Shown here piece by piece: positions 1 to 64,000 of a DNA stretch of 64,000 nucleotides. Below the pieces are notes generated by a model that worked only from the letters and a program-made list of their open reading frames with translations, did not search any database and was not told the DNA's origin. The stretch comes from Candidatus Synechococcus calcipolaris G9 (GTDB taxonomy: Bacteria > Cyanobacteriota > Cyanobacteriia > Thermosynechococcales > Thermosynechococcaceae), in assembly GCF_029582805.1 (NCBI RefSeq), contig NZ_JAKKUT010000002.1:1699747-1763746 (forward strand). The letters are read 5' to 3'. The first letter of the stretch is position 1. Each line of letters begins with the position of its first letter. The position numbers and the translations under genes are program-made.

Positions 1-46
1 GCGGGCAACCTTAAACATGGCAGTGATTCTCAATCCAGATATCTCA

Positions 47-143
47 TTGTAATACCAGTTGTAATATCAGGGAATAATAGATATCTTATTGCCACAACGT
101 TGTAATAACTTTGTCATAGCATTGTCATAACTGTATTGTTATA
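47..143 (+). repeat. Six iterated TTGTNATA motifs
   Basis: The octamer TTGTNATA occurs six times in 97 bases, all in one orientation: TTGTAATA at 47, 59 and 100, TTGTCATA at 111 and 122, and TTGTTATA at 136. Spacings of 11 to 14 bases recur between neighbours, close to a helical turn, which is what iterated binding sites for a regulator would look like. It may serve psbA or a gene to the left of the window. Confidence 0.55.
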
Positions 144-372
144 ACTGGTTTCAACCTAAACCGCAAGTTGTCACATTTCTTTTGCCATCCCATTCATAAA
201 GAGAGTTAAACGAATCCTTTTTAATACGCTTGCGGGAGCAAATAACGACCAACACCTTCTGATTTCCGACACATCAAGGGAACCTCAATTAACCGGTTTC
301 TCCAAAGCCTGCCTCAATCGATCAAAATCAAGTCTGATCTCGACAAAAGCCCCTAAAAAGCATCTAAGCAAA

Positions 373-396
373 CCTCTAGTGAAAAGTTCTTAGAGG
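373..396. repeat. 6-bp perfect inverted repeat (CCTCTA/TAGAGG)
   Basis: CCTCTA at 373-378 and TAGAGG at 391-396 are perfect inverted repeats with a 12-base spacer, about 270 bases before psbA. There is no T-run directly after it, so an operator or a weak hairpin is more likely than an intrinsic terminator. Confidence 0.35.
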
Positions 397-663
397 GCAG
401 CGATTTTTCGGCATATTTTGTAAGTTCAACAACAGTGGCCTGTCTTCGAGTAGCCGTATTCAATGAATTTGGTTTCGATACAAAAATGATTATTTAATGA
501 TTCGTAATATATCTCGCCGCAATATATACAAAAAACAAGAAGCATTAACTATTGTTGCAAAGTCTTTCATTTCTTCGACATTTAAGGCTACATTGCAAGT
601 AACCTTGGGCCTAAATATCTTAGGTTTCAAGGAAATGTCATTTATCTTGAACTCATTTAAATT

Positions 664-1746
664 ATGACTACAACTCTCCAACGCCGCGAAGGTGCGAACG
701 TATGGGAGCGTTTCTGTAACTGGGTCACCAGCACCGATAACCGCCTTTATATTGGCTGGTTTGGTGTTATCATGATCCCAACGCTCCTAGCTGCAACCGC
801 CTGTTTCGTTATTGCCTTTATCGCCGCTCCGCCAGTGGATATTGATGGCATCCGTGAGCCTGTGTCTGGCTCCTTGATTTATGGGAATAATATCATCACT
901 GGCGCAGTCGTACCCTCTAGTAATGCGATCGGTCTGCACTTTTACCCCATTTGGGAAGCTGCTTCCTTAGATGAGTGGCTGTACAATGGCGGCCCCTACC
1001 AGTTGATCATTTTCCACTTCCTCCTTGGTGCTTCCTGCTACATGGGTCGGCAATGGGAACTGAGCTATCGCTTAGGGATGCGTCCTTGGATTTGTGTGGC
1101 TTACTCGGCTCCTTTGGCTTCTGCCATGGCCGTGTTCCTCATCTATCCTCTGGGTCAAGGTTCCTTCTCCGATGGAATGCCCTTGGGAATTAGCGGTACC
1201 TTCAACTTCATGATTGTGTTCCAAGCTGAGCACAACATTCTCATGCACCCCTTCCATCAATTGGGTGTGGCCGGAGTCTTCGGTGGTGCCTTGTTCTCGG
1301 CAATGCACGGTTCCTTAGTGACCTCTTCCCTCATTCGGGAAACCACTGAAACCGAATCCCAGAACTATGGTTACAAGTTTGGTCAGGAAGAAGAAACCTA
1401 CAATATTGTGGCTGCCCACGGTTACTTTGGTCGGTTAATCTTCCAATATGCCAGCTTCAACAACAGTCGCGCTCTACACTTCTTCTTAGCTGCTTGGCCC
1501 GTTGTCGGCATCTGGTTTACGGCTCTGGGCATTAGCACCATGGCCTTCAACTTGAATGGCTTTAACTTTAACCACAGTGTGATTGATTCCAAGGGAAATG
1601 TGATCAACACTTGGGCTGACATCATCAACCGTGCCAACCTGGGTATGGAAGTGATGCACGAGCGCAATGCCCACAACTTCCCCCTCGATTTAGCTTCGGC
1701 TGAATCCCATTCTGTGGCTCTGGTTGCTCCTAGCATCAACGGCTAG
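664..1746 (+). CDS. psbA: Photosystem II D1 protein
   Basis: This is the D1 reaction-centre subunit of photosystem II in the thylakoid membrane. With D2 it binds P680, pheophytin, QB and the Mn4CaO5 cluster. The 360-residue length is standard. Key residues are in place: Tyr161 (TyrZ), Asp170, Glu189, His190, His198 (P680), His215, Ser264 (QB site), His272, His332, Glu333, Asp342 and Ala344, followed by the C-terminal extension removed by CtpA. Residue 130 is Gln, as in the D1:1 or low-light form of cyanobacteria with several psbA copies; high-light forms carry Glu130. An intrinsic terminator follows 30 bases after the stop, so it is probably monocistronic. Only this copy is in the window; others are likely elsewhere. 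Confidence 0.99.
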
Positions 1747-1775
1747 ACCTCCAGCAGGAATTTAACAATGTATTG

Positions 1776-1803
1776 ACCGCCTTCCTTTTGAGGGCGGTTT
1801 TTT
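1776..1803 (+). terminator. Intrinsic terminator of psbA
   Basis: ACCGCC at 1776-1781 pairs with GGCGGT at 1793-1798, and the stem runs into a T-tract ending at about 1803. It lies about 30 bases after the psbA stop codon. Confidence 0.9.
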
Positions 1804-1853
1804 GCTTTTATCTATTTGCTTGTTTACTGGGTGTCTCTAGGACTGTTTGACCT

Positions 1854-2639
1854 GTGACTTGGATACTATTGCTTGGCGGCTTGATCGCAGGACTACTCTC
1901 AGGGCTTTTGGGTATTGGCGGCGGCTCGATTATGGTGCCCCTCTTGGTGAGTCAAGGGTTTGCGCCCGTAGCAGCGGTGGGAACAAGTACGCTAACCATT
2001 GCCTTGATTGCCATTTCCGGCACGGTTCAAAATGCCCGTATGGGTTACTTTGATTGGAGAAAAGTTCTTGGCTTAGGGGTTCCCTCTATCTTCACAGCCC
2101 AATTGGGAGCTTACCTTGCCAATCGCTTGCCAGCGGCGAATTTGCTTTTTGCCTTTGGCGTGATGTTGTTGGTCAATATATATCTAATGTATCTCCGCCG
2201 CCAATTAATCACTCAGATTGGAGTCGCCGGCCCTCAAGACGCCATAGAATCCCAACAGCAGCAGGGAATAGGAAAGATGAGCATTCGTTTGTTGACGGGG
2301 GGAGCGGCGGGGTTATTAGCTGGCTTGTTTGGAGTCGGCGGTGGCATTATTATGGTTCCATTGCAGGTATTGTTTTTGGCGGAACCGATTAAAACTGCGA
2401 TTCAAACCAGTTTAGGGGTGATTATTATGACGGCGATCGCCGCGAGTCTGGGGCATTTTTGGGCCGGAAGTGTGGTGGTGTCGGCAGGTTTGCTCTTGGC
2501 AGTGGGTGGAATTATCGCAGCTCAGGCTAGTGCCCGCTTATTACCGCGCTTGGGCGATCGCGCTGTTATGGTTTTGTTCAACGGCTTGATCCTGATTTTG
2601 GCAGGCTACACGTTTTACCAAGCTGGGCAAATGTCCTAA
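1854..2639 (+). CDS. TauE/SafE-family membrane transporter
   Basis: A 261-residue polytopic inner-membrane protein of the TauE/SafE (DUF81) family, whose characterised members export sulfite, sulfoacetate or related anions. Two related halves show the family's glycine-rich repeat: GLLSGLLGIGGGSIMVPLL near residue 14 and GLLAGLFGVGGGIIMVPLQ near residue 154. Several hydrophobic segments alternate with short loops and there is no signal peptide. The start is GTG with AGGA about 12 bases upstream; no better ATG lies nearby. The gene stands alone between the psbA terminator and a secreted protein, so context does not reveal the substrate. Confidence 0.85.
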   Translation: MTWILLLGGLIAGLLSGLLGIGGGSIMVPLLVSQGFAPVAAVGTSTLTIALIAISGTVQNARMGYFDWRKVLGLGVPSIFTAQLGAYLANRLPAANLLFAFGVMLLVNIYLMYLRRQLITQIGVAGPQDAIESQQQQGIGKMSIRLLTGGAAGLLAGLFGVGGGIIMVPLQVLFLAEPIKTAIQTSLGVIIMTAIAASLGHFWAGSVVVSAGLLLAVGGIIAAQASARLLPRLGDRAVMVLFNGLILILAGYTFYQAGQMS

Positions 2640-2735
2640 TCCACCTCATCTAGCGGAAACATTGTGGCCAGAATAACGTCAAAACAAATGTCAAGAGATT
2701 ATAAATTGATACATCGTTCTAATTGTTAAGGCACT

Positions 2736-3452
2736 ATGCAATCTCCAATCAACCACCTCATTTCCCTTTCTCTTTTGAGTACCGCTATTTTTGGATTTAA
2801 CTCAATGGCTGTGGCCCAAGTCACTCCCCCTGGACAATTTGGTGTGGATAATCCGGTATTGCAACGGGCCCGGAATTTAGCCCGCCAAGCAGGGGAACGG
2901 GTGAATGGAGGGTTAACCCGTTATCGGGCAGAAGCTTCTATGCATGGCCCCGCCAGTCAATCACCCTTCGTGGATAATGGCGATAGCACATTTACGTTTA
3001 CCTTTTTAGGGGGAGCGCCGGCCCAGCCTCCGACCATTGAAACCGTTGTCACAGTTGCCTATGATGCCTCCACCATTACGGTGAACTACAATGGCCCGAT
3101 CCGTAGTGGTGAGGCAACCCTGACCCCAGTTGAGTTCACAGAAACAGAAGCACCTACCCCAGATACGCCGGAAATCCAGCGGGGCATGAACTTGGCTCGT
3201 CAAGCTGCGGAAAAGGCCAATGGAGGGCTAGGGGCTTACCGTGCTGAAATGGCCATGTATGATGCAAACCTTGCCCCATGGCGGGTGAATTCAGACGGTA
3301 GCTTAACCTTTGATTTTTATGGTGCCCCCCCGAATGGCACAGTGGCAACCGTTCAAAGTATTGTCACGGTTTCCGAAAATGGCTCAGTGGTGACAATTAA
3401 CTATAACGGCCCGGTTCAATCTCCCATGCCGGGCGATCGGGCATTAAACTAA
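2736..3452 (+). CDS. Secreted protein with tandemly duplicated domain
   Basis: I do not recognise a named family. The 238-residue product starts with a Sec-type signal peptide, with a hydrophobic core at residues 8-24 and likely cleavage after AVAQ. The rest is two copies of one unit of about 85-90 residues. Each unit begins with an amphipathic helix (RNLARQAGERVNGG near residue 47; MNLARQAAEKANGG near residue 150), then RYRAE or AYRAE, then beta-rich sequence ending in TVNYNGP or TINYNGP. The copies have diverged at roughly half of positions, so the duplication is old. It probably acts in the periplasm or outside the cell; function is unknown. Confidence 0.8.
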   Translation: MQSPINHLISLSLLSTAIFGFNSMAVAQVTPPGQFGVDNPVLQRARNLARQAGERVNGGLTRYRAEASMHGPASQSPFVDNGDSTFTFTFLGGAPAQPPTIETVVTVAYDASTITVNYNGPIRSGEATLTPVEFTETEAPTPDTPEIQRGMNLARQAAEKANGGLGAYRAEMAMYDANLAPWRVNSDGSLTFDFYGAPPNGTVATVQSIVTVSENGSVVTINYNGPVQSPMPGDRALN

Positions 3453-3524
3453 GAATAAGACGTTCTCATTGTTCACTAGTTGTTCAAGTGTGCTCCATAA
3501 AATCCTTGTTATCGTTTTATTACC

Positions 3525-4631
3525 ATGGCTAGGGTAGATCATCCCGGTTGCTCCCGTTGCCAAGAACTACCCGAAGTACCCACTGCGGGAGGGGTGCTGT
3601 ACCTTTGGTTTCCCATTGCCCATATTTTGACGAAGATGGAGCAAATTTGGAAACGACGGCAGTGGCCCCTTCAGGTTTTACCGGGGATGCAGGGGGTCTG
3701 TCTCACCTTGACCGATCAACAACGCCTTGATCAGTGCTTGGTGGAGTTACAGGGGTGTCTGACAACCAAGGAATTGGAGGATACCCAAGCTCTCCATTTA
3801 CCCAATGGCGGTGAACCCCAACTGGCTGACTGTCCACGGGTGATGCCCCTATATCGATTAGTTGCCCTATCCCAAGCGAATTGGCTCCTGGATCTGCTGG
3901 CGGAGAATCGTCTTATTAGCCATTTCCAGCCCATTGTTAACGCGGCCCAACCCAACCAAATTTTTGCCCAGGAAGCCCTTTGTCGCGGGTTAGATACAGA
4001 TGATTCCTTGATTTCGCCGCGCCGACTCCTGCAAACAGCCCGGGCCGTAGATCTGTTATTTCGAGTTGATTTAGAAGCTCGCAAAGCGGCCATTCAAGCT
4101 GCGGCTCACTATCGCTTAACCACACCGATTTTTATTAACTTTACACCGACAGCAATCTACGATCCAGAATTCTGCTTGCAATCTACGGTAAAACTGATTG
4201 ATCAAGCGGAAATTCCCCACCATAATATTGTTTTTGAAGTCACAGAGTCCGAGGAAACAGAGGATGTTAAGCATCTGCAAAATATTCTTTGCTTTTATCG
4301 AGAGGCCGGATTCCGCGTTGCCTTAGATGACCTTGGTTCCGGCTATTCGGGCTTGAATTTACTGCATCAGTTACGTCCTGATTTTGTCAAGTTAGATATG
4401 GAATTGATCCGAGACGTGGATCGCGATGAATATAAGGCGATGGTGACGGCGAAACTTTTAGAAGTGGCCCAAGCCTTAGAGATTAAAACGATCGCCGAAG
4501 GAATTGAAACCGCAGCAGAATTAGCCTGGGTTCAGGATCATGGAGCCGACTATGTACAGGGTTATTTTTTAGCTCGACCCTGCGCTCCACCTCGGATTAA
4601 CTTAGATATAGATTCAAGCGTCAGTGACTGA
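3525..4631 (+). CDS. EAL-domain cyclic-di-GMP phosphodiesterase
   Basis: The C-terminal EAL domain (residues ~125-355 of 368) hydrolyses c-di-GMP to pGpG. The catalytic set looks complete: Glu150 in EALCR, Asn205 in NFTP, Glu238 and Glu241 in FEVTE, Asp268-Asp269 in the DDLGSG loop, Lys289 in VKLD, Glu325 in EGIE and Gln345. It is therefore predicted active. There is no GGDEF domain. The N-terminal ~120 residues match no sensor I recognise, but start with a Cys pair (Cys9, Cys12), with further cysteines at 59, 71, 78 and 103, which might bind metal or sense redox. No membrane segment is evident, so it should be cytoplasmic. It is not tightly coupled to its neighbours. Confidence 0.92.
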   Translation: MARVDHPGCSRCQELPEVPTAGGVLYLWFPIAHILTKMEQIWKRRQWPLQVLPGMQGVCLTLTDQQRLDQCLVELQGCLTTKELEDTQALHLPNGGEPQLADCPRVMPLYRLVALSQANWLLDLLAENRLISHFQPIVNAAQPNQIFAQEALCRGLDTDDSLISPRRLLQTARAVDLLFRVDLEARKAAIQAAAHYRLTTPIFINFTPTAIYDPEFCLQSTVKLIDQAEIPHHNIVFEVTESEETEDVKHLQNILCFYREAGFRVALDDLGSGYSGLNLLHQLRPDFVKLDMELIRDVDRDEYKAMVTAKLLEVAQALEIKTIAEGIETAAELAWVQDHGADYVQGYFLARPCAPPRINLDIDSSVSD

Positions 4632-4722
4632 ATAATAATCATCAAAAATTTTGGATATAAAACCTTGTATTTGAGGGCAGCTTTTTTTAGAGGGTTTCAA
4701 GTAATGTTCGATTGTCCAATCT

Positions 4723-5082
4723 ATGAGCGGAATTAACCGAAGTATTACCCCTGATTCTCGACTGAGCCTAATTGATCGCCATTTGCCAAATACCCCTCAA
4801 GTCCAACGGCTGCTCAAAAGAGAAGGCAGAGCACACGTATTCAATGATCTTGAAACCCTACGACGAGTTACAGAGGCGATCATTTCAGGGGGAAAGCGAA
4901 CTGGAATAGATGATGAAGACGATGATTATGAACGGTATGGACTCTACTTTTCCGAGCCAATCGGCTACATAATAAGAGCAGACGGAAGCCAAATTCCTCT
5001 TTACTATGGTGAGATCAAAATTGTGAAGACAACAGGTGAGTATCATGCAATTCCACGCACCAGTCCTCGAAGAACAAGCTAA
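4723..5082 (+). CDS. Small toxin-like hypothetical protein (first of overlapping pair)
   Basis: A 119-residue soluble protein that I cannot assign with confidence. It has an acidic stretch near residue 73 (DDEDDDYE) and then a basic beta-rich end (GYIIRADGSQIPLYYGE, YHAIPRTSPRR). That ending resembles C-terminal nuclease modules of cyanobacterial polymorphic or toxin-antitoxin proteins; this is resemblance only. The next gene begins inside its last codons, so the two are translationally coupled, as in toxin with antitoxin or immunity pairs. It follows the EAL gene after about 90 bases. Confidence 0.6.
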   Translation: MSGINRSITPDSRLSLIDRHLPNTPQVQRLLKREGRAHVFNDLETLRRVTEAIISGGKRTGIDDEDDDYERYGLYFSEPIGYIIRADGSQIPLYYGEIKIVKTTGEYHAIPRTSPRRTS

Positions 5083-5302
5083 GCTCTGGAAGTATCTGGA
5101 ACTTTGGGTTGATCCAGTCCTTTTTCCCCCTAAGATTCTCATGCTAGTAGGGGATCAAGATGGCACTTGCCGTATCTTTAATCCTGCCTCTGATTATAAA
5201 CTCGTAGTCACTCACCCTAGTTATGAAAATGCCCAAGCATGGCTTCTCGAAGATGAATATGAACGGGTGAAGGGGCCACTTCTAGCTGAAGAAGTTTTTT
5301 AG
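5045..5302 (+). CDS. Small hypothetical partner protein (antitoxin/immunity candidate)
   Basis: An 85-residue protein whose reading frame overlaps the end of the preceding gene by 38 bases. I chose the ATG at 5045 because AGGTGAG lies just upstream at a good ribosome-binding distance; a GTG at 5036 would add three residues. The product is acidic towards its end and contains YENAQAWLLEDEYERVKG. I recognise no family. Overlap and size suggest it neutralises or works with the upstream product, but this is inference. Confidence 0.6.
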   Translation: MQFHAPVLEEQAKLWKYLELWVDPVLFPPKILMLVGDQDGTCRIFNPASDYKLVVTHPSYENAQAWLLEDEYERVKGPLLAEEVF

Positions 5303-5325
5303 CCTTCAGTCATTAGAGTAAACAA

Positions 5326-5835
5326 ATGGGTCACTTTATCCTCAGAACTGGGGGGCAGTCCGGCGTGGATCGGGCAGTCTTAGATTTTGCTATTCATTAT
5401 GGGTTGCCCTATGAGGGATGGTGTCCCTGGGGTGGTTGGGCCGAAGATTACCCGCAGCCGCCGGGCCTGTTAGCGGACTATCCCCATTTGCAGGAAACTG
5501 CTTCCCCTGAACCAGAGCAGCGTACCCACTGGAATATACGGGATAGTGATGCCACATTAATTTTAGTTTATGGCAGTATATTTAACCAGAGATCGCCAGG
5601 AACTCAGTTAACCCAAGCGATCGCTCAGGATATGAACCGGCCCTGTCTAATCCTGGATATTGGCCAGCGAGAAGCCTATCTAAAGCTACAGCAATGGTGT
5701 AGTGAACTGGTTCAACGTTTCCAGGAGCAGAATTTTTGCTTAAATATTGCCGGGCCCAGAGAATCAGAAGTGTCAGGAATTTATCAGCGATCCTATGAAT
5801 TTTTGGAGGTTTTGGAAAATATGGGTCAGCGTTGA
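5326..5835 (+). CDS. Putative molybdenum-carrier (cpYpsA/SLOG-type) protein
   Basis: The 169-residue product matches the putative molybdenum carrier family, a branch of the SLOG/YpsA nucleotide-binding Rossmann fold. Signatures are GGQSGVDRAVLDFA near the N-terminus, WNIRDSDATLIL in the middle and LNIAGPRESE near the end. In the family these loops line a ligand pocket for a nucleotide-like molecule or molybdenum cofactor. No other molybdenum gene is nearby, so the assigned substrate is weak. It begins 23 bases after the small overlapping gene pair and may be cotranscribed with it. The protein is soluble and cytoplasmic. Confidence 0.75.
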   Translation: MGHFILRTGGQSGVDRAVLDFAIHYGLPYEGWCPWGGWAEDYPQPPGLLADYPHLQETASPEPEQRTHWNIRDSDATLILVYGSIFNQRSPGTQLTQAIAQDMNRPCLILDIGQREAYLKLQQWCSELVQRFQEQNFCLNIAGPRESEVSGIYQRSYEFLEVLENMGQR

Positions 5836-5896
5836 GCTATGCCGTCCAATGATTGCCAACTTAGGTGCATTCTCAGGGGTAGGATAATCAAGGGTT

Positions 5897-6637
5897 ATGA
5901 AGACTCTCATTGATATTTTTGTAAATATCCTGGGGCTGCTCGGTTCCATCTTTGGTTTACTGATCATTGCCTTTGCTTTAGGGGATGCCTGGCGGCGCAT
6001 TGCTCTGTGGCGGAGCTATCGCTCCATTTCTGTGTCCCAGGCCCTCTGGGATGCACCCTTAGATCAAAAACTTAAAATTAATGGTCGGATCGATCAAACA
6101 AATCCGTCTATACGCAGTCCCATCAGCCAGGACACCTGCGTATTTTGGCAAGTTGCCCTTTCAACCGCACTGCCCTCAAAATCTCAAGGATTTCCCCCCA
6201 CCTATATTTCCTCCATGGAATATCCCAAAGAACTTGTGATGACCGATGACAATGGCGGGCAACTGACCCTAAACCTCAGGAATGCAGATGTTGAATTTTC
6301 CACGCCCCCCCATTTTATGGACTATCAAACCCAAGCCAAGGTTTTTTCCTTCAAGAATCCCCGCACGTTAGCCTATCTCAATGACATTTCTAGTCATGGG
6401 CCTCAGGGAAAAAATATCACTGTGAGGGAGTATATTGTCCAGCCCAATCAATCCCTCGTGGTCTGGGGAAAACTAACGGATGTTGATCGTCAGCGTATAT
6501 TGATTGTTGAAAAAATGATGGATTCACAGCGATCGCTCGTGCCACGAATGATCATAACGCTGCTTCTATCATGGTTCATGGCTTCTATTTTGGTGGAGGT
6601 GTTTCTCTATTCCCTAAGAAAACTATTCGGTGGTTAG
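5897..6637 (+). CDS. Two-TM membrane protein, GIDE-like
   Basis: The 246-residue protein has a hydrophobic helix at residues ~5-28 and a second near 213-235, with a soluble beta-rich region between. The central part (KINGRIDQ, then SPISQDTCVFWQVAL) resembles GIDE-type domains, in which a membrane-anchored beta domain sits between two helices. No RING finger is visible, so ubiquitin-ligase-type names applied to relatives should not be used here. Function is unknown. It follows the SLOG-type gene by about 60 bases and precedes the oppositely oriented tRNA. Confidence 0.6.
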   Translation: MKTLIDIFVNILGLLGSIFGLLIIAFALGDAWRRIALWRSYRSISVSQALWDAPLDQKLKINGRIDQTNPSIRSPISQDTCVFWQVALSTALPSKSQGFPPTYISSMEYPKELVMTDDNGGQLTLNLRNADVEFSTPPHFMDYQTQAKVFSFKNPRTLAYLNDISSHGPQGKNITVREYIVQPNQSLVVWGKLTDVDRQRILIVEKMMDSQRSLVPRMIITLLLSWFMASILVEVFLYSLRKLFGG

Positions 6638-6696
6638 GGATATTAATCGAAATTGCCTTGCCGTTAGACTAGGGAGGGATGGGCATTGTGGAATGA

Positions 6697-6769
6697 TGGC
6701 TCAGGCGGGATTTGAACCTGCGACCTTGGGCTTATGAGTCCCCTGCTCTAACCACTGAGCTACTGAGCC
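6697..6769 (-). tRNA. trnM: tRNA-Met (CAT), elongator
   Basis: On the minus strand a 73-base cloverleaf begins GGCTCAG and ends CTGAGCC plus discriminator A, giving a perfect 7-bp acceptor stem. The D-arm GCTC/GAGC and the T-arm with GGTTCAAATCC are standard. The anticodon loop is CTCATAA, so the anticodon is CAT. The anticodon stem has three G-C pairs in the middle with non-Watson-Crick partners at both ends (27 and 31). CCA is not encoded. The 1-72 pair is a normal G-C pair, unlike initiator tRNA, so this is the elongator. Confidence 0.93.
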
Positions 6770-6817
6770 AAAAACTTGTGCGTCTTTTATAGTAACTCAA
6801 TTTTGAGCGATCGTCAG

Positions 6818-7099
6818 ATGAAATCAAATCAACGGTGTAAACAAACCGTCCTGATTACAATGGTTGGATGCCTTTTGGCGATCGCTGCAGGTGGGGTCTA
6901 TTACGTTCAACGCACCCTCACCTTTCCGCCTCTGCCCACCTACCAAACCAGAATTTTGTCCGGTAAACCGGAAGGAGCTAGTTGTCTTAATAAACAGCGA
7001 TCGGCAAGCCTTGCCATTGAACTCATTGATTTAGCCGCGGATAAGGTCTACTTGGCAGGGGGAGATAACCCCATTTCCGAATTTGAACCTGAAGGTTGA
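6818..7099 (+). CDS. Short single-TM hypothetical protein
   Basis: A 93-residue product from the ATG at 6818; an earlier in-frame ATG at 6776 almost abuts the tRNA and is less likely. It has a basic start, one hydrophobic helix (VLITMVGCLLAIAAGGVYYV) and a soluble tail containing ASCLNKQRSASLAIELIDLA. It resembles no family I know. Its last 52 bases overlap the 3' end of convergent tsaB, so the true end could be affected by sequence divergence there. A real gene is somewhat more likely than chance. Confidence 0.5.
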   Translation: MKSNQRCKQTVLITMVGCLLAIAAGGVYYVQRTLTFPPLPTYQTRILSGKPEGASCLNKQRSASLAIELIDLAADKVYLAGGDNPISEFEPEG

Positions 7100-7749
7100 G
7101 ACCAGGTATGGCCATAAAAGGGACGAACCGCTGACCAATGGTAGGTCTGGGAATGGGGTTCCCCTAGGAGCGATCGCCATTGGGCCTGGGCCGAGGCTAA
7201 AAGACCTTGACATAGTTGATCTGTGCCCGGAAACTCCAGCAATTGGTAGGGATGGGGCCACGTCTCTAAGACCTGTTGCCATTGCTCCCAGGTCATCAGG
7301 GCATCGCCATAGACAGGGGTGAGTTCGCTTGGGGGGCCAGGGGTTCGATAAATACCGCCATAGCAATGTCCTTTTTGGGCGGGGATGGCGATCGCCCGAT
7401 CCAGGGTAGGATTCTCCCCGGAGTTTAACCACAGGGATGCGGCCAAAGCAGAAACAGGAATCAGGGGCAGATCTAATTGCTGGGCTAATATTCGGGCGGT
7501 AACGACCCCTAGGCGCGTGCCAGTAAAGCTACCCGGCCCCACACACACGGCGATCGCCCCGACATCACGCCAGGTTTGGGGGGGCAAAAATGCCTGCAAA
7601 CAGACATGGAGTTGAGCCGCCAAATCCCGACCTAGGGGCCACAGTTGAATCCGTTGTTGACCTGACGGGTAAGCCACCAAACCAAGACCTAATTCGGGCC
7701 CGGCGGTGTACAAACCTAGGCAATAGTGAGATTCACTCAATGGGGTCAA
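7048..7749 (-). CDS. tsaB: TsaB, tRNA t6A biosynthesis protein
   Basis: This is the TsaB (YeaZ) ASKHA-fold protein, a partner of TsaD in making N6-threonylcarbamoyladenosine at position 37 of ANN-decoding tRNAs. The family hallmark VGPGSFTGTRLGV lies near residues 90-102, followed by the helix leading to PVSALAASL. The 233-residue length is normal. As usual for TsaB, it lacks the metal-binding histidines of TsaD. It starts six bases after psb34, so the two are probably cotranscribed. Its C-terminus overlaps the convergent short gene. Confidence 0.92.
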   Translation of the reverse strand: MTPLSESHYCLGLYTAGPELGLGLVAYPSGQQRIQLWPLGRDLAAQLHVCLQAFLPPQTWRDVGAIAVCVGPGSFTGTRLGVVTARILAQQLDLPLIPVSALAASLWLNSGENPTLDRAIAIPAQKGHCYGGIYRTPGPPSELTPVYGDALMTWEQWQQVLETWPHPYQLLEFPGTDQLCQGLLASAQAQWRSLLGEPHSQTYHWSAVRPFYGHTWSQPSGSNSEMGLSPPAK

Positions 7750-7755
7750 AATAGG

Positions 7756-7926
7756 CTAGGACACCACAAAGGCGATCGTAATCAAGCCCAATACCAAAAG
7801 TAGTCCCACAGAGCCGAGAATGAGGAAGCGTTTTTTCTCCTGTTGACTGGGGGGTTTTGCTTCATACACTTGGGGTTCTACGGCAAAGTTATTGAGACGA
7901 CCATCGTCATCCACGGTATAGGGCAT
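7756..7926 (-). CDS. psb34: Psb34, photosystem II assembly small protein
   Basis: A 56-residue single-helix protein easily missed because of its length. It begins MPYTVDDDGRLNNFAVEPQV, continues through YEAKPPSQQEKKR and ends with one hydrophobic helix (FLILGSVGLLLVLGLI) and VVS. This matches the Psb34 family (Ssl1498-like), found in photosystem II assembly intermediates bound near CP47 where high-light-inducible proteins dock. The conserved acidic and aromatic N-terminal tail before one membrane helix is the family pattern. The gene lies six bases upstream of tsaB on the same strand. Confidence 0.85.
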   Translation of the reverse strand: MPYTVDDDGRLNNFAVEPQVYEAKPPSQQEKKRFLILGSVGLLLVLGLITIAFVVS

Positions 7927-7983
7927 AATCAGCAGTCCTGAATATCGGTGTAACAGTCCCGTTATTTTAGCAAGAAAACTTTA

Positions 7984-9147
7984 TTAACTATGGGGTTTCT
8001 TTACGATTTCCTGTAATTTACCAGCCCTATGGACACGCAACCATCGACCCCGCCAATAGACCTGTTGACCAAAACAACCCAGGAGCCAGATTAGAAAATT
8101 TAAGCCATCCCGCAGGGGCAGTAGCCATACCCAGGCCAATAAACCAGGGGCCTTCATCCACACCATGGAGATGATTGCCTGACCCCAGCGCAACCCATGG
8201 ATGGCCAAACAAAACCAAAGGGCGGCCGGTTCGCCCGAGACAAGAACTAGAAAGATGCTATAGACGGTTCCATAGGTCAATCCCATGCCGTAATACTGAT
8301 TGCCTCGATTTGAGCGGATTGTGCGGGCCCAGCGTAGTTCCCGTTGCCACACCTGTTGCAGGGGTTCTTGGCCGCAGTCATTTTGGAGGACATAGGTAGA
8401 CAGTTCAACCTTGAACCCAGCCGCCCAGGCCTCGTACCCCACCCGATAGTCATCCCCAATTCGGTTTAGGGCAATATCCAGACCGCCGATCGCCGCCAGC
8501 ACTTGTCGCCGGATCACGACCGTTGGTCCAATGGCAAAGCGCAGCCCCCGATCCAAGGATCGCGCGATTAACACACTGGGAATAAAGTCGATGCAACGCC
8601 CTAGGGCAGAAATGGCGGCCCCTATGCCTTGAGGATGATGATCAAAATAGCCACAGGTGACAACCCCCAGTTCCGGATTTTCCAGGAGTGCGGTGACGGT
8701 GGTGAGGTAATCCGGGGTGACACGAATATCACTATCGGCAAAGACAATAATATCGTGGTGGGCATTTTTTAGGAGTTGGCGCAGATTACTGATTTTGCGA
8801 TTGATGCCCTCAATATCGGCACAGAGATACCAGCGACAGCGATCGGGATAGGTGGCCGCTAGTTTTTCTAAGACTGGAATGGCCGGGTCTTGATCATTTT
8901 GGACACCAAACAAAACTTCGTAGCTGGGGTGGGTTTGTTCACACAGCGAACTCCAATTTTCCCAGGCTCCCGCGTCCACACCGCATACCGGCACCAATAG
9001 GGAAACGCCCCCAGGTTCATCCACGGGGGTGGGTTTGGGTTGACTAAAAAACGAGAGTACTCCTAGGGCAGACCAAAGGTAAAAGGCTGCCCCCGTCAGA
9101 CTCAGGAGAAGCAGGAGAACTTCCAACGTCGCAAGGGCTAGACTCAT
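7984..9147 (-). CDS. Membrane glycosyltransferase, GT21/HpnI-like
   Basis: A 387-residue family 2/21 glycosyltransferase related to ceramide glucosyltransferase and hopanoid HpnI. An N-terminal membrane helix (residues ~4-30) precedes the GT-A domain. Motifs appear in order: [14 protein letters not shown], a central NRKISNL, the metal-binding [15 protein letters not shown], and the acceptor-site [10 protein letters not shown] (the Q/RxxRW position). Two or three C-terminal hydrophobic segments complete the usual topology. It should transfer a sugar from a nucleotide donor to a membrane lipid on the cytoplasmic face; the lipid is unknown. Its ATG overlaps the thiG stop by 4 bases (ATGA), so the genes are translationally coupled. 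Confidence 0.85.
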
Positions 9148-9977
9148 TGATTTGGGGCGATCGTGCCGATGGTAGGGGAACTGGCACTGGCATAGGCTTT
9201 GACGGGAATACGTCCAGCTAGGTAGGCGAGGCGACCCGCTTCTGTGGCCAAGGCCATTGCTCGGGCCATGGCGGCAGAATTTCCCGCTTGGGCGATCGCC
9301 GTGTTGATGAGTAGGGCATCGGCTCCCAGTTCCATTCCTTGGGCCGCTTCACTGGGACTGCCAATTCCGGCATCAATGACCACAGGTACCGTTGCGCTTT
9401 CAATAATGATTTGAATATTCGCTGCATTCCGCAAGCCTTGACCGGAACCAATGGGGGAGCCTAGGGGCATGACCGTGGCACAACCCACCTCCTCTAAACG
9501 CTTAGCCAGGAGGGGATCCGCATTAATGTAGGGCAAAACTGCAAATCCTTCTTTCACCAGTTGCTCCGCTGCCGCCAGTGTGCCGATGGGATCTGGCAGT
9601 AGATATTTACTGTCGGGAATGACTTCCAGTTTGACGAAATTATTCTCTTCTTGACCCAGCAGTTTAGCCATTTCTCGTCCTAGGCGGGCAACCCGAATCG
9701 CCTCTTCAGCGGTGGCACAACCGGCGGTGTTGGGGAGCATCCAGATTTTTTGCCAATCCAGGGCTTGGGTTAATCCCTCATGTCCCGGGGCATTGGCCTG
9801 AACTCGGCGTACTGCCACCGTAACAATGTCACAACCACTGGCGGCCACACTAGCCTGCATATCTGCAATGGAGCGATATTTGCCAGTGCCCGTCATCAGG
9901 CGAGATTGAAACGATCGCCCCGCAATGACGAGGGGCTGATCCCTGAGGCTAGACGGGGGAGAATTCAAAGTTTGCAT
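9144..9977 (-). CDS. thiG: Thiazole synthase ThiG
   Basis: ThiG condenses 1-deoxy-D-xylulose 5-phosphate, dehydroglycine and ThiS thiocarboxylate into the thiazole phosphate of thiamine. The TIM-barrel signatures are RLMTGTGKY, the Schiff-base lysine in [32 protein letters not shown] and [20 protein letters not shown] chose the ATG at 9977 (277 residues) because it leaves the usual short leader; an in-frame ATG at 10004 would add nine residues. The minus-strand glycosyltransferase follows with a 4-base overlap. No thiS is next to it. Confidence 0.95.
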
Positions 9978-10057
9978 AGGGATGTAGTGTAAGCCGTTCT
10001 CCATTCAACCATATCAGGTGGCCCCCATTGGCCGCTGTTCCCCAGAATGATCACGCA

Positions 10058-10387
10058 TCACTGCGTATTAGTATCATTCGTATCTTGGGAGGATTGCCGA
10101 GACCGGTGCCAAATCCAGGCCCCTGCCCCACAGAGGGTACAGTTTCCCCCGAAGGTCAGGGCCGCCTGGACGGTGACTAGCCAGGCCAAGGACTCGCTAT
10201 TGTCAAAATAATGCCAGGTGAGGGCGCACATGGCACTCATGAGGGCCGGCAGCATGGCCCAACTCAACCAATGCCATCCCCGATCTGGATATAAACGGCC
10301 AAAGGCCTGAATAAAGGCGATCGCCGCAATCCACTCCAGAACACTGGAAATATGAATCACCCAGGTGGGAATTGACAGTTGGTGCAT
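10058..10387 (-). CDS. DUF2499 membrane protein
   Basis: A 109-residue membrane protein with the DUF2499 opening LSIPTWVIHISSVLEW and about three hydrophobic segments. The family is found in cyanobacteria and plastids, sometimes fused to or beside DUF3593; no DUF3593 gene is seen here. Function is not established. The C-terminus is a short polar tail (SRQSSQDTNDTNTQ). It lies 20 bases downstream of the alcohol dehydrogenase on the same strand and could be cotranscribed. Confidence 0.85.
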   Translation of the reverse strand: MHQLSIPTWVIHISSVLEWIAAIAFIQAFGRLYPDRGWHWLSWAMLPALMSAMCALTWHYFDNSESLAWLVTVQAALTFGGNCTLCGAGAWIWHRSRQSSQDTNDTNTQ

Positions 10388-10407
10388 AGGGCTAGATTCA
10401 GTTAAAT

Positions 10408-11472
10408 TTAGGCGCGGGTTAACTGCCCTGGATAGATCAAAATTTTATAGGTTTCTGGGGTGGGGGCAACGGCCTGCTCGACGGCGGTGGCCAGATCCGC
10501 TAGACCGTAGCGATCGCTAATCAGGGCATTGACATCAATCCGCTGATTAAAGACTAAATCACAGGAAAGGGCCTGGAGTCGATAGGACGAACTATAGCTG
10601 CCCAATAGATCAATCTCCCGCCGATAGAGGACATTGGGATTCAGGGGAATTTCAACTTCATCGGGAAACTCCGCAAAAAAGAGAATCTTTCCTCCCTTGC
10701 GGGTGCAGTCCAATGCCTGGAAAAAGGCCTTATCACTGGGCACCGCCAGCAAACTCACATCCACCCCTAACCCACCGGTTAAGCCATGGATTTTGCCCAC
10801 CAGGTCAGGATCTCGAGCATCAAAGGCCGCTTCCGCACCGACATCCATTGCCTTGGCAATACGCGAGGGGAGTAAATCCGTGGCGATCGCCCGCGCTCCA
10901 AAATGATTCACGAGCATAATAAACATCAGGCCAATAGGCCCAGCCCCGGTAATCAAAACCGTTTGCCCAGGGGCGATCGCTGCCTTCTTGACTGCCTTCA
11001 AGCAACAATTGGTGGGTTCTACAAAACTAGCCTGCTCAAAACTCACGCCCTCAGGAATTGGAATCAGACCGCCATGGCGAACAATGTGGCCCGGTACCTT
11101 CACGTAGTCGGCAAAGCCACCCCCACTGGGTAAAAAGCCCGCCGTGGTTGTTACGGTTTTATAGACATGGCACATGGAATAATTTTCATTCAGGCAATAG
11201 GCACAGTGCATACAGGGAATGTGATGCATCACCACAACCCGTTGTCCCACGGCCCAATCCGTTACCTCGTTACCCACCGCCGCAATCACACCCGCCGTCT
11301 CATGGCCAAAAATCCGGGGTGGATCGTAGAGGGGATAGCGAATTTTCTTAATATCGGACTGGCAAAGCCCCACAACTTTGACTTGGACTAAGACCTCATC
11401 GGCGGCTAATTCCGGGATAGGTAGATCCTCGTAGCTCAGTTGATTGACCCCTCGAAAAACCTGTGCTTTCAT
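10408..11472 (-). CDS. Zinc-dependent alcohol/polyol dehydrogenase (MDR family)
   Basis: A medium-chain dehydrogenase/reductase of the sorbitol or threonine dehydrogenase type. Catalytic-zinc ligands sit in GLCQSD and GHETAGV, and structural-zinc cysteines in CMHCAYCLNENYSMC. The Rossmann dinucleotide motif is ITGAGPIGLMFIML. It should oxidise a secondary alcohol or polyol with NAD(P); the substrate cannot be read from the sequence. I start at the ATG giving MKAQVFRG (354 residues), since the eight residues before it (from 11496) do not belong to the fold. Confidence 0.9.
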   Translation of the reverse strand: MKAQVFRGVNQLSYEDLPIPELAADEVLVQVKVVGLCQSDIKKIRYPLYDPPRIFGHETAGVIAAVGNEVTDWAVGQRVVVMHHIPCMHCAYCLNENYSMCHVYKTVTTTAGFLPSGGGFADYVKVPGHIVRHGGLIPIPEGVSFEQASFVEPTNCCLKAVKKAAIAPGQTVLITGAGPIGLMFIMLVNHFGARAIATDLLPSRIAKAMDVGAEAAFDARDPDLVGKIHGLTGGLGVDVSLLAVPSDKAFFQALDCTRKGGKILFFAEFPDEVEIPLNPNVLYRREIDLLGSYSSSYRLQALSCDLVFNQRIDVNALISDRYGLADLATAVEQAVAPTPETYKILIYPGQLTRA

Positions 11473-11640
11473 GGTATTTTGGCGATCGCCTGACATCCCT
11501 ACGAGACTACCATGTTTAAGTCGTGTTCAAGGGACTCGCCGCACACATTGGGAGGGATGCTCTAAAGGCCCTTACCAAGTCAGTCTCCATCAGGGTTTGG
11601 GGATTTGTTATATTAGGGATTAAATTAACGGAATGGTTCT

Positions 11641-13113
11641 ATGCCCCCTGCAACCTTGTTGCGCTCCCAGGATTTACCCCAACTGACCTACCATCCCAGT
11701 GGCGATCGCTTTGATGCGTCCTGGGAGTCTCCCCTCTCCACATTGTTGGGATTAGGCCGGGCCGCTGGAGCCGACTTAGTTGAATTTTTCCTAGAGCGGG
11801 TGAACTACATTAGTGCCCTAGTGGAAGATGAGCGGATGACCAGTGTTTCCCCACGATTAAGTACGGGGGCAGGAATTCGCGTCTTCAAGGGAACCGGAGA
11901 CTGCTATGTGAGTACCAATGATCTGAGTTTTTCCGGCCTACGGACGGCCCTGGAAAAAGCCCTAGGGCTGATGGGATTACAGCTACCCAGTGCCAATGCC
12001 TACGTACCAGAGATCCACTTAGAGCTATTGCGGGATTACGGAGTTCGATCCGGTAAAGATGGCTGGTTAAGTGCCTGTAGCCCAATTTCCACCACGGGGG
12101 ACATTCTTTTAGCCGCCAGCGATCGCCTCCATCAAAAAACAACCCACCTTCAGTCGCGGCGAGTGAGCTATTTTCGGGATTGGCAAGAAGTCCTCGTGGC
12201 CGCCAGTGATGGTACCTTTGCCCGGGATATTCGCCTCACCCAATCCGCCATTGCCATGGTTCTGTGTGCCGACGGAGATCATCGCGCATCCATCGGCGAA
12301 CGCTGTGGTGTCACCAGCCAGCCTGAATTTCTAAGCCATTGGGACTACGACCATTTAGCCGACCAAGTGAGTGAAGCGGCGGGTCGAATGCTCTACGCCG
12401 ACTACGTGGATTCGGGAACCTATCCCATTATCATGGCAAATCAGTTTGGTGGGGTCATCTTCCATGAAGCCTGTGGCCACCTGTTAGAAACCACGCAAAT
12501 CGAGCGGAAAACAACCCCCTTTGCCGATAAAAAGGGTGAAAAAATTGCCCATGAAAATCTCACCGCTTGGGATGAAGGAATTTCCGCCACGGCCTTTGGC
12601 ACCATTGATATGGATGATGAAGGAATGCCGGCCCAACGAACCCTTCTAATTGAGCAGGGCGTTCTCAAAAACTTCCTGAGCGATCGGGCTGGCTCTCTCC
12701 GCACCGGCCATCCCCGCACTGGCAGTGGTCGTCGTCAGAGTTATGCCTATGGGGCCGCCTCCCGGATGCGGAATACCTATATTGCACCCGGGCCCTACCA
12801 TTTAGATGATCTGCTGGCCACGATCGAGCGCGGTATCTACTGCAAGCGCATGGGGGGCGGGAGTGTGGGAGCCACGGGCCAGTTTAACTTTGCGGTGGAT
12901 GAAGCCTACCTGATTGAAAAGGGCAAAATTGGTAAACCCCTAAAAGGTGCAACCCTGATCGGCGAGGCCAAGGATATTATGAATCGTATTTCCATGTCGT
13001 CCCAGGATCTGGAGCTTGCCCCAGGATTTTGTGGGTCTGTCAGTGGCAGTATTTATGTCACCGTTGGCCAGCCCCACATCAAAGTTGATGCCATTACCGT
13101 GGGCGGACGCTAG
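11641..13113 (+). CDS. tldD: TldD-family metalloprotease
   Basis: A 490-residue TldD (peptidase U62) protein. TldD pairs with TldE as a zinc metalloprotease that degrades unfolded peptides and matures some modified peptides. The zinc motif HEACGH is at about residues 275-280, in the TldD-specific context [14 protein letters not shown], and the C-terminal [12 protein letters not shown] is also typical. TldE is not in the window. The ATG at 11641 gives the expected N-terminus. The gene is transcribed divergently from the alcohol dehydrogenase. Confidence 0.95.
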
Positions 13114-13173
13114 GGGAAATTCTTCTCCCCCTCTCTCGGAACATTGATCACTGCCTATGACAGCTTTTGATGG

Positions 13174-13344
13174 TCATTTATGGGTCTGAAAAGGCTGTCG
13201 CAGCGGTTTAGAAATGATTTTTCTCCCACTTACTGCTTGTCGCTTACGCAAGTCATCACAAATAGCCTTCAGATCATAATTGAATGCCTTGGCGTGTTCC
13301 TCTCGATCCCTATAGATTTCCTCTAAAATCTCATCTTTCCACAT
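13174..13344 (-). CDS. 56-aa antitoxin-like small protein
   Basis: A short gene between tldD and lpxD encoding MWKDEILEEIYRDREEHAKA, then FNYDLKAICDDLRKRQ and a basic tail ending in QTHK. Small proteins with this charged helical pattern (WKDEIxEEI, REEHAK, AICDDLR) recur in cyanobacteria, often beside PIN-domain toxins, and look like antitoxins. There is no toxin gene next to it here, so it appears orphaned. The ATG has no strong Shine-Dalgarno. Family recall only; function is inferred. Confidence 0.65.
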   Translation of the reverse strand: MWKDEILEEIYRDREEHAKAFNYDLKAICDDLRKRQAVSGRKIISKPLRQPFQTHK

Positions 13345-13438
13345 TTCTAAACTCCCATTAACTCATAAGGCGTGCAGATAGTGGGCAATTCGTACCCAGC
13401 GTCAAATTTATTCTACAGCGACAGCCTCAAACTAAAGT

Positions 13439-14518
13439 ATGATCCTAGGCATGGCACATTCCCCATCCATGAATCTAGGCGAACTAGCCCACTACCTAGG
13501 CGCAACCCTGAGTCATCCTGAGGCTGCCCAAGTGAAGGTGTCTGGTGTGGCAACCATTGAAGAAGCCACCGCCGCTCAGGTGACATTTTTATCTAATTCA
13601 AAATATATTTCCAAGCTAGAGCAATGTCAGGCCGGGGCAATCCTAGTGCCTGAAAAATTTACGACCACTGCCCCCATGCCCCTCCTCCATGTTGCCCATC
13701 CTTACCTTGCCTTTGCCAAGGCCATTGAGTTATTTCATCCAGCCCCGCCACCGAATCAGCAAATTCACCCCACGGCGGTTTTGGGAAGCGGCGTGACATT
13801 GGGGCAAGGGGTGACGATTGGTGCCTATGTGGTCATTGGCGATCGCGTCCAATTGGGCGATCGGGTGACGATTCATCCCCATTGTGTGATCTATGACGAT
13901 GCGGTGGTGGGCAATGATTGTCTGCTCCATAGTCATGTAACCCTGCGGGAGCGGGTGCAACTGGGCGATCGCGTGATCCTCCAAAATGGGGTTATTTTGG
14001 GGGCCGACGGCTATGGTTTTGTGCCCATGGCCGATGGTAGCCACTATAAAATTCCCCAGGTGGGTACGGTGGTGGTGGAAGATGATGTGGAGATTCAGGC
14101 CCTGAGTACCATCGATCGGGCGACTTTGACAGAAACACGCATTGGTGCTGGCAGTAAGGTTGATAACCTAGTCATGGTTGCCCACAATTGCACCATTGGT
14201 AAAAATGCCATCCTCTGTGCCCAGGTAGGCTTGGCCGGTTCAACCCATGTGGGAAATAACGTAATTTTGGCAGGACAAGTGGGAGCCGCCGGCCATTTGA
14301 CCATTGGAGATCGCAGTATTGCTTCCGCTAAAACTGGGATTAATAATTCCTTACCACCGGGCAGTCAGGTGGGAGGCTATCCCAATATGGATCAAAAACT
14401 ATTTTTGCGCGTCACGGCAGCAGTCAAGCAATTACCCCAGTTACTCCGCCGTTTTCGTGCCCTAGAAACCCAAGTGGAAACGTTAAAGTCCCAACGGCCA
14501 ACCCAGGATAACCATTAG
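13439..14518 (+). CDS. lpxD: UDP-3-O-acylglucosamine N-acyltransferase LpxD
   Basis: LpxD adds the N-linked acyl chain in lipid A synthesis. The N-terminal LpxD domain (MNLGELAHYLGATL, EEATAAQVTFLSN) is followed by a long left-handed beta-helix of hexapeptide repeats (residues ~110-290) containing the catalytic-histidine region VMVAHNCTIGKNA. A C-terminal helix ends the protein. At 359 residues it is slightly longer than usual; the in-frame ATG at 13451 gives 355. It is cytoplasmic. Its presence indicates a lipid A-containing outer membrane. No other lpx gene is adjacent. Confidence 0.95.
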   Translation: MILGMAHSPSMNLGELAHYLGATLSHPEAAQVKVSGVATIEEATAAQVTFLSNSKYISKLEQCQAGAILVPEKFTTTAPMPLLHVAHPYLAFAKAIELFHPAPPPNQQIHPTAVLGSGVTLGQGVTIGAYVVIGDRVQLGDRVTIHPHCVIYDDAVVGNDCLLHSHVTLRERVQLGDRVILQNGVILGADGYGFVPMADGSHYKIPQVGTVVVEDDVEIQALSTIDRATLTETRIGAGSKVDNLVMVAHNCTIGKNAILCAQVGLAGSTHVGNNVILAGQVGAAGHLTIGDRSIASAKTGINNSLPPGSQVGGYPNMDQKLFLRVTAAVKQLPQLLRRFRALETQVETLKSQRPTQDNH

Positions 14519-14731
14519 ACAACACCTAACGCCTCATACACCTTATATCGTGCAAAATTCAGATTTAACCACGCCTTAGGTATTGAGTCATTGAGTCATA
14601 TCTATTTTTGCTAACCCAGGTATAAGCTTCCCTCAGGAGGAGTCATAGGAAACCTAAAGGGCTGAACTGAGCTTTAGGGCGAAGCTACCGGGATATACTG
14701 AGGGGTGCAACCGCATAGAGATAGGGAATTG
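14519..14731 (+). promoter_or_regulatory. Upstream region of the ndhF3 operon with inverted repeat
   Basis: This gap before ndhF3 should hold the promoter of a low-CO2-inducible operon. CCTAAAG at 14653-14659 and CTTTAGG at 14672-14678 form a perfect 7-bp inverted repeat with a 12-base spacer, about 55 bases before the start codon. The LysR regulator CcmR/NdhR controls this operon in other cyanobacteria. The repeat has LysR-like dyad geometry, but its sequence does not match the NdhR site I remember, so the link is speculative. Confidence 0.4.
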
Positions 14732-16567
14732 ATGGCCGGATCACTTTTGGAAACCGCTTGGTGGATACCCTGCTATGGATTGGCAGGGGCAGTTTTAACC
14801 CTTCCCTGGGCCACGGGGTTAGTGCGTCGCACGGGGCCTAGGCCGGCAGCCTACTTTAATTTATTGATGACGATCCTCGGCTTTGTCCATGGTTTGTTTC
14901 TGTTTCAACAAACCCAGCAGGGGGAAACTGCAACCATTGTTTGGAATTGGCTACAGGCCCCAGGTCTAGATATATCCTTTACCTTTAGTATTAATTCCGT
15001 CAGCATTGGGGCAATAGAACTGGTGGCGGGGCTAAGTGTCCTGGCCCAACTATTTGCCCTAGGCTACCTTGAAAAAGACTGGGGATTAGCGCGATTTTTT
15101 GCCCTGATGGGCTTTTTTGAAGCGGCCTTGAGTGGCGTTGCTATTAGTAATTCCCTGCTCCTAAGCTACGGTTTTTTGGAAATGCTTACCCTCTCAACCT
15201 ATCTACTGGTGGGCTTTTGGTATGCCCAACCCTTGGTGGTGACAGCGGCGCGGGATGCCTTTCTCACAAAACGAGTGGGGGATATTGCCCTGCTGATGGG
15301 AATTGTTGCCCTAGGGTCTTTGGCCGGTAGCTTTGAATTTCCTGATTTATACCACTGGGCAGATACGGTAGACCTCCCTGATGGTCTGGGCTTTTTACTG
15401 GGAATTGCCCTCATTGCCGGCCCCACGGGGAAATGTGCCCAAGTTCCCCTGCACCTCTGGCTAGATGAAGCAATGGAGGGCCCTAGTCCTGCCTCTATTT
15501 TGAGAAATTCCATTGTTGTATCCTGTGGAGCCTACGTTTTAATTAAACTTCAGCCCGTATTAGTGGCTTGTCCGGGTTCGGATATGGCCCTGGTTCTCAT
15601 TGGTGTTGCCACGGCCGTTACAGCTTCGTTGGTTTCCATTGCCCAAATTGATATTAAGCGGGCCCTGTCCCATTCCACCAGTGCTTATTTAGGCCTAGTT
15701 TTTGTAGCGGTGGGAACCCAGTGGACAGATTTTGCCTTCTATATTTTGCTCACCCACGCGATCGCCAAGTCCCTTTTATTTATGAGTGTGGGTAGCATTA
15801 TTAATACCACGAGTTCCCAGGATCTCACCGAACTGGGGGGACTGGGAGGACGGATGCCCGCCACCGCTGCGGCCTTTGTTGTGGGTGGTTTAGCCCTAGT
15901 GGGGGTCATTCCTTTAGGAGGCTTTTGGGCCTTTTATCAGGGAATGTATAGCCTTTGGTTTGATCAGTCGAGTCTAGTGGCCTTGATTTTGCTGATTAAT
16001 GGCCTAACGGCGGTGAGTTTAATGCGGGTATTTCGTCTTGTTTTTCTCGGAGACCCCCAACCCAAAACCCGGCGGGCCCCAGAAGTCGCCTGGCCCATGG
16101 CCGTTCCCATGGTGAGTTTAACGATCCTAACCCTGCTGATTCCCTTAATTTTGCAGCGGGTGGGGTTGATTCCTGCCTGGGATGACTTAAATCAAACGGC
16201 AGTGGCTCTACTGGTCTTTTCCGGTTGTCTTGGTTTAGGGCTAGGGGGACTGGTGAACTTAAATCGGAGTTGGACCCGGCCCATTCGCGCTCCCCTGCGC
16301 TTTTTCCAGGATTTGTTTGCCTACGACTTTTATATTGACCAACTGTATCGGGTGACGGTGGTATGGCTCGTACAGAGTCTATCCCAAATCAGTGCTTGGA
16401 TCGATCGCGCCGTTGTGGATCGGCTGGTTAACGCCACCGGATTTGTCTCCTTGGTCAGTGGTGAAATGCTCAAATACAGTGCATCGGGCCAATCCCAAGC
16501 CTACCTGCTTCTGATCTTTTTTGGCGTGGCATCGATTGGTGCGTTTATTACTTGGTTGCTGTGGTAG
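14732..16567 (+). CDS. ndhF3: NDH-1 subunit NdhF3 (inducible CO2 uptake)
   Basis: NdhF3 is the antiporter-like, NuoL-type subunit of the NDH-1MS complex, which drives inducible high-affinity CO2 hydration at the thylakoid membrane with NdhD3 and CupA. The sequence is polytopic with the Mrp/Nuo core (LLSYGFLEMLTLSTYLLVGF, GPTGKCAQVPLHLWL, AQIDIKRALSHSTSAYLGL) and the C-terminal helices of NuoL-type proteins. I start at the ATG at 14732 (611 residues), preceded by AGGG at good spacing; an upstream GTG at 14705 would add nine residues. F3 rather than F1 or F4 is assigned because ndhD3 and cupA follow directly. Confidence 0.93.
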   Translation: MAGSLLETAWWIPCYGLAGAVLTLPWATGLVRRTGPRPAAYFNLLMTILGFVHGLFLFQQTQQGETATIVWNWLQAPGLDISFTFSINSVSIGAIELVAGLSVLAQLFALGYLEKDWGLARFFALMGFFEAALSGVAISNSLLLSYGFLEMLTLSTYLLVGFWYAQPLVVTAARDAFLTKRVGDIALLMGIVALGSLAGSFEFPDLYHWADTVDLPDGLGFLLGIALIAGPTGKCAQVPLHLWLDEAMEGPSPASILRNSIVVSCGAYVLIKLQPVLVACPGSDMALVLIGVATAVTASLVSIAQIDIKRALSHSTSAYLGLVFVAVGTQWTDFAFYILLTHAIAKSLLFMSVGSIINTTSSQDLTELGGLGGRMPATAAAFVVGGLALVGVIPLGGFWAFYQGMYSLWFDQSSLVALILLINGLTAVSLMRVFRLVFLGDPQPKTRRAPEVAWPMAVPMVSLTILTLLIPLILQRVGLIPAWDDLNQTAVALLVFSGCLGLGLGGLVNLNRSWTRPIRAPLRFFQDLFAYDFYIDQLYRVTVVWLVQSLSQISAWIDRAVVDRLVNATGFVSLVSGEMLKYSASGQSQAYLLLIFFGVASIGAFITWLLW

Positions 16568-16576
16568 GGGAGATCA

Positions 16577-18073
16577 ATGATGCTCAGTTTACTTTTAGTA
16601 TTGCCGGTGTTGGGGGCGATCGCCCTGGGAATTAGCCCTGTAACCTTAACGGTGCGAAACTTTCGGCTCATTGCCTTAATTGTTGTTGGCCTGACTCTGG
16701 CATGGACAGTTGTGGTGGTGCAGCAGTTTGATCCTAGCCAACCCGGTTTACAACTCACAGAATCCTTGCCCTGGCTAGACAACCTAGGCTTGAGCTACCG
16801 CCTTAGTTTAGATGGATTATCCCTGCCCCTAATTGTCTTAAATGGTTTTTTGACGGGGGTTGCCATCTTTGCCAGCCCTAGCCAACTGATTCGGCCGCGA
16901 TTTTACTTTATCTTGGTTTTATTACTGAATGCTGGGGTCAGTGGGGCATTTTTAGCCGATAACTTACTTTTATTTTTCCTATTCTACGAAATTGAACTTA
17001 TTCCCCTCTACCTTTTAATTGCCATTTGGGGAGGGGCGCGGCGAAATTATGCCGCCACAAAGTTTTTGATCTACACGGCCCTGTCGGGAGTTCTTTTACT
17101 GGCGGGTTTCCTAGGGTTGGTCTGGTTAAATGGCGCGGCTAGTTTTGACTATAATCCTCTTCTAGCTCAGGCCTTACCCCTAACCGCCCAGGTCATTTTG
17201 CTATCTTTGATTTTGGTTGGGTTTGGCATCAAGATTCCCCTCGTTCCCTTTCATACTTGGCTGCCCGATGCCCACGTTGAAGCCTCCACACCCATTTCGG
17301 TGTTATTAGCCGGGGTTTTACTGAAATTGGGAACCTATGGACTGATTCGCTTTGGTGTTCAACTCTTTCCCCAGGCCTGGCAAATCCTTGCCCCTGTGTT
17401 AGCTACCTGGGCGGTGGTGAGTGTTCTCTATGGCTCCTTCATGGCGATCGCCCAGACCGATATGAAAAAAATGGTGGCCTACAGTTCCATTGGTCACATG
17501 GGGTTTATTCTTTTAGCCTGTGCTGCGGCAACGCCCCTGGCCCTATTAGCCGCCATTCTGCAAATGGTCAGCCATGGATTAATTTCCGCACTCCTATTTT
17601 TGTTAGTGGGGGTGATCTACGAAAAAACCGGCAGCCGCGATCTAACGAAATTGCGGGGGCTGTTGAATCCTGAGCGGGGTTTACCCTTAATTGGCAGTCT
17701 CATGGTGGTGGGGGTGATGGCCAGTGGTGGCATTCCCGGGCTAGTGGGCTTTGTGGCAGAATTTTTGATTTTCCGTAGCAGTTTCCCCATTTTTCCCCTA
17801 CAGACCTTGTTCTGTATGGTGGGTACGGGCCTAACGGCGGTGTATTTTTTACTCCTGGTCAACCGTTCCTTTTTTGGCCGCCTTCCGCCAGAACTAGCCC
17901 AATTACCAGCGGTGGACTGGGGCGATCGCATCCCTGCTATGATCCTCGCCACCTTGATTTTAATTTTGGGCCTCCAACCCAATTTACTGATTCGCTGGAG
18001 CCAACAGACCGTGACCCTCCTTTCCGCTGCCACCCATGTAGCCCCCGCTATACCCGTTGCTCTTTTCTGGTAA
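16577..18073 (+). CDS. ndhD3: NDH-1 subunit NdhD3 (inducible CO2 uptake)
   Basis: A 498-residue NuoM-type proton-translocating subunit of the NDH-1MS complex. About 14 hydrophobic segments are apparent. Conserved charged residues lie in LLFFLFYEIELIPLYLLI, PLVPFHTWLPDAHVEASTP and AIAQTDMKKMVAYSSIGHMG. It starts nine bases after ndhF3 and ends so that cupA begins five bases later, so the three form one operon. Together with CupA it converts CO2 to bicarbonate using electron transport energy; the D3 label rests on this context. Confidence 0.94.
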   Translation: MMLSLLLVLPVLGAIALGISPVTLTVRNFRLIALIVVGLTLAWTVVVVQQFDPSQPGLQLTESLPWLDNLGLSYRLSLDGLSLPLIVLNGFLTGVAIFASPSQLIRPRFYFILVLLLNAGVSGAFLADNLLLFFLFYEIELIPLYLLIAIWGGARRNYAATKFLIYTALSGVLLLAGFLGLVWLNGAASFDYNPLLAQALPLTAQVILLSLILVGFGIKIPLVPFHTWLPDAHVEASTPISVLLAGVLLKLGTYGLIRFGVQLFPQAWQILAPVLATWAVVSVLYGSFMAIAQTDMKKMVAYSSIGHMGFILLACAAATPLALLAAILQMVSHGLISALLFLLVGVIYEKTGSRDLTKLRGLLNPERGLPLIGSLMVVGVMASGGIPGLVGFVAEFLIFRSSFPIFPLQTLFCMVGTGLTAVYFLLLVNRSFFGRLPPELAQLPAVDWGDRIPAMILATLILILGLQPNLLIRWSQQTVTLLSAATHVAPAIPVALFW

Positions 18074-18077
18074 AGCC

Positions 18078-19214
18078 ATGACACCCCCTTCTTCCCTTGA
18101 GTTATCAACCCCTGAAGCCCAGGATATCCTCGATCGTTTGGGCCGCGGCGAAGCCCTCCTCCCCGATCATCCTCAAAATGTGCTTGAGGTGGTTGGCGTT
18201 CTAAAAAGCTATGGTGTGGTGCTAAAAGCCTATGCGGAAAATCTCTGCTACATTGCCGATCACCAATTTTTAGTTCTCTTTCCCTTTTTTAAGTACTTTA
18301 ATGGTGAATTTTCCTGGGGGAAACTGTTGCGCCATTGGCTCCACGATCGCATCAACTACGAGTATGCCGAATACTGCATGCGAACGATGCTTTGGCATGG
18401 TGGCGGTGGTTTGGATACCTACCTAGATTCCCCAGAGTTCCGTCAACGGGCCACCCAGGCAATTCAGGCTAAGCTCAAGGGTAATCCCTTCATGCAGGGG
18501 GTCAATGCCCTCTTTCCTGAATTTTTAATCGAAATGGTGCGGATGCAGACCTACTACAGTGCCCTAGGACAGTTTTGGACGGTCATGTACCCCATTTTCC
18601 TAACCCTAAGCGATCGCTATGACACAGGAGAAATCACCTCAATTCCCGATGTTGTTGCCCATATTCGGGCCGGCCTATTAGCCGATGCCAGTTTGCCCAT
18701 TACCTATGCCGTCACCTTAGGCCAAGAAACCTATGACATTATCCCCAAATCAGCGGGTCTAACCTTTGTGGCAGATACGGCTATTCCCTACGTGGAAAGT
18801 GTTTTTTTGCGGGGAACGCCTTTCTTTGGCATTATTTCCTATAATGCCCAAGCCCAGCAAATTTCGGCGGATCAGTCCCTCTTTGGCTACGGTGCCTTGT
18901 TTGCGGATCCCCTACCCACAGGAGCCGCTGGAATTCCCCCCACTCTTTTAATGCAGGATATGCGCCACTATCTACCCGACTATTTACATCAGTTGTATCA
19001 AACCCGCCTGCGGGGGGAAGATGACCTGCGGGTACAGATCTGTGAGAGTTTTCAAAAATCCATGTTTTGTGTGACAACAGCGGCAATGACAGCCCTATGT
19101 CCCTATCCTTGGAATACGGGTAACCCCACGGAACAGAAGGCTAACCGAGCGTTTTATCAATCCTGGCTCGATCGCCTAGGAGCGTCTCGACTCTGGATTG
19201 TACAGCACACTTAA
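18078..19214 (+). CDS. cupA: CupA (ChpY), CO2 hydration protein of NDH-1MS
   Basis: CupA binds the NdhF3/NdhD3 antenna of the NDH-1MS complex and acts as a carbonic-anhydrase-like CO2 hydratase facing the cytosol. The 378-residue product has typical CupA/ChpY sequence (KYFNGEFSWGKLLRHWLHDR, EYAEYCMRTMLWHGGGG, NALFPEFLIEMVRMQ). Conserved His, Cys and Arg residues in these blocks are candidates for the reported zinc site. I use the ATG at 18078; an in-frame ATG at 18057 overlaps the end of ndhD3. In several cyanobacteria cupS follows, but here the next gene is an unrelated convergent nuclease. Confidence 0.93.
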   Translation: MTPPSSLELSTPEAQDILDRLGRGEALLPDHPQNVLEVVGVLKSYGVVLKAYAENLCYIADHQFLVLFPFFKYFNGEFSWGKLLRHWLHDRINYEYAEYCMRTMLWHGGGGLDTYLDSPEFRQRATQAIQAKLKGNPFMQGVNALFPEFLIEMVRMQTYYSALGQFWTVMYPIFLTLSDRYDTGEITSIPDVVAHIRAGLLADASLPITYAVTLGQETYDIIPKSAGLTFVADTAIPYVESVFLRGTPFFGIISYNAQAQQISADQSLFGYGALFADPLPTGAAGIPPTLLMQDMRHYLPDYLHQLYQTRLRGEDDLRVQICESFQKSMFCVTTAAMTALCPYPWNTGNPTEQKANRAFYQSWLDRLGASRLWIVQHT

Positions 19215-19262
19215 AACGAATAAAAACAGATAAATTATCTTACGCATTTTTTTAGTTTCAGC

Positions 19263-19337
19263 GTCAATTTTATTTAACGTGAGTTCGAGATAAGTAAGGG
19301 GTCAAACATTGTTAAATGACGCACCGATAAAATTGAC
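19263..19337. repeat. 11-bp inverted repeat between cupA and rpn-like gene
   Basis: GTCAATTTTAT at 19263-19273 and ATAAAATTGAC at 19327-19337 are perfect inverted repeats about 50 bases apart. Between them GTTAAATGACGC resembles rearranged parts of the left arm, GCGTCAATTTTATTTAAC. The rest of 19215-19421 holds nothing else I can identify. It could be a bidirectional terminator for the convergent genes or the relic of a small mobile element. Confidence 0.45.
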
Positions 19338-19421
19338 ACCTTCTAATTTGGCATGGCAAAACTTAACCGATCTAAGTAGCGATCTCGTAGCTCATCTATT
19401 GTCATATCCATGGCGATCGCC

Positions 19422-20285
19422 TCAGCGTTGTGATCCTAGCCAAGTCTCTAGATCATGGAAATCTTGAAAATCCAAGAGAGCTTCCCCCAAGGATTCCAAC
19501 TGTTCAAGGGATAACCCGTGGATCTGGCTAATGACCCCATCAGGAAGAGTTCCCAGTCGTCGGTGGAGTTGGCGGAGAATAAGAGTACATTCTCCTTCTA
19601 GTTGTCCTTCCTGTCGTCCACGCTGGAGGCCGAGCTGTTCCCCCTCTTGTCGTCCCTTCCGTTCCCCTTCCTGAAGAATCTCTTGATAAATCACTGACTC
19701 TCGCATCATTCCCTCCCGAAAAATGGTTTCAATAAGCTCCTTACTGTACTGTAACCCAGCCAATAGTTGAATGATGGTACTCAGTTCTTGCCGAGACTGT
19801 TCTGATTCAATTTGATCAATTTGATTAGCCACGATCTGCAATAGAGCTTCTTCGTTGTCAGTTTTTCCTAAGACGGCAAAGGGCAATAGGGCGGGAATAT
19901 TAAAAAATTGTGTGGGGTCTTCTTCCCAAAGCTTCACCACACGGTAGCGATGGATTGTCGTTGGCAGTTCAAACACATCGGGCACATGAACCCTTGTCCG
20001 CCGCAGCAAGATCAAGACTTGAACAATCTCACACTGATAATTGCGATACAGCCTTAGCCAATAGTCCAGCATCCGTAAAGGCAATGTCGGCTCTGGCTCT
20101 ACCTGAAATTCTAGATGGAGAATACAGTTTTGGGTCTGCACCAAAGTCACTGAGTCAGCCCGGATCGGTTCGAGGTTAAGCTCGGTTTTCAGGATTGATA
20201 CATCTTCCGATGAATCCTGCAAAAGCCACTGAGTAAATGCAGTGGGATATTTTTCGGCTAGGTATTTGCAGAGGTTATCTCGCAT
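19422..20285 (-). CDS. Rpn-family PD-(D/E)XK nuclease with DUF4351 tail
   Basis: A 287-residue member of the Rpn/YhgA-like family (putative transposase or recombination-promoting nuclease), common in many copies in cyanobacteria. The N-terminal nuclease core has RADSVTLVQTQNCILHLEFQ, with the Asp and the ExQ of the PD-(D/E)XK site. Next comes a charged, Gly/Gln/Glu-rich repeated region (EGERKGRQEGEQLGLQRGRQ), then a C-terminal DUF4351 helical segment (GLSLEQLESLGEALLDFQ). Family members cut DNA and promote RecA-independent recombination in enteric bacteria; the role here is unknown. Confidence 0.88.
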   Translation of the reverse strand: MRDNLCKYLAEKYPTAFTQWLLQDSSEDVSILKTELNLEPIRADSVTLVQTQNCILHLEFQVEPEPTLPLRMLDYWLRLYRNYQCEIVQVLILLRRTRVHVPDVFELPTTIHRYRVVKLWEEDPTQFFNIPALLPFAVLGKTDNEEALLQIVANQIDQIESEQSRQELSTIIQLLAGLQYSKELIETIFREGMMRESVIYQEILQEGERKGRQEGEQLGLQRGRQEGQLEGECTLILRQLHRRLGTLPDGVISQIHGLSLEQLESLGEALLDFQDFHDLETWLGSQR

Positions 20286-20388
20286 TCCCCTAGCTTATCA
20301 AGAATGGTTGGACGTGATCGGGGCTATAGTAAGTAATACGTTTCTGAATTTAATCTTCCTGCGCTTTATTCGCCCTACAATTTATTTT

Positions 20389-20961
20389 ATGAAATCTCGA
20401 CATCAGTTTCTCGATCAAATCTATGAGATCGATCAAAGAAATAATGCCTATATGATTGAGGTAGCCCTGGATCAATATACGTATTTATTTAACGAATGGG
20501 ATCCGGCTCCCTTTAAGCGGCGAGAACTTGACGTAGACTTGCAGCAATATTTAGAAAGCAGTTGCGATGAAATTCCAGCCCATTATGACATTGAGCTATG
20601 CTTTACCCTATCCCCCGGAACTCAAAATGCTGAATTGGAACATGAGGCCCGCTTGGGTTTGGAAAATAGCTTTAAGTTCAAGCTGTATCTCCTAAAACAA
20701 GAACTACGACGCATCAATACCCGCATGATTCGTTATGTTTTTGCGGGTCTAGGGACGCTGTTTGTTGCCCACCTGTTGGCCGAAAAGGCAACCATGAATA
20801 CCATCGCTTCAGTTCTCAACGAGGGACTTTTTGTGGGTGCCTGGGTCTTTTTGTGGGAAGCGGTCTCTCTATTTTTCTTCTCAAACCGAGATCTCTACGA
20901 TCGCTATAAAACCCTAAAGCGATTACGCACCGCCCAGATCATTTTTCAAGAGTCTACTTGA
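20389..20961 (+). CDS. Hypothetical membrane protein
   Basis: I place the start at the ATG at 20389 (190 residues); the open frame extends upstream to 20242, but that part overlaps the divergent nuclease gene. The soluble N-terminal half is acidic (EIDQRNNAYMIEVALDQYTY), and two hydrophobic segments follow near residues 125-170. The end is basic (YDRYKTLKRLRTAQ). I recognise the pattern as a cyanobacterial conserved hypothetical without known function. It stands alone, ending in the branched hairpin shared with the convergent phosphatase gene. Confidence 0.65.
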   Translation: MKSRHQFLDQIYEIDQRNNAYMIEVALDQYTYLFNEWDPAPFKRRELDVDLQQYLESSCDEIPAHYDIELCFTLSPGTQNAELEHEARLGLENSFKFKLYLLKQELRRINTRMIRYVFAGLGTLFVAHLLAEKATMNTIASVLNEGLFVGAWVFLWEAVSLFFFSNRDLYDRYKTLKRLRTAQIIFQEST

Positions 20962-20983
20962 TTTATAGCTGTCGCCTCTTCTC

Positions 20984-21057
20984 TTAGGACATTTCTAGTA
21001 AGGGGGGGTGGGGGCTTCGCCCCCAGTCAGGGGTTCCACCCCTGCACCCCGTCCTAA
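20984..21057. terminator. Branched hairpin between convergent genes
   Basis: Outer arms TTAGGAC (20984-20990) and GTCCTAA (21051-21057) are perfect complements, continued by GGGGTG (21005-21010) with CACCCC (21045-21050). Inside lie two adjacent hairpins: TGGGGGC/GCCCCCA (21009-21025, sharing two bases with the outer stem) and CAGGGG/CCCCTG (21028-21044). This can fold as a three-way junction on either strand. It lies between convergent stops, so a bidirectional terminator is the simplest reading, although there is no T-run. Confidence 0.6.
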
Positions 21058-21099
21058 CCTAGGTGATGATAGCTATATTTATTGATCGAAGTTCATTGA

Positions 21100-21930
21100 T
21101 CAGGGTAGAAATGAAAAGCCTAGGGGCTTCACCTGCAAAAGGGCTTGGCTGAGGGCATCCTGGATATGACCATTGGTGGCTAGTACTCTACCGGATGCAA
21201 TATCAAAGGGGCCGCGATCGTAGGCTGTAACCTCTCCCCCGGCTTCCTGGACTAAAACCACTCCCGCGGCCAAATCCCATGGTGAGAGTCCTCGTTCCCA
21301 AAAACCATCAAGACGACCACAGGCCACATAGGCCAGATCAATGGCGGCGGCCCCACCCCGGCGTACTCCTTGGGTGAGATGGGTCAGGTAGCAAAATTCT
21401 GCGTAGTTATTATCTTCCGTTTCTCGGCGATCGTAGGCAAAGCCAGTAACCAAAAGACTTTTCTCTAGTTCTCGCGTCTGGGAGACGGCCATGGGTTGAC
21501 GATTGCGGGTTGCTCCCAGGCCGATCGCCCCCCGAAATAGCTCCCGATGAAAGGGATCGTACACCACCCCTACGGCGGGAAATCCATCGATCAATAGACC
21601 CACGGACACGGCACTGAAGGGATATTGATGGGTGTAGTTAGTGGTTCCATCCAAGGGATCAATGGCCCAGCAAAACCCTTGATGCTCTTGGCCAATCAAC
21701 CCCGATTCTTCAGCCAAAATTTGATGCTCAGGGAAATGGCGTTGGATCACATCTAAAACCGCCACCTCGGACTGGCGATCGGCAATGGTGACTAGATCAC
21801 CGGCGCGTCCTTTTTCTTCAACGGTATCTAGTTTGCCCCAGTAGCCCTCAAGTATTCCACCGCCGGCCAGGGCAGCTTCAGTAGCCACATCTAAGTAGCG
21901 GTGTAAAACCTCTTTATTGGGTAATCCCAT
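21100..21930 (-). CDS. Inositol monophosphatase family protein
   Basis: A 276-residue Mg-dependent sugar-phosphate phosphatase of the inositol monophosphatase (SuhB-like) family. Metal-binding motifs are GDLVTIADRQSE, ILAEESGL, the signature AIDPLDGTTNY, and the C-terminal GLSPWDLAAGVVLVQEAGG. Members act on inositol phosphate, histidinol phosphate or other sugar phosphates; the substrate cannot be fixed from sequence. It is soluble and cytoplasmic. It is the last gene of a compact minus-strand group with the ferredoxin (2 bases apart) and the hydroxylase. Confidence 0.93.
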   Translation of the reverse strand: MGLPNKEVLHRYLDVATEAALAGGGILEGYWGKLDTVEEKGRAGDLVTIADRQSEVAVLDVIQRHFPEHQILAEESGLIGQEHQGFCWAIDPLDGTTNYTHQYPFSAVSVGLLIDGFPAVGVVYDPFHRELFRGAIGLGATRNRQPMAVSQTRELEKSLLVTGFAYDRRETEDNNYAEFCYLTHLTQGVRRGGAAAIDLAYVACGRLDGFWERGLSPWDLAAGVVLVQEAGGEVTAYDRGPFDIASGRVLATNGHIQDALSQALLQVKPLGFSFLP

Positions 21931-21932
21931 CG

Positions 21933-22346
21933 TTACTCCTCATCTAGGGGAAGACCAATCCGGTTGGGCCCTTTGCCAAAATAGCGGCCAAACTGAAGCT
22001 CGTACACTTCATCTTCATCCTGGGTTTCCACTTCCAGATCGGAGCGGGCATAGCTGACGCACAAAAGGGCATAGCCTTGTTCTTGTAATGCAGTGGAGAG
22101 GCCCATGGCTTCCGGTTGATACACTTCACCAGAGAGAATTCTAACGGCACAGGTGGTACAGGCGCCATTGCGACAGGCAAAGGGTAATGCAATTCCCTGT
22201 TCTTCAGCGGAATGCAAGATATAGCGATCGCCCGTTACCCTAATGTCGTGGGTGACAATGGCAGAATCCGGGGAATGAGGCTCCGTGCAATGATTTGCGG
22301 CGGGAGTTAGGGAGCGAACGTGAATTTTGACATGATAGGTATCCAT
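21933..22346 (-). CDS. Plant-type 2Fe-2S ferredoxin
   Basis: A 137-residue ferredoxin with the cluster motif CRNGACTTC followed by the fourth cysteine in LLCVSYA. The preceding VTGDRYILHSAEEQGIALPF is the usual beta-grasp lead-in, and the tail is acidic (EVETQDEDEVYELQFGRYF). The N-terminus is longer than in photosynthetic PetF and carries an insert after VRSLTPAA, so this is one of the accessory ferredoxins. The neighbouring FAD hydroxylase, 5 bases upstream, may be its electron acceptor; that partnership is inferred. Confidence 0.9.
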   Translation of the reverse strand: MDTYHVKIHVRSLTPAANHCTEPHSPDSAIVTHDIRVTGDRYILHSAEEQGIALPFACRNGACTTCAVRILSGEVYQPEAMGLSTALQEQGYALLCVSYARSDLEVETQDEDEVYELQFGRYFGKGPNRIGLPLDEE

Positions 22347-22351
22347 ATCGC

Positions 22352-23626
22352 CTATGGTGACATATTCCTGGGTTGGTCGCTGATCTCAAATAAAATCCCT
22401 GCCATAAAACGCAGACTCATTTGTTTTAAGGGCGGTAGAATCTGCAAGAGATAGAGGCCAAAACGACGCAGGCTGACAAGACCTAGAAATTGATTGGAAA
22501 ATAAACGATTGAGCAGATCTGTAAAGGCTAGGGTTAACCAATTTTCCCAGGTACGACGACGATGGTAGGCCCGTAATACCGCTGGATCACCAATATCTTT
22601 GCCCTGCTGGTGAGCCGTGATCAGGGCATCGGCTAGACTGTTCACGTCCCGTAGTCCCAGGTTTAGGCCCTGGCCGCCCACTGGATGACAGGTATGGGCC
22701 GCATCTCCCACCAGAACCAGGCGATCGCCCCAGTAGGAGCGGGTGTGCATTAGGCGGGTGGGAAATAAAAAACGTTTGCCCTGGAGAGTAACATCGGCCA
22801 TGGTCGGGTCTAAATGGGGGATCAGTTTTTCCAGAAATTCAGCGTCATCTAAGGCCAACATCTCCTGGGCCTGAGCGTGGGGGAGGGTCCAAACAATACG
22901 GTAACGATCGCCGGTCAGGGGCAAAACACCCAAGGGACCGGTGGGCCAAAAGCGTTCATAGGCAATGGCCGGATGGGAGCGAGCTAATTTTAGGGTTGCC
23001 ACGACACAGGATTGCCAGTAGGGCCAGCCTTGGGTTGTAATCCCCACAGTTTGCCGCAGGGGCGATCGCCCCCCATCAGCCGCGACCACCAGGGAACTTT
23101 CCATAATGGTAGGCGCAACCTGTTGGGAGGTATCCCCTGGTACCAGAGTCAATTGGCCAACCTTGTCCCCTAGCTGAAAATCTGAAACCCACCAGGGACA
23201 AAACCATTGAATATGGTTTGAATGTGCCAGGGCGTTCCGTAGGGTTTCGGCTAAGACATGGTGCTCGGCCACATAGCCAATGGCATCGGCTCCCAGATCC
23301 TGGGTTAAGAATTCTACGGTTTGGGGATAGGTACCATCGGACAGGCGCACCTGATCAAAGGCTTGAATGCGCGGATAGAGGGCTTGCCAAACCCCAAGGT
23401 GACTGAAAATTTGCCGGGCTACTTGATGGAGGGCGTAGGCCTGCCCCTTGGCGATCGCAACGGCCTCCGGCTGAGCTTCAATAATGGCAATCTTTAGGCC
23501 AGAGTCCCGCAGGGCACAGGCTAGGGTTAAACCAACAATCCCTGCCCCCACAATGGCCACATCCACCGATACCTGTGGGGAAGGGGGCTGAGCCGACATG
23601 TTCTGGACAGCAACGGCGTGATTCAT
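22352..23626 (-). CDS. UbiH/Coq6-type FAD-dependent hydroxylase
   Basis: A 424-residue aromatic-ring flavoprotein hydroxylase. The N-terminal dinucleotide motif is VAIVGAGIVGLTLACAL, the second FAD motif is DRLVLVGDAAHTCHPVGGQG, followed by NLGLRDVNSLADAL, typical of the UbiH/UbiF/VisC family. In cyanobacteria such enzymes are candidates for plastoquinone or other isoprenoid-quinone ring modification. The C-terminal part is hydrophobic and basic, suiting membrane association. The ferredoxin gene follows after 5 bases, then the phosphatase, suggesting an operon. Confidence 0.88.
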   Translation of the reverse strand: MNHAVAVQNMSAQPPSPQVSVDVAIVGAGIVGLTLACALRDSGLKIAIIEAQPEAVAIAKGQAYALHQVARQIFSHLGVWQALYPRIQAFDQVRLSDGTYPQTVEFLTQDLGADAIGYVAEHHVLAETLRNALAHSNHIQWFCPWWVSDFQLGDKVGQLTLVPGDTSQQVAPTIMESSLVVAADGGRSPLRQTVGITTQGWPYWQSCVVATLKLARSHPAIAYERFWPTGPLGVLPLTGDRYRIVWTLPHAQAQEMLALDDAEFLEKLIPHLDPTMADVTLQGKRFLFPTRLMHTRSYWGDRLVLVGDAAHTCHPVGGQGLNLGLRDVNSLADALITAHQQGKDIGDPAVLRAYHRRRTWENWLTLAFTDLLNRLFSNQFLGLVSLRRFGLYLLQILPPLKQMSLRFMAGILFEISDQPRNMSP

Positions 23627-23778
23627 ACTAGCGGGCTAGGTAAAATAATCAAATTAGGCATCATTTAGATAAAATAAAAAATCAAAGAAATGAAGATTTG
23701 TGAACTCCCTTCCTAGTCTAGCGAACTCTTTTCCCCGATCTAAAAACAGCCAAAGCCGCGCAGAACCAGCGAATACCT

Positions 23779-24507
23779 ATGGCCAAGCCCTATTCCTCCA
23801 TGCCCATTGAAGACTGTGGTGAGCCGTTACAGCCCATTCCCCCGGAATTTTTTTGCTTGCGGCCCCATCCCTATCAATCACTAGGTGCTCCCTACGGTGC
23901 CGCCTCTCCCTTTTATCTCCGCCAGGGCGTGATCAAGGCCCTTCAGCTTGCCCAAAGCCAATTAAACGCACTCCATCCTGGCTGGCGATTAGGGATTTTT
24001 GATGGGTATCGGCCCCTGCCGGTTCAGCAATTTATGGTGGACTATACGCTAAAAGACTTGGCCCAGGCGCGGGGTCTGATTCTAGGGGAACTACCACCAT
24101 CGCAGCGAGAGGCCTTAGAGGCCGAGGTCTATACCTTTTGGGCCATTCCCAGTGACAATCCCCTCACACCACCACCCCACAGTACCGGGTCTGCGGTGGA
24201 TCTGACCTTAGTGGATGCGGAGGATCAACCCCTTGACATGGGGTCTGCCATTGATGAGTTGTCCGAGCGATCGCACCCCAATTATTATGAATCCCGTCAA
24301 GGCGATCGCACCCTATCCCTCCCAGATCGGGCCTATGCCAGCCAGGTGCATGAGCATCGCAGCCTACTGTACCAAATGATGCAAAGCGCAGGGTTTCAGC
24401 GACATCCCCAGGAATGGTGGCATTTTTCCCTGGGAGATCAACTTTGGGCCTGGCTAGAAACTCAACACGGTCGAAGGGCGATCGCCCGCTATGGGGGAAT
24501 CCATTAA
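23779..24507 (+). CDS. D-alanyl-D-alanine dipeptidase (VanX/DdpX-like)
   Basis: A 242-residue zinc M15D peptidase that cleaves D-Ala-D-Ala in peptidoglycan turnover. The zinc site reads HSTGSAVDLTL near residue 134 (the H...D pair) and EWWHFSLGD near residue 213, with the Glu-Trp-Trp-His catalytic block. The N-terminal region with FDGYRPLPVQQ is also family-typical. No van cluster is present, so it is probably a cell-wall recycling enzyme, not a resistance gene. No signal peptide is visible. Its stop overlaps the convergent methyltransferase by four bases. Confidence 0.9.
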   Translation: MAKPYSSMPIEDCGEPLQPIPPEFFCLRPHPYQSLGAPYGAASPFYLRQGVIKALQLAQSQLNALHPGWRLGIFDGYRPLPVQQFMVDYTLKDLAQARGLILGELPPSQREALEAEVYTFWAIPSDNPLTPPPHSTGSAVDLTLVDAEDQPLDMGSAIDELSERSHPNYYESRQGDRTLSLPDRAYASQVHEHRSLLYQMMQSAGFQRHPQEWWHFSLGDQLWAWLETQHGRRAIARYGGIH

Positions 24508-25475
24508 AAATCAACACCATTGATTGTGAGATAGGAGCTTTGGGCAATTTTTTCCTTCACTCGATCAACGTCGCGAATAAAAATGGTATTTCTGGAGCCA
24601 TGACTTTTTTGATTTTGATCATCTAAACGTTTTAGTTGCCTTGAAAAGGGTTCATAGGTATAGGGTACAAAGTTGTGACTAGACATTGTTTCCATGATGT
24701 CTTTTTCATTGAAACCGTACAGCGAACCCGAGCCGATTAGCTCTAGAATGACGGTGTGTAGGGTGGGATTACTCAATAGTCCTTCTGCCCCACTTAAAAC
24801 CGGCGTTTCGTAGCCTTCGGCATCAATCTTAAGCACACTTGGGCATTCACCTTCTAAAATCTCATCTAATTTTTTTACTTTTACGGTAATTGTCGGCGTA
24901 TCTTCATCCAGTTCATCTCCTTCCTTAACGACGCGATTTCCAAAACTTCTGCGGGAGGTGTAGGCGGTAAATCTCAATTCCGAATCTTGATCTGAGACAC
25001 CATAATTGAATGCTTTGACCTTACTTGTGAGTCTATTAAGGTATAAATTATCCATTAAATACTCATAGGTCCAGGGTACGGGTTCAAAGCAAATACTTTT
25101 GGCCCCCCGGACTCCGGAGGCAAGGAGAGTATAAATTCCCAAATTTGCCCCCACATCAACCAATAGATCCTCTTCGGACATCACATGGAGGAGATAGACC
25201 ATATCCTCCCATTCATCCAAATGACATAGGAATGTTTCCCAGTAGGTGTCTGCCAGGATGATCTTAATTTCAGGATTATCAATAACTTGAAATAGGATTT
25301 TATTGGAGGAGCTATCTAGAAGAATTTTCGTTGCAATCTGCCACTTCCAAAACTTAAGCAGCATCGAAGTTTTTTTCTTGTTAATTAGGGGGTGGCTAGA
25401 AACAATTTCGTCACTGCGACGAAGCATATAAATAAATCTATCAAAATACTTTTTGGCCACCGATAGGATATTCAT
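24504..25475 (-). CDS. FkbM-family SAM-dependent methyltransferase
   Basis: A 323-residue protein with the FkbM core. The SAM-binding motif is DLLVDVGANLGIYTLLAS, and the later motif VLKIDAEGYETPVLSGAEGL is the family signature. The N-terminal ~90 residues are basic and lack a recognised domain. FkbM enzymes O-methylate sugars, lipids or polyketides. The gene is AT-richer than its neighbours and has no HIP1 octamer that I can see, suggesting horizontal acquisition, as is frequent for glycan-modifying enzymes. No glycan cluster is adjacent. Confidence 0.85.
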   Translation of the reverse strand: MNILSVAKKYFDRFIYMLRRSDEIVSSHPLINKKKTSMLLKFWKWQIATKILLDSSSNKILFQVIDNPEIKIILADTYWETFLCHLDEWEDMVYLLHVMSEEDLLVDVGANLGIYTLLASGVRGAKSICFEPVPWTYEYLMDNLYLNRLTSKVKAFNYGVSDQDSELRFTAYTSRRSFGNRVVKEGDELDEDTPTITVKVKKLDEILEGECPSVLKIDAEGYETPVLSGAEGLLSNPTLHTVILELIGSGSLYGFNEKDIMETMSSHNFVPYTYEPFSRQLKRLDDQNQKSHGSRNTIFIRDVDRVKEKIAQSSYLTINGVDF

Positions 25476-25573
25476 AGATAATGTTGTGCAGTGCTTTAGG
25501 GGCGTTAATTGACGTTAATACTTTAATAAATAATATCCTATTTCAGACTTGTTTCTCTGGTGGCGTTGATTCT

Positions 25574-25750
25574 TTAGATACAGCCATTCATCTGGGCAAA
25601 GTTGGGAGCCGTAATGTTCATCGAAGGGGTGGAGTTGATCGACCCATTGAACCCACCAGACAACCAGAGTAGGGGAATGGTAAAGAGGGCAACAGCGGCA
25701 ACGTGACCAGAGATAATTAATGGGAGGGAGAGGGATTTGGGAGCTAACAT
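25574..25750 (-). CDS. Possible small single-TM membrane protein
   Basis: In the 460-base gap between the methyltransferase and carbonic anhydrase, the minus strand encodes a 58-residue protein beginning MLAPKSLSLPLI with one strong hydrophobic helix (IISGHVAAVALFTIPLLWL) and a polar tail ending in AQMNGCI. A GTG at 25792 in the same frame would add 14 residues. It resembles small thylakoid proteins in size and topology, but I match it to no known Psb, Psa, Pet or Ndh subunit. The rest of the gap shows nothing clear. Confidence 0.4.
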   Translation of the reverse strand: MLAPKSLSLPLIISGHVAAVALFTIPLLWLSGGFNGSINSTPSMNITAPNFAQMNGCI

Positions 25751-25935
25751 GGGTTTCGTGCCTTTAACCTTGATGACTCTATTCTCCGCCACCTCTGAGA
25801 ATAATGATGTGTTAGCGATCGCCCCTGCTAGTGATAGTTTTGGGCTTCGACCGTGAGCTAAATCACCCTAGTGCGGCAAATCCACTAAAATTGCCTCAAA
25901 TTTTTCAATAGGTAAAAATCGTTGACCCTCGGTCC

Positions 25936-26580
25936 CTAGATGGTCACCACCGGGACAGGACAGATCTCCATGGTTTCAATAAGAGCCGTATCTAGGTCAT
26001 AGTAGGCCCCGATGATCCTTAGGGCCCCCTTAGCGATCGCATCCTTAATTACTGGAGAAGAGCAGAGTCGCTGTCCCTGAAGTTGAACATTGGCTTTCAC
26101 GGCATTGGCTAGGCGATCGCCCTCTTCCTGGGCTGAACGTTCTACCGCTGGTTGAATGGCATTGACGAGGGTATGCATCGCGCCGGGTAAGGGATTTCCG
26201 GCTAGGGTCGCCTGCACCGCACCACACCGCTCATGGCCTAAAATCACCACTAAGGACACCTGAAGCACAAAAACGGCATATTCCACACTGGCAATATCTT
26301 CAATGGCAGCAATATTCCCCGCTACCCGAATCACAAAGAGATCACCAATGCCCTGATCAAAAAGAATCTCAGGAATCACCCGGGAATCGGCACAACTGAG
26401 AATGGCCGCAAAGGGGGCCTGGTGCTCCGCCACTGAACTGAGGCGATTAAAGTCTTGGTGGGGATGGTTTTGCTGCTGCTCTACAAACCGTTGATTCCCT
26501 GCTAAAAGGGCAGCTAAAGCCTGATCTGGATTGAAGCTAGAGGGAACAAGATTCAGACTGCTCAGGTGGGGATTGCTCAT
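25936..26580 (-). CDS. Beta-class carbonic anhydrase
   Basis: A 214-residue carbonic anhydrase interconverting CO2 and bicarbonate. Zinc ligands are Cys63, His116 and Cys119 in SCADSR and GHERCGAV, with the Asp65-Arg67 dyad. I use the ATG at 26580, which gives the common N-terminus; 16 further residues upstream are open but unlikely. It lacks the long C-terminal extension of carboxysomal CcaA, so it is probably another beta-CA, perhaps cytosolic or periplasmic. No signal peptide is evident. It fits the inorganic-carbon theme of the ndhF3 operon but is not linked to it. Confidence 0.93.
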   Translation of the reverse strand: MSNPHLSSLNLVPSSFNPDQALAALLAGNQRFVEQQQNHPHQDFNRLSSVAEHQAPFAAILSCADSRVIPEILFDQGIGDLFVIRVAGNIAAIEDIASVEYAVFVLQVSLVVILGHERCGAVQATLAGNPLPGAMHTLVNAIQPAVERSAQEEGDRLANAVKANVQLQGQRLCSSPVIKDAIAKGALRIIGAYYDLDTALIETMEICPVPVVTI

Positions 26581-26687
26581 GGGGAATTTTTGGTAATGAT
26601 ATTTTATTTTATCCTGCCCCCTTGCCAAGATGGGCCATCCCTGGGTTAAGTTGGACGTGTTGAAATGCTAAACAGTGTCAAAATACA

Positions 26688-28538
26688 ATGAAATCAACTA
26701 AGTTTCTCCGTTTTGTGTTGATCCTGTTTTTGAGTTGTCTATTGGTTTTAAGTTGGCGATCGCCCGCCCTGAGTCAATTTAGCGTACCTAACTTGAGCCA
26801 AGTGAATGTGGTTCCTCCCCCTCCCAATATCAGCCGAGCCGGCCGCTTAGAAGCTGTTCAGATTACCTTTGACGGCGAACCACTGTTCATGATTGCCTCT
26901 GAGCTTGTGCGCGATCGCAGTAATCCGGGGGATCTAATGCCCGTTGAAATGCGGGCTGAACTGATTGAAGCTGGCCTCCAGCGAGTTGTGAAACTTGTGA
27001 TGGAGCGACATGAGGGGGGAGGCATTCCACCCTTTCAAGTTGTGGTTGCCCAACTCAATCACGAAACAATTATTTTAGCCCAATCCCCCTTGTTTCGGCG
27101 CACCGGCACCATTCTCACCGTCACCGAAGCAGATGCCTCCTATAACGGCACCACCATTGAGAAATTAGCTGAGGAATGGCGGGAAATTCTTGAGCGACAC
27201 TTAACCCAAGCCTTAGAAGAGCGCACCCCTGAAGCCTTTATTGAACAGTTGCGAAACGCCTTTATTACCCTAGCTGTGATGGCCGCTATTCTGATGGGCC
27301 TGATTTTCCTGGATCGGTTAGTTAAACGTCTTAATCGAACCGTTCAAGAGCGATTACTGCATTTACAGGAAGAACATTTACGGGAAGAAGTTACAACCAC
27401 CGAAGTTCAAATGATGGCGGATCCAAGCCAACAGATGAATTTCCCTGCCCAGGCCCTTGCCTTTTTAGACTACCGGCGATCGCTGTTTATTACGGAGCAG
27501 GAGTATAAATTATTTTCCGCCCTATCCTATCTACTCTTTTGGGCGAAAGCATGGCTGGTCATTGCTTCTTTTGGCTTTATTTTCGCAGAATTTCCAACAA
27601 CCCGGGATTTTGCCCAAAAGAGCTTAGACCTGCCCATTGTGTGGATTATCATGTGGTTTATCACCGGAGTTGTCAGTAAGATTGCTGATTTTGGCATTGA
27701 TTGGCTAGGACGAGTCACGGAAAGAAATGATATTTTCAATGGGATTGATATTCACCGTAAATCCCTACGCATTTCCACGACCACCCAAGTGATGCGGGGA
27801 GTCAAAACCTCGGTCATCTACCTATTTCGTGGTACCTATATCATGACCACCTTGGGGGTTCCCATTACCTCCGTCCTGGCCTTAGGGGGGTTATTAGCCT
27901 TAGCCCTATCCTTTGGCTCCCAAAGTTTAGTCAAAGATATTATTAATGGCTTACTCATTATTTCTGAAGATCAGTATGCCATTGGTGACGTGGTGATGAT
28001 CGATGACTTTGGGGGTGCGGTTGAAACCATGAATCTACGGATTACCCAACTGCGAAATGGCGAAGGGATGCTGATTACGATTCCCAATGGCACGATCACG
28101 AAGGTTGCTAATCTCACCCGAACCTGGTCACGGGTCAACTTTGAAATTGTGGTGGACTATGAAAGTGATGCGGAAAAGGCCCTCGAGGTGCTGCGTCAAG
28201 TGGTGCGCGAAATGTATGACGAACCGGAATGGAACAGTCGCATTATTGCCCCACCGGAGGTTTTAGGCATTGATGAGATGACCCATGGGGGAATGCTGGT
28301 GCGAATTTGGATTCAAACCAAACCCATTCAGCAGTGGGCCGTAGCGCGGGAATTGCGCCTGCGGGTACGCCTTGCCCTAGAGAAGCACAATATCTCCATT
28401 GGTCGTCCCCATCAGGTGCTATCCATGAATTCTTTTCATGCCAATAATCATTCTGATTATATTTCTGGGTTGAATGAAACACCTGGGACAGTTGGTTCCG
28501 TTATCCAGAAGCCACGAATAGATGGGAGAACATCTTAA
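26688..28538 (+). CDS. MscS-family mechanosensitive channel
   Basis: A 616-residue small-conductance-type mechanosensitive channel. A signal peptide-like start ends near SPALSQ (residue ~30). A periplasmic domain follows, then membrane segments near residues 195-215, 275-300, 310-340 and 375-400. The pore helix and following beta domain are clear: LALGGLLALALSFGSQSLVK and GLLIISEDQYAIGDVVMI. The cytoplasmic C-terminal domain includes ITIPNGTITKVANLTR. It should open under membrane tension to release solutes at osmotic downshock. It stands alone, divergent from the carbonic anhydrase. Confidence 0.92.
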   Translation: MKSTKFLRFVLILFLSCLLVLSWRSPALSQFSVPNLSQVNVVPPPPNISRAGRLEAVQITFDGEPLFMIASELVRDRSNPGDLMPVEMRAELIEAGLQRVVKLVMERHEGGGIPPFQVVVAQLNHETIILAQSPLFRRTGTILTVTEADASYNGTTIEKLAEEWREILERHLTQALEERTPEAFIEQLRNAFITLAVMAAILMGLIFLDRLVKRLNRTVQERLLHLQEEHLREEVTTTEVQMMADPSQQMNFPAQALAFLDYRRSLFITEQEYKLFSALSYLLFWAKAWLVIASFGFIFAEFPTTRDFAQKSLDLPIVWIIMWFITGVVSKIADFGIDWLGRVTERNDIFNGIDIHRKSLRISTTTQVMRGVKTSVIYLFRGTYIMTTLGVPITSVLALGGLLALALSFGSQSLVKDIINGLLIISEDQYAIGDVVMIDDFGGAVETMNLRITQLRNGEGMLITIPNGTITKVANLTRTWSRVNFEIVVDYESDAEKALEVLRQVVREMYDEPEWNSRIIAPPEVLGIDEMTHGGMLVRIWIQTKPIQQWAVARELRLRVRLALEKHNISIGRPHQVLSMNSFHANNHSDYISGLNETPGTVGSVIQKPRIDGRTS

Positions 28539-28647
28539 TGGCTGATTTTAAGGGATAGCTCTATGGTTCCCTGTTGGGACAGGAGTCGTATTTTGAGGGA
28601 GGATGGAAGATGACATTTTGTTGTTATTCGGCTAAACCATCATTCTC

Positions 28648-29739
28648 ATGGGTAATTCTTTCGGGCATCTTTTTCGGATTACGACCTTTGGCGAATCCCA
28701 TGGGGGAGGGGTCGGTGTGGTGATTGATGGCTGCCCTCCCCAAATAGATCTGAACGAAGGGGATATTCAAGCAGACCTGGATCGGCGCCGGCCTGGCCAA
28801 AGCCGGATGACAACCCCCCGCAAAGAAACGGATACCTGTGAAATTCTATCGGGGGTCTTCCAAGGTAAAACCCTGGGAACGCCGATTACCATTTTGGTTC
28901 GGAATAAAGATACCCGGCCCCAAGACTATGGGGAAATGGCCGAAGTTTACCGCCCATCCCATGCTGATGCCACCTATGATGCCAAGTATGGTATTCGTAA
29001 CTGGCAAGGCGGGGGCCGCTCTTCTGCCCGGGAAACCATTGGTCGGGTTGCGGCGGGGGCGATCGCCAAAAAAATTCTTGGACAGGTGGCTGGTGTGGAG
29101 ATTATTGGCTATGTCCGCCAGATCAAAGACGTGGAAGCCGCCATTGACCCCAATCATGTCACCCTAGACCAGGTTGAGGCCAATATGATTCGCTGCCCTG
29201 ACCCCACCACCGCTGAGAAAATGATTGCCCTTGTCGATGACATTCGCCGTCAAGCCAATTCCGTCGGCGGTATTGTCGAATGTGTGGCCCGGAATGTTCC
29301 CAAGGGATTGGGGGAACCCGTATTTGACAAGCTAGAGGCGGATTTAGCCAAGGCCGTCATGTCCTTACCTGCAAGTAAAGGGTTTGAAATTGGTTCGGGA
29401 TTTGCCGGTACCCAGTTGACGGGCCTAGAACATAATGATGAGTTTTACTCAGACGATCGCGGACAAATTCGCACTGTCACCAATCGATCTGGGGGAGTGC
29501 AAGGCGGCATTTCCAATGGTGAAAATATTGTCATTCGGGTTGCTTTTAAGCCTACCGCCACGATTGGGTCTGCCCAGCGCACTGTGAACAAAGAGGGAGA
29601 AGCAACGATTCTAGCGGCGAAAGGTCGCCATGATCCCTGTGTCTTACCGCGGGCTGTGCCCATGGTTGAGGCCATGGTTGCCCTGGTATTGTGTGATCAT
29701 TTACTCCGTAACCATGCCCAGTGTCACTTATTGCGGTAG
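28648..29739 (+). CDS. aroC: Chorismate synthase
   Basis: AroC converts 5-enolpyruvylshikimate 3-phosphate to chorismate using reduced FMN, the last step of the shikimate pathway. Signatures include [20 protein letters not shown] at the N-terminus, [15 protein letters not shown], the [20 protein letters not shown] block and the C-terminal [19 protein letters not shown]. The 363-residue length is standard. There is about 100 bases of gap before it and 140 bases after it before rbfA. Confidence 0.98.
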
Positions 29740-29880
29740 ATATTTTCCGCCCAAAACCTGGGCAGCCCATTTCCATCGATCCATGAATAGGCGATAAGAT
29801 GGTTCCTAAGGGTAGGTTGATTAGACTAAACGTATACCCACAGGTTTGTTTAAGTTTGTTTTATTTAAGGGAGAAAACCC

Positions 29881-30255
29881 ATGGCAACAGGTCGGCGGGT
29901 TGCGCGTGTTGCAGAGTTGATTAAGCGGGAAGTGAGCCAAATGCTGATGTCCGATATCCGAGATGAACGGGTGGGGGCGGGCATGGTCAGTGTGACGGAT
30001 GTGAATGTTTCCGGGGATCTGCAACACGCCAAGATATTTGTGAGTATCTATGGCTCCGATGCGATCCGTAAATCGACGATGGATGGTCTCAAGGCAGCAT
30101 CGGGCTTTGTTCGCAGCGAATTAGGGCAGCGGGTGCGGTTGCGACGGACACCGGAGGTTGTTTTTGTGGAAGATCGCTCCTTTGAAAAGGGGATGCAGGT
30201 CTTGTCCCTGTTGCACCAACTGGAACGGGAACGAAAGGAGCAGGAACCCACGTAG
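29881..30255 (+). CDS. rbfA: Ribosome-binding factor A
   Basis: RbfA binds the 30S subunit and assists 16S rRNA 5'-end maturation, especially in the cold. The 124-residue product has the KH-like fold motifs [41 protein letters not shown] and [18 protein letters not shown]. The upstream TTAAGGGAG at 29866-29874 is a strong ribosome-binding site for this ATG. Eleven bases after its stop begins the first copy of the long direct repeat that bounds the accessory island. Confidence 0.96.
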
Positions 30256-30265
30256 TTTAGTTAAG

Positions 30266-30372
30266 TGGCTGGGTTCAATTAACCTAAACATACTGGTAAA
30301 GGCTATAGTCTCCCTGCCTGGGGGCTACACCGCGATTCCCTTCTCTTACCAGTAATTGTGCCTACCTACTTA
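30266..30372 (+). repeat. Left copy of ~110-bp imperfect direct repeat flanking island
   Basis: This sequence recurs in the same orientation at 34808-34920. Near-identical blocks are TGGCTGGGTTCAATTAACCT with AAACAT after it, then TCTCCCTGC, GCTACAC followed by GCGATTCCCTTCTCTTAC, then AAGTAATT or CAGTAATT and CCTACCTACTTA. This copy contains ACTGGTAA (30292-30299) and its complement TTACCAGT (30346-30353), plus the small hairpin GGTT/AACC. It begins just after the rbfA stop. It could be a target duplication, a recombination (att) site or a family of intergenic repeats. Confidence 0.85.
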
Positions 30373-30647
30373 CGCTAAAAACTTTGCTTGTTAAGGAGTT
30401 TGAACAAAAATGAAGTTTTGTGTATGTTAGACCTAGCAACTTTTGACACCTATATATTTATGTGATAGGGTGCATTCTATCTTTATGAATAGAGAGTTCT
30501 GGCTTTCCATTACTAAATTAGCTAGGCTGCTAATCGCTGCCTAATCAATAGTTATACTGCTCAGCCTGCTGATTGGGACGTACTTGCAGGTTACTTGTGC
30601 CAGCGGCTAGATTAATAGCAGATATTTGCTCTAAAAGCATTAAGAAT

Positions 30648-33572
30648 ATGAGTCTTCAAACTTCGGAAAAGATCAAGGAATTGAATAAGTGGGTATTACA
30701 AGCGTTTGAAGACTCCGTGGTAGAAGACATCCTTAATAATGCAAGGAAAGCGGGCGAAGCTTTATGCAAAGCGGTTATATTGCATCATTATGATGAGATA
30801 AAAGGAAGCAAAATAATTCTTGGAGAAGAAAAAATAAATGGCACTGTTAAACGCGAACGTCAGCTAAGTTTTTCTGGGCTAATTGATGTCGTTGTTTATG
30901 AACAGGATGAAAACTACATAATTGTTAAGCCAAAGTCTGTTAGAAACAAAATAAAAAATTATTTAGAAACAATCAGAATTCATGGAAATCCTGCTTCTCA
31001 TGATACAAATGGCCCAAACGATTTGAGCAGTCTAGCAGACGTAAAATTTACCAAGTTTGCCTTAGTCCAACTTATTTCTTGGTTCTATAAAGATTTCATA
31101 ACTAAGCCTATTCCTCAAAGAATGCTTCAATATATAGGTGGTATCGAGTCCAATTATATTGATACAGAAAAAGAAACAAGCCTTTACGAAGATGTAAGGG
31201 GTTTAGATATTGTAAAAATTCAATACCCGAAGCAGAAAGTTCTTTTACAGGCGAAAGTTAATGATCCTCAAAAGAAGATCAGCTATGAGTTTGTGACAGT
31301 TGAGGTTGCAAATAGCCTCTTAATTGGTTACGTTTTTGTTAGGAAGAATATTTCAATAAGCATCACTTTGCAGCATTTTCTTGATGAATTAACGTGTAAT
31401 TTAGCAAATCTAAACATATGCTCTCCACGAGTTATCAGTTCTGACACTGGTAAGGAGGTAAATAGAATAGCTAGCATCCAAGACAAGTTCAAGGAAATAA
31501 CCAACGATAGCCTATTCAAAATAACAAATTTCTTTTACATCGATGATTTTGTTTGGCAGTATTGCTTATCAGAGTACGCTAAATTGCTCGACCTAGATCT
31601 AGAAAATGAACAGTATTTTGTTGATCAGGAACTCTTTCAACTTCAAGACAATCAGTCGATAGAATTAAAGCCTAGTCTTCAATACATGGGACAGATAATT
31701 AATTCTCCCGAGAAGCAAGAGCCAGTCAATATAGTTGTAGGACGTGCAGGAGTTGGTAAAACCACCTTTTGTGAACAGGTAGTAAGTTTAGTAAATGGAA
31801 TCGACAAGAAGAGAGCTTTACTTATTTCTTCTACTGACTTACGTAATGCAAATGCTGATTTTACTGTCAAAAGTTTAACTGATTTGTATAGGCTGTTTGT
31901 AAAAGTTAATGAAGTTGACTCCACCGAAGCCTTGGAGTACAACAACTTTGAAATTAATATTAGTTGTGGAAACTTAGTGCTAATTATTGATGGTTTGGAT
32001 GAAATAGAATCAACATTAAAAGAAAAGTTCGATTTGGATTCTTTTCTTAAATCTGCTATTTCACTCAATGAAGCCTATAAAAGCTGTTCAATTATAATAA
32101 CTTCAAGAGACTATTATTTGGATAGATATATACTAAAAGATTCTGTAGCTGTATTTTTTCTCCGGGGATTTAGCAATGAGTTAGTTGATAAATATCTAGC
32201 TAAAAGGCTCTCTAAGCAAAGAGTTAAAGACGCTCAAAAATATTTGTCAATTTTTGATATTGCTGATCAAAGCCGACACACCCCTCTCTATCTATCATTA
32301 GTATGTGATTTAGTAGATCGAGATGAATATAACGAAGATGCTCTCCCTGATATATCGGAAAGCAGCTATTACTATTCCAAGTCAAAACTAGACAATTTAA
32401 TCTATAAACTCTTGCAGAGAGAGATTGGCAAGCAATCTCTAGAAATCAATTGTGACGACTACTTTGAGTTGATAGTTGAAATTTCTATCAGACATCAAGG
32501 CGAGATTTCAAAAAATGACCTAAATGAGTATATTGCAATCTTCTTCCCATCAATTGAACCTACTTCCAATATTGAGTCAGATAAGTACACGCAATTTTAT
32601 ATAAGTCCTCTCTTTTCCTATGATAGAAGTCGAGATACATTTAAGATAAGGTATGATTTTGTAGATCTGTGGGCAAAAGTCAGGTTTGTTTTATCAAACT
32701 TTGAAAGAGAGGTTCTTGACGGAGACTTAAAGAGATTATTAGTTGAAATTTACGATGGCTCTTCGGTGCTATTAGAAGAGCTAATTGAGATGAAAAATAT
32801 TGCTCAGACAGATTACATTGATCATGGCAGTAATATTCTCCAAAAGCTTATAAACGACTACCAAGAGTCTAATAAAAAAACAATTTTGACTCGAAAAGCT
32901 ATTTCTGGACTTCTATACTTTGTACTTTCAGACAAAAGTAAAAAGACTAAGAGTGATTATTCAAATTACCTTGTTCGGTTATTTAGATCTGACAAGCTAA
33001 ATCGTCTTTCTATATTTGGGAAATTCTTCCCATTAGACTTTCGTGGAATTCAAGTTCACGAAGGATTTTTTGAGCAGTTTCATGATTTTGAAAAATGTGA
33101 GTTTCCTTCTGATTGTACTGTGTTTTATTACTCAACCTTTAAAGGCATAAATCCAAAATTCAGTGCCACTCTTAATTCTTTGCTTTTTGATTCCACCTGT
33201 AACCTTAATGAAGATTTAAGAAGGGCTTTTGATGACAGCTTAAGCTCTGCCGGAAATCTTTCTAGCCAAGTTCGTACTAATCTTTATAGAATTCTAAAGG
33301 TTGGTTATCGCTCTGGTAGTTTCTCATGGAAATCAGAAAGTATATATAAAATGGCTCCAATTAAAGGACACGTTTCTTTAGTAGAATATCTAAGGTTTCT
33401 AACTTTAGAAGGTATATTGGAGAAACGTTCTGAGAGAGCTGGTAATGGTGATGGCTTTATAGTTTCTGCAAACTTCAAAGATGCTGCTAAAAACCTGATA
33501 GCGAACAATATCGTGAAACCTGAGTTAGAAACAGCCATCAAGAAAATATTAAAAGATTTTCACGGTTTATAG
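30648..33572 (+). CDS. HEPN/DUF4145-like and NACHT STAND ATPase, probable defence protein
   Basis: A 974-residue multidomain protein. Residues ~5-150 are helical with ARKAGEALCKAVILHHY and, near residue 115, IRIHGNPASH, the pattern of DUF4145/HEPN domains. Walker A GRAGVGKTTF lies near residue 365 and Walker B LVLIIDGLDEIE near 443, the acidic form typical of NACHT ATPases; helical and winged-helix-like sequence follows. No LRR, TPR or WD40 repeats and no membrane segment are evident. Bacterial NACHT proteins are antiphage sensors, and HEPN domains often act as RNases, so an abortive-infection role is inferred. The frame is open upstream to a TTG at 30573, but the ATG at 30648 is the better start. 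The gene is AT-rich and lacks HIP1. Confidence 0.85.
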   Translation: MSLQTSEKIKELNKWVLQAFEDSVVEDILNNARKAGEALCKAVILHHYDEIKGSKIILGEEKINGTVKRERQLSFSGLIDVVVYEQDENYIIVKPKSVRNKIKNYLETIRIHGNPASHDTNGPNDLSSLADVKFTKFALVQLISWFYKDFITKPIPQRMLQYIGGIESNYIDTEKETSLYEDVRGLDIVKIQYPKQKVLLQAKVNDPQKKISYEFVTVEVANSLLIGYVFVRKNISISITLQHFLDELTCNLANLNICSPRVISSDTGKEVNRIASIQDKFKEITNDSLFKITNFFYIDDFVWQYCLSEYAKLLDLDLENEQYFVDQELFQLQDNQSIELKPSLQYMGQIINSPEKQEPVNIVVGRAGVGKTTFCEQVVSLVNGIDKKRALLISSTDLRNANADFTVKSLTDLYRLFVKVNEVDSTEALEYNNFEINISCGNLVLIIDGLDEIESTLKEKFDLDSFLKSAISLNEAYKSCSIIITSRDYYLDRYILKDSVAVFFLRGFSNELVDKYLAKRLSKQRVKDAQKYLSIFDIADQSRHTPLYLSLVCDLVDRDEYNEDALPDISESSYYYSKSKLDNLIYKLLQREIGKQSLEINCDDYFELIVEISIRHQGEISKNDLNEYIAIFFPSIEPTSNIESDKYTQFYISPLFSYDRSRDTFKIRYDFVDLWAKVRFVLSNFEREVLDGDLKRLLVEIYDGSSVLLEELIEMKNIAQTDYIDHGSNILQKLINDYQESNKKTILTRKAISGLLYFVLSDKSKKTKSDYSNYLVRLFRSDKLNRLSIFGKFFPLDFRGIQVHEGFFEQFHDFEKCEFPSDCTVFYYSTFKGINPKFSATLNSLLFDSTCNLNEDLRRAFDDSLSSAGNLSSQVRTNLYRILKVGYRSGSFSWKSESIYKMAPIKGHVSLVEYLRFLTLEGILEKRSERAGNGDGFIVSANFKDAAKNLIANNIVKPELETAIKKILKDFHGL

Positions 33573-33587
33573 TAGTAAATAGCGCAG

Positions 33588-33673
33588 TATAACAATGCCC
33601 ATGCACCCGATCGTCGAGAGGTTACCTGTTTAAGTTCGAGGTTGTCTTCGGCGTGTGACGGGCATCGTTAGCC
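33588..33673 (+). other. Integron attC-like recombination site (candidate)
   Basis: Sixteen bases after the NACHT stop, TAACAATGCCCATGCAC at 33591 pairs imperfectly with the end GTGTGACGGGCATCGTTA near 33653-33670, followed by GCC. The terminal TAAC...GTTA with ATGCCC/GGGCAT arms, ~86 bases long and with an imperfect palindromic centre (CCGA/TCGG), is the architecture of integron attC sites. The R-box consensus is only partly matched. No integrase is in the window. Confidence 0.6.
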
Positions 33674-33741
33674 TGTAAATTTGGGAATCCTTTGCGTGCA
33701 AGAATGTTGCTTTTGACTCATTACTGAAGGAAATAAAGAGT

Positions 33742-34086
33742 ATGGATCAACTCGTGAATAAGATTGCTGCACTTGGTGTACCTGGTCTAGTGCTCGTAGT
33801 TGCTATGGCGGTTACAGGTTGGGCGGGTGCTGCTGCATTAACTGCGTCTTTAGCCGTTCTTGGCGGTTCATTTGGGATTCTTGGAGGAATTGCAGTACTT
33901 GGAATTCTTGGACTAATCTCAAAAGGTTTATCAGACTATGGGTTTGAAGCTATTTTCAAAGCAACTGTAGACGAGTTAAGGAGAAAAGGTAAGTCCAAAG
34001 TCGATATAGAGCGGGAGGTTAAATCATATCCAATTTCACGAGATTTGAAGCTGAAGATCAAGGATTACCTCCGGACAATGGCATAG
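33742..34086 (+). CDS. Glycine-rich hydrophobic small protein, possible membrane effector
   Basis: A 114-residue protein with an N-terminal hydrophobic, Gly/Ala-rich half (residues ~10-65: VPGLVLVVAMAVTGWAGAAA, then GGSFGILGGIAVLGILGLI) carrying several small-xxx-small repeats. The C-terminal half is charged and helical (DELRRKGKSKVDIEREVKSY, LKIKDYLR). I have seen similar cyanobacterial hypotheticals but know no function. The composition suits a protein that inserts into or oligomerises in membranes. It sits between the NACHT gene and a toxin-antitoxin pair, just after an attC-like site, so an effector or toxin role is a reasonable inference. Confidence 0.7.
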   Translation: MDQLVNKIAALGVPGLVLVVAMAVTGWAGAAALTASLAVLGGSFGILGGIAVLGILGLISKGLSDYGFEAIFKATVDELRRKGKSKVDIEREVKSYPISRDLKLKIKDYLRTMA

Positions 34087-34128
34087 TTATGGGTTTAGGG
34101 CTACTGGGTACTAATTATCAAACTTGGT

Positions 34129-34158
34129 GGATTGGGCTTCGCAGTGATGCACCCAACC
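34129..34158. repeat. Small inverted repeat before brnT
   Basis: GGATTGGG at 34129-34136 can pair with CCCAACC at 34152-34158, leaving one bulged base and a 15-base loop. Similar TTGGG...CCCAA elements are frequent between cyanobacterial genes. It may end transcription of the 114-aa gene. Confidence 0.35.
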
Positions 34159-34200
34159 CAATAGGATTGAAGCCAATGAAGGCAGTGGTACAATCAGTGT

Positions 34201-34473
34201 ATGCAGTGTGAGTGGAATGACGACAAAGCGGCGAGCAATCTATCGAAGCATGAAGTCTCGTTTGAGGAAGCAAAAACTGTTTTTGATGATCCTCTCTATG
34301 TTGACTTTTACGATCCAGACCATTCTGAAGATGAGGAGCGTTACCTTATCGTTGGACAGTCAAGCCGAGGACGATTATTGATTGTGTCGTACACCGAAAG
34401 GGGTGATTCAATACGCCTCATCAGCGCAAGAGAAGTGACACGAATCGAGCGAGAAGCCTATGAAGAGGGATAA
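34201..34473 (+). CDS. brnT: BrnT-family toxin
   Basis: A 90-residue BrnT toxin, a RelE-fold ribosome-independent RNase of type II toxin-antitoxin systems. Family signatures are the opening CEWNDDKAASNLSKHEVSFEE, the central FDDPLYVDFYDPDHSEDEER, LIVSYTERGDSIRLISAREV and the C-terminal EREAYEEG. Residues corresponding to the active Arg and Glu positions appear present. It overlaps the antitoxin gene downstream by 14 bases. TA pairs are common passengers in mobile islands and in integron cassettes, which fits the adjacent attC-like site. Confidence 0.9.
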   Translation: MQCEWNDDKAASNLSKHEVSFEEAKTVFDDPLYVDFYDPDHSEDEERYLIVGQSSRGRLLIVSYTERGDSIRLISAREVTRIEREAYEEG

Positions 34474-34714
34474 GTCAGAAATGGAAGATGATTTACGGGC
34501 AGAGTATGACTTCAAGAGCCTCCGAGTCAGAAAGTTAGGTTCTGGAAGAAAAAGCTTTGGTGGAACTACTGTACGGTTAGAGCCTGATGTCGCAGAGATG
34601 TTTCCTAGTGCTGATGCGGTTAATGAGGCGCTACGATTCTTGATTAGAGTAATGCGGGATAATCAGGCGATTGCTCCAACGGCACAGGCTAACAATTCAA
34701 ATGCAGCGGATTGA
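34460..34714 (+). CDS. brnA: BrnA-type antitoxin
   Basis: An 84-residue partner of BrnT. The N-terminus is acidic; the middle, RKSFGGTTVRLEPDVAEMFP followed by SADAVNEALRFLIRV, is the ribbon-helix-helix-like segment of BrnA/CopG-type antitoxins, which dimerise and bind their own promoter. The frame begins 14 bases before the toxin stop, so it is translated by coupling. Its last codons lie inside the second attC-like site, as is often seen for genes carried in integron cassettes. Confidence 0.8.
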   Translation: MKRDKSEMEDDLRAEYDFKSLRVRKLGSGRKSFGGTTVRLEPDVAEMFPSADAVNEALRFLIRVMRDNQAIAPTAQANNSNAAD

Positions 34715-34773
34715 CCGAAGCCGCTTGGGTGGGGTGCAAAGACACTGGCAACCGCTGACCCGAACTGTTAGAC
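34687..34773 (+). other. Integron attC-like recombination site (candidate, second)
   Basis: GGCTAACAATTC...GCAGCGG at 34687-34710 is the imperfect complement of CCGCTGACCCGAACTGTTAG at 34752-34771, followed by AC. GTTAGAC (34767-34773) fits the attC R' consensus GTTRRRY. The 87-base length equals that of the first site, and the left arm covers the brnA stop codon at 34712-34714. This is the better of the two matches. The gap 34715-34807 holds nothing else recognisable. Confidence 0.65.
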
Positions 34774-34807
34774 CACCACTCTCCTGTTGAGACGTGGAAA
34801 AGGTTAT

Positions 34808-34920
34808 TGGCTGGGTTCAATTAACCTAAACATGCTGGCAGGGAAAAAGGCGGTAATCTCCCTGCATGGGAGCTACACTGCGATTCCCTTCTCTTACAAG
34901 TAATTGCGCCTACCTACTTA
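34808..34920 (+). repeat. Right copy of ~110-bp imperfect direct repeat flanking island
   Basis: Same-orientation copy of 30266-30372, six bases longer in the variable part after AAACAT. Between the two copies lie the NACHT gene, the hydrophobic protein, brnTA and both attC-like sites. The ACTGGTAA/TTACCAGT pairing of the left copy is not kept here, so any shared function is more likely in the primary sequence than in that stem. After it, 44 bases lead to the end of the DUF3370 gene. Confidence 0.85.
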
Positions 34921-34964
34921 GTTTGTGTTTGTTTATTTGGCTTAATTTGCCTGGATGCAGTTTC

Positions 34965-36386
34965 CTAATCCAAGGTTTGAATCGTTAATACCTGGGGTGG
35001 GGTGGCATCGGCAGGGTAGAGAAAACTGAGGCGAGTTGGCCGGATCTCCCCAGGTTGGAGGGTTAACCGCAGCAGTTCCGGCCCCTGCTCCCCCTGGCGT
35101 TGCACTAAATGGACAAATTGGCTTTGGGGTGTGCCCCGATCGTCCCGATAGTGGAGGCGAACCGTTCCCCGAAAAAATATGCGGTTGGGAGGTGTTTCAT
35201 AGAACCTTAGTCCCGCAGCGGGGGCATCAAATTTGATCGGGGTTTGCAGGCTCACCGTCACGGTTTGGGGTTGGGTTGTATTATTCTGTAGGGGCAAAAA
35301 TACATCGTACTCAATGCCGTAGTTGCCATGGGCAGCATAGGCCGTATCTGGATAGCGGACGACGAGAGGGGCGGTTTGAATTTGCCCCGTACCCATGGTT
35401 CCGCCCACTAGACTACTGAGGGGATAGGAGACCCGTTGCCCAGACTCAGGAATGGTGAGGGGCGTTTGTCCAGGATTTTGCCAGCGAGAGCCGATGCCAA
35501 CCCCCGCAACCCGGCCATAAACTAAGGGGCCACTGGCTTCGGGGTCACTGGGGGTGCGATCGCGGGGGGTAACAAGGGCACCATTTTTGAGAATGGACTG
35601 CCACTCATCGAGGGTGGGCGATCGCTCCTGTTCGGCTTGATCGGTGTCCCTAGGGGCATATAACCCTAAACTGGCTAGATAAATGGGGCCACTACTGCGG
35701 GCCCGAATTAAGGTGGAGCGGCCATTGAGGGGCGGTGTTAGGTTCTGGACAGGAATGGGTAGATTCAGGATCAGACGACTTTCTCCCCCTGGAATAATGA
35801 TTTGATCGGGCAACTCCGGCGATCGCTGCCCACGCAAAACATCATTCATCACCCGATCTCCAGGGCCAGCATAGATCCGACCTAGGGGATTGGGCTGACT
35901 AGGGGGTAGGGGAATAAAGGGCGCATCGGGTTGACTTAGATAACTAGCTCCTTGGAGTAGATCCACCGTGACTGGGCGATCGCCCGGATTATGGGCTAAA
36001 ACCCCCAGGTAAAGCGTTCGCAGATCATTCTCTTGGGGCGGTTTTGCAATGTGGTGGGCAAAAATATCAAATCGACCCCGAAAGGCATAATTGAGATGGG
36101 CCTCTGGGGTGATCATGCCCGTGGGTGGGAAGGTTGAAAGCAAAATCCCTTCACTTTGAACCACCTCTGGACTATTACTATTAAAAACCGGCACCCTATC
36201 TAAACGACCCGGCAGTGGCAAAATGGGTTGGGGCTGCTCAATAATAACCTGTTCCCCAGAATCCGCTGGATGGGTAGCTAGGGGCGTGAAGGAAAATCCT
36301 AGGGCGATCGCCAGGGCCGATAGCCAATACATTCCCAGACGGAAGTTTGAAACCATAGAGAATCTTGAAACCATAGATCTGTGCAT
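34965..36386 (-). CDS. DUF3370 secreted protein
   Basis: A 473-residue cyanobacterial DUF3370 protein. An N-terminal hydrophobic stretch (MYWLSALAIALGFSFTPLAT, residues ~19-38) acts as a signal or anchor, so the body should be periplasmic or outer-membrane associated. The DUF3370 pattern begins with LPGRLDRVPVFNSNSPEVV, followed by beta-rich sequence including YLGVLAHNPGDRPVTVDLLQ and GPIYLASLGLYAPRD. Function is unknown. In-frame ATGs at residues 1, 6 and 11 make the exact start uncertain. It lies 22 bases downstream of the J-domain gene on the same strand. Confidence 0.85.
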   Translation of the reverse strand: MHRSMVSRFSMVSNFRLGMYWLSALAIALGFSFTPLATHPADSGEQVIIEQPQPILPLPGRLDRVPVFNSNSPEVVQSEGILLSTFPPTGMITPEAHLNYAFRGRFDIFAHHIAKPPQENDLRTLYLGVLAHNPGDRPVTVDLLQGASYLSQPDAPFIPLPPSQPNPLGRIYAGPGDRVMNDVLRGQRSPELPDQIIIPGGESRLILNLPIPVQNLTPPLNGRSTLIRARSSGPIYLASLGLYAPRDTDQAEQERSPTLDEWQSILKNGALVTPRDRTPSDPEASGPLVYGRVAGVGIGSRWQNPGQTPLTIPESGQRVSYPLSSLVGGTMGTGQIQTAPLVVRYPDTAYAAHGNYGIEYDVFLPLQNNTTQPQTVTVSLQTPIKFDAPAAGLRFYETPPNRIFFRGTVRLHYRDDRGTPQSQFVHLVQRQGEQGPELLRLTLQPGEIRPTRLSFLYPADATPPQVLTIQTLD

Positions 36387-36408
36387 GAATCGTGCCTAAG
36401 GACTGGGG

Positions 36409-37047
36409 TCAAACATTGGCTCTATCATAGGCATTGGCTGCATGGCGAAACAGTTCCTGGCCCGTATGCAGATAATAATCATTAAAACACTGGCTAAACC
36501 GATCCATCTCCTCCAGTCCATCCCCAATTAGACTTAAGCAATAGAATAAATTTGTCGCCACCTTGGCCACTTCGGTTGGATTGGGCATCATCTGAAAACA
36601 GCGTTGGGCAAGGGCTAGGGATTGTTGGCAACGGTCGAGGTAAGATTGAAATTCTGCCATTAGGTCATCATCAAAGGGATCTGCCGCCAAGGCATTCAAC
36701 TGGGAGGGTAGGGGTTCAAGAATCCCATCAATGAGATGGCAAACCGGATGATACACCTGTGAGAACCACCACTGTAGCTCTAAATCATGGCCACGCTGCG
36801 GATTGGGGACGGTTTGCCCTATGGTGCGACATCTTTGCCGCTGCTCATCGTAGCTTTGGCGGTGCTGGGGATCCCCCAATACTTCGTAGGCAGCATTAAT
36901 TGCGGCCATCCGTTCATGGTTGGCAGCAGTCGTCAAGTTAAGATCGGGGTGAAATTGCTTGACTAAACGGCGATAGGCATCCTTAACCTCTTCCTGGCTA
37001 GCCGAAGCGGAAATCTGGAGGATGGTGTAGTAATTGGTGTCTGACAT
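36409..37047 (-). CDS. J-domain protein (DnaJ-like, no zinc domain)
   Basis: A 212-residue protein whose first ~70 residues form a J-domain: NYYTILQISASASQEEVKDA, with the essential HPD in KQFHPDLN. J-domains stimulate DnaK ATPase. The rest has no glycine/phenylalanine-rich or CxxCxGxG region, and is helical with a cysteine pair (CHLIDG, RCQQSLALAQRC). It is therefore a specialised co-chaperone with an unknown client. I start at MSDTNYY; an in-frame ATG at 37056 would add three residues. Confidence 0.88.
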   Translation of the reverse strand: MSDTNYYTILQISASASQEEVKDAYRRLVKQFHPDLNLTTAANHERMAAINAAYEVLGDPQHRQSYDEQRQRCRTIGQTVPNPQRGHDLELQWWFSQVYHPVCHLIDGILEPLPSQLNALAADPFDDDLMAEFQSYLDRCQQSLALAQRCFQMMPNPTEVAKVATNLFYCLSLIGDGLEEMDRFSQCFNDYYLHTGQELFRHAANAYDRANV

Positions 37048-37175
37048 AAAATCCAAAAATAGAAAAACTATAATTTAGTTATAGATCCATGGAAATCCGG
37101 TTAAATCACGGCTGTGATCAAGCATATATCGACAGTACAGGAAGCGTCAGTACAGGATCAGTATAGGGTAAGCCA

Positions 37176-38384
37176 TTGACAGAACCGACAGCACAGATTT
37201 GTATTCTTGGGGGTGGGTTTGCGGGTCTCTACACCGCCCTTCGCCTTGGCCAACTCCCCTGGGATGACATATCCCAACCCGTCATTACCCTAGTGGATCA
37301 GGGCGATCGCTTTGTATTTACCCCCCTCCTATACGAGCTTTTGACGGGAGAACTCCAATCTTGGGAAATTGCGCCCCCCTTTAGTGAACTTCTGAAGGAG
37401 ACCTCGATCCATTTTATTCAGGCAACGGTTCAGGAGATTCAGACCAAGACGGCTACGGTGCAACTAAATTCGCAGCAAACCAATTTGCAGGAAACCCTAA
37501 ACTACGATCGCCTAGTGATTGCCCTAGGGGGAGAAACGGCCGTCAGCAATATTCCGGGCATGGGTGAGTATGGCTACCAATTTCGCACCCTAGCAGATGC
37601 CTACCGTCTCGATGAGCGGTTACGGGAGCTAGAGGTTTCTGACCAGGATAAAATTCGCATTAGCCTAGTGGGAGCCGGGCCCAGTGGGGTGGAACTGGCC
37701 TGCAAACTGGCGGAGCGGCTAGGCAAACGGGGCCGGGTTCGCCTCATCGATCGCAATAGGGAAATTCTGAAATCTTCCCCTAAATTTAATCAAGAAACGG
37801 CCCAAAAAGCCCTAGAAGAACGGGGAGTTTGGGTTGACTTGGAGACTACTCCCATCGCCATGGGCCCCAATAGCCTCACCCTCCGCTACAAAGGTGATGT
37901 CACCGAAATCCCAGTGGACTTGGTTTTATGGACGATTGGCACCCAGGTGGCCGCGCCCATTCAAAACCTAGATTTAGCGAAAAATGACCAAGGCCGCTTG
38001 ATCACAACACCCACCCTCCAAGTACCGGATCACGACCAGATTTTTGCCCTGGGTGATGCGGCCTACATCTGCGATCGCGAGGGTCAGCAGATTCCCCAAA
38101 CTGCCCAAGCTGCGTTCCAACAAGCAGACTATGCCGCCTGGAATATTTGGGCCAGTCTGAACCAACGCCCACTCCTACCCTTTAGCTATTCTCACCTAGG
38201 AGAAATGCTCACCCTTGGCAGTGATGCAGCGGCCCTAGCGGGATTAGGTCTGACGTTGGATGGCCCCTTAGCCTACCTAGCGCGACGATTAGCCTATCTC
38301 TACCGGATGCCCACCCTAGACCATCAATTAAAAGTTGGCTTAAACTGGGTGTTTCGTCCCCTGATTGAACAATTGACTCGTTGA
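37176..38384 (+). CDS. Type II NADH dehydrogenase (NDH-2)
   Basis: A 402-residue FAD-dependent NAD(P)H:quinone oxidoreductase, a non-proton-pumping enzyme at the membrane surface. The FAD motif is CILGGGFAGLYTALRL; the second dinucleotide motif is ISLVGAGPSGVELACKL; LWTIGTQ and FALGDAAYI follow, as in Ndb proteins. A C-terminal amphipathic segment suits membrane contact. The start codon is TTG at 37176, preceded by an AGGGTAAG-type site; no ATG or GTG gives a better N-terminus. In cyanobacteria NDH-2 enzymes are thought to sense or adjust redox balance. Confidence 0.9.
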   Translation: MTEPTAQICILGGGFAGLYTALRLGQLPWDDISQPVITLVDQGDRFVFTPLLYELLTGELQSWEIAPPFSELLKETSIHFIQATVQEIQTKTATVQLNSQQTNLQETLNYDRLVIALGGETAVSNIPGMGEYGYQFRTLADAYRLDERLRELEVSDQDKIRISLVGAGPSGVELACKLAERLGKRGRVRLIDRNREILKSSPKFNQETAQKALEERGVWVDLETTPIAMGPNSLTLRYKGDVTEIPVDLVLWTIGTQVAAPIQNLDLAKNDQGRLITTPTLQVPDHDQIFALGDAAYICDREGQQIPQTAQAAFQQADYAAWNIWASLNQRPLLPFSYSHLGEMLTLGSDAAALAGLGLTLDGPLAYLARRLAYLYRMPTLDHQLKVGLNWVFRPLIEQLTR

Positions 38385-38414
38385 TTTTTCGGGACTGACA
38401 CATGGATCCTGTTC

Positions 38415-39227
38415 ATGAATATTATTGAAGAGTCCCCCAAACGGCTAATTGTGCGGGAATGGCCCTGGATTGTGCTGATCATTGGCGGGTTGTGTACCGT
38501 TACGGGGTTTATCCCCCTCCTTTTTTTGGGACATCATGAATTACTATGCCAGCGATCTAGTGTGGAGGAGGCTAGCGCGGAGGAGGGTGAATGTCAAATC
38601 ATCAAATCTTCCCTTTTGGGTACTCAAATTCATCGTATGCCTCTCGCTGCCATTGAAGAGGCTCGTCTGAATCGTAATGCTAGGAGTGATACGGCCGATA
38701 CCTACCAAATGGAGTTAGTGACCCATGAAGGTCATTATGGTTTTGGCCTGCAAACCTCCGATCGCCATTGGCATGAAAGCCTAACCCAGCGTATGAATCG
38801 ATTTCTGGCAGAGCCAAGTCAGACCCAACTGCGGCAAACTCAAAATAACCTTTGGCTGGGCTTATTCTTTATCTTGAATGGTGTCGGACTTGGCGTTGCC
38901 ATCCTAGTCATTGGCATTAAAATCCTCACCATTGAAATTGATCAGCGTTTGGGGGTACTCAAGCTCTCTTGGCAGGGTTGTTTGGGTAAGGATGTGAAAG
39001 AATATCGGATTTCGATGATTCGTGGGGCGATCGTTGAGTCTAGCTATCTCAGTCGTGGCAATATATACGGTAATAGTGGCTTTGGCTATCGGGTTGCCCT
39101 CGTCATGAACTCTGGGGAGCGAGTACCCTTGCGATGGTATTACAGTACCGGCTGGAGCAACAAGGATCATCTGGCCCGAAAAATCCGTCATTTCCTAGGG
39201 CTACCAGAAGAATCCGTAGAAATTTGA
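38415..39227 (+). CDS. Hypothetical two-TM membrane protein
   Basis: A 270-residue protein I cannot assign. There is a hydrophobic segment near residues 16-40 (WPWIVLIIGGLCTVTGFIPL), a soluble loop rich in charged residues, another hydrophobic segment or hairpin near 145-170 (LWLGLFFILNGVGLGVAILV) and a beta-rich C-terminal soluble part. The two-segment layout with similar soluble modules after each suggests a PH-like domain arrangement, but that is a guess. It follows NDH-2 by 30 bases on the same strand. Confidence 0.7.
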   Translation: MNIIEESPKRLIVREWPWIVLIIGGLCTVTGFIPLLFLGHHELLCQRSSVEEASAEEGECQIIKSSLLGTQIHRMPLAAIEEARLNRNARSDTADTYQMELVTHEGHYGFGLQTSDRHWHESLTQRMNRFLAEPSQTQLRQTQNNLWLGLFFILNGVGLGVAILVIGIKILTIEIDQRLGVLKLSWQGCLGKDVKEYRISMIRGAIVESSYLSRGNIYGNSGFGYRVALVMNSGERVPLRWYYSTGWSNKDHLARKIRHFLGLPEESVEI

Positions 39228-39234
39228 GTTAGCC

Positions 39235-39711
39235 ATGAGTAAGCCCATCCCACCTTCACCACCTGGATGGAACAAGACCATCAGCGATTTGTATGCTGAG
39301 ATGGTGCGAGGAGAGCGGGCATCTGTCGGCAGTCCCGAGGTTGACTGGGCACGTGATTACGAGCGCAGACTGATTCCTCCCGACATGCGGTTTCCTCGGA
39401 AGGGCGATGTCTATGAGGCGTTGGAGGACATGACCGTTCACTACATGACTTCGTGGGCAGTACCATTTACAGGCGGCGGTGAGGGACTACTCAAGGAGGG
39501 TGACAGAGTTATTGTTGATTCTGAGCCACATGACTCCCGTGCTATCAGCACCTACGCCAGTGCTGTTGATTACGAGGCGTTGGAGGCGCGGATTGTGCCG
39601 GCCTCAGACCGGAAGGCACCGCAGTATGGCGGCTTTTACTTCTCGTTCAAGACAGTGGACTTGAATCGGAAGTTCAAGTTGGTTAACCAAGAGGAGGATT
39701 CTCATGGCTAA
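39235..39711 (+). CDS. Hypothetical soluble protein, probably acquired
   Basis: A 158-residue soluble protein starting MSKPIPPSPPGWNKTISDLY. Recognisable blocks are PRKGDVYEALEDMTVHYMTS and GGGEGLLKEGDRVIVDSEPH, which look like a small beta-barrel or SH3-like region. I know no family. Codon choice (many CGG, GAG, CTC-type codons) and absence of HIP1 differ from its neighbours, suggesting transfer. It begins seven bases after the previous gene, and a strong ribosome-binding site inside its end serves another short frame. Confidence 0.65.
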   Translation: MSKPIPPSPPGWNKTISDLYAEMVRGERASVGSPEVDWARDYERRLIPPDMRFPRKGDVYEALEDMTVHYMTSWAVPFTGGGEGLLKEGDRVIVDSEPHDSRAISTYASAVDYEALEARIVPASDRKAPQYGGFYFSFKTVDLNRKFKLVNQEEDSHG

Positions 39712-39796
39712 CCATGCGCTGCGGCGAAACTGGCAGGGGCGTCACAGTTGCAATCGTTGCGTCCCGTGCGCCGAGTCGCTGAGCTTGGGTCGGTAG
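39704..39796 (+). CDS. 30-aa CxxCxxC mini-gene or truncated remnant
   Basis: A GAGGAGG site at 39691-39697 precedes ATG at 39704, which overlaps the upstream stop by eight bases (ATGGCTAA). The frame gives MANHALRRNWQGRHSC, then NRCVPCAESLSLGR and stop, with cysteines 16, 19 and 22 as CxxCxxC. The strong site and overlap argue that it is translated. It may be a genuine tiny protein, or the first codons of a gene whose remainder was lost. Confidence 0.4.
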   Translation: MANHALRRNWQGRHSCNRCVPCAESLSLGR

Positions 39797-40118
39797 ATCG
39801 CCAGGGTGCCTGTGGGAGTGAGATAGCAGATGCAAATAATCTATCTCTTGTTAGCTTAGAATTCCCCTGGGTCTTGCTCAACCAAACAAGGGAGGCCAAA
39901 AGTTAAGGGAGGTAGAAGAGGTGAACAATTGTTAACTAACGTTACTCAGACCGATACAAGAGTGTGATCCGGTAAAATAATGTCATCTTCTGGGGATTCA
40001 GATAAGCTGTGCCAGTCCGATTTCCCTGTTTTCATCTGGATGCAAGACTGGTTTCTCCATACAGCCGATACCTCTCCTGAAATCACTTTGATCCGTCTTA
40101 AATGAGGACAACACTTCC
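39797..40118 (+). promoter_or_regulatory. psaF upstream region with HLR1-like element
   Basis: No gene is seen here. At 39931-39948, GTTAACTA and GTTACTCA form an 8-bp direct repeat with a 2-bp spacer, the geometry of HLR1, the RpaB site at cyanobacterial photosystem I genes (consensus (G/T)TTACAWW twice). The match is partial. It lies about 170 bases before psaF, so the transcript would have a long leader. A GAGGA site just before the ATG is present. RpaB control by light is inferred from other cyanobacteria. Confidence 0.4.
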
Positions 40119-40613
40119 ATGCGTCGATTGTTTGCACTGATTCTCATTCTTTGCCTCTGGGTTGGCTTTACCCCTCTGGCATCTGCCGATGTTGCCGGAT
40201 TAGTCCCCTGCAAGGATTCCCCTGCTTTTCAAAGTCGTGCTGCGGCTGCGGTGAATACCACTGCGGATCCGGCATCGGGCGAAAAACGGTTCGCTCGTTA
40301 TAGCCAAGCTCTTTGCGGCGAAAATGGACTGCCTCACTTAATCGTGGATGGTCGTTTGAGCCGTGCCGGTGACTTTTTAATTCCGAGTGTATTATTCCTG
40401 TACATTACCGGTTGGATTGGCTGGGTGGGTCGCGCCTACCTGATTGCCGCCCGCAAGAGTGGTGATGCCACAGAAAAAGAAATTATTATTGATGTGCCCT
40501 TGGCCCTTCAATGTATGTTGACCGGATTCGCCTGGCCCCTAACTGCCCTGAAGGAATTAGCGACCGGCGAGTTAATAGCCAAAGATGGCGACATCACGGT
40601 TTCCCCCCGTTAA
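40119..40613 (+). CDS. psaF: Photosystem I subunit III
   Basis: PsaF is a photosystem I subunit whose lumenal N-terminal domain interacts with plastocyanin or cytochrome c6 in some lineages. The 164-residue precursor has a signal peptide ([20 protein letters not shown], cleavage after ASA). The mature part begins [14 protein letters not shown], has the paired cysteines, and the membrane region [20 protein letters not shown] with [11 protein letters not shown] after it. It lacks the long basic helix of eukaryotic PsaF, as expected. psaJ follows after 27 bases in the same transcript. Confidence 0.97.
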
Positions 40614-40640
40614 ACGATTACCTTTGAGGAGCTTACTCCA

Positions 40641-40772
40641 ATGCAAACAAAATATCTTTTGACCTATCTCTCTACTGCTCCAGTGATTACCGCCCTCTGG
40701 CTAGGGTTCACGGCAGGGCTATTGATTGAATTTAATCGCTTCTTCCCTGATTTACTCTTTCATCCCCTCTAG
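40641..40772 (+). CDS. psaJ: Photosystem I subunit IX
   Basis: A 43-residue single-helix protein. The sequence [20 protein letters not shown], then [20 protein letters not shown], carries the PsaJ hallmarks YLSTAPV, the Glu-Phe-Asn-Arg-Phe segment and the PDLLFHPL end. PsaJ lies beside PsaF at the edge of photosystem I and stabilises it. A GAGGAG-like site precedes the ATG. The psaF-psaJ order is the standard cyanobacterial operon. Confidence 0.97.
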
Positions 40773-40893
40773 ACCTTACCTTTTGAGGGAAGCTCCGGGG
40801 AGTTATACTTTCGCGCTGTACATGGTCAGTTGCGGGAATATGGACTCCCCCCATTAATCAGAAAGAGCATCCCTCAGAATCTCTTAGATCAGA

Positions 40894-41289
40894 TCACTGA
40901 GAGCGTTGCTGTTTCAGAATTTGCACCTGTTCAGGGGTGAAAATTTGCAGCATTTCTTGCTGAGTGAGTTGCATCACCTTGGCCAGTTCCACTTTTTGGG
41001 CTGGCCGCAAGTTCATTCCCTTCATCGCTTCTTCCGTGGTTTTACCTTGGCGAATGGCGGTTCTAAAGGCCCGGCGTTGGCTTGGCTCTAAAATTGCCAT
41101 AATGCGATCGTTGGTTTTTAAGGTCAACCTAAGGAGAGATTGGCGTTGTTGTTGGGATAGGTTTAATTGCTGCTGTTGGGCCGGGTTTAATAGGGCACCC
41201 CCAGCTTGGGCCTGAACCGGTATGGTTTGGCTACTCATACCTACACCAATGAAGAGCATTAGAGCGATCGCCCAATAGTACCGTTTCAT
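40894..41289 (-). CDS. Secreted helical protein, Spy/LTXXQ-like pattern
   Basis: A 131-residue precursor with a signal peptide (hydrophobic core WAIALMLFIGVGM, cleavage near PVQAQ). The mature part is glutamine-rich and helical (NPAQQQQLNLSQQQRQSLLR, AKVMQLTQQEMLQIFTPEQV). Repeated L-x-x-x-Q spacing, with LTQQE and FTPEQ, resembles Spy/CpxP-type periplasmic chaperones, though I cannot confirm membership. I start at the ATG at 41289; 41304 would add five residues. Monocistronic. Confidence 0.7.
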   Translation of the reverse strand: MKRYYWAIALMLFIGVGMSSQTIPVQAQAGGALLNPAQQQQLNLSQQQRQSLLRLTLKTNDRIMAILEPSQRRAFRTAIRQGKTTEEAMKGMNLRPAQKVELAKVMQLTQQEMLQIFTPEQVQILKQQRSQ

Positions 41290-41384
41290 TACGTTCATCA
41301 CCAAAGCTCCGTGTAACGTTTGAGCCTATTGGATCCATTGTAGTGAATTATCCCTATTCCTAGACGGATAATTTTTTTGTTGGG

Positions 41385-41630
41385 TCAGAAAACATCTCGC
41401 AGCGGCAGTTCAATCCCATCCACAATTGGAACCGGAACTCCTCGGGAAAGATGAAAATAAATCCAATCTTCCAGTAACTCGGTTAAATGGTGGCGACAAT
41501 CCAGAATGGTATTTCCCTCCGCAACTACCCCATCAAAGCCGGGAATGCAACCATGAATTAAACCATCCTGATGATCGTGTTCGTAAACTGCTCGGGCCAT
41601 GGCGGCATTCATATAGTCAGACAACAGCAT
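41385..41630 (-). CDS. HicB-like antitoxin (orphan)
   Basis: An 81-residue protein with the HicB partial RNase H-like fold: YEHDHQDGLIHGCIPGFDGV followed by NTILDCRHHLTELLEDWIYF, and PIVDGIELP near the end. Cyanobacterial HicB antitoxins usually sit next to a HicA toxin (YcfA); no HicA-like frame lies in the flanking bases, so it seems orphaned. I use the ATG at 41630 because the longer frame (from 41690) would overlap the end of the protoporphyrinogen oxidase gene. Confidence 0.75.
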   Translation of the reverse strand: MLLSDYMNAAMARAVYEHDHQDGLIHGCIPGFDGVVAEGNTILDCRHHLTELLEDWIYFHLSRGVPVPIVDGIELPLRDVF

Positions 41631-41659
41631 GGCGATCAATCCTAGGAGTTCATATACAT

Positions 41660-43109
41660 TTAGACGTTCTCGGGCGGCAACGAATTCCACGTTTGGTTAA
41701 TGTTGGCTGCGATCTCATTGCCCTGTTGAACCCGATCGCCCAGGGCCACGCCACCAATATAGTTACTGCATAGGAATAATCCCGGAAGCTGTTTCAGATG
41801 GGTCTGAATGGATTCTAATTGTTGACCATAGCCCAGGGTGTACTGGGGAATGGCCCGTTGCCAACGTTTAACCGATAGGAGTCGTCCCTGGTTGGGAGAT
41901 AGACCAAGTACACGGTGCAGATCCTGTTTCACAATGGCAGCGATCGCCTCAGAGGAGAGAGTGGTCAATTGGGGATCCGTTGCCCCACCAATAAAGCTAG
42001 TAAACATCTGCCAACCTGGGGGAGTCCGGCCCGAAAATAAACAGGATGACCAAATGGTTCCTAGGGTACGAATCCCCTGATTACGGGGAATTAAATGGCC
42101 AAATCCTGGCCGTTGAGGCGGAACGGCTCCATCAGGATAGGCGAGAACAACGCAGGCAACCCCAGGATAGGGAATGGTTTCTAGGGCATCACTGGCTAAG
42201 GTGGCATGGGGCCGTAGTAGGGTTGCGGCAACGTAGGCAGGAATCGCCAAAACCAGCTGATGGGCATGGATGTCTTGATGCCCCTCGGCCCGTTCCACGG
42301 TAATGTGAAAGCCGCCATCCCCCAGGGGAGTAATGGATGTAGCCTGTGCCCCTAAATGAATGTGATCCCCTAGACGGGTGGCGATCGCCGTGGGTAAGGT
42401 TTCCAATCCTCCTTGAAAGGACCCCAGTTCACCGGGTCGCATTTTTGCAAGGGTCAGTTTTGGGTTGGGTACGGCCGAGGGCTGAGATTTGCGAGTTTGC
42501 CGTAGGCGTAGGGCCCCAGGCACCAACCCCCCCCCCCAATTTCTCTAGTTGGACAATGCGCCGAAAGGCTGCGGCCGCACTTAACTGGGCTGGATCACCG
42601 GCATAGACCCCCGACACAAAGGGGGCCACCAGTCGCTCCAACACTTCCTGTCCGAGGTGACGTTGGAAAAAATCCGTCACCGATTCATCCCCAGAACCCA
42701 GGCGGGGCGGTACAAATCCCACGGACCCAAGGCCCGCCCGTAGTTTCCCCCAGGGGGAGAGCAAACCAGAGGTAATGAGGGATAGGGGTCGGGTGGGTTC
42801 TAAGGCATGGAGTTTCTGCTGCCAGTAGATATAGCGAGGTAATTGGCGATCGCCCCGCAGAATCTGATCATTCAGATTTAATTCCGCAATCAATTCCAAG
42901 AGGGCCGGGGTTGGGGCAAAACTGGTGGGCCCCTCCTCCCAAAGAAAACCGTCTTCCCTTTGGGTCGTAATGTTTCCACCCACCCGATCTCCCGCTTCAA
43001 TCACCTGGACAGAGCGATCGGGCGCCAGTTGATGAAGCCGCCAGGCCACCGTCAAACCACTAATGCCAGCCCCAATGACTAGGCAATCAACCGTTGCTGA
43101 CCCTACCAC
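41660..43109 (-). pseudogene. hemY: Protoporphyrinogen oxidase (HemY type), frameshifted at poly-G
   Basis: The oxygen- and FAD-dependent oxidase converts protoporphyrinogen IX to protoporphyrin IX for heme and chlorophyll. The N-terminal part (43109 down to ~42538) has CLVIGAGISGLTVAWRL and VIEAGDRVGGNITT. The remainder (42526 to 41660) continues in another frame with ELGSFQGGLETLP and ends LCSNYIGGVALGDRVQQGNE. The break is at a run of 11 G on the coding strand (C at 42527-42537). One G fewer gives an unbroken 482-residue protein reading LEKLGGGLVPGALRLRQ. So this is a sequencing error, a slipped allele or a phase-variable gene. Both halves look otherwise intact. Confidence 0.88.
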
Positions 43110-43140
43110 TCCCTAATTCCCCATCCAAAATGAGTTAAAC

Positions 43141-43344
43141 CTAAAACCGCTTAAACAAGGTATCCAGATATACCCGAGCCGTGCGGCGATCGCAATCTCC
43201 ATTTTGCAGCAAAAAGAGCGACAATGCCGCCACAAACACCCGATCCTGATCCCAGTCGGGATGGCTCTCCAAGTAAAACTTAAGGGTTTCGTGTAGGTCT
43301 TCCGGAATTTCCGCCAGAATACTAATCGTTGCCTGAGCATTCAT
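43141..43344 (-). CDS. DUF2811 protein
   Basis: A 67-residue cyanobacterial DUF2811 protein: ISILAEIPEDLHETLKFYLE, SHPDWDQDRVFVAALSLFLL and DRRTARVYLDTLFKRF. Size and pattern match the family, which has no known function. I take the ATG at 43344; the open frame runs upstream to 43452, but the extra residues fall in non-coding sequence. It is the last gene before the DnaA-box-rich intergenic region. Confidence 0.88.
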   Translation of the reverse strand: MNAQATISILAEIPEDLHETLKFYLESHPDWDQDRVFVAALSLFLLQNGDCDRRTARVYLDTLFKRF

Positions 43345-43917
43345 AACAATCTTTACCCCATCTGTAGTGCACCAATAGGCCCTAACCCAAAAACTCACCC
43401 TGTGGAAACCTGTGGAAAACTCCATGACAAACTTCGGGATAACCCCAGGCAAAAGTGCCCGAAGTCCCCATTTGTGCTTTTGCAGCAGGCTCTAAGGTGA
43501 GTTCAGAAAAACCTAGTGGAATTACATTTTGTGATCTGTCGTTGGGACTGTCAATGTGAACTGGATAACATTTTGCGATCGCCACTAACGCAAGAATGCG
43601 GGTTTCAGCGGGTCATCGTTCCTTGACTCAGTAAAAATAAGGCAGATCCTCGGTAATCCCCAAAAAGACAGCAACCATCGATTCTACCGTTGCCCCCTGT
43701 GGAAAACTTTTGGGAAACTTGTGGAAAACTCCTGAATCTCTGGGGAAAGCTTGGGGAAATATTCCCAAAAATGGGGGGAATACCCTCTCTGGTCAAGAAT
43801 CTACAAAAGTCATGAAACCTTAACTTATATGGTTAAAATATTACAAATATGCTAAGTAAACCCTGTGTCGGCGATCGCTGGATTATGATGTAAGCTACGC
43901 GATCATAGGCCTCAACC
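43345..43917. other. Intergenic region with DnaA-box-like cluster (candidate origin)
   Basis: TGTGGAAAA, the complement of the DnaA-box form TTTTCCACA used in cyanobacteria, occurs at 43411, 43698 and 43720, with a one-mismatch copy TGTGGAAAC at 43401. All face the same way. Degenerate copies (TTGGGAAAC, TGGGGAAAG, TTGGGGAAA) follow to about 43760. An AT-rich tract lies at 43801-43860 and could unwind. The region lies between divergent genes. It has features of a replication origin or a DnaA-controlled promoter. No dnaA or dnaN is nearby, which weakens the origin reading. Confidence 0.4.
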
Positions 43918-45303
43918 ATGAAAAAATCCTTTAAGTTCTTTAGCCTTGCCCTAGGAACCCTAAGCTATATTGCTGTTACAACCTCTGGGAGCTTTGCTAA
44001 ACCCAATGTGGTTCTTGAGTCGCCATCTAATCCTGAAGTAGACATTGTGGCTGCGAGTCGGCCGGAGGTATCGCCCCAATTAAGCCAGGCGGTTTTGAAT
44101 ATGGAGGGCCGCCTCAAAAAAGAGTTTGATGATTATTTTGGCCGAGACTTGGCGGAGGTGACCCAAGCACCGGAGGACATGGCCGTCACCCTTGCCAAAA
44201 TTAGTGAAGCCACTGGCAGTAAAACCGCCGTGATGTGGGTGATTCCACGGGAAGCTGACCTCCACCTCGTCTTAATTACCCCCAACCAGCCCCCCATTGT
44301 CCGGGATTTAGAGGATGTGCCCAAGGATGTTCTTTTCCCGGTAGCAGAAACCTTTCAACGGGACATCTCCAGCCCTTTAACTCAGCAACCCAGCCTAGTC
44401 GCTGCCCAACAACTCTATGAGTGGATTATTGGCCCCTACGAAGAAGACTTTCTCAAACCCCAAGGCATTGAAACCATTCTCTTTTGTCTGGGGGCGGGGG
44501 TACGTACCATGCCCTTTGCTGCCCTCCACGATGGGGAGCAATTTTTAATTGAGAAATACACCCTCAGCCGCATTCCTGCCTTTAACCTGATCAGTATGGA
44601 GCCAGGGAATGTACGCCGTCCGCGCATCTTAGCCATGGGAGCTTCAGAATTTCCCAATCAGAGTCCCTTACCAGCGGTTCCGGTGGAAATTAATACGATT
44701 TTGCAACAGGTGCAAACCGGAAATCAGCGGGTACGCACCCAAGGGTTGTTAAATCGCTCCTTTACGATGCGTAATTTAGAGCGTAATTTGCGGCGACAAC
44801 GGCCAGATATTGTTCACCTAGCAACCCATGCTGAGTTCTTGCCCGGCAAACCCAGTAATTCCTACATTCAGCTATGGGATGATCGCCTTGGCCTGGATCA
44901 GGTGGATCAGGTGGAGTGGCGTTTACCGATGCTAGAACTACTCGTCTTGAGTGCTTGCCGCACCGCCGTGGGCGATCGGGATGCGGAGTTAGGGTTTGCG
45001 GGTCTGGCCCTACAATCGGGGGTAAAATCTGTCCTAGCCAGTCTTTGGTATGTGGATGACCTAGGGACTCTAGCCTTGATGAGTGAATTTTATGGCCAAC
45101 TGCCCCAGGAAGCAACCAAGGGAGAGGCCCTTCGCCAAGCCCAACTCAATTTACTCAATCAAACCGTGAAGGTGGAAAATCGTCAGCTAGAACTTTCCCA
45201 GACCCAAGTTGCATTGCCCAATACCCTCACTCGCATGGGGGACATTGATTTTAGTCATCCCCGCTACTGGGCGGCCTTCACCATGATTAGTAGTCCCTGG
45301 TAG
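43918..45303 (+). CDS. Secreted CHAT-domain caspase-like protein
   Basis: A 461-residue protein with a signal peptide (hydrophobic residues ~7-22) and a CHAT domain (residues ~160-461). The catalytic His-Cys pair of this clan CD protease family is visible: His304 in HLATHAEF and Cys347 in LVLSACRTAVG. RILAMGASEF, LPAVPVEI and LASLWYVDD are further CHAT blocks, and the end ATFTMI-type FTMISSPW is shared with the large protein at 58873-63336. The middle N-terminal part (residues ~60-150) is unassigned. It is likely periplasmic or exported. Substrate unknown. Confidence 0.9.
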   Translation: MKKSFKFFSLALGTLSYIAVTTSGSFAKPNVVLESPSNPEVDIVAASRPEVSPQLSQAVLNMEGRLKKEFDDYFGRDLAEVTQAPEDMAVTLAKISEATGSKTAVMWVIPREADLHLVLITPNQPPIVRDLEDVPKDVLFPVAETFQRDISSPLTQQPSLVAAQQLYEWIIGPYEEDFLKPQGIETILFCLGAGVRTMPFAALHDGEQFLIEKYTLSRIPAFNLISMEPGNVRRPRILAMGASEFPNQSPLPAVPVEINTILQQVQTGNQRVRTQGLLNRSFTMRNLERNLRRQRPDIVHLATHAEFLPGKPSNSYIQLWDDRLGLDQVDQVEWRLPMLELLVLSACRTAVGDRDAELGFAGLALQSGVKSVLASLWYVDDLGTLALMSEFYGQLPQEATKGEALRQAQLNLLNQTVKVENRQLELSQTQVALPNTLTRMGDIDFSHPRYWAAFTMISSPW

Positions 45304-45305
45304 GT

Positions 45306-46481
45306 TTACCTGGCCTTAAAATCAGCGATCGCCTTTTCTAAGAGGGGATTGAGTTTCTGGGCAGCCGTAGACCAATTAAACGAATCCCAATAGGCTTGAT
45401 AACAGGACTGCGCTAATTTTTGGTAATTTTCAGGAGACTGGCAGCATTGAGTTATTCTTTGCATGATTTGGTGAGGTAGATCATCCCGTCTTTCAAATAA
45501 ATACCCTGTCTTTTCATTAGACACAATTGTGCCAATTCCGCCAATGTTTGTTGCTAGGCATGGACAGCCATGGGCTAATGCTTCACAGTAAACAATGCCA
45601 TAGGATTCGGCAAAGGAGGTCATGATGAAAAAATCACTATCCAGATAAAGATTTGATATGCGAGTCCTATCCGCAGGATGATTCTTATCTAAAAAAGGAT
45701 AAATCGTAACCATGTCTTGCATGGAATCAGAAATCCTCGGTTCACACCCCACAATGGTCAAATGGGGTTTATATCCCTGAGTATTTAATAGAGATAGGAC
45801 ATCTAAGGCGGTTTGGCCATCCTTGCGTTGCCAATCACGGCCAATAAAGAGTAACTTGATTTCTTTGTGTTGCTGCCTTTGAATGCGCCGATGAATGGCT
45901 TGTTCCACTTCTGTGGGAGTAGGAATATGATCTAAGTTTGCACCAAAGGGAATACTAAATACCTTATAGGACTGAGCACCTAAGGTTTTCATCGCTGACG
46001 TAGCAGCCCATTCCGAGCTATAAATGGCAAAGGAACATCGTTCTAATGCTTTTCTATCCAGTGCTAATGACTGCTCTACACTATAATCACAAAATTTTGT
46101 ATAGTAATGACCGAGACTCAACTCAAATGTAGAATCATACCAAAATACGTAGGGCTTATTTGTTTTCACCAGTAGACCTGCCCAGGGATGCCAGGAAAAT
46201 ACTAAGTCATAATCTACGTTCAGAGATTTGAGCTTTTGATTTAAGGAGTACTTCCAGACTGTGTTCACAACTGGATCGGCATCTGTAAAATACTGCTTGT
46301 TATGCACTCTAGAATAAAATCGATGCTTTAATCCACCGTATTTGGAGGCAAAAAAATCCGGTATGTCGCAGCAAATAACCTGGTGACCTAACTCAATAAA
46401 AGATTTATAAATATAAAACGATATACCTGAGAAAACATTGATATCCGCTGGATTTTGAGGAGCAACATAGAGTATTTTCAT
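45306..46481 (-). CDS. GT4 family glycosyltransferase
   Basis: A 391-residue GT-B fold glycosyltransferase. The N-terminal domain opens KILYVAPQNPADINVFSGIS; the C-terminal donor domain has KLLFIGRDWQRKDGQTALDV and the EX7E-like block SFAESYGIVYCEALAHGCPC, typical of group 1 enzymes. It should add a sugar from a nucleotide donor to a surface glycan or glycolipid. The gene is AT-richer than the chaperone genes but contains one HIP1 site near its end. It follows the next GT4 gene by 12 bases. Its stop is two bases from the convergent CHAT gene's stop. Confidence 0.88.
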   Translation of the reverse strand: MKILYVAPQNPADINVFSGISFYIYKSFIELGHQVICCDIPDFFASKYGGLKHRFYSRVHNKQYFTDADPVVNTVWKYSLNQKLKSLNVDYDLVFSWHPWAGLLVKTNKPYVFWYDSTFELSLGHYYTKFCDYSVEQSLALDRKALERCSFAIYSSEWAATSAMKTLGAQSYKVFSIPFGANLDHIPTPTEVEQAIHRRIQRQQHKEIKLLFIGRDWQRKDGQTALDVLSLLNTQGYKPHLTIVGCEPRISDSMQDMVTIYPFLDKNHPADRTRISNLYLDSDFFIMTSFAESYGIVYCEALAHGCPCLATNIGGIGTIVSNEKTGYLFERRDDLPHQIMQRITQCCQSPENYQKLAQSCYQAYWDSFNWSTAAQKLNPLLEKAIADFKAR

Positions 46482-46493
46482 AGGGTTGTTATC

Positions 46494-47747
46494 TTAAACT
46501 TGATGTTCAGTTTGATATTCGTCAAAAAAATCTAGCCATTGCTTTTTCAATGATTCATAGGAGTAATGGTCGTGATAATACTTTTGCAGTTCTCGACAAT
46601 TGATTTGATGAGTAGCTAGTCTATGCACCATTTCTCGAACACTAACAATAAAGGGTAATAGTTCCTCGGTGGATGTTTGCTCAACTCTGTTGGCAAGTAA
46701 TCCTATATCTTCCAATTTATCCTTGAAATGAGGTGAGTTTAGGGCGTTTAGATAGGCTTGATGAGCCTTTGCAGTATCCCGTTCTAGGGGAACAACAATC
46801 ACATTAGGATTATTTTCACCATAGTGGGGAATCCCACCTGCACCATAGGCAACAAAGGGAACACCACAGGCCATGGATTCGAGCAAGACAATGGGGGCAC
46901 CTTCTGAACCCACCGTAGGAAGTACAGTTAAGTCATAACTCAGTAGGCGATCCGCATAGGATTGTCCACCGGAATAGGCCCCAAAGCATTTCACCCGATC
47001 GCCAATACCTTGTTCGTCAATAAAATCACGTATGGGTTGTTCATCGGGGCCATCACCATAAATATGGAGTTCTGCCAATACATCCTCTAGGAGATGCCAA
47101 TGCTTAACGAGGGAAAAGGCACGTTTTTCAGGATTAAGACGGCTAAAGTAGGCTGCCCTTGCTGTTCCCATGGGAATCTTTTTAGGTTGGGCATCAGGAA
47201 TAGTGGCAGTTAACTCTAACGGTTCAGGAAAGATCGCCATGGATCGACTTTTTTTCTGCCAGTTAAATGAGCTAATAAAACTTTTAGTTGTTGTTGGTGT
47301 TTGACCAATGAGTTCGTCATAGAACCACTGTACTAGCCAGCGAGAATCATACCTACCACTTGGATCCCCTGAGAGAACTTCATGGTAGATGCGGGGTATT
47401 CTGTGCCTCAAAAACAGTGGAATTAAATTAAATTTCCAGCTTGTGCCTATACTGTAATAAATATCAGGGGCAAATTTGTCTACGATCTGGATTAACTTTT
47501 GAAATTGTTTTCCCTTGATCCACCATCGTTGAGGGACAGGCATATCTAGTGAATTCTGGGTTTCAAAACAATGAATTTGAATCTGATCGTGAAAGTGGGT
47601 CTTGAAATTCAAATTATCCCTGGAAATATCATTATTGGAAAGCACCAAAACCTGATGATTAGCTTCAGCTAACACCTGAGTTAACCAATAGAGATGCTTT
47701 TGAATCCCTCCCCGTCCCCCTAATATTCCCGTAAGAACTATTTTCAT
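46494..47747 (-). CDS. GT4 family glycosyltransferase
   Basis: A 417-residue GT-B glycosyltransferase. It opens MKIVLTGILGGRGGIQKHLY, a typical acceptor-side glycine loop, and the donor domain has GTARAAYFSRLNPEKRAFSL, ELHIYGDGPDE and PIVLLESMACGVPFVAYGAG. I choose the ATG at 47747 since it overlaps the upstream stop by four bases (ATGA), indicating coupled translation. The 14 residues further upstream in this frame lie in the HpnB-like gene. The substrate is unknown; with its neighbour it suggests surface polysaccharide or glycolipid synthesis. Confidence 0.88.
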   Translation of the reverse strand: MKIVLTGILGGRGGIQKHLYWLTQVLAEANHQVLVLSNNDISRDNLNFKTHFHDQIQIHCFETQNSLDMPVPQRWWIKGKQFQKLIQIVDKFAPDIYYSIGTSWKFNLIPLFLRHRIPRIYHEVLSGDPSGRYDSRWLVQWFYDELIGQTPTTTKSFISSFNWQKKSRSMAIFPEPLELTATIPDAQPKKIPMGTARAAYFSRLNPEKRAFSLVKHWHLLEDVLAELHIYGDGPDEQPIRDFIDEQGIGDRVKCFGAYSGGQSYADRLLSYDLTVLPTVGSEGAPIVLLESMACGVPFVAYGAGGIPHYGENNPNVIVVPLERDTAKAHQAYLNALNSPHFKDKLEDIGLLANRVEQTSTEELLPFIVSVREMVHRLATHQINCRELQKYYHDHYSYESLKKQWLDFFDEYQTEHQV

Positions 47748-48907
47748 AAATAAACTCGCCCTTTCCAAGCACCCCCTTGCCCTTGCCAATGTCGCCGGGC
47801 TGAGTCAATTGTCATGGCTGTATACATCAATGCCACCGCAGGTAAAACTCCGGCCATTGCAGGAGGCAGTCCATACCGGCGTAGGGTGGGAATATAGGCG
47901 ATCGCCATTAACATCCACGTTACCCCAGCAATGATCATTAACTGTTGCGAATGGATCAAGAAGCCGATCACCAAAGCAACTGGTGGAACCAAATACACCA
48001 ACGTCATAGCCAAAACCGTACCCATCAGTAACCACGGGGAATAATGTAATTGAGTATAGGCGGTGCGGGCCACCATTGTCCAAATGGTCTCAAGGGTGTC
48101 ATAGGCCCGCAGACTGTAGGTGGTAGAACTTAACCCCAACCAAATGGGATAGCCCTGGCTCTTGATCGCTGTTGCCAAGGCACAATCATCAATTAGGGCC
48201 TCCCGAATACAGCTAATGCCGCCAATGGCTTCTAGGGCATCTTGGCGTATCAGAATACACCCTCCTGCTGCCGCTGCGGTTTTCCGTTTAGGATTATTGA
48301 CCCAACGAAAGGGATAGAGCTTCTCAAAGAAAAAGATAAAGGCGGGAATTAACAGCTTTTCCCAGAAGCTTTTACACCGTAGTTTCACCATTAAGGAGAC
48401 CATTGCCAATTGGTTGGTTTCTGCGTGGCAGACTAACTGGCGTAAATTATTAGGGCTATGGGCAATATCCGCATCGGTGAGAAGAATATAGTCGGGGTTA
48501 TGGGTTTGGGCTGCATCAATCCCCTGGGACAGGGCCCACAGTTTTCCGGACCATCCTGGGGGTAAGGGAGAGCCTGCTAGAATCTGCAATTGATCTGAGC
48601 GTTCTAACTCAATAGCTGTCTCTTTGGCCTTGGTCGCTGTGCCGTCATCACTTTGATCATCGACTAAGATAATCGAGAGGGAACCGGGATAATTTTGCTG
48701 AAGTAAGGAGCCTAGGGATTCGGAAATGACGGTGGCTTCATTGCGGGCTGGAATAACGATCGCCATGCTGGGCCAAGTTTCTAGGTTGATTTCTAGGGTA
48801 GGTAATTCTTGGTCACTGCGCCAAAACTGTCCCCGCAGCGTGATTAAACCGAACCAAATGAGACCAGAGGTGATGGCCAATACCAAGAGAATGGTGGTGC
48901 TAGTCAT
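47744..48907 (-). CDS. GT2 glycosyltransferase, HpnB-like
   Basis: A 387-residue membrane glycosyltransferase of family 2, resembling the hopene-associated HpnB group. An N-terminal helix (residues ~4-25) precedes a GT-A domain with MAIVIPARNEATVISESLGS, IILVDDQSDDGTA, ILLTDADIAHSP and the EALIDDCALATAI acceptor block; several C-terminal hydrophobic segments follow. HpnB-like enzymes are linked to hopanoid head-group sugars, but no hopene cyclase is in this window, so the lipid is uncertain. It overlaps rsgA upstream by eight bases and the GT4 gene downstream by four. Confidence 0.85.
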   Translation of the reverse strand: MTSTTILLVLAITSGLIWFGLITLRGQFWRSDQELPTLEINLETWPSMAIVIPARNEATVISESLGSLLQQNYPGSLSIILVDDQSDDGTATKAKETAIELERSDQLQILAGSPLPPGWSGKLWALSQGIDAAQTHNPDYILLTDADIAHSPNNLRQLVCHAETNQLAMVSLMVKLRCKSFWEKLLIPAFIFFFEKLYPFRWVNNPKRKTAAAAGGCILIRQDALEAIGGISCIREALIDDCALATAIKSQGYPIWLGLSSTTYSLRAYDTLETIWTMVARTAYTQLHYSPWLLMGTVLAMTLVYLVPPVALVIGFLIHSQQLMIIAGVTWMLMAIAYIPTLRRYGLPPAMAGVLPAVALMYTAMTIDSARRHWQGQGGAWKGRVYL

Positions 48908-49979
48908 AGATTTCTTCTTCTCGCTCCTGCCAATCCATCAGCCGTTGGTGCTGCTCTCGCCGCGATCGCCGACGATACTTTTTCGTATCGAGGAGGGGCT
49001 CAGAAGTCAGTTTTCCCCCAGAACCTGATTTGAGCTTGACGTTAGGTTCCGCCGATTGCAGGGACGGGTCTGAGGCAAGGGGTTGTCCTTGGATGGTCTC
49101 TAGACAGTCTAAATAAAAGGGATAGCGGGGCCAATCTCCACGGACAATACAACCGGGTTCATGATGGTGGTAGCAATCTTGAAAATGGCACGTCCCTAGG
49201 GTAAGCCGCTGGCGAATTTCGGGGAAGCAGGTTGCTAGGGTCTGGGGCGACTTGGGTAGGTTGGGCTGGTTAAATCCAGGGGTATCCGCCAACAGTCCTC
49301 CTTCTGTCAATGCAAATAGTTCCACATGGCGGGTGGTGTGTTTGCCCCGACCCCAACGCTCGGAAACGGTACCAATCCGTAGGGATTCATCCGGCATTAA
49401 ATACTGAATCAAGCTACTTTTGCCGACACCAGAGGGGCCGCAAATAACCGTTAAATGATCCGCTAGGAGTGTTCGTAGATCTTGCCACCCTAAGGACTGA
49501 GGCACACTTAAAATGAGGGCACGATACCCCCAGTCTTCTAATCGGCTTTGCCATCTGTTTCGTTGTTCTGGAGTAACTAAGTCTGCTTTACTCAAGGCAA
49601 TAATGAGACGAAATCCAGTTTCCTCGGCTGTAATTAAAAAGCGATTTATTTGGTGGGTATCCGGTTCGGGATCCGCAAGGGCAAAAACCAGAAGGATTTG
49701 ATCCGCATTCGCCACTGCCGGTCGCAGGAGTTCACTCTGGCGGGGCAATACCTGGGCGATCGCCCCCCGTCCGCCTTGCCAATCAGGGCCATCCACTTGC
49801 ACCTGATCGCCTACCATCACCTGTTGACCCATTTTTTTCAGCCGCGATCGCCGTACACACAGTAACTCGGGTCGAGGAGCCATGGCAGACGCTAAACGCA
49901 CGCGATAAAAATTTGCCTGGACGGCTAAAACCGTTCCCAGCCAGGTTGGGCAGGCTAAACCGGATTCTGTGGCCGCCAT
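48900..49979 (-). CDS. rsgA: Ribosome small-subunit GTPase RsgA
   Basis: RsgA (YjeQ) is a circularly permuted GTPase that checks late 30S assembly. Motifs come in permuted order: G4-like ALSKADLVT, then G1 VICGPSGVGKSSLIQYL, then G3 LADTPGFNQPN. The C-terminal zinc site reads CFPEIRQRLTLGTCHFQDCY followed by HHHEPGC. The N-terminal OB domain begins TWLGTVLAVQANFYRVRL. I start at the ATG at 49979 (359 residues), 16 bases after tusA; the frame is open to 50123 but overlaps tusA there. The basic tail KKYRRRSRREQHQR is rRNA-binding-like. Confidence 0.95.
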   Translation of the reverse strand: MAATESGLACPTWLGTVLAVQANFYRVRLASAMAPRPELLCVRRSRLKKMGQQVMVGDQVQVDGPDWQGGRGAIAQVLPRQSELLRPAVANADQILLVFALADPEPDTHQINRFLITAEETGFRLIIALSKADLVTPEQRNRWQSRLEDWGYRALILSVPQSLGWQDLRTLLADHLTVICGPSGVGKSSLIQYLMPDESLRIGTVSERWGRGKHTTRHVELFALTEGGLLADTPGFNQPNLPKSPQTLATCFPEIRQRLTLGTCHFQDCYHHHEPGCIVRGDWPRYPFYLDCLETIQGQPLASDPSLQSAEPNVKLKSGSGGKLTSEPLLDTKKYRRRSRREQHQRLMDWQEREEEIYD

Positions 49980-49995
49980 CACGTTGATCTCAATC

Positions 49996-50250
49996 TCATA
50001 GAATAGGGGCGCAACGTTCAACGTGCAGGGCATAAAAACTCCCCTGGGATTCAACGGACAACACGCGATAACCTGCCATGCGTAAACTATCGGGAACCTG
50101 TTCAATGGGTTCACCAGGATCAAGCCATACCTCTAGGGGCTGGGCTGGGGGCAGTTGCTCCAGACGTAACTTAGTCCGCACAAAATTTAGGGGACAAGGG
50201 GTTCCCCGCAAATCCAGGGTTTCTGGTTCTGGCTCAGCCATGGGGGTCAT
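49996..50250 (-). CDS. TusA-family sulfurtransferase
   Basis: An 84-residue TusA/SirA-like protein with the sulfur-carrying cysteine in [19 protein letters not shown] (CPxP-type motif CPLN here). TusA proteins carry persulfide sulfur for tRNA thiolation or other sulfur transfers. The second conserved position after the Cys-Pro is altered from the usual CPxP, so activity may differ. Its ATG overlaps the dnaJ stop by four bases (ATGA). The dnaJ-tusA-rsgA order recurs in cyanobacteria as far as I recall. Confidence 0.85.
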
Positions 50251-51383
50251 CCGCCAAACAAGCCCCCTAAAAAGTTTTCCAGCCCCCCCTTACCCAGGCG
50301 ATCGCCGCGAATCTTGGCTAGTTTTTCTAGGAGTTCCCGTTCTTCGTTACTGACTTTGGTGGGAATATCAACATTGACCGTAATCAGATGATCCCCCCGC
50401 GCCACTGGATTGCCGACCCGAGGTACACCATGACTTTCAAGGGTTAGAACCGTACCCGGTTGGGTTCCTGGGGGAATGGTTAGTTCTTCTTCGCCGTCCA
50501 CCGTACTCACCATGAGACGGCAGCCTAAAATGGCTTGGAGATAGCTAATCTTTAGGGTGGAGAGGATATTATTGCCATCCCGCTTAAATTCAGCATCCTC
50601 CTCAACAAAAAGATAAACATACAAATCGCCAGAGGGGCCCCCCCGCTGACCCGCATCCCCTTCACTGGAAACTCGCAGCCGCGTTCCCGTATCCACCCCC
50701 GCTGGAATCGTAATTTTCAGCTTTTTATTGATCTGGGATTGTCCTTGACCGCCACAGGATTCACAGCGATCTTCAATGATCATGCCGCTACCGCCACAGG
50801 TGGGACAACTCGACAATTGGGTAAAGCTACCAAAGGGAGTCCGGGTGGATCGCCGCACCTGCCCCACGCCGTTACAGGTACTACAGGTGACGGGTTTAGT
50901 GCCTGGCTTAGCCCCCGTTCCCTTACAGGTTTGGCAGGTCTCTAGGTGGGTGAGCTTAATTTCTTTTTCACCACCAAAAATCGCTTCTCGAAATTCTAGG
51001 CGCAGATCATAGCGGAGATCATCCCCACGGGTTGGCCCAGGGCGACGACGGGTTGTTTGGGTTCCCATGCCACCGCCAAAGCCACCAAAAAAGGTTTCAA
51101 AAATATCGGCAAAGCCCCCCATATCTCCAAAGTCCGTGGCAAAACCACCCGCCCCTGCGGCTCCACTGACTCCCGCCTCGCCAAAGCGATCGTATTGGGC
51201 CCGAGCTTGACTATCGGAGAGCACCTCGTAGGCGCGATTAATTTCTTTGAACGTTTCCTCTGCCCCGGCTTCTTTATTCACGTCGGGGTGATATTTCCGT
51301 GCTAAACGGCGATACGCCCGTTTGAGTTCTTCCCCATCGGCGGAGCGAGAAACGCCAAGGACTTCATAGTAATCACGGGCCAT
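50247..51383 (-). CDS. dnaJ: Chaperone DnaJ
   Basis: A 378-residue full-length Hsp40. The J-domain begins [20 protein letters not shown] with HPD in RKYHPDVNK; a Gly/Phe region follows. The zinc region has four CxxCxGxG-type repeats ([32 protein letters not shown]), then the substrate-binding C-terminal domains. I start at MARDYYE (51383), two codons inside the longest frame. It lies 17 bases downstream of dnaK and delivers clients to it; tusA overlaps its end by four bases. Confidence 0.97.
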
Positions 51384-51400
51384 AGACAAATTTACCCAAG

Positions 51401-53356
51401 TTAATCAACGGCTTCATAATCTGTAACGACAGTACCATCATTATCGCTGATCACCGTGGCATCGTTGTCTAAAATTTGGGTCGCCTGGCTACTGGGCCCC
51501 ATGGTTCCCACCCCCACATTGGTTCCGCCAATGGAACCCCCAGCGGTTTGTTGATACACCGCCGTTCCCACACTGATTAGAGCCTGTTGCAGAGCATCCA
51601 TTTTCTGACGCATACCATCGGGAGTAATCGTCTCATCGGTCATGGCATACTGCATTTCTGCCACGATGCGCTCAATTTTATCCCGCAGGGCAGCCGGCAA
51701 GGATGGAATGTTTTGCTTCAGATTTGATTCGTAACTGTAAAGGAGGCTATCGGCTTGATTCCGTAGCTCGGCCACCTCCCGCTTGATTTGATCATCCTGG
51801 GCATAGATTTGAGCCTCTTGACGCATTCGCTCAATTTCTAGGCTACTGAGGCTACCTCGATTGGTAATTTGGATACTTTGTTGTCGTCCCGTGCCCCGAT
51901 CTACCGCCGATACATTCAAGATACCATTGGCATCAATATCAAAGGTGACATCGATTTGGGGGACACCGCGGGCGGCGGGGGGAATGCCCGTGAGTTCAAA
52001 GCGGGCCAGTTCCTTATTGTCTTGGGCTAGGGGCCGCTCCCCCTGATAGACGGAAACTTCGACAACGGTTTGACCATCGGAGGCGGTGGAAAAGCTTTGG
52101 GTTTTGCTAGTGGGCAAGGTGGTATTGCGATCGATGATCTTGGAGAAAACCCCCCCGAGGGTTTCAATACCTAAGGATAGGGGTGTGACATCCAACAGAA
52201 GCAGATCCTTCACCGTGGTTTCTTTGCCGAGAATACCGCCCTGGATGGCGGCTCCTAAGGCCACGGCTTCATCGGGGTTAATGGAGCGATCGGGGGGCTT
52301 GCTACAGAAGGATTTGACGGCCTCCTGAATGGCGGGAATGCGGGTGGATCCCCCCACTAGTAAAACCCGATCAATTTCCTCGACGGATAGGCCGCAGTCA
52401 GCGAGAGCCTGGTTCATCGGATCAATGGTGGCTTGGACGAGGTGACTCACCAATTCTTCAAATTTATTCCGAGTGAGATCAATTTCTAGGTGCTTGGGGC
52501 CCGTTTCATCGGCGGTGATGAAGGGTAAGTTAATGGAGGTGCTTAAGGTTCCGGAAAGCTCAACCTTGGCTTTTTCGGAGGCTTCCCGCAATCGCTGGAG
52601 GGCCATTTTATCCTTAGATAGGTCAATCCCTTCCTGTTCCTGGAAGGTGCCAAGTAACCAATCGAGGATGCACTCATCAAAATTATCTCCGCCCAGATGA
52701 TTGTTGCCGGCGGTGGAGCGAACCTCAAAGACCCCATCCCCAAGTTGGAGAATTGACACATCAAAGGTGCCGCCCCCTAGGTCAAACACGAGAATAACTT
52801 GGTCTTGATCCTGTTTATCAATGCCGTAGGCTAGGGATGCGGCCGTGGGTTCGTTAATGATCCGCATGACTTCAAGTCCGGCGATCGCCCCGGCATCTTT
52901 GGTGGCTTGCCGCTGGGCATCACTAAAATAGGCGGGGACGGTGATCACAGCCTGATTGACCCCTTCCCCTAGATAGGCCTCTGCATCCTGCTTGAGTTTT
53001 TGCAAAACCATGGCAGAAATTTCTTGGGTCGTATAGGTGCGATCGCGAACCTGAACATCTACAGTGCCATCTCGCCCTTGGGCACAGTTATAGGAGACCC
53101 TTGACCGTTCCTCGGAGGTTTCTTCCCAGCGACGACCAATGAACCGCTTAATACTAAAGACGGTATTTTCGGCATTGGTGACGGCTTGCCGCTTCGCCAG
53201 TTGGCCAACGAGACGCTCACCGGACTTACCAAAGGCAACAATGCTAGGAGTAGTGCGGCCGCCCTCTGCACTGGGGATTACAACCGCGTTCCCCCCTTCC
53301 AAGACAGCGACGCAACTGTTGGTTGTTCCGAGATCAATGCCAATAACTTTACCCAT
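51401..53356 (-). CDS. dnaK: Chaperone DnaK (Hsp70)
   Basis: A 651-residue Hsp70. The ATPase signatures are all present: [40 protein letters not shown] and [17 protein letters not shown]. The substrate-binding domain includes [17 protein letters not shown], and the C-terminal lid ends with acidic VVTDYEAVD rather than the classic EEVD. With GrpE and DnaJ encoded on either side it forms the full chaperone cycle. Cyanobacteria have several DnaK paralogues; the grpE-dnaK-dnaJ cluster marks this as the main housekeeping one, by inference. Confidence 0.97.
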
Positions 53357-53557
53357 AGTCTCTATCTAAACCCATAATCTCTATCTAATTAGGTGTGATC
53401 ATCAAAGCCAGCAGCCCAACCAGAGATGGGAATCCTACGCACTAATTTTAGAGGATATCTCACCCTAACAAAAGAATGCCGCAATATTGCTGTTATCCTA
53501 GCACCCTTATTAGCAAAAAAAGGGGTCAGACGTGACACCTTGCAAAGATCTAATTAA

Positions 53558-54319
53558 TTAGACCTCACTACTGTCATGGCTTGGGGTAGGGGTGGCATCG
53601 GCTTCATCATCTTCGGGCGGGGCAGCAACTTTGACCATGGCGTGACGTAGTACCCGTTCCCCCAAAAGATAGCCCCGTTTTAATTCTTCCAGGACGGTTC
53701 CTTCGGGTTGATCCGCCGTTGGTTGCCGTAGAACCGCTTCGTGGAGATTGGGGTCAAAGGGCTTGCCTTCGGGACGCATGGGCGAAACACCCACTCGCTT
53801 CAGACAGTCCACAAGTTGCTTATAGACCCCTTGATAACTGCGATGAATTTTTTCTTCCGCCTCGGTTTGGGTCTGAATATGGGTACGGGCTAGTTCAAAG
53901 CTATCCACCACCGGCAGGAGTTCGGAAATGGTGGCGCATTTAATTTGCAACTCCAGATCGTCTTTTTCCCGTTGGGTGCGTTTGCGATAATTTTCAAAAT
54001 CAGCGGCAAGGCGAACATATTGGCCCGTTCGTTCTTCTACTTGCTGTTTCAGGTTTTCCTGTTCCCGCTCTAGTACCGTAAGATGTTCCTGGAGGCCAGG
54101 ATCCGCCTCTGGCGAACTATCTGTTTCTGCATTCGCTACATTTGATACCTCAGGTGGCTCTTCGGGGAACTGATCCTCAGGGAGATCGCTATTTTCAATA
54201 GGTTGAGCAGAATCTTGAGGTTGCCCATCGCCGTGGCTTTGTTCTACAGCCAAATCTTTATCCTGATCATTATCTTGCGTTTCGAGATTGGGGTGGGTAG
54301 CAGTGACTTCTTCACTCAT
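53558..54319 (-). CDS. grpE: Nucleotide exchange factor GrpE
   Basis: A 253-residue GrpE releases ADP from DnaK. A long acidic, low-complexity N-terminus (residues 1-80) precedes the coiled-coil (LTVLEREQENLKQQVEERTG), then YVRLAADFENYRKRTQREKD, LLPVVDSFELARTHIQ and the beta wing ending in GYLLGERVLRHAMVKV. The gene is followed by 200 bases and then dnaK on the same strand. That gap has no CIRCE palindrome that I can see; regulation may rely on other heat-shock control. Confidence 0.96.
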   Translation of the reverse strand: MSEEVTATHPNLETQDNDQDKDLAVEQSHGDGQPQDSAQPIENSDLPEDQFPEEPPEVSNVANAETDSSPEADPGLQEHLTVLEREQENLKQQVEERTGQYVRLAADFENYRKRTQREKDDLELQIKCATISELLPVVDSFELARTHIQTQTEAEEKIHRSYQGVYKQLVDCLKRVGVSPMRPEGKPFDPNLHEAVLRQPTADQPEGTVLEELKRGYLLGERVLRHAMVKVAAPPEDDEADATPTPSHDSSEV

Positions 54320-54534
54320 AGGTTTCAGTTCTCAAGACCCGACAGCATATAACAGATTAACATTTATTAACTATAGGCCTCGGAAGGCCATTATGAAAGG
54401 CAATGATCCTAGCTTAACAACAGAAGTGGGCGGACGGCTATCCCCACCTGCTGACCATTCCACCGAGCCACTCTATTTTTTTATGATGTTTTTAGGATAA
54501 TTAAAGTAGCCACCACGACAAAGGAGATCCTGCC

Positions 54535-54915
54535 GTGAATTTTAAGGTTCCAGCCCTCAACCCATCTGTCCGGTTTTGGATCACTCTGATTGCCATCACC
54601 TGGCTACTGGGAGCCGTGGGCTTGGGGTGGTTGGTTAAATCCGCCGCGATTCTCCTGCTGCTGCTGTTGATTTCGCCCCTACTGTTGTTCTGGGGGATGC
54701 GTCTTTGGCTACGCTGGAACGTTGTTCAGGGAACCTGCCCCGTCTGCGACTTTGAATTTGCCAGTTTACAAGCTAGTTCGGTGCGCTGTCCCTCCTGTGG
54801 TGAAGTCTTGACCGTGCGAGATCGCCAGTTTGTGCGCCTCACTCCCCCTGGCACCATCGATGTCACGGCGATCGAAGTAAATGCCCAAGTGATCGACTCT
54901 CCTCCTAGTCATTAA
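54535..54915 (+). CDS. Zinc-ribbon membrane protein
   Basis: A 126-residue protein with two hydrophobic segments at residues ~14-33 and ~37-58, then a zinc ribbon CPVCDFEF...CPSCGEV (CxxC pairs near residues 68 and 85) and a soluble tail. It should sit in the inner membrane with the ribbon in the cytoplasm. No function known. The start is GTG at 54535 with a clear AAGGAG at 54521-54526, so the codon choice is well supported. It precedes the hydrolase by about 70 bases. Confidence 0.8.
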   Translation: MNFKVPALNPSVRFWITLIAITWLLGAVGLGWLVKSAAILLLLLLISPLLLFWGMRLWLRWNVVQGTCPVCDFEFASLQASSVRCPSCGEVLTVRDRQFVRLTPPGTIDVTAIEVNAQVIDSPPSH

Positions 54916-54982
54916 TCTAGTCATTAATGGTTTGATGTCCTGCCTCAGATCAATCGGATCAATTTGATTACCATGGAGCCAG

Positions 54983-55855
54983 ATGGATTGGACGTTGCCC
55001 ATGTCTGTGCTGGATGGCCCCTGGACCCATAAATTCATGGTGAGTAATGGTGTTAAATTGCACTATGTTACCCAAGGGGAAGGGCGATTAATTCTTTTTC
55101 TCCATGGGTTTCCAGAATTTTGGTATTCGTGGCGGCATCAAATTCCTGAATTTGCTAAGGATCATAAAGTTGTTGCTTTGGATCTGCGGGGCTATAACCA
55201 AAGTGATAAACTCCCGGATCCGGCGAGCTACAGCCTAGACGAATTAATTCTCGACATTGAGGGTGTCATCCAAGGCTTGGGCTACGATCGCTGCTACTTG
55301 GTTGGCCATGATTGGGGCGGTCTGGTGGCCTGGGCCATGGCCGATGCCCACCCAGAGATGATCGCTAAGTTGGCTATTCTCAACTGCCCCCATCCAGCAA
55401 AATTCCGCGAGGGGTTGTTCAGTCCAGTCCAGCTTTTGCGAAGTTGGTATATTTTGGGATTTCAACTGCCCTGGTTGCCCGAAGCCCTCCTAGAGTGGAA
55501 TGATTACGGGGCGATCGCCCAGCTTTTTCGAGAAGGGGCCGTCAATCAAGGGGCCTTCACCGCTGCGGACCTCGATGCCTACCAAAATGCCGCCGCCAGT
55601 CGGGGGGCCCTCCATGCCATGGTCAATTACTACCGTAATTTGTTCCAAACCCTCTTGGTTCGGGATTGGCCGCTCCTGAAGGTGCCAACCCTGATGCTCT
55701 GGTCAGAACAGGATAAAACCCTGGGGAAGGAACTTACCTATGGCACGGAAGACTACGTTCAGGATATTAACATTCACTATATTCCCCATTGTGGCCACTA
55801 TATTCAGCAGGAACAGCCTCACCTGGTGAATCAATATTTACGGGAATTTCTCTGA
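54983..55855 (+). CDS. Alpha/beta hydrolase, epoxide hydrolase-like
   Basis: A 290-residue alpha/beta hydrolase. The oxyanion-hole motif HGFPEFWYSWRHQ and nucleophile elbow VGHDWGGLVAW carry an Asp nucleophile, as in epoxide hydrolases and haloalkane dehalogenases, rather than the usual Ser. The histidine lies in HCGHYIQQEQP. An acid follows in LWSEQDKTLG. The cap domain lies between. I keep the ATG at 54983, which has GGAG just upstream; 55001 is a possible later start. Its last 25 bases overlap the convergent crtD. Confidence 0.88.
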   Translation: MDWTLPMSVLDGPWTHKFMVSNGVKLHYVTQGEGRLILFLHGFPEFWYSWRHQIPEFAKDHKVVALDLRGYNQSDKLPDPASYSLDELILDIEGVIQGLGYDRCYLVGHDWGGLVAWAMADAHPEMIAKLAILNCPHPAKFREGLFSPVQLLRSWYILGFQLPWLPEALLEWNDYGAIAQLFREGAVNQGAFTAADLDAYQNAAASRGALHAMVNYYRNLFQTLLVRDWPLLKVPTLMLWSEQDKTLGKELTYGTEDYVQDINIHYIPHCGHYIQQEQPHLVNQYLREFL

Positions 55856-57333
55856 ATTTGCTGGACAACGGTACGGGCACTATAGCTAGCACCGGCGGTA
55901 CCTTCTCCGGGGTGAACGGAATCTCCCACCAGCCAAAGGTGTTTTAGGGGGGTTCGGCTGGCAATACCAAAGGGGCCAAAGGTTTGCAGGCGTTGACCAA
56001 TGCCGCCAACAATGCCGCGATCACGGGCGGTAAAGCGGGCAAAGGTGCGGGGAGTTGCCGCTTCGCAATGGATGATATGGTCGGGGCGAAGATCAAAAAA
56101 TTTGCCAAGCTGGGCGATCGCCCGTTGGGTATATAATTCCTTTTCTTGGGAATAATCAAGCTGGTTTTGCCACCAATGATTTGGTTCCGTAAAGCTAGAG
56201 GCAATCAGGGTGCGATATCCAGGGGGCGCACGGCCATCCTCCGGCTGGCTCACGGAGACAAAGAGGGAATTCACTTCGGCGATCGCCCCTTGGGGATTAT
56301 ATAAAAACTGTAGGTGAGGGGGACAGTCTGGTGGAATGGCTTCATCCTTAACCCCCAGATAAATCACAAAGGCCCCGGAGGCAGGGGGTAAATTTTTCAA
56401 TCGTTGTTGATAGGTGTTGGGGGCGCGATCGCCCAGTAATTTAACTAAATCTTGAATCGTGACGTTAGCCACCACATGGTCGGCGGTTTCGACGAACCTA
56501 AGTCCGGATTTTAAGTCCTTGACTCTAACCCCCGTCACCAAATCGCCCTGCACCTGAATCTGTTCCACGGAATGCCGCAAAAATATCTCACCCCCCTGAT
56601 GGTTTAGGGCCTGCTCGAGGCGATCGCTGAGCACTTGCATACTCCCCTGTAAATGGTAGAGTCCATGGGGGTCTTGGCACAAACCCAGGGCCGTGGCCCC
56701 GTACAGAAGGGCGGTTTCGGAGGCATCCACCTGGGAATAAAGCTTCAGCTGAAGATCCAAAAATTGCCGTAGTCGGCGATCGCCCTGGAGATCATAAAAT
56801 CGAAGAAGATCTGTGACGGTCATTAAGCCATAGGGCACGGTCAACAGGGTATCGGGCCGGAGTGCCGCGACACATTGGCCCAAGTCGTATAAATTTCGCG
56901 GCGGTAAAATAGGGTTACGGCCCTGAAACCGCCAACTAATTGCAAATAATTGATCTAAACACTGCCAAAAGGCTTCACTGCCAGGAAATTGAGTATGACG
57001 TTCCTGCTGCCACCGCTGGCGATCGCGCCATAGGGAAATGGGTTGGGATTCTCCCGCCAAATAGACCGCACAGGCCGGATCACAGGGGATCGCCGCTGGA
57101 CAATCCACTCCCAAAGCGGCAAAAATTTCAGCATGGATGCCCCCCGGTTCGAGACCTGCGACTTGGGTTGCCCCCACATCAAAGGTAAATCCCCGCCGGC
57201 GAAAGGTAGAGGCACAGCCCCCAGTTACGGCGGCCTGCTCAAAGACCTTGACCCCATAGCCCTCTTTGGTAAGTAACGCTGCTGTGGTGAGGCCGCCAAT
57301 CCCAGCCCCAATCACAATCACTGATTTGTGCAT
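55831..57333 (-). CDS. crtD: Carotenoid C-3',4' desaturase (CrtD-type)
   Basis: A 500-residue phytoene-desaturase-like flavoprotein. The FAD motif SVIVIGAGIGGLTTAALLTK is followed by TGGCASTFRRRGFTFDVGAT and QVAGLEPGGIH, which I associate with cyanobacterial CrtD, an enzyme that desaturates the 3',4' bond of monocyclic carotenoids on the route to myxol glycosides. The C-terminal FAD block HLWLVGDSVHPGEGTAGASY is typical. I start at MHKSVIV (57333); 17 extra residues are open upstream. CrtH-type carotene isomerase is the main alternative. Confidence 0.82.
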   Translation of the reverse strand: MHKSVIVIGAGIGGLTTAALLTKEGYGVKVFEQAAVTGGCASTFRRRGFTFDVGATQVAGLEPGGIHAEIFAALGVDCPAAIPCDPACAVYLAGESQPISLWRDRQRWQQERHTQFPGSEAFWQCLDQLFAISWRFQGRNPILPPRNLYDLGQCVAALRPDTLLTVPYGLMTVTDLLRFYDLQGDRRLRQFLDLQLKLYSQVDASETALLYGATALGLCQDPHGLYHLQGSMQVLSDRLEQALNHQGGEIFLRHSVEQIQVQGDLVTGVRVKDLKSGLRFVETADHVVANVTIQDLVKLLGDRAPNTYQQRLKNLPPASGAFVIYLGVKDEAIPPDCPPHLQFLYNPQGAIAEVNSLFVSVSQPEDGRAPPGYRTLIASSFTEPNHWWQNQLDYSQEKELYTQRAIAQLGKFFDLRPDHIIHCEAATPRTFARFTARDRGIVGGIGQRLQTFGPFGIASRTPLKHLWLVGDSVHPGEGTAGASYSARTVVQQIQRNSRKY

Positions 57334-57445
57334 AACTCCCTGAGAAAAAAGACGTTGATTCGCTCTCTTCTCATTTTGTAACATTTCTGTAACGTTTTTG
57401 TAATAATTTCGTTACATCTTCCAGTCTCCTCGTCCCTAGAATTCA

Positions 57446-57515
57446 CCTAGGATTTGATGCCTAGGATTTGATGCCTAGGATTTGATGCCTAGGATTCGAT
57501 GCCTAGGATTCGAGG
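57446..57515. repeat. Five tandem copies of a 14-bp unit over the end of DUF3386 gene
   Basis: CCTAGGATTTGATG is repeated at 57446, 57460 and 57474, then CCTAGGATTCGATG at 57488 and CCTAGGATTCGAGG at 57502. Each unit contains the CCTAGG palindrome. The stop codon of the minus-strand DUF3386 gene falls inside the last unit. Units of 14 are not a multiple of three, so gain or loss of whole units beyond the stop is harmless, which may explain their persistence there. Confidence 0.9.
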
Positions 57516-58159
57516 AGTTGGAGATTGTCATAGCGGATATCACTAGTGCTGACCTTGCCCTGTTCATTGCTGCGAACCACTTGCCGACTCATTAGGTAGT
57601 AATCGCCCACGGGGATATAGGTATCTTCAAAATCCATTTGGCGGACAATCTCTTGGGTCTCAGGATTGCGGAAAACAGCGACATAGTTGGTGGAAATATA
57701 ACCCGACCCCGTATCTAAGGCTTGACGGTGAGTAATGGCAAAGGCAATCCGACCCATGACGCGACTGACGAAGACAATTTGGTTATCCCGTACCTTGTAG
57801 TTGGAACCCATGGCATCCCCCTGAACCCGGATTTCCACTGCCTGACTACTATCCCTATCCCCCAAACTAAAACTATTCTTGCCGTGGGCTGCCTCAAAGC
57901 TATTCCGCTTGCGGTGAACAACCACATCCCGCAATTGGTTATAGAGTGACTCTTGCACATCGGCATCATCAATGCCAGAAACTTCGACGGTGTAGTCCGC
58001 ATCCACTTGAGCTTGACCTTGGTAGGTTTTTTCACCATCTATGAGGGTGACATCTGCCCGAAATCCAGGAAAGTCAGCATCCCAGGTGTAGCGGTTCTCA
58101 TAGGCAGAGCGAAAAAGGGTTTGAGCATCAAGGGCCTCAGTGGTGGGCATCACGGGCAT
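57503..58159 (-). CDS. DUF3386 protein
   Basis: A 218-residue soluble cyanobacterial DUF3386 protein. Family sequence includes LFRSAYENRYTWDADFPGFR, then ESLYNQLRDVVVHRKRNSFE, MGSNYKVRDN and FEDTYIPVGDYYLMSRQVV. The antiparallel beta pattern suggests a lipocalin-like barrel and recalls CpcS lyases in fold, but CpcS motifs are not apparent, so I do not call it a lyase. Function unknown. Its stop (TAG in ...LLES*) lies inside a 14-bp tandem repeat. Confidence 0.85.
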   Translation of the reverse strand: MPVMPTTEALDAQTLFRSAYENRYTWDADFPGFRADVTLIDGEKTYQGQAQVDADYTVEVSGIDDADVQESLYNQLRDVVVHRKRNSFEAAHGKNSFSLGDRDSSQAVEIRVQGDAMGSNYKVRDNQIVFVSRVMGRIAFAITHRQALDTGSGYISTNYVAVFRNPETQEIVRQMDFEDTYIPVGDYYLMSRQVVRSNEQGKVSTSDIRYDNLQLLES

Positions 58160-58313
58160 TCCTCAGCAATGGACAGCAACTATTTCTAGGATAACGGATT
58201 TAGACCCCCTTGACGGCAATGTATATCTAGTGTTGACTAAGGACAAAAGCAGGACTTACACACTAGATTTGTACTTGCCCGCCATTTACGTCTGGGGAAG
58301 AATATAAAACCCT

Positions 58314-58850
58314 ATGGTATCCCAATTACCTCTGAGTCAACCCACACCCACCAGCTTTCCCTATGCAGTGGAAGGATTAGTTCAGGTGTTTACCTCCGTA
58401 CACCGCAGTTTTTTTACCGGTGTCATGGCCCAAGCCCTCACCCTTGCCGGCCAGGGAACGCCTGTGCTAGTGGTGCAATTTCTCAAGGGTGGCATTAATA
58501 TGGGGCCCGATCAACCCGTCCGTCTTGGGCAAAACCTGGATTGGTTGCGGTGTAATCTGAGCCGTTGTTTAGATGCTGCCGATGATATTACCCCTGAGGA
58601 ACGTCAAGCGACCCAAGAGCTTTGGCAGTATACCTGTGATGTTATTAAGCAGGAACATTATCGCTTTTTTGTCTTAGATGAGTTGAGTTTGGCAATTCAG
58701 TTGGGTCTGATCCCTGAAGAGGAGGTTGTAGGGTTACTAGAGCAACGACCGCGATCGCTGGATATTATTTTAACGGGGCCGGATATGCCTGGGTCAATTT
58801 TGAATTTGGCGGATCAAGTGACCCAATTGCGTCGGAATTCCCTCGCTTAG
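58314..58850 (+). CDS. CobO/BtuR-like P-loop-family protein lacking Walker A
   Basis: A 178-residue protein with the fold pattern of ATP:cob(I)alamin adenosyltransferase (CobO/BtuR): VLVVQFLKGG, a central WQYTCDVIKQ helix and FFVLDELSLAIQLGLIPEEE before the C-terminal DIILTGPD. Where CobO has the GNGKGKTT loop, this sequence reads VFTSVHRSFFTGVMAQAL, without Gly-Lys-Thr. ATP binding by the usual loop is therefore unlikely. It may be a regulatory or scaffold homologue; cyanobacteria carry such P-loop-family relatives. It ends 23 bases from the convergent CHAT fusion. Confidence 0.8.
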   Translation: MVSQLPLSQPTPTSFPYAVEGLVQVFTSVHRSFFTGVMAQALTLAGQGTPVLVVQFLKGGINMGPDQPVRLGQNLDWLRCNLSRCLDAADDITPEERQATQELWQYTCDVIKQEHYRFFVLDELSLAIQLGLIPEEEVVGLLEQRPRSLDIILTGPDMPGSILNLADQVTQLRRNSLA

Positions 58851-58872
58851 GCAGGGCTTTTTCCGTTATTGT

Positions 58873-61800
58873 CTACCAGGGGCTACCGATCAACGTAAAG
58901 GCCGACCAGAAATAGGGGTGAGATAAATTCCGGGAACCCTCAATCATTAATTCTTGGGGTAGGACAATTCCTTCTCCGCCGCGCACGCCACTCCCCCGCA
59001 GGCGATCGCCCTCGATGGTCACTTCCCCCCGTACCATTGCCAACTGGGCTTGACGCATTGCTTCTGCCTTAATGGGGGCAGTTTCCAACTGATTATAAAA
59101 CTCCGTCATCAGCGCCAACGTCCCCTCATCACTCACATACCAGAGACTTGCCGCCGCACTTTTCACCCCCGCTTGTAGAGCCAACCCGGCAAAGCCCAAC
59201 TCCGCTTCGCGGCTACCCACCGCCGTCCGACAGGCACTGAGGGTTAATAACTCCGTCGGGGGACGATTTAGGCGAATATCTCGCAACTCACTTAAACTCA
59301 ATTGGCTATTCCAAAACTGGATGTAGGAATTACTGGGACTGCCGGCATTAAACTCCCCATGGGTCGCCAAATGAACCACATTGTAACTGCCGCGCCGCCG
59401 CTGACTTTCCAAATTGGAAACCGTAAAGGCTTGATTCAAAAAGTCTGAGCCACCTCCCAACTGCTGACTAATCACCTCAAGCTCAACGGGAACCGCGGGC
59501 AGAGGACTTTGGGTTGTAAACTCTGACGCACCCATCGCTAAAATACGGGATGTTTGAATTGGCTGAAACTGGGTATCAATTAAATTAATACTGGGAATCA
59601 GCCCTAGATTATAGTTCTCGATTAAGAATTGACCATTGCCCGTGGCCACAATCATGGGCGTATCGGACACCGTACTAGAAACGAGATCAAAACCGCCACT
59701 GTGCAAGGCTGCCATCGGTAGAGTCCGAAATCCCTCATCCATGGAGAGCAATAGGGTATCAATGCCCCGTGCCTGAAGTTCGGCATTGAGGGGTTCAATG
59801 ATCCATTGATAGAGTTGCTGGGCTGCGGGTAGATAACTATTGGTATTGGTCTTTGAGGGATCCTTCACTTCGCGGTTAAAGGCATTCATTACCGCCTGGA
59901 GAGCTTCTTGATTCGCCTCCCGTACCGGAATATAGATGGGTTCTCCAGCAGGTGTAATCACTAAAATATCTAATTGCCCCGGTCGGATAAAGGTATAGAG
60001 TAATGCCGGGGTTTGTCCCGTTTGCTGCCCCATGTCCAACAGCAGGGATTGAACATTATTAATGCTCAGGTTAACTAGGGTATTGCTGCCAGGGGTGGTA
60101 AAGATCTCCTGGAAATACTCACTGAACTCATGGGTATAGAGTCGTTCTAGCCATTCAACGGCAGTATTAAAATCCCCTTGATCCAGGGCATTGGCAATCT
60201 GCTCTCGGGCAAATTCAACCCCAGGAAAGAAGGTTGTACTACCCGTGACTTGCTCCTGTTCAATTTCAGTTATCGTTTCATCAATTTCTTCGAGATTGTC
60301 CTCTTCCTGTCCAAATAAAATTCGATTGATTTCATCACCAAAAAGAGGAGGATTCGTTGAAGGTATATCTTCCTGAATCGGAGGTGGGGGCGGCGATGTG
60401 ATGGATGTTTCAGTTGTTGTGGGCGGTGGTTCCATTGATGTTATGGGTACAGGTGCAGCGACCCGGTAGAGAAAACCACTACCGCTAAAGTTAGCTGTGC
60501 TAGGAAAGATCGTACTAAACTGTTCAGAACCGAGTAATCCACCCAGAATGTTATTGACGGGATCTGTGGAGTACACGAGCCATCGTCCATTGGGGGCACT
60601 TAGGGCAGACGATCCGGCATTATTAATAAAGTTGGCTCCCGCAACCAAGACAATAGAATCGCCTCCAGCGGCCGCAGCAATGGGTTGATTAAGGATAATA
60701 TTGCCGTTCAAGGTTTGCAAAAACACATTTCCGCCGCTATTAATGCCTGTGGGGTTCACGGAATCAACAATAATCTGACCGCTATTCAATAGGCTAAAAT
60801 TACCACTCGTTTGTGCTGCTACCGTGCCAATTTGGTTACTGGGGTTCATGAGATTTACATCCCCTGTCACCGTTAGCCCTAGGGAGCCGGTTTGAATGGG
60901 GGCCGTTTGACTGATACTGCCCCCTGTCACCAGATTAAGAAAACTGGTATTTACCTCAGAAAGAGTGCCAACGGTGCCAATATTTAGACCTGTACTGGTG
61001 GTTAAATTAATTGGGCCTGTGCTATTAGCGGCTAAGGTGCTAAAGATGTTTCCTGGATCGGTTAAATTAAACGTTCCAGACCCTAATAGAGCTAAACCGC
61101 CCGCTGTAATGGCTCCATTTTGAGTGACTGTCCCCCCGGAATTAAGGGTGAGATTTTGGCCGCCAAAGCTGATGGGGGTGAGAAAATTAATGCCACCACT
61201 ACCTGCCCCAGGGGTTCGCAATTCAACGTTGGTATTAAATACAACATTCTCAACATTGATGACTCCAGTTCCATCGGCTCGACCAATAATTAACTGATTA
61301 AAACCTGTGATTCTATCCAGTTCATCTACCGTAATTTGCAGACTACTCGGGCCAAAATCGGTAATGGTAATATTTTCACTGGGGGTAAGGGGCTGAATTG
61401 TTAAGGTTTGATTGCCAATGATTTGCGAGGAAAGACTAAGAAAAAATGAATCTGCAGTTAAAGTAACATTCCCAAAGTCATTACGAATTGTTGTATCAGA
61501 GGCAATATCGATATCCGTAGCGGTTAAGTTAGTATTTCCTCCTTGCAAATTTAAGATACTAGAGCTACTCATGTACATATAGTCGGAGGTTAAATTAATA
61601 TTACCTCCTAAGCTTTCCAGGGTTCCACCAAGATAAATAGTATTAGTGGCGGAAATATCTATCGAGTTTGCTCTGATTGGGGTGCTTATATCAACATTGC
61701 CACTAAAAGCGGGATCGGTGGTTGCAATAAAGCTGCCGTTCAGGAGTTCGATGAAGGCATTGATCTGAATGTCAAATTCTGCCGCTAATTTTAAGGTTGC

Positions 61801-63336
61801 AAAGGGTGTTCCTGACCCTTTTTGAATACTTGAATTAACATAAATTGTGCTACCTATAATGGTGACACTCGTGCCAGTATTTAAGGCAGTTTCAATCTCA
61901 CCTTTATCAACAGTTGCGTTAGCGGTCGGTGTGAAAATATCTGGATTTCCACCACTGAAAGAACCATCGGTGGTTGGACTAGCATCAATAGTTACAGTAA
62001 AGGGATCAAGGAGCCACAGCCCTGCATTGCCTAGGGGAGCACTGGCATCAACTCGGCCAGTAGTGGCTAAAAACTGTTTCCCAGAGGTTTCGACAAAGCC
62101 ACCCTCACCACCACTGGGGCCACCCCGCGCTGAAATAAAGCCATGGAATTGGGTTGCGTTATCAGCCCAGGCAATGACCGTACCGCCATCCCCTAGGTTG
62201 AGGGCATCGGCATTGAGACTGCTACCTGGATTAATAAAGAGGTTTTGGGCATTGAAACTACTATCTAAACGATTCGTTCCTGTACTGCCCCCTAGATAAT
62301 CCCCACCAATGAGCATCGTGCCGCCACCGAAGATACCGGAGGCATCGAATTGGGCGTTGATCAGGGCAATATTTTCACCAAGGACATTGATTTGCCCCCC
62401 TAGTCCAGTGCCATTAGAGACATCTAGAGTTCCGCCCACCACCGCCGTATTCCGATTCATGGGAACCTTGGTGGGGTCATGGATCAAACTAATCGTGCCA
62501 TCGTCATTGTGAACCACACTATTGACCCGTGGGCGATCGCCTCCTCCGGTAATCAGTCGCGGTAAATCCACCGCTTGAATAATTCCATCGGCGGGGATAC
62601 GCTCCGCTGGAATTTCTAAACTTAGGAGCATTCCTTCCTGGGAGATGCGTACCATGCCGGTTTCGGGTACAGCTTGAACCGTAATCGTACCCCCTGGTGC
62701 TGAAAGGGTTCCGGTATTAATCACCTGATGTCCCATCAAACTCAGGTTTTGCCCTGCACCTACGGCTAAATTGCCCTCATTGATGATGATGCCAGTATTG
62801 AGAAATTCAAAGCCCGTGGGATTTCCCAGTAGGTTGGCGTAGTCGTTCACGCCATTAAGATCAAACACACCACCATCAAAATGCACCCGTTGGGCAGTGG
62901 AGGCATGGAAGGCTGCGGGCACATTCAAACTGGCATTCGGCCCAAAGACAATACCGGCAGGATTGAGGAGAAAGAGGTTGCTATTGCCGCCAGTGACTTG
63001 GAGTAAACCATTAATATAGCTGGGGTTGCCACCATTGACCCCCGTTAAAATATTGCGAACCTGGGGGTTAGACAAAAAATTAGCTATCTGCCCCTCATTT
63101 AAGTTAAACTCTCGCAAAAGATGAAAAAGATTTTGACCATCGCCAGAAAAGGCACCGCCGCCAATATCAAATTGCTGACCATTCACGGTGACGGAGGTGT
63201 TTGTACCATTCACGGCTGGGGCCATTTGGGCTTGGGCAACGGTCGCGATCGCAGAGTGAATTCCTAGGGCGATCGCCCATGTTGCGGTTGTAACTGATAG
63301 GAAAATCTTGCGATTTAATAGCATAGAAATACTCAC
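58873..63336 (-). CDS. Filamentous-hemagglutinin (TPS) and CHAT fusion protein
   Basis: A 1487-residue exported protein. A signal-like N-terminus (residues ~1-37) leads into a two-partner-secretion domain (FNLNEGQIANFLSNPQVRNI, NLFLLNPAGIVFG), then a long beta-helical passenger of Asn/Gly/Thr-rich repeats. Around residues 980-1010 is a proline-rich linker, then a C-terminal CHAT domain with VVHLATHGEF (His ~1325) and LTLSACRTAVG (Cys ~1368). The end, FTLIGSPW, parallels the 461-aa CHAT protein at 43918. TPS proteins need an outer-membrane TpsB pore, not in this window. The layout suggests a surface-displayed or released caspase-like protease; substrate unknown. Confidence 0.9.
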   Translation of the reverse strand: MSISMLLNRKIFLSVTTATWAIALGIHSAIATVAQAQMAPAVNGTNTSVTVNGQQFDIGGGAFSGDGQNLFHLLREFNLNEGQIANFLSNPQVRNILTGVNGGNPSYINGLLQVTGGNSNLFLLNPAGIVFGPNASLNVPAAFHASTAQRVHFDGGVFDLNGVNDYANLLGNPTGFEFLNTGIIINEGNLAVGAGQNLSLMGHQVINTGTLSAPGGTITVQAVPETGMVRISQEGMLLSLEIPAERIPADGIIQAVDLPRLITGGGDRPRVNSVVHNDDGTISLIHDPTKVPMNRNTAVVGGTLDVSNGTGLGGQINVLGENIALINAQFDASGIFGGGTMLIGGDYLGGSTGTNRLDSSFNAQNLFINPGSSLNADALNLGDGGTVIAWADNATQFHGFISARGGPSGGEGGFVETSGKQFLATTGRVDASAPLGNAGLWLLDPFTVTIDASPTTDGSFSGGNPDIFTPTANATVDKGEIETALNTGTSVTIIGSTIYVNSSIQKGSGTPFATLKLAAEFDIQINAFIELLNGSFIATTDPAFSGNVDISTPIRANSIDISATNTIYLGGTLESLGGNINLTSDYMYMSSSSILNLQGGNTNLTATDIDIASDTTIRNDFGNVTLTADSFFLSLSSQIIGNQTLTIQPLTPSENITITDFGPSSLQITVDELDRITGFNQLIIGRADGTGVINVENVVFNTNVELRTPGAGSGGINFLTPISFGGQNLTLNSGGTVTQNGAITAGGLALLGSGTFNLTDPGNIFSTLAANSTGPINLTTSTGLNIGTVGTLSEVNTSFLNLVTGGSISQTAPIQTGSLGLTVTGDVNLMNPSNQIGTVAAQTSGNFSLLNSGQIIVDSVNPTGINSGGNVFLQTLNGNIILNQPIAAAAGGDSIVLVAGANFINNAGSSALSAPNGRWLVYSTDPVNNILGGLLGSEQFSTIFPSTANFSGSGFLYRVAAPVPITSMEPPPTTTETSITSPPPPPIQEDIPSTNPPLFGDEINRILFGQEEDNLEEIDETITEIEQEQVTGSTTFFPGVEFAREQIANALDQGDFNTAVEWLERLYTHEFSEYFQEIFTTPGSNTLVNLSINNVQSLLLDMGQQTGQTPALLYTFIRPGQLDILVITPAGEPIYIPVREANQEALQAVMNAFNREVKDPSKTNTNSYLPAAQQLYQWIIEPLNAELQARGIDTLLLSMDEGFRTLPMAALHSGGFDLVSSTVSDTPMIVATGNGQFLIENYNLGLIPSINLIDTQFQPIQTSRILAMGASEFTTQSPLPAVPVELEVISQQLGGGSDFLNQAFTVSNLESQRRRGSYNVVHLATHGEFNAGSPSNSYIQFWNSQLSLSELRDIRLNRPPTELLTLSACRTAVGSREAELGFAGLALQAGVKSAAASLWYVSDEGTLALMTEFYNQLETAPIKAEAMRQAQLAMVRGEVTIEGDRLRGSGVRGGEGIVLPQELMIEGSRNLSHPYFWSAFTLIGSPW

Positions 63337-63449
63337 TCTACCCTGACAGATAGCCTAAAGATGGCTGGCGATTTTTAATATTAAGTTAATCATTTAAGAT
63401 TTAACCATGAATTCGACTCATTTTTAGCCGTGAACCCTTGGTTTTACCC

Positions 63450-64000
63450 CTAGGGAACGGTGGCTGGAATCGTAGCCCCTGAGATATTTTCTGGCGGTTG
63501 TTCTTCTGTCTCATCGGGTGAAATTTCTTCTGGGGAACTGATTGGACGATTGCCCTGATCTTCAGACTCTTCTTGAGGTTCTCGGGTTGCAGTTTCCGGT
63601 TTCGCGGGTTTACGTTGGCGGGGATTTTTTTCTTCTTCTAGGAGTTCTTCTACTAGGGCTTGCATGGTGCGGTGGCGTTCTACCCCTTCAAAGCTAAAAC
63701 GATGATAGTTTTGATCTCGAATTAGACCATTGATATAACGAATCCGCTCTGGGGTGGGGGGGTGGGTTGAAAACCAGGGTAGGACGCGCACTTGACCTCG
63801 ATATTCTTTTTCAAGGGTATGCATTAGGTTCAAGAGTCCATCGGCGGCATAACCAGCCCGAGCGAGCATTTGAGTTCCAAGAATATCCGCCTGACGCTCC
63901 ATATCACGGCTATAGCTGGAAACCAGTAGGCCGGTTAGGTAGCCTCCCCCTGGAAATAAACGGGTTAGGTTAGCGGTGGTTGTCCCTTGGGTGACGAGTT
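63450..64000 (-). CDS. M48-family zinc metalloprotease, C-terminal part (cut by window edge)
   Basis: The open frame runs through the right end of the window. Visible sequence includes RDMERQADILGTQMLARAGY, whose ERQAD corresponds to the third zinc ligand of M48 (HtpX/BepA-like) peptidases; the HExxH motif should lie beyond 64000. Then follow PWFSTHPPTPERIRYINGLI, which is family-typical, and a long low-complexity acidic/proline C-tail. An ATG at 63902 exists but is internal. Probably a periplasmic or membrane-linked protein-quality protease. Confidence 0.88.
   Translation of the reverse strand, partial: LVTQGTTTANLTRLFPGGGYLTGLLVSSYSRDMERQADILGTQMLARAGYAADGLLNLMHTLEKEYRGQVRVLPWFSTHPPTPERIRYINGLIRDQNYHRFSFEGVERHRTMQALVEELLEEEKNPRQRKPAKPETATREPQEESEDQGNRPISSPEEISPDETEEQPPENISGATIPATVP

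Follow-up and report, generated by a model that had tools for sequence, protein, structure and literature searches.

What does a cluster of DnaA-box-like motifs do in a short intergenic region of a cyanobacterial chromosome? The cluster lies in the stretch of DNA analyzed here, a 64,000-nucleotide piece of the Candidatus Synechococcus calcipolaris G9 genome that we refer to as the window. The first-pass annotation offered two answers, a candidate replication origin or a region under DnaA control.

A cluster of DnaA boxes in a 573-base gap

The motifs occupy a non-coding gap of exactly 573 bases between a 67-residue DUF2811 gene on the minus strand (43141-43344; PF10929, E 4.5e-29) and a CHAT-domain gene on the plus strand (43918-45303; PF12770, E 5.7e-65). 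The inventory given earlier was confirmed, the exact and near copies by a motif scan: three exact copies of TGTGGAAAA, one near copy and several weaker copies, all on the plus strand. The left-hand group consists of two boxes 10 bp apart, TGTGGAAAC with one mismatch at 43401-43409 and an exact box at 43411-43419, a place where loci L003-L008 also have a box. The right-hand group, which we call the array, begins with an exact box at 43698-43706, followed 22 bp further on by another at 43720-43728, and this spacing is conserved in relatives. Three weak boxes of the array, TTTGGGAAA (43709-43717), TGGGGAAAG (43741-43749) and TGGGGAAAT (43752-43760), were read from the sequence by eye; start-to-start distances in the group are 11, 11, 21 and 11 bp, and in the alignment of relatives TGGGGAAA-type repeats follow the array. 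The AT-rich tract reported after the boxes is present at about 43790-43858. The earlier description did not include TAATCCCCA at 43654-43662 (TGGGGATTA on the minus strand), a weak box that points the other way and whose spacing is likewise conserved in relatives.

Boxes with at most one mismatch are not enriched over the whole window (24 found, 22.5 expected). The genome contains 38 exact boxes, and the window cluster is their second densest grouping. With the 27 exact boxes outside the likely oriC and the window cluster as background, the probability of at least three exact boxes in 573 bp is 1.7e-8, or about 1e-4 across the genome.

The array is conserved upstream of DUF2811

We compared 110 loci, made up of 30 relatives and 80 named contigs (the best 80 of 110 relatives found); both sets were found by likeness to the DUF2811 of the window, and some organisms occur in both. 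Among those best 80, the nearest named relatives of the window protein are Thermosynechococcus, at 92% identity. Of the TGTGGAAA boxes within 1200 bp upstream of DUF2811, 320 share one orientation and 7 are reversed; the corresponding counts within 1200 bp on the other side of the gene are 5 and 2, some loci being shorter than these flanks. A pair of boxes 20-23 or 42-44 bp apart lies upstream of the gene at 97 of the 110 loci (79 after removal of near-identical ones). The gaps between boxes are regular, with 148 of 198 measuring 20-23 bp, or two helix turns, and 31 measuring 9-12 bp, or one turn. At 59 of the 97 loci an inverted WWTCC[AC]CA precedes the first box of the array by 43-44 bp, while only 11 of 970 shuffled controls have any such motif within 75 bp. 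Two boxes 22 bp apart are also found in Hassallia, Spirirestis, Fortiea and Cyanomargarita (L061, L068, L075 and L110), which we take to be near Nostoc.

Counted by genome, a box pair occurs somewhere in 35 of 39, and by hand count it is upstream of DUF2811 in 21 of the 25 that were listed in full. The four without it there are G003, G023, G030 and G034, the last of which has a pair on the downstream side of the gene. G023, a marine-type genome, encodes two divergent DUF2811 relatives, one with one box per direction, 43 bp apart, upstream (L220) and one with a single reverse box (L221). We also looked for a conserved RNA: a search of 41000-46000 against Rfam gave nothing up to E 1, and RNAalifold on 27 aligned loci returned an energy of 0 for real and shuffled columns alike, which says little.

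The gene on the far side of the array varies, its largest cluster accounting for 12 of the 80 named loci. Because this neighbor is not conserved, the array goes with DUF2811, and the CHAT-domain gene, which we considered as a target, is probably not one. Behind DUF2811, also on the minus strand, the window has a HemY-type protoporphyrinogen oxidase at 41660-43109, split into two frames (42429-43109 and 41660-42526) that both match TIGR00562. The two frames overlap, reflecting a frame break that is either a sequencing error or real. A protoporphyrinogen oxidase gene follows DUF2811 in the same direction at 52 of the 80 named loci, comprising 22 of the HemY type, which was assigned by TIGR00562 in the window, and 30 that we take to be HemJ; no locus has both. 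The same arrangement is seen in 13 of the 30 relatives, mostly with shorter flanks. Since two unrelated enzymes for one step occupy the same place, gene order suggests that DUF2811 and the oxidase may be functionally linked.

The sequence pattern of DUF2811 at first hinted at a ribbon-helix-helix protein, an idea that found no backing in the searches. The predicted structure has three helices and is of low confidence (mean pLDDT 65), neither Foldseek (best E 2.3) nor a PDB profile search (best E 0.36) yielded a convincing structural match, and the weak Pfam hits of the protein name no ribbon-helix-helix family. No mention of DUF2811 turned up in the literature searched, and none of the matches listed is a paper describing an array at this gene; subscription papers were outside the scope of the search.

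Conserved blocks lie between the array and DUF2811

Alignment of relatives brought out two conserved blocks, TTGTCAATG and CATTGTGCGC, between the array and DUF2811. The window form of the first, CTGTCAATG at 43548-43556, is possibly the -35 element (TTGACA) of a DUF2811 promoter on the minus strand, and the window form of the second, ATTTTGTG at 43526-43533 (CATTGTGCGC in many relatives), possibly marks its -10 side. A further block, ACGAAAGAAT, appears in the window as ACGCAAGAAT at 43588-43597. When loci with less than 300 bp upstream were left out, TTGTCAATG was found with at most one mismatch at 130 of 148 loci, in which dnaA was either present or not looked for. A site resembling HLR1, using the consensus given in a passage of PMC11633204, was found with at most one mismatch at 32 of the 148 pooled loci; shuffles gave 2 in 444, and none of the 109 coding-side stretches has one. 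In the window itself the best HLR1 match has 4 mismatches, the same as in shuffles.

The notion that DUF2811 acts on dnaA by way of its own promoter blocks was rejected: four blocks searched for in 18 dnaA upstream regions showed no excess over shuffles. Neither TGTGGAA nor TTCCACA occurs in the 700 bp upstream of the 18 called dnaA starts, and the dnaA of the window's own genome has none upstream either. These regions came from 20 loci, of which L191 has no dnaA frame and L205 only 12 bp; for L190 and L203 the called start is uncertain.

A block GATAAGAATTGCAAA on the right-hand side of the array is present with at most three mismatches at 41 of 105 loci. It seems independent of both dnaA and DUF2811, because it is kept at three dnaA-less loci (L139, L173 and L175) and beside two broken DUF2811 genes (L182 and L183).

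DUF2811 and the spaced boxes are mostly missing where dnaA is

In a class-wide draw, dnaA was found in 283 of 289 genomes. DUF2811 was present in 281 of these 283, the two misses (G048 and G148) being fragmented genomes, and in one of the six that lack dnaA. An order-level draw raised the number of dnaA-less genomes to 44 of 389, the six included; 20 of the 44 were listed directly and 24 deduced from gaps in the genome numbering. DUF2811 is intact in 6 of them, broken in 3 and absent from 35. Further dnaA-positive genomes had the gene in 15 of 15 and then 76 of 80 cases (one of the 76 broken). Pooled, DUF2811 is present in 372 of 378 dnaA-positive genomes (one broken) versus intact in 6 of 44 dnaA-less ones, for a Fisher P of 2e-41, a value that ignores relatedness and treats as independent events genome counts that are not. 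The genomes and loci in these comparison sets were partly chosen by hand. Four genomes with only weak PF00308 matches (G310, G351, G532 and G568) have no DUF2811 and, if counted as dnaA-positive, are contrary evidence.

The association is also visible within genera. In g162, both genes are absent from 6 of 6 genomes and both present in 3 of 3 dnaA-positive congeners; in g82 the figures are 2 of 2 and 11 of 11, and g138 supplies one genome of each kind. The dnaA-less members of g215 comprise two with no DUF2811 and two with a broken one, and its single dnaA-positive member has the gene. Genus g131 is mixed, with two intact, one broken and one missing DUF2811 among members without dnaA and 2 of 2 present among those with it, and g86 has DUF2811 both with and without dnaA. 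The opposite case is g209, which kept dnaA and has no intact DUF2811 in 4 of 4 genomes (three none, one broken). Intact DUF2811 without dnaA occurs in G147 and five other genomes.

Each genome of family f2 has 2-5 divergent DUF2811 relatives (E about 1e-15 to 1e-21) in place of a single close copy. In the dnaA-positive family f29 (G258, G472, G519 and genus g209), DUF2811 is in parts degenerate, broken or missing, as if decaying.

The boxes follow dnaA as well. Among extra loci with an intact DUF2811, the spaced pair is present at 33 of the 39 that have dnaA (in two of these 39 the dnaA match is weaker) and at 0 of 6 without (Fisher P 1e-4). A single box is kept at 3 of the 6 dnaA-less loci, and TTGTCAATG at 5 of the 6. 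Because TTGTCAATG stays, the loss that accompanies dnaA affects the boxes more than the region as a whole.

A candidate DnaA-binding element of the DUF2811 promoter

On balance, we favor the reading that the cluster serves the DUF2811 promoter as a regulatory element to which DnaA binds and that DUF2811 is a protein tied to DnaA function. This bears out the suggestion of a DnaA-controlled region as far as the place beside DUF2811, the lack of pairs where dnaA is gone and the joint loss are concerned; the control itself is predicted from sequence. Domain IV of Cyanothece DnaA is described in a passage of PMC4674748 as binding oriCs with TTTTCCACA boxes in vitro. We propose that DnaA would bind both the array, whose boxes share one helix face, and the inverted box at a distance of four turns, and that binding would raise or lower transcription of DUF2811. 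In many species, the protoporphyrinogen oxidase gene behind it, if cotranscribed, would be regulated too. DUF2811 would in turn serve DnaA function, in the control of initiation or of DnaA activity, closing a feedback loop. The joint pattern points to an as yet undescribed control circuit that may operate around DnaA. Against this reading stand the 6 of 39 dnaA-positive loci without a spaced pair, the position of the array far upstream of the supposed promoter, genus g209 and the six genomes with intact DUF2811 and no dnaA.

A more elaborate version, which we put forward tentatively, is a replication-control module in which DUF2811 would be a dedicated DnaA regulator and its gene would be set by DnaA through the array and by RpaB, a light- and redox-linked regulator, through the HLR1-like site found in many species and not visible in the window. 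The place of DUF2811 before the oxidase would then tie initiation to pigment synthesis.

In Bacillus subtilis and Caulobacter, promoters of the DnaA regulon, as excerpts of PMC7198777 describe them, likewise have boxes in the intergenic DNA upstream of a gene. The array differs in being conserved over the sampled cyanobacterial families, with a fixed spacing and an inverted box, and its regulation is putative; its presumed target, the uncharacterized gene DUF2811, disappears along with dnaA.

The main rival, which we hold to be less likely, is that the array instead resembles datA or DARS of Escherichia coli, titrating DnaA or altering its nucleotide state and standing beside DUF2811 by history or because the DUF2811 protein is its partner, with promoter effects secondary. 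Like datA, it is a cluster of strong and weak boxes away from oriC, and the inverted box at a fixed spacing and the loss of boxes along with dnaA would fit such a site. However, datA, according to part of PMC5835720, requires an IHF site between its boxes and stimulates hydrolysis of DnaA-ATP, whereas the array is known from its sequence and is fixed to a gene promoter. The same source places DARS1 and DARS2 within promoter regions. They have few boxes in a set orientation, and the array, with its inverted box at a fixed distance from the direct boxes, may resemble them in this; it differs in box order and number, being a direct array with two-turn spacing. Titration would not require the boxes to stay with one gene in a phylum whose genomes are shuffled, yet the array keeps its place and the DUF2811 gene itself goes with dnaA. 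A second array in several relatives would also titrate DnaA, but this fits either view, and promoter control and a role like that of datA or DARS could both be true.

We consider it rather unlikely that the boxes bind DnaA while DUF2811, with a role for example in tetrapyrrole metabolism, disappears alongside dnaA through a shared cause such as relaxed copy-number control or symbiosis. Loss of dnaA accompanies high chromosome copy number in the portion of PMC7198777 concerned, a tetrapyrrole gene often lies behind DUF2811, and genus g209 lost DUF2811 and kept dnaA. The joint absence also extends, however, to genomes of ordinary size, such as those of g162 (4.8-6.1 Mb), whose dnaA-positive congeners have both genes. 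That a protein other than DnaA binds the TGTGGAAA array is very improbable: single boxes do persist at 3 of 6 dnaA-less loci, and DnaA binding at the array is itself predicted from sequence, but the likely oriC of this genome has the identical box and the pairs are gone from 6 of 6 dnaA-less loci.

The array is a concrete place to look for the role of DnaA in cyanobacteria, and DUF2811 is a candidate partner gene. Passages of PMC7198777 report that several cyanobacteria tolerate removal of DnaA unharmed and that its function there "remains unclear", and part of PMC6478999 describes binding of cyanobacterial DnaA to oriC as dependent on photosynthesis.

The likely replication origin lies elsewhere

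Least probable is a second origin of replication at the cluster, a reading that the AT-rich stretch after the boxes might invite and that is opposed by a much stronger oriC candidate elsewhere, by a skew that drops rather than rises and by the lack of a conserved trio ahead of the array. The proposal of a candidate origin was rejected, since the same contig has that stronger candidate at a distance of 1.26 Mb. This likely oriC (C2:487578-487795) is the densest DnaA-box cluster, with eight exact boxes in 218 bp, four per direction, adjoined by TAGTAGTAGTAG, a run of TAG trio repeats. The array has the same box sequence, but only three exact boxes belong to the window cluster, in one direction, beside DUF2811. 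Alignment of relatives, in place of a formal pattern run, showed no conserved DnaA-trio in the 30 bp before the array; a layout of boxes plus trio marks bacterial origins, and the published trio pattern is very loose, according to a passage of PMC8287927.

Measured over about 9 kb on each side, GC skew goes up at the likely oriC, from -0.071 to +0.008, and drops at the window cluster, from +0.037 to -0.007. The skew of 25 sampled stretches of contig C2 shows no clean V, and we treat it as supporting evidence only. The dnaA gene is apart from the likely oriC, at C2:232978, and inspection of the larger frames around the latter, by eye apart from three proteins that were scanned, turned up no dnaN to a distance of about 5 kb; dnaN beside oriC is called universal in cyanobacteria in part of PMC5987646. 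The likely oriC (L032:9578-9800, equal to G000:C2:487577-487799) is flanked by an ABC substrate-binding-like gene and a DUF2339 gene. Elsewhere in the window, 30001-34000 has a GC content down to 0.37 and a positive GC skew, unlike the rest, and is perhaps acquired DNA.

The refuting condition named in the first-pass annotation, similar clusters at many sites, applies only partly: the genome of the window has only the likely oriC besides, whereas a further array occurs in several relatives. In five genomes (G028, G029, G039, G045 and G165), it comprises three boxes with a spacing of 20-22 bp and lies about 100-550 bp past the end of guaA. Arrays on the guaA side are found in L207, L209, L210, L211 and L216, around position 3000, with guaA identified by NF000848, and a zinc-efflux CDF gene lies beside the further array in L209 and L212, which are given as two others. 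Judged by its boxes, the guaA-side array is a possible third conserved DnaA site.
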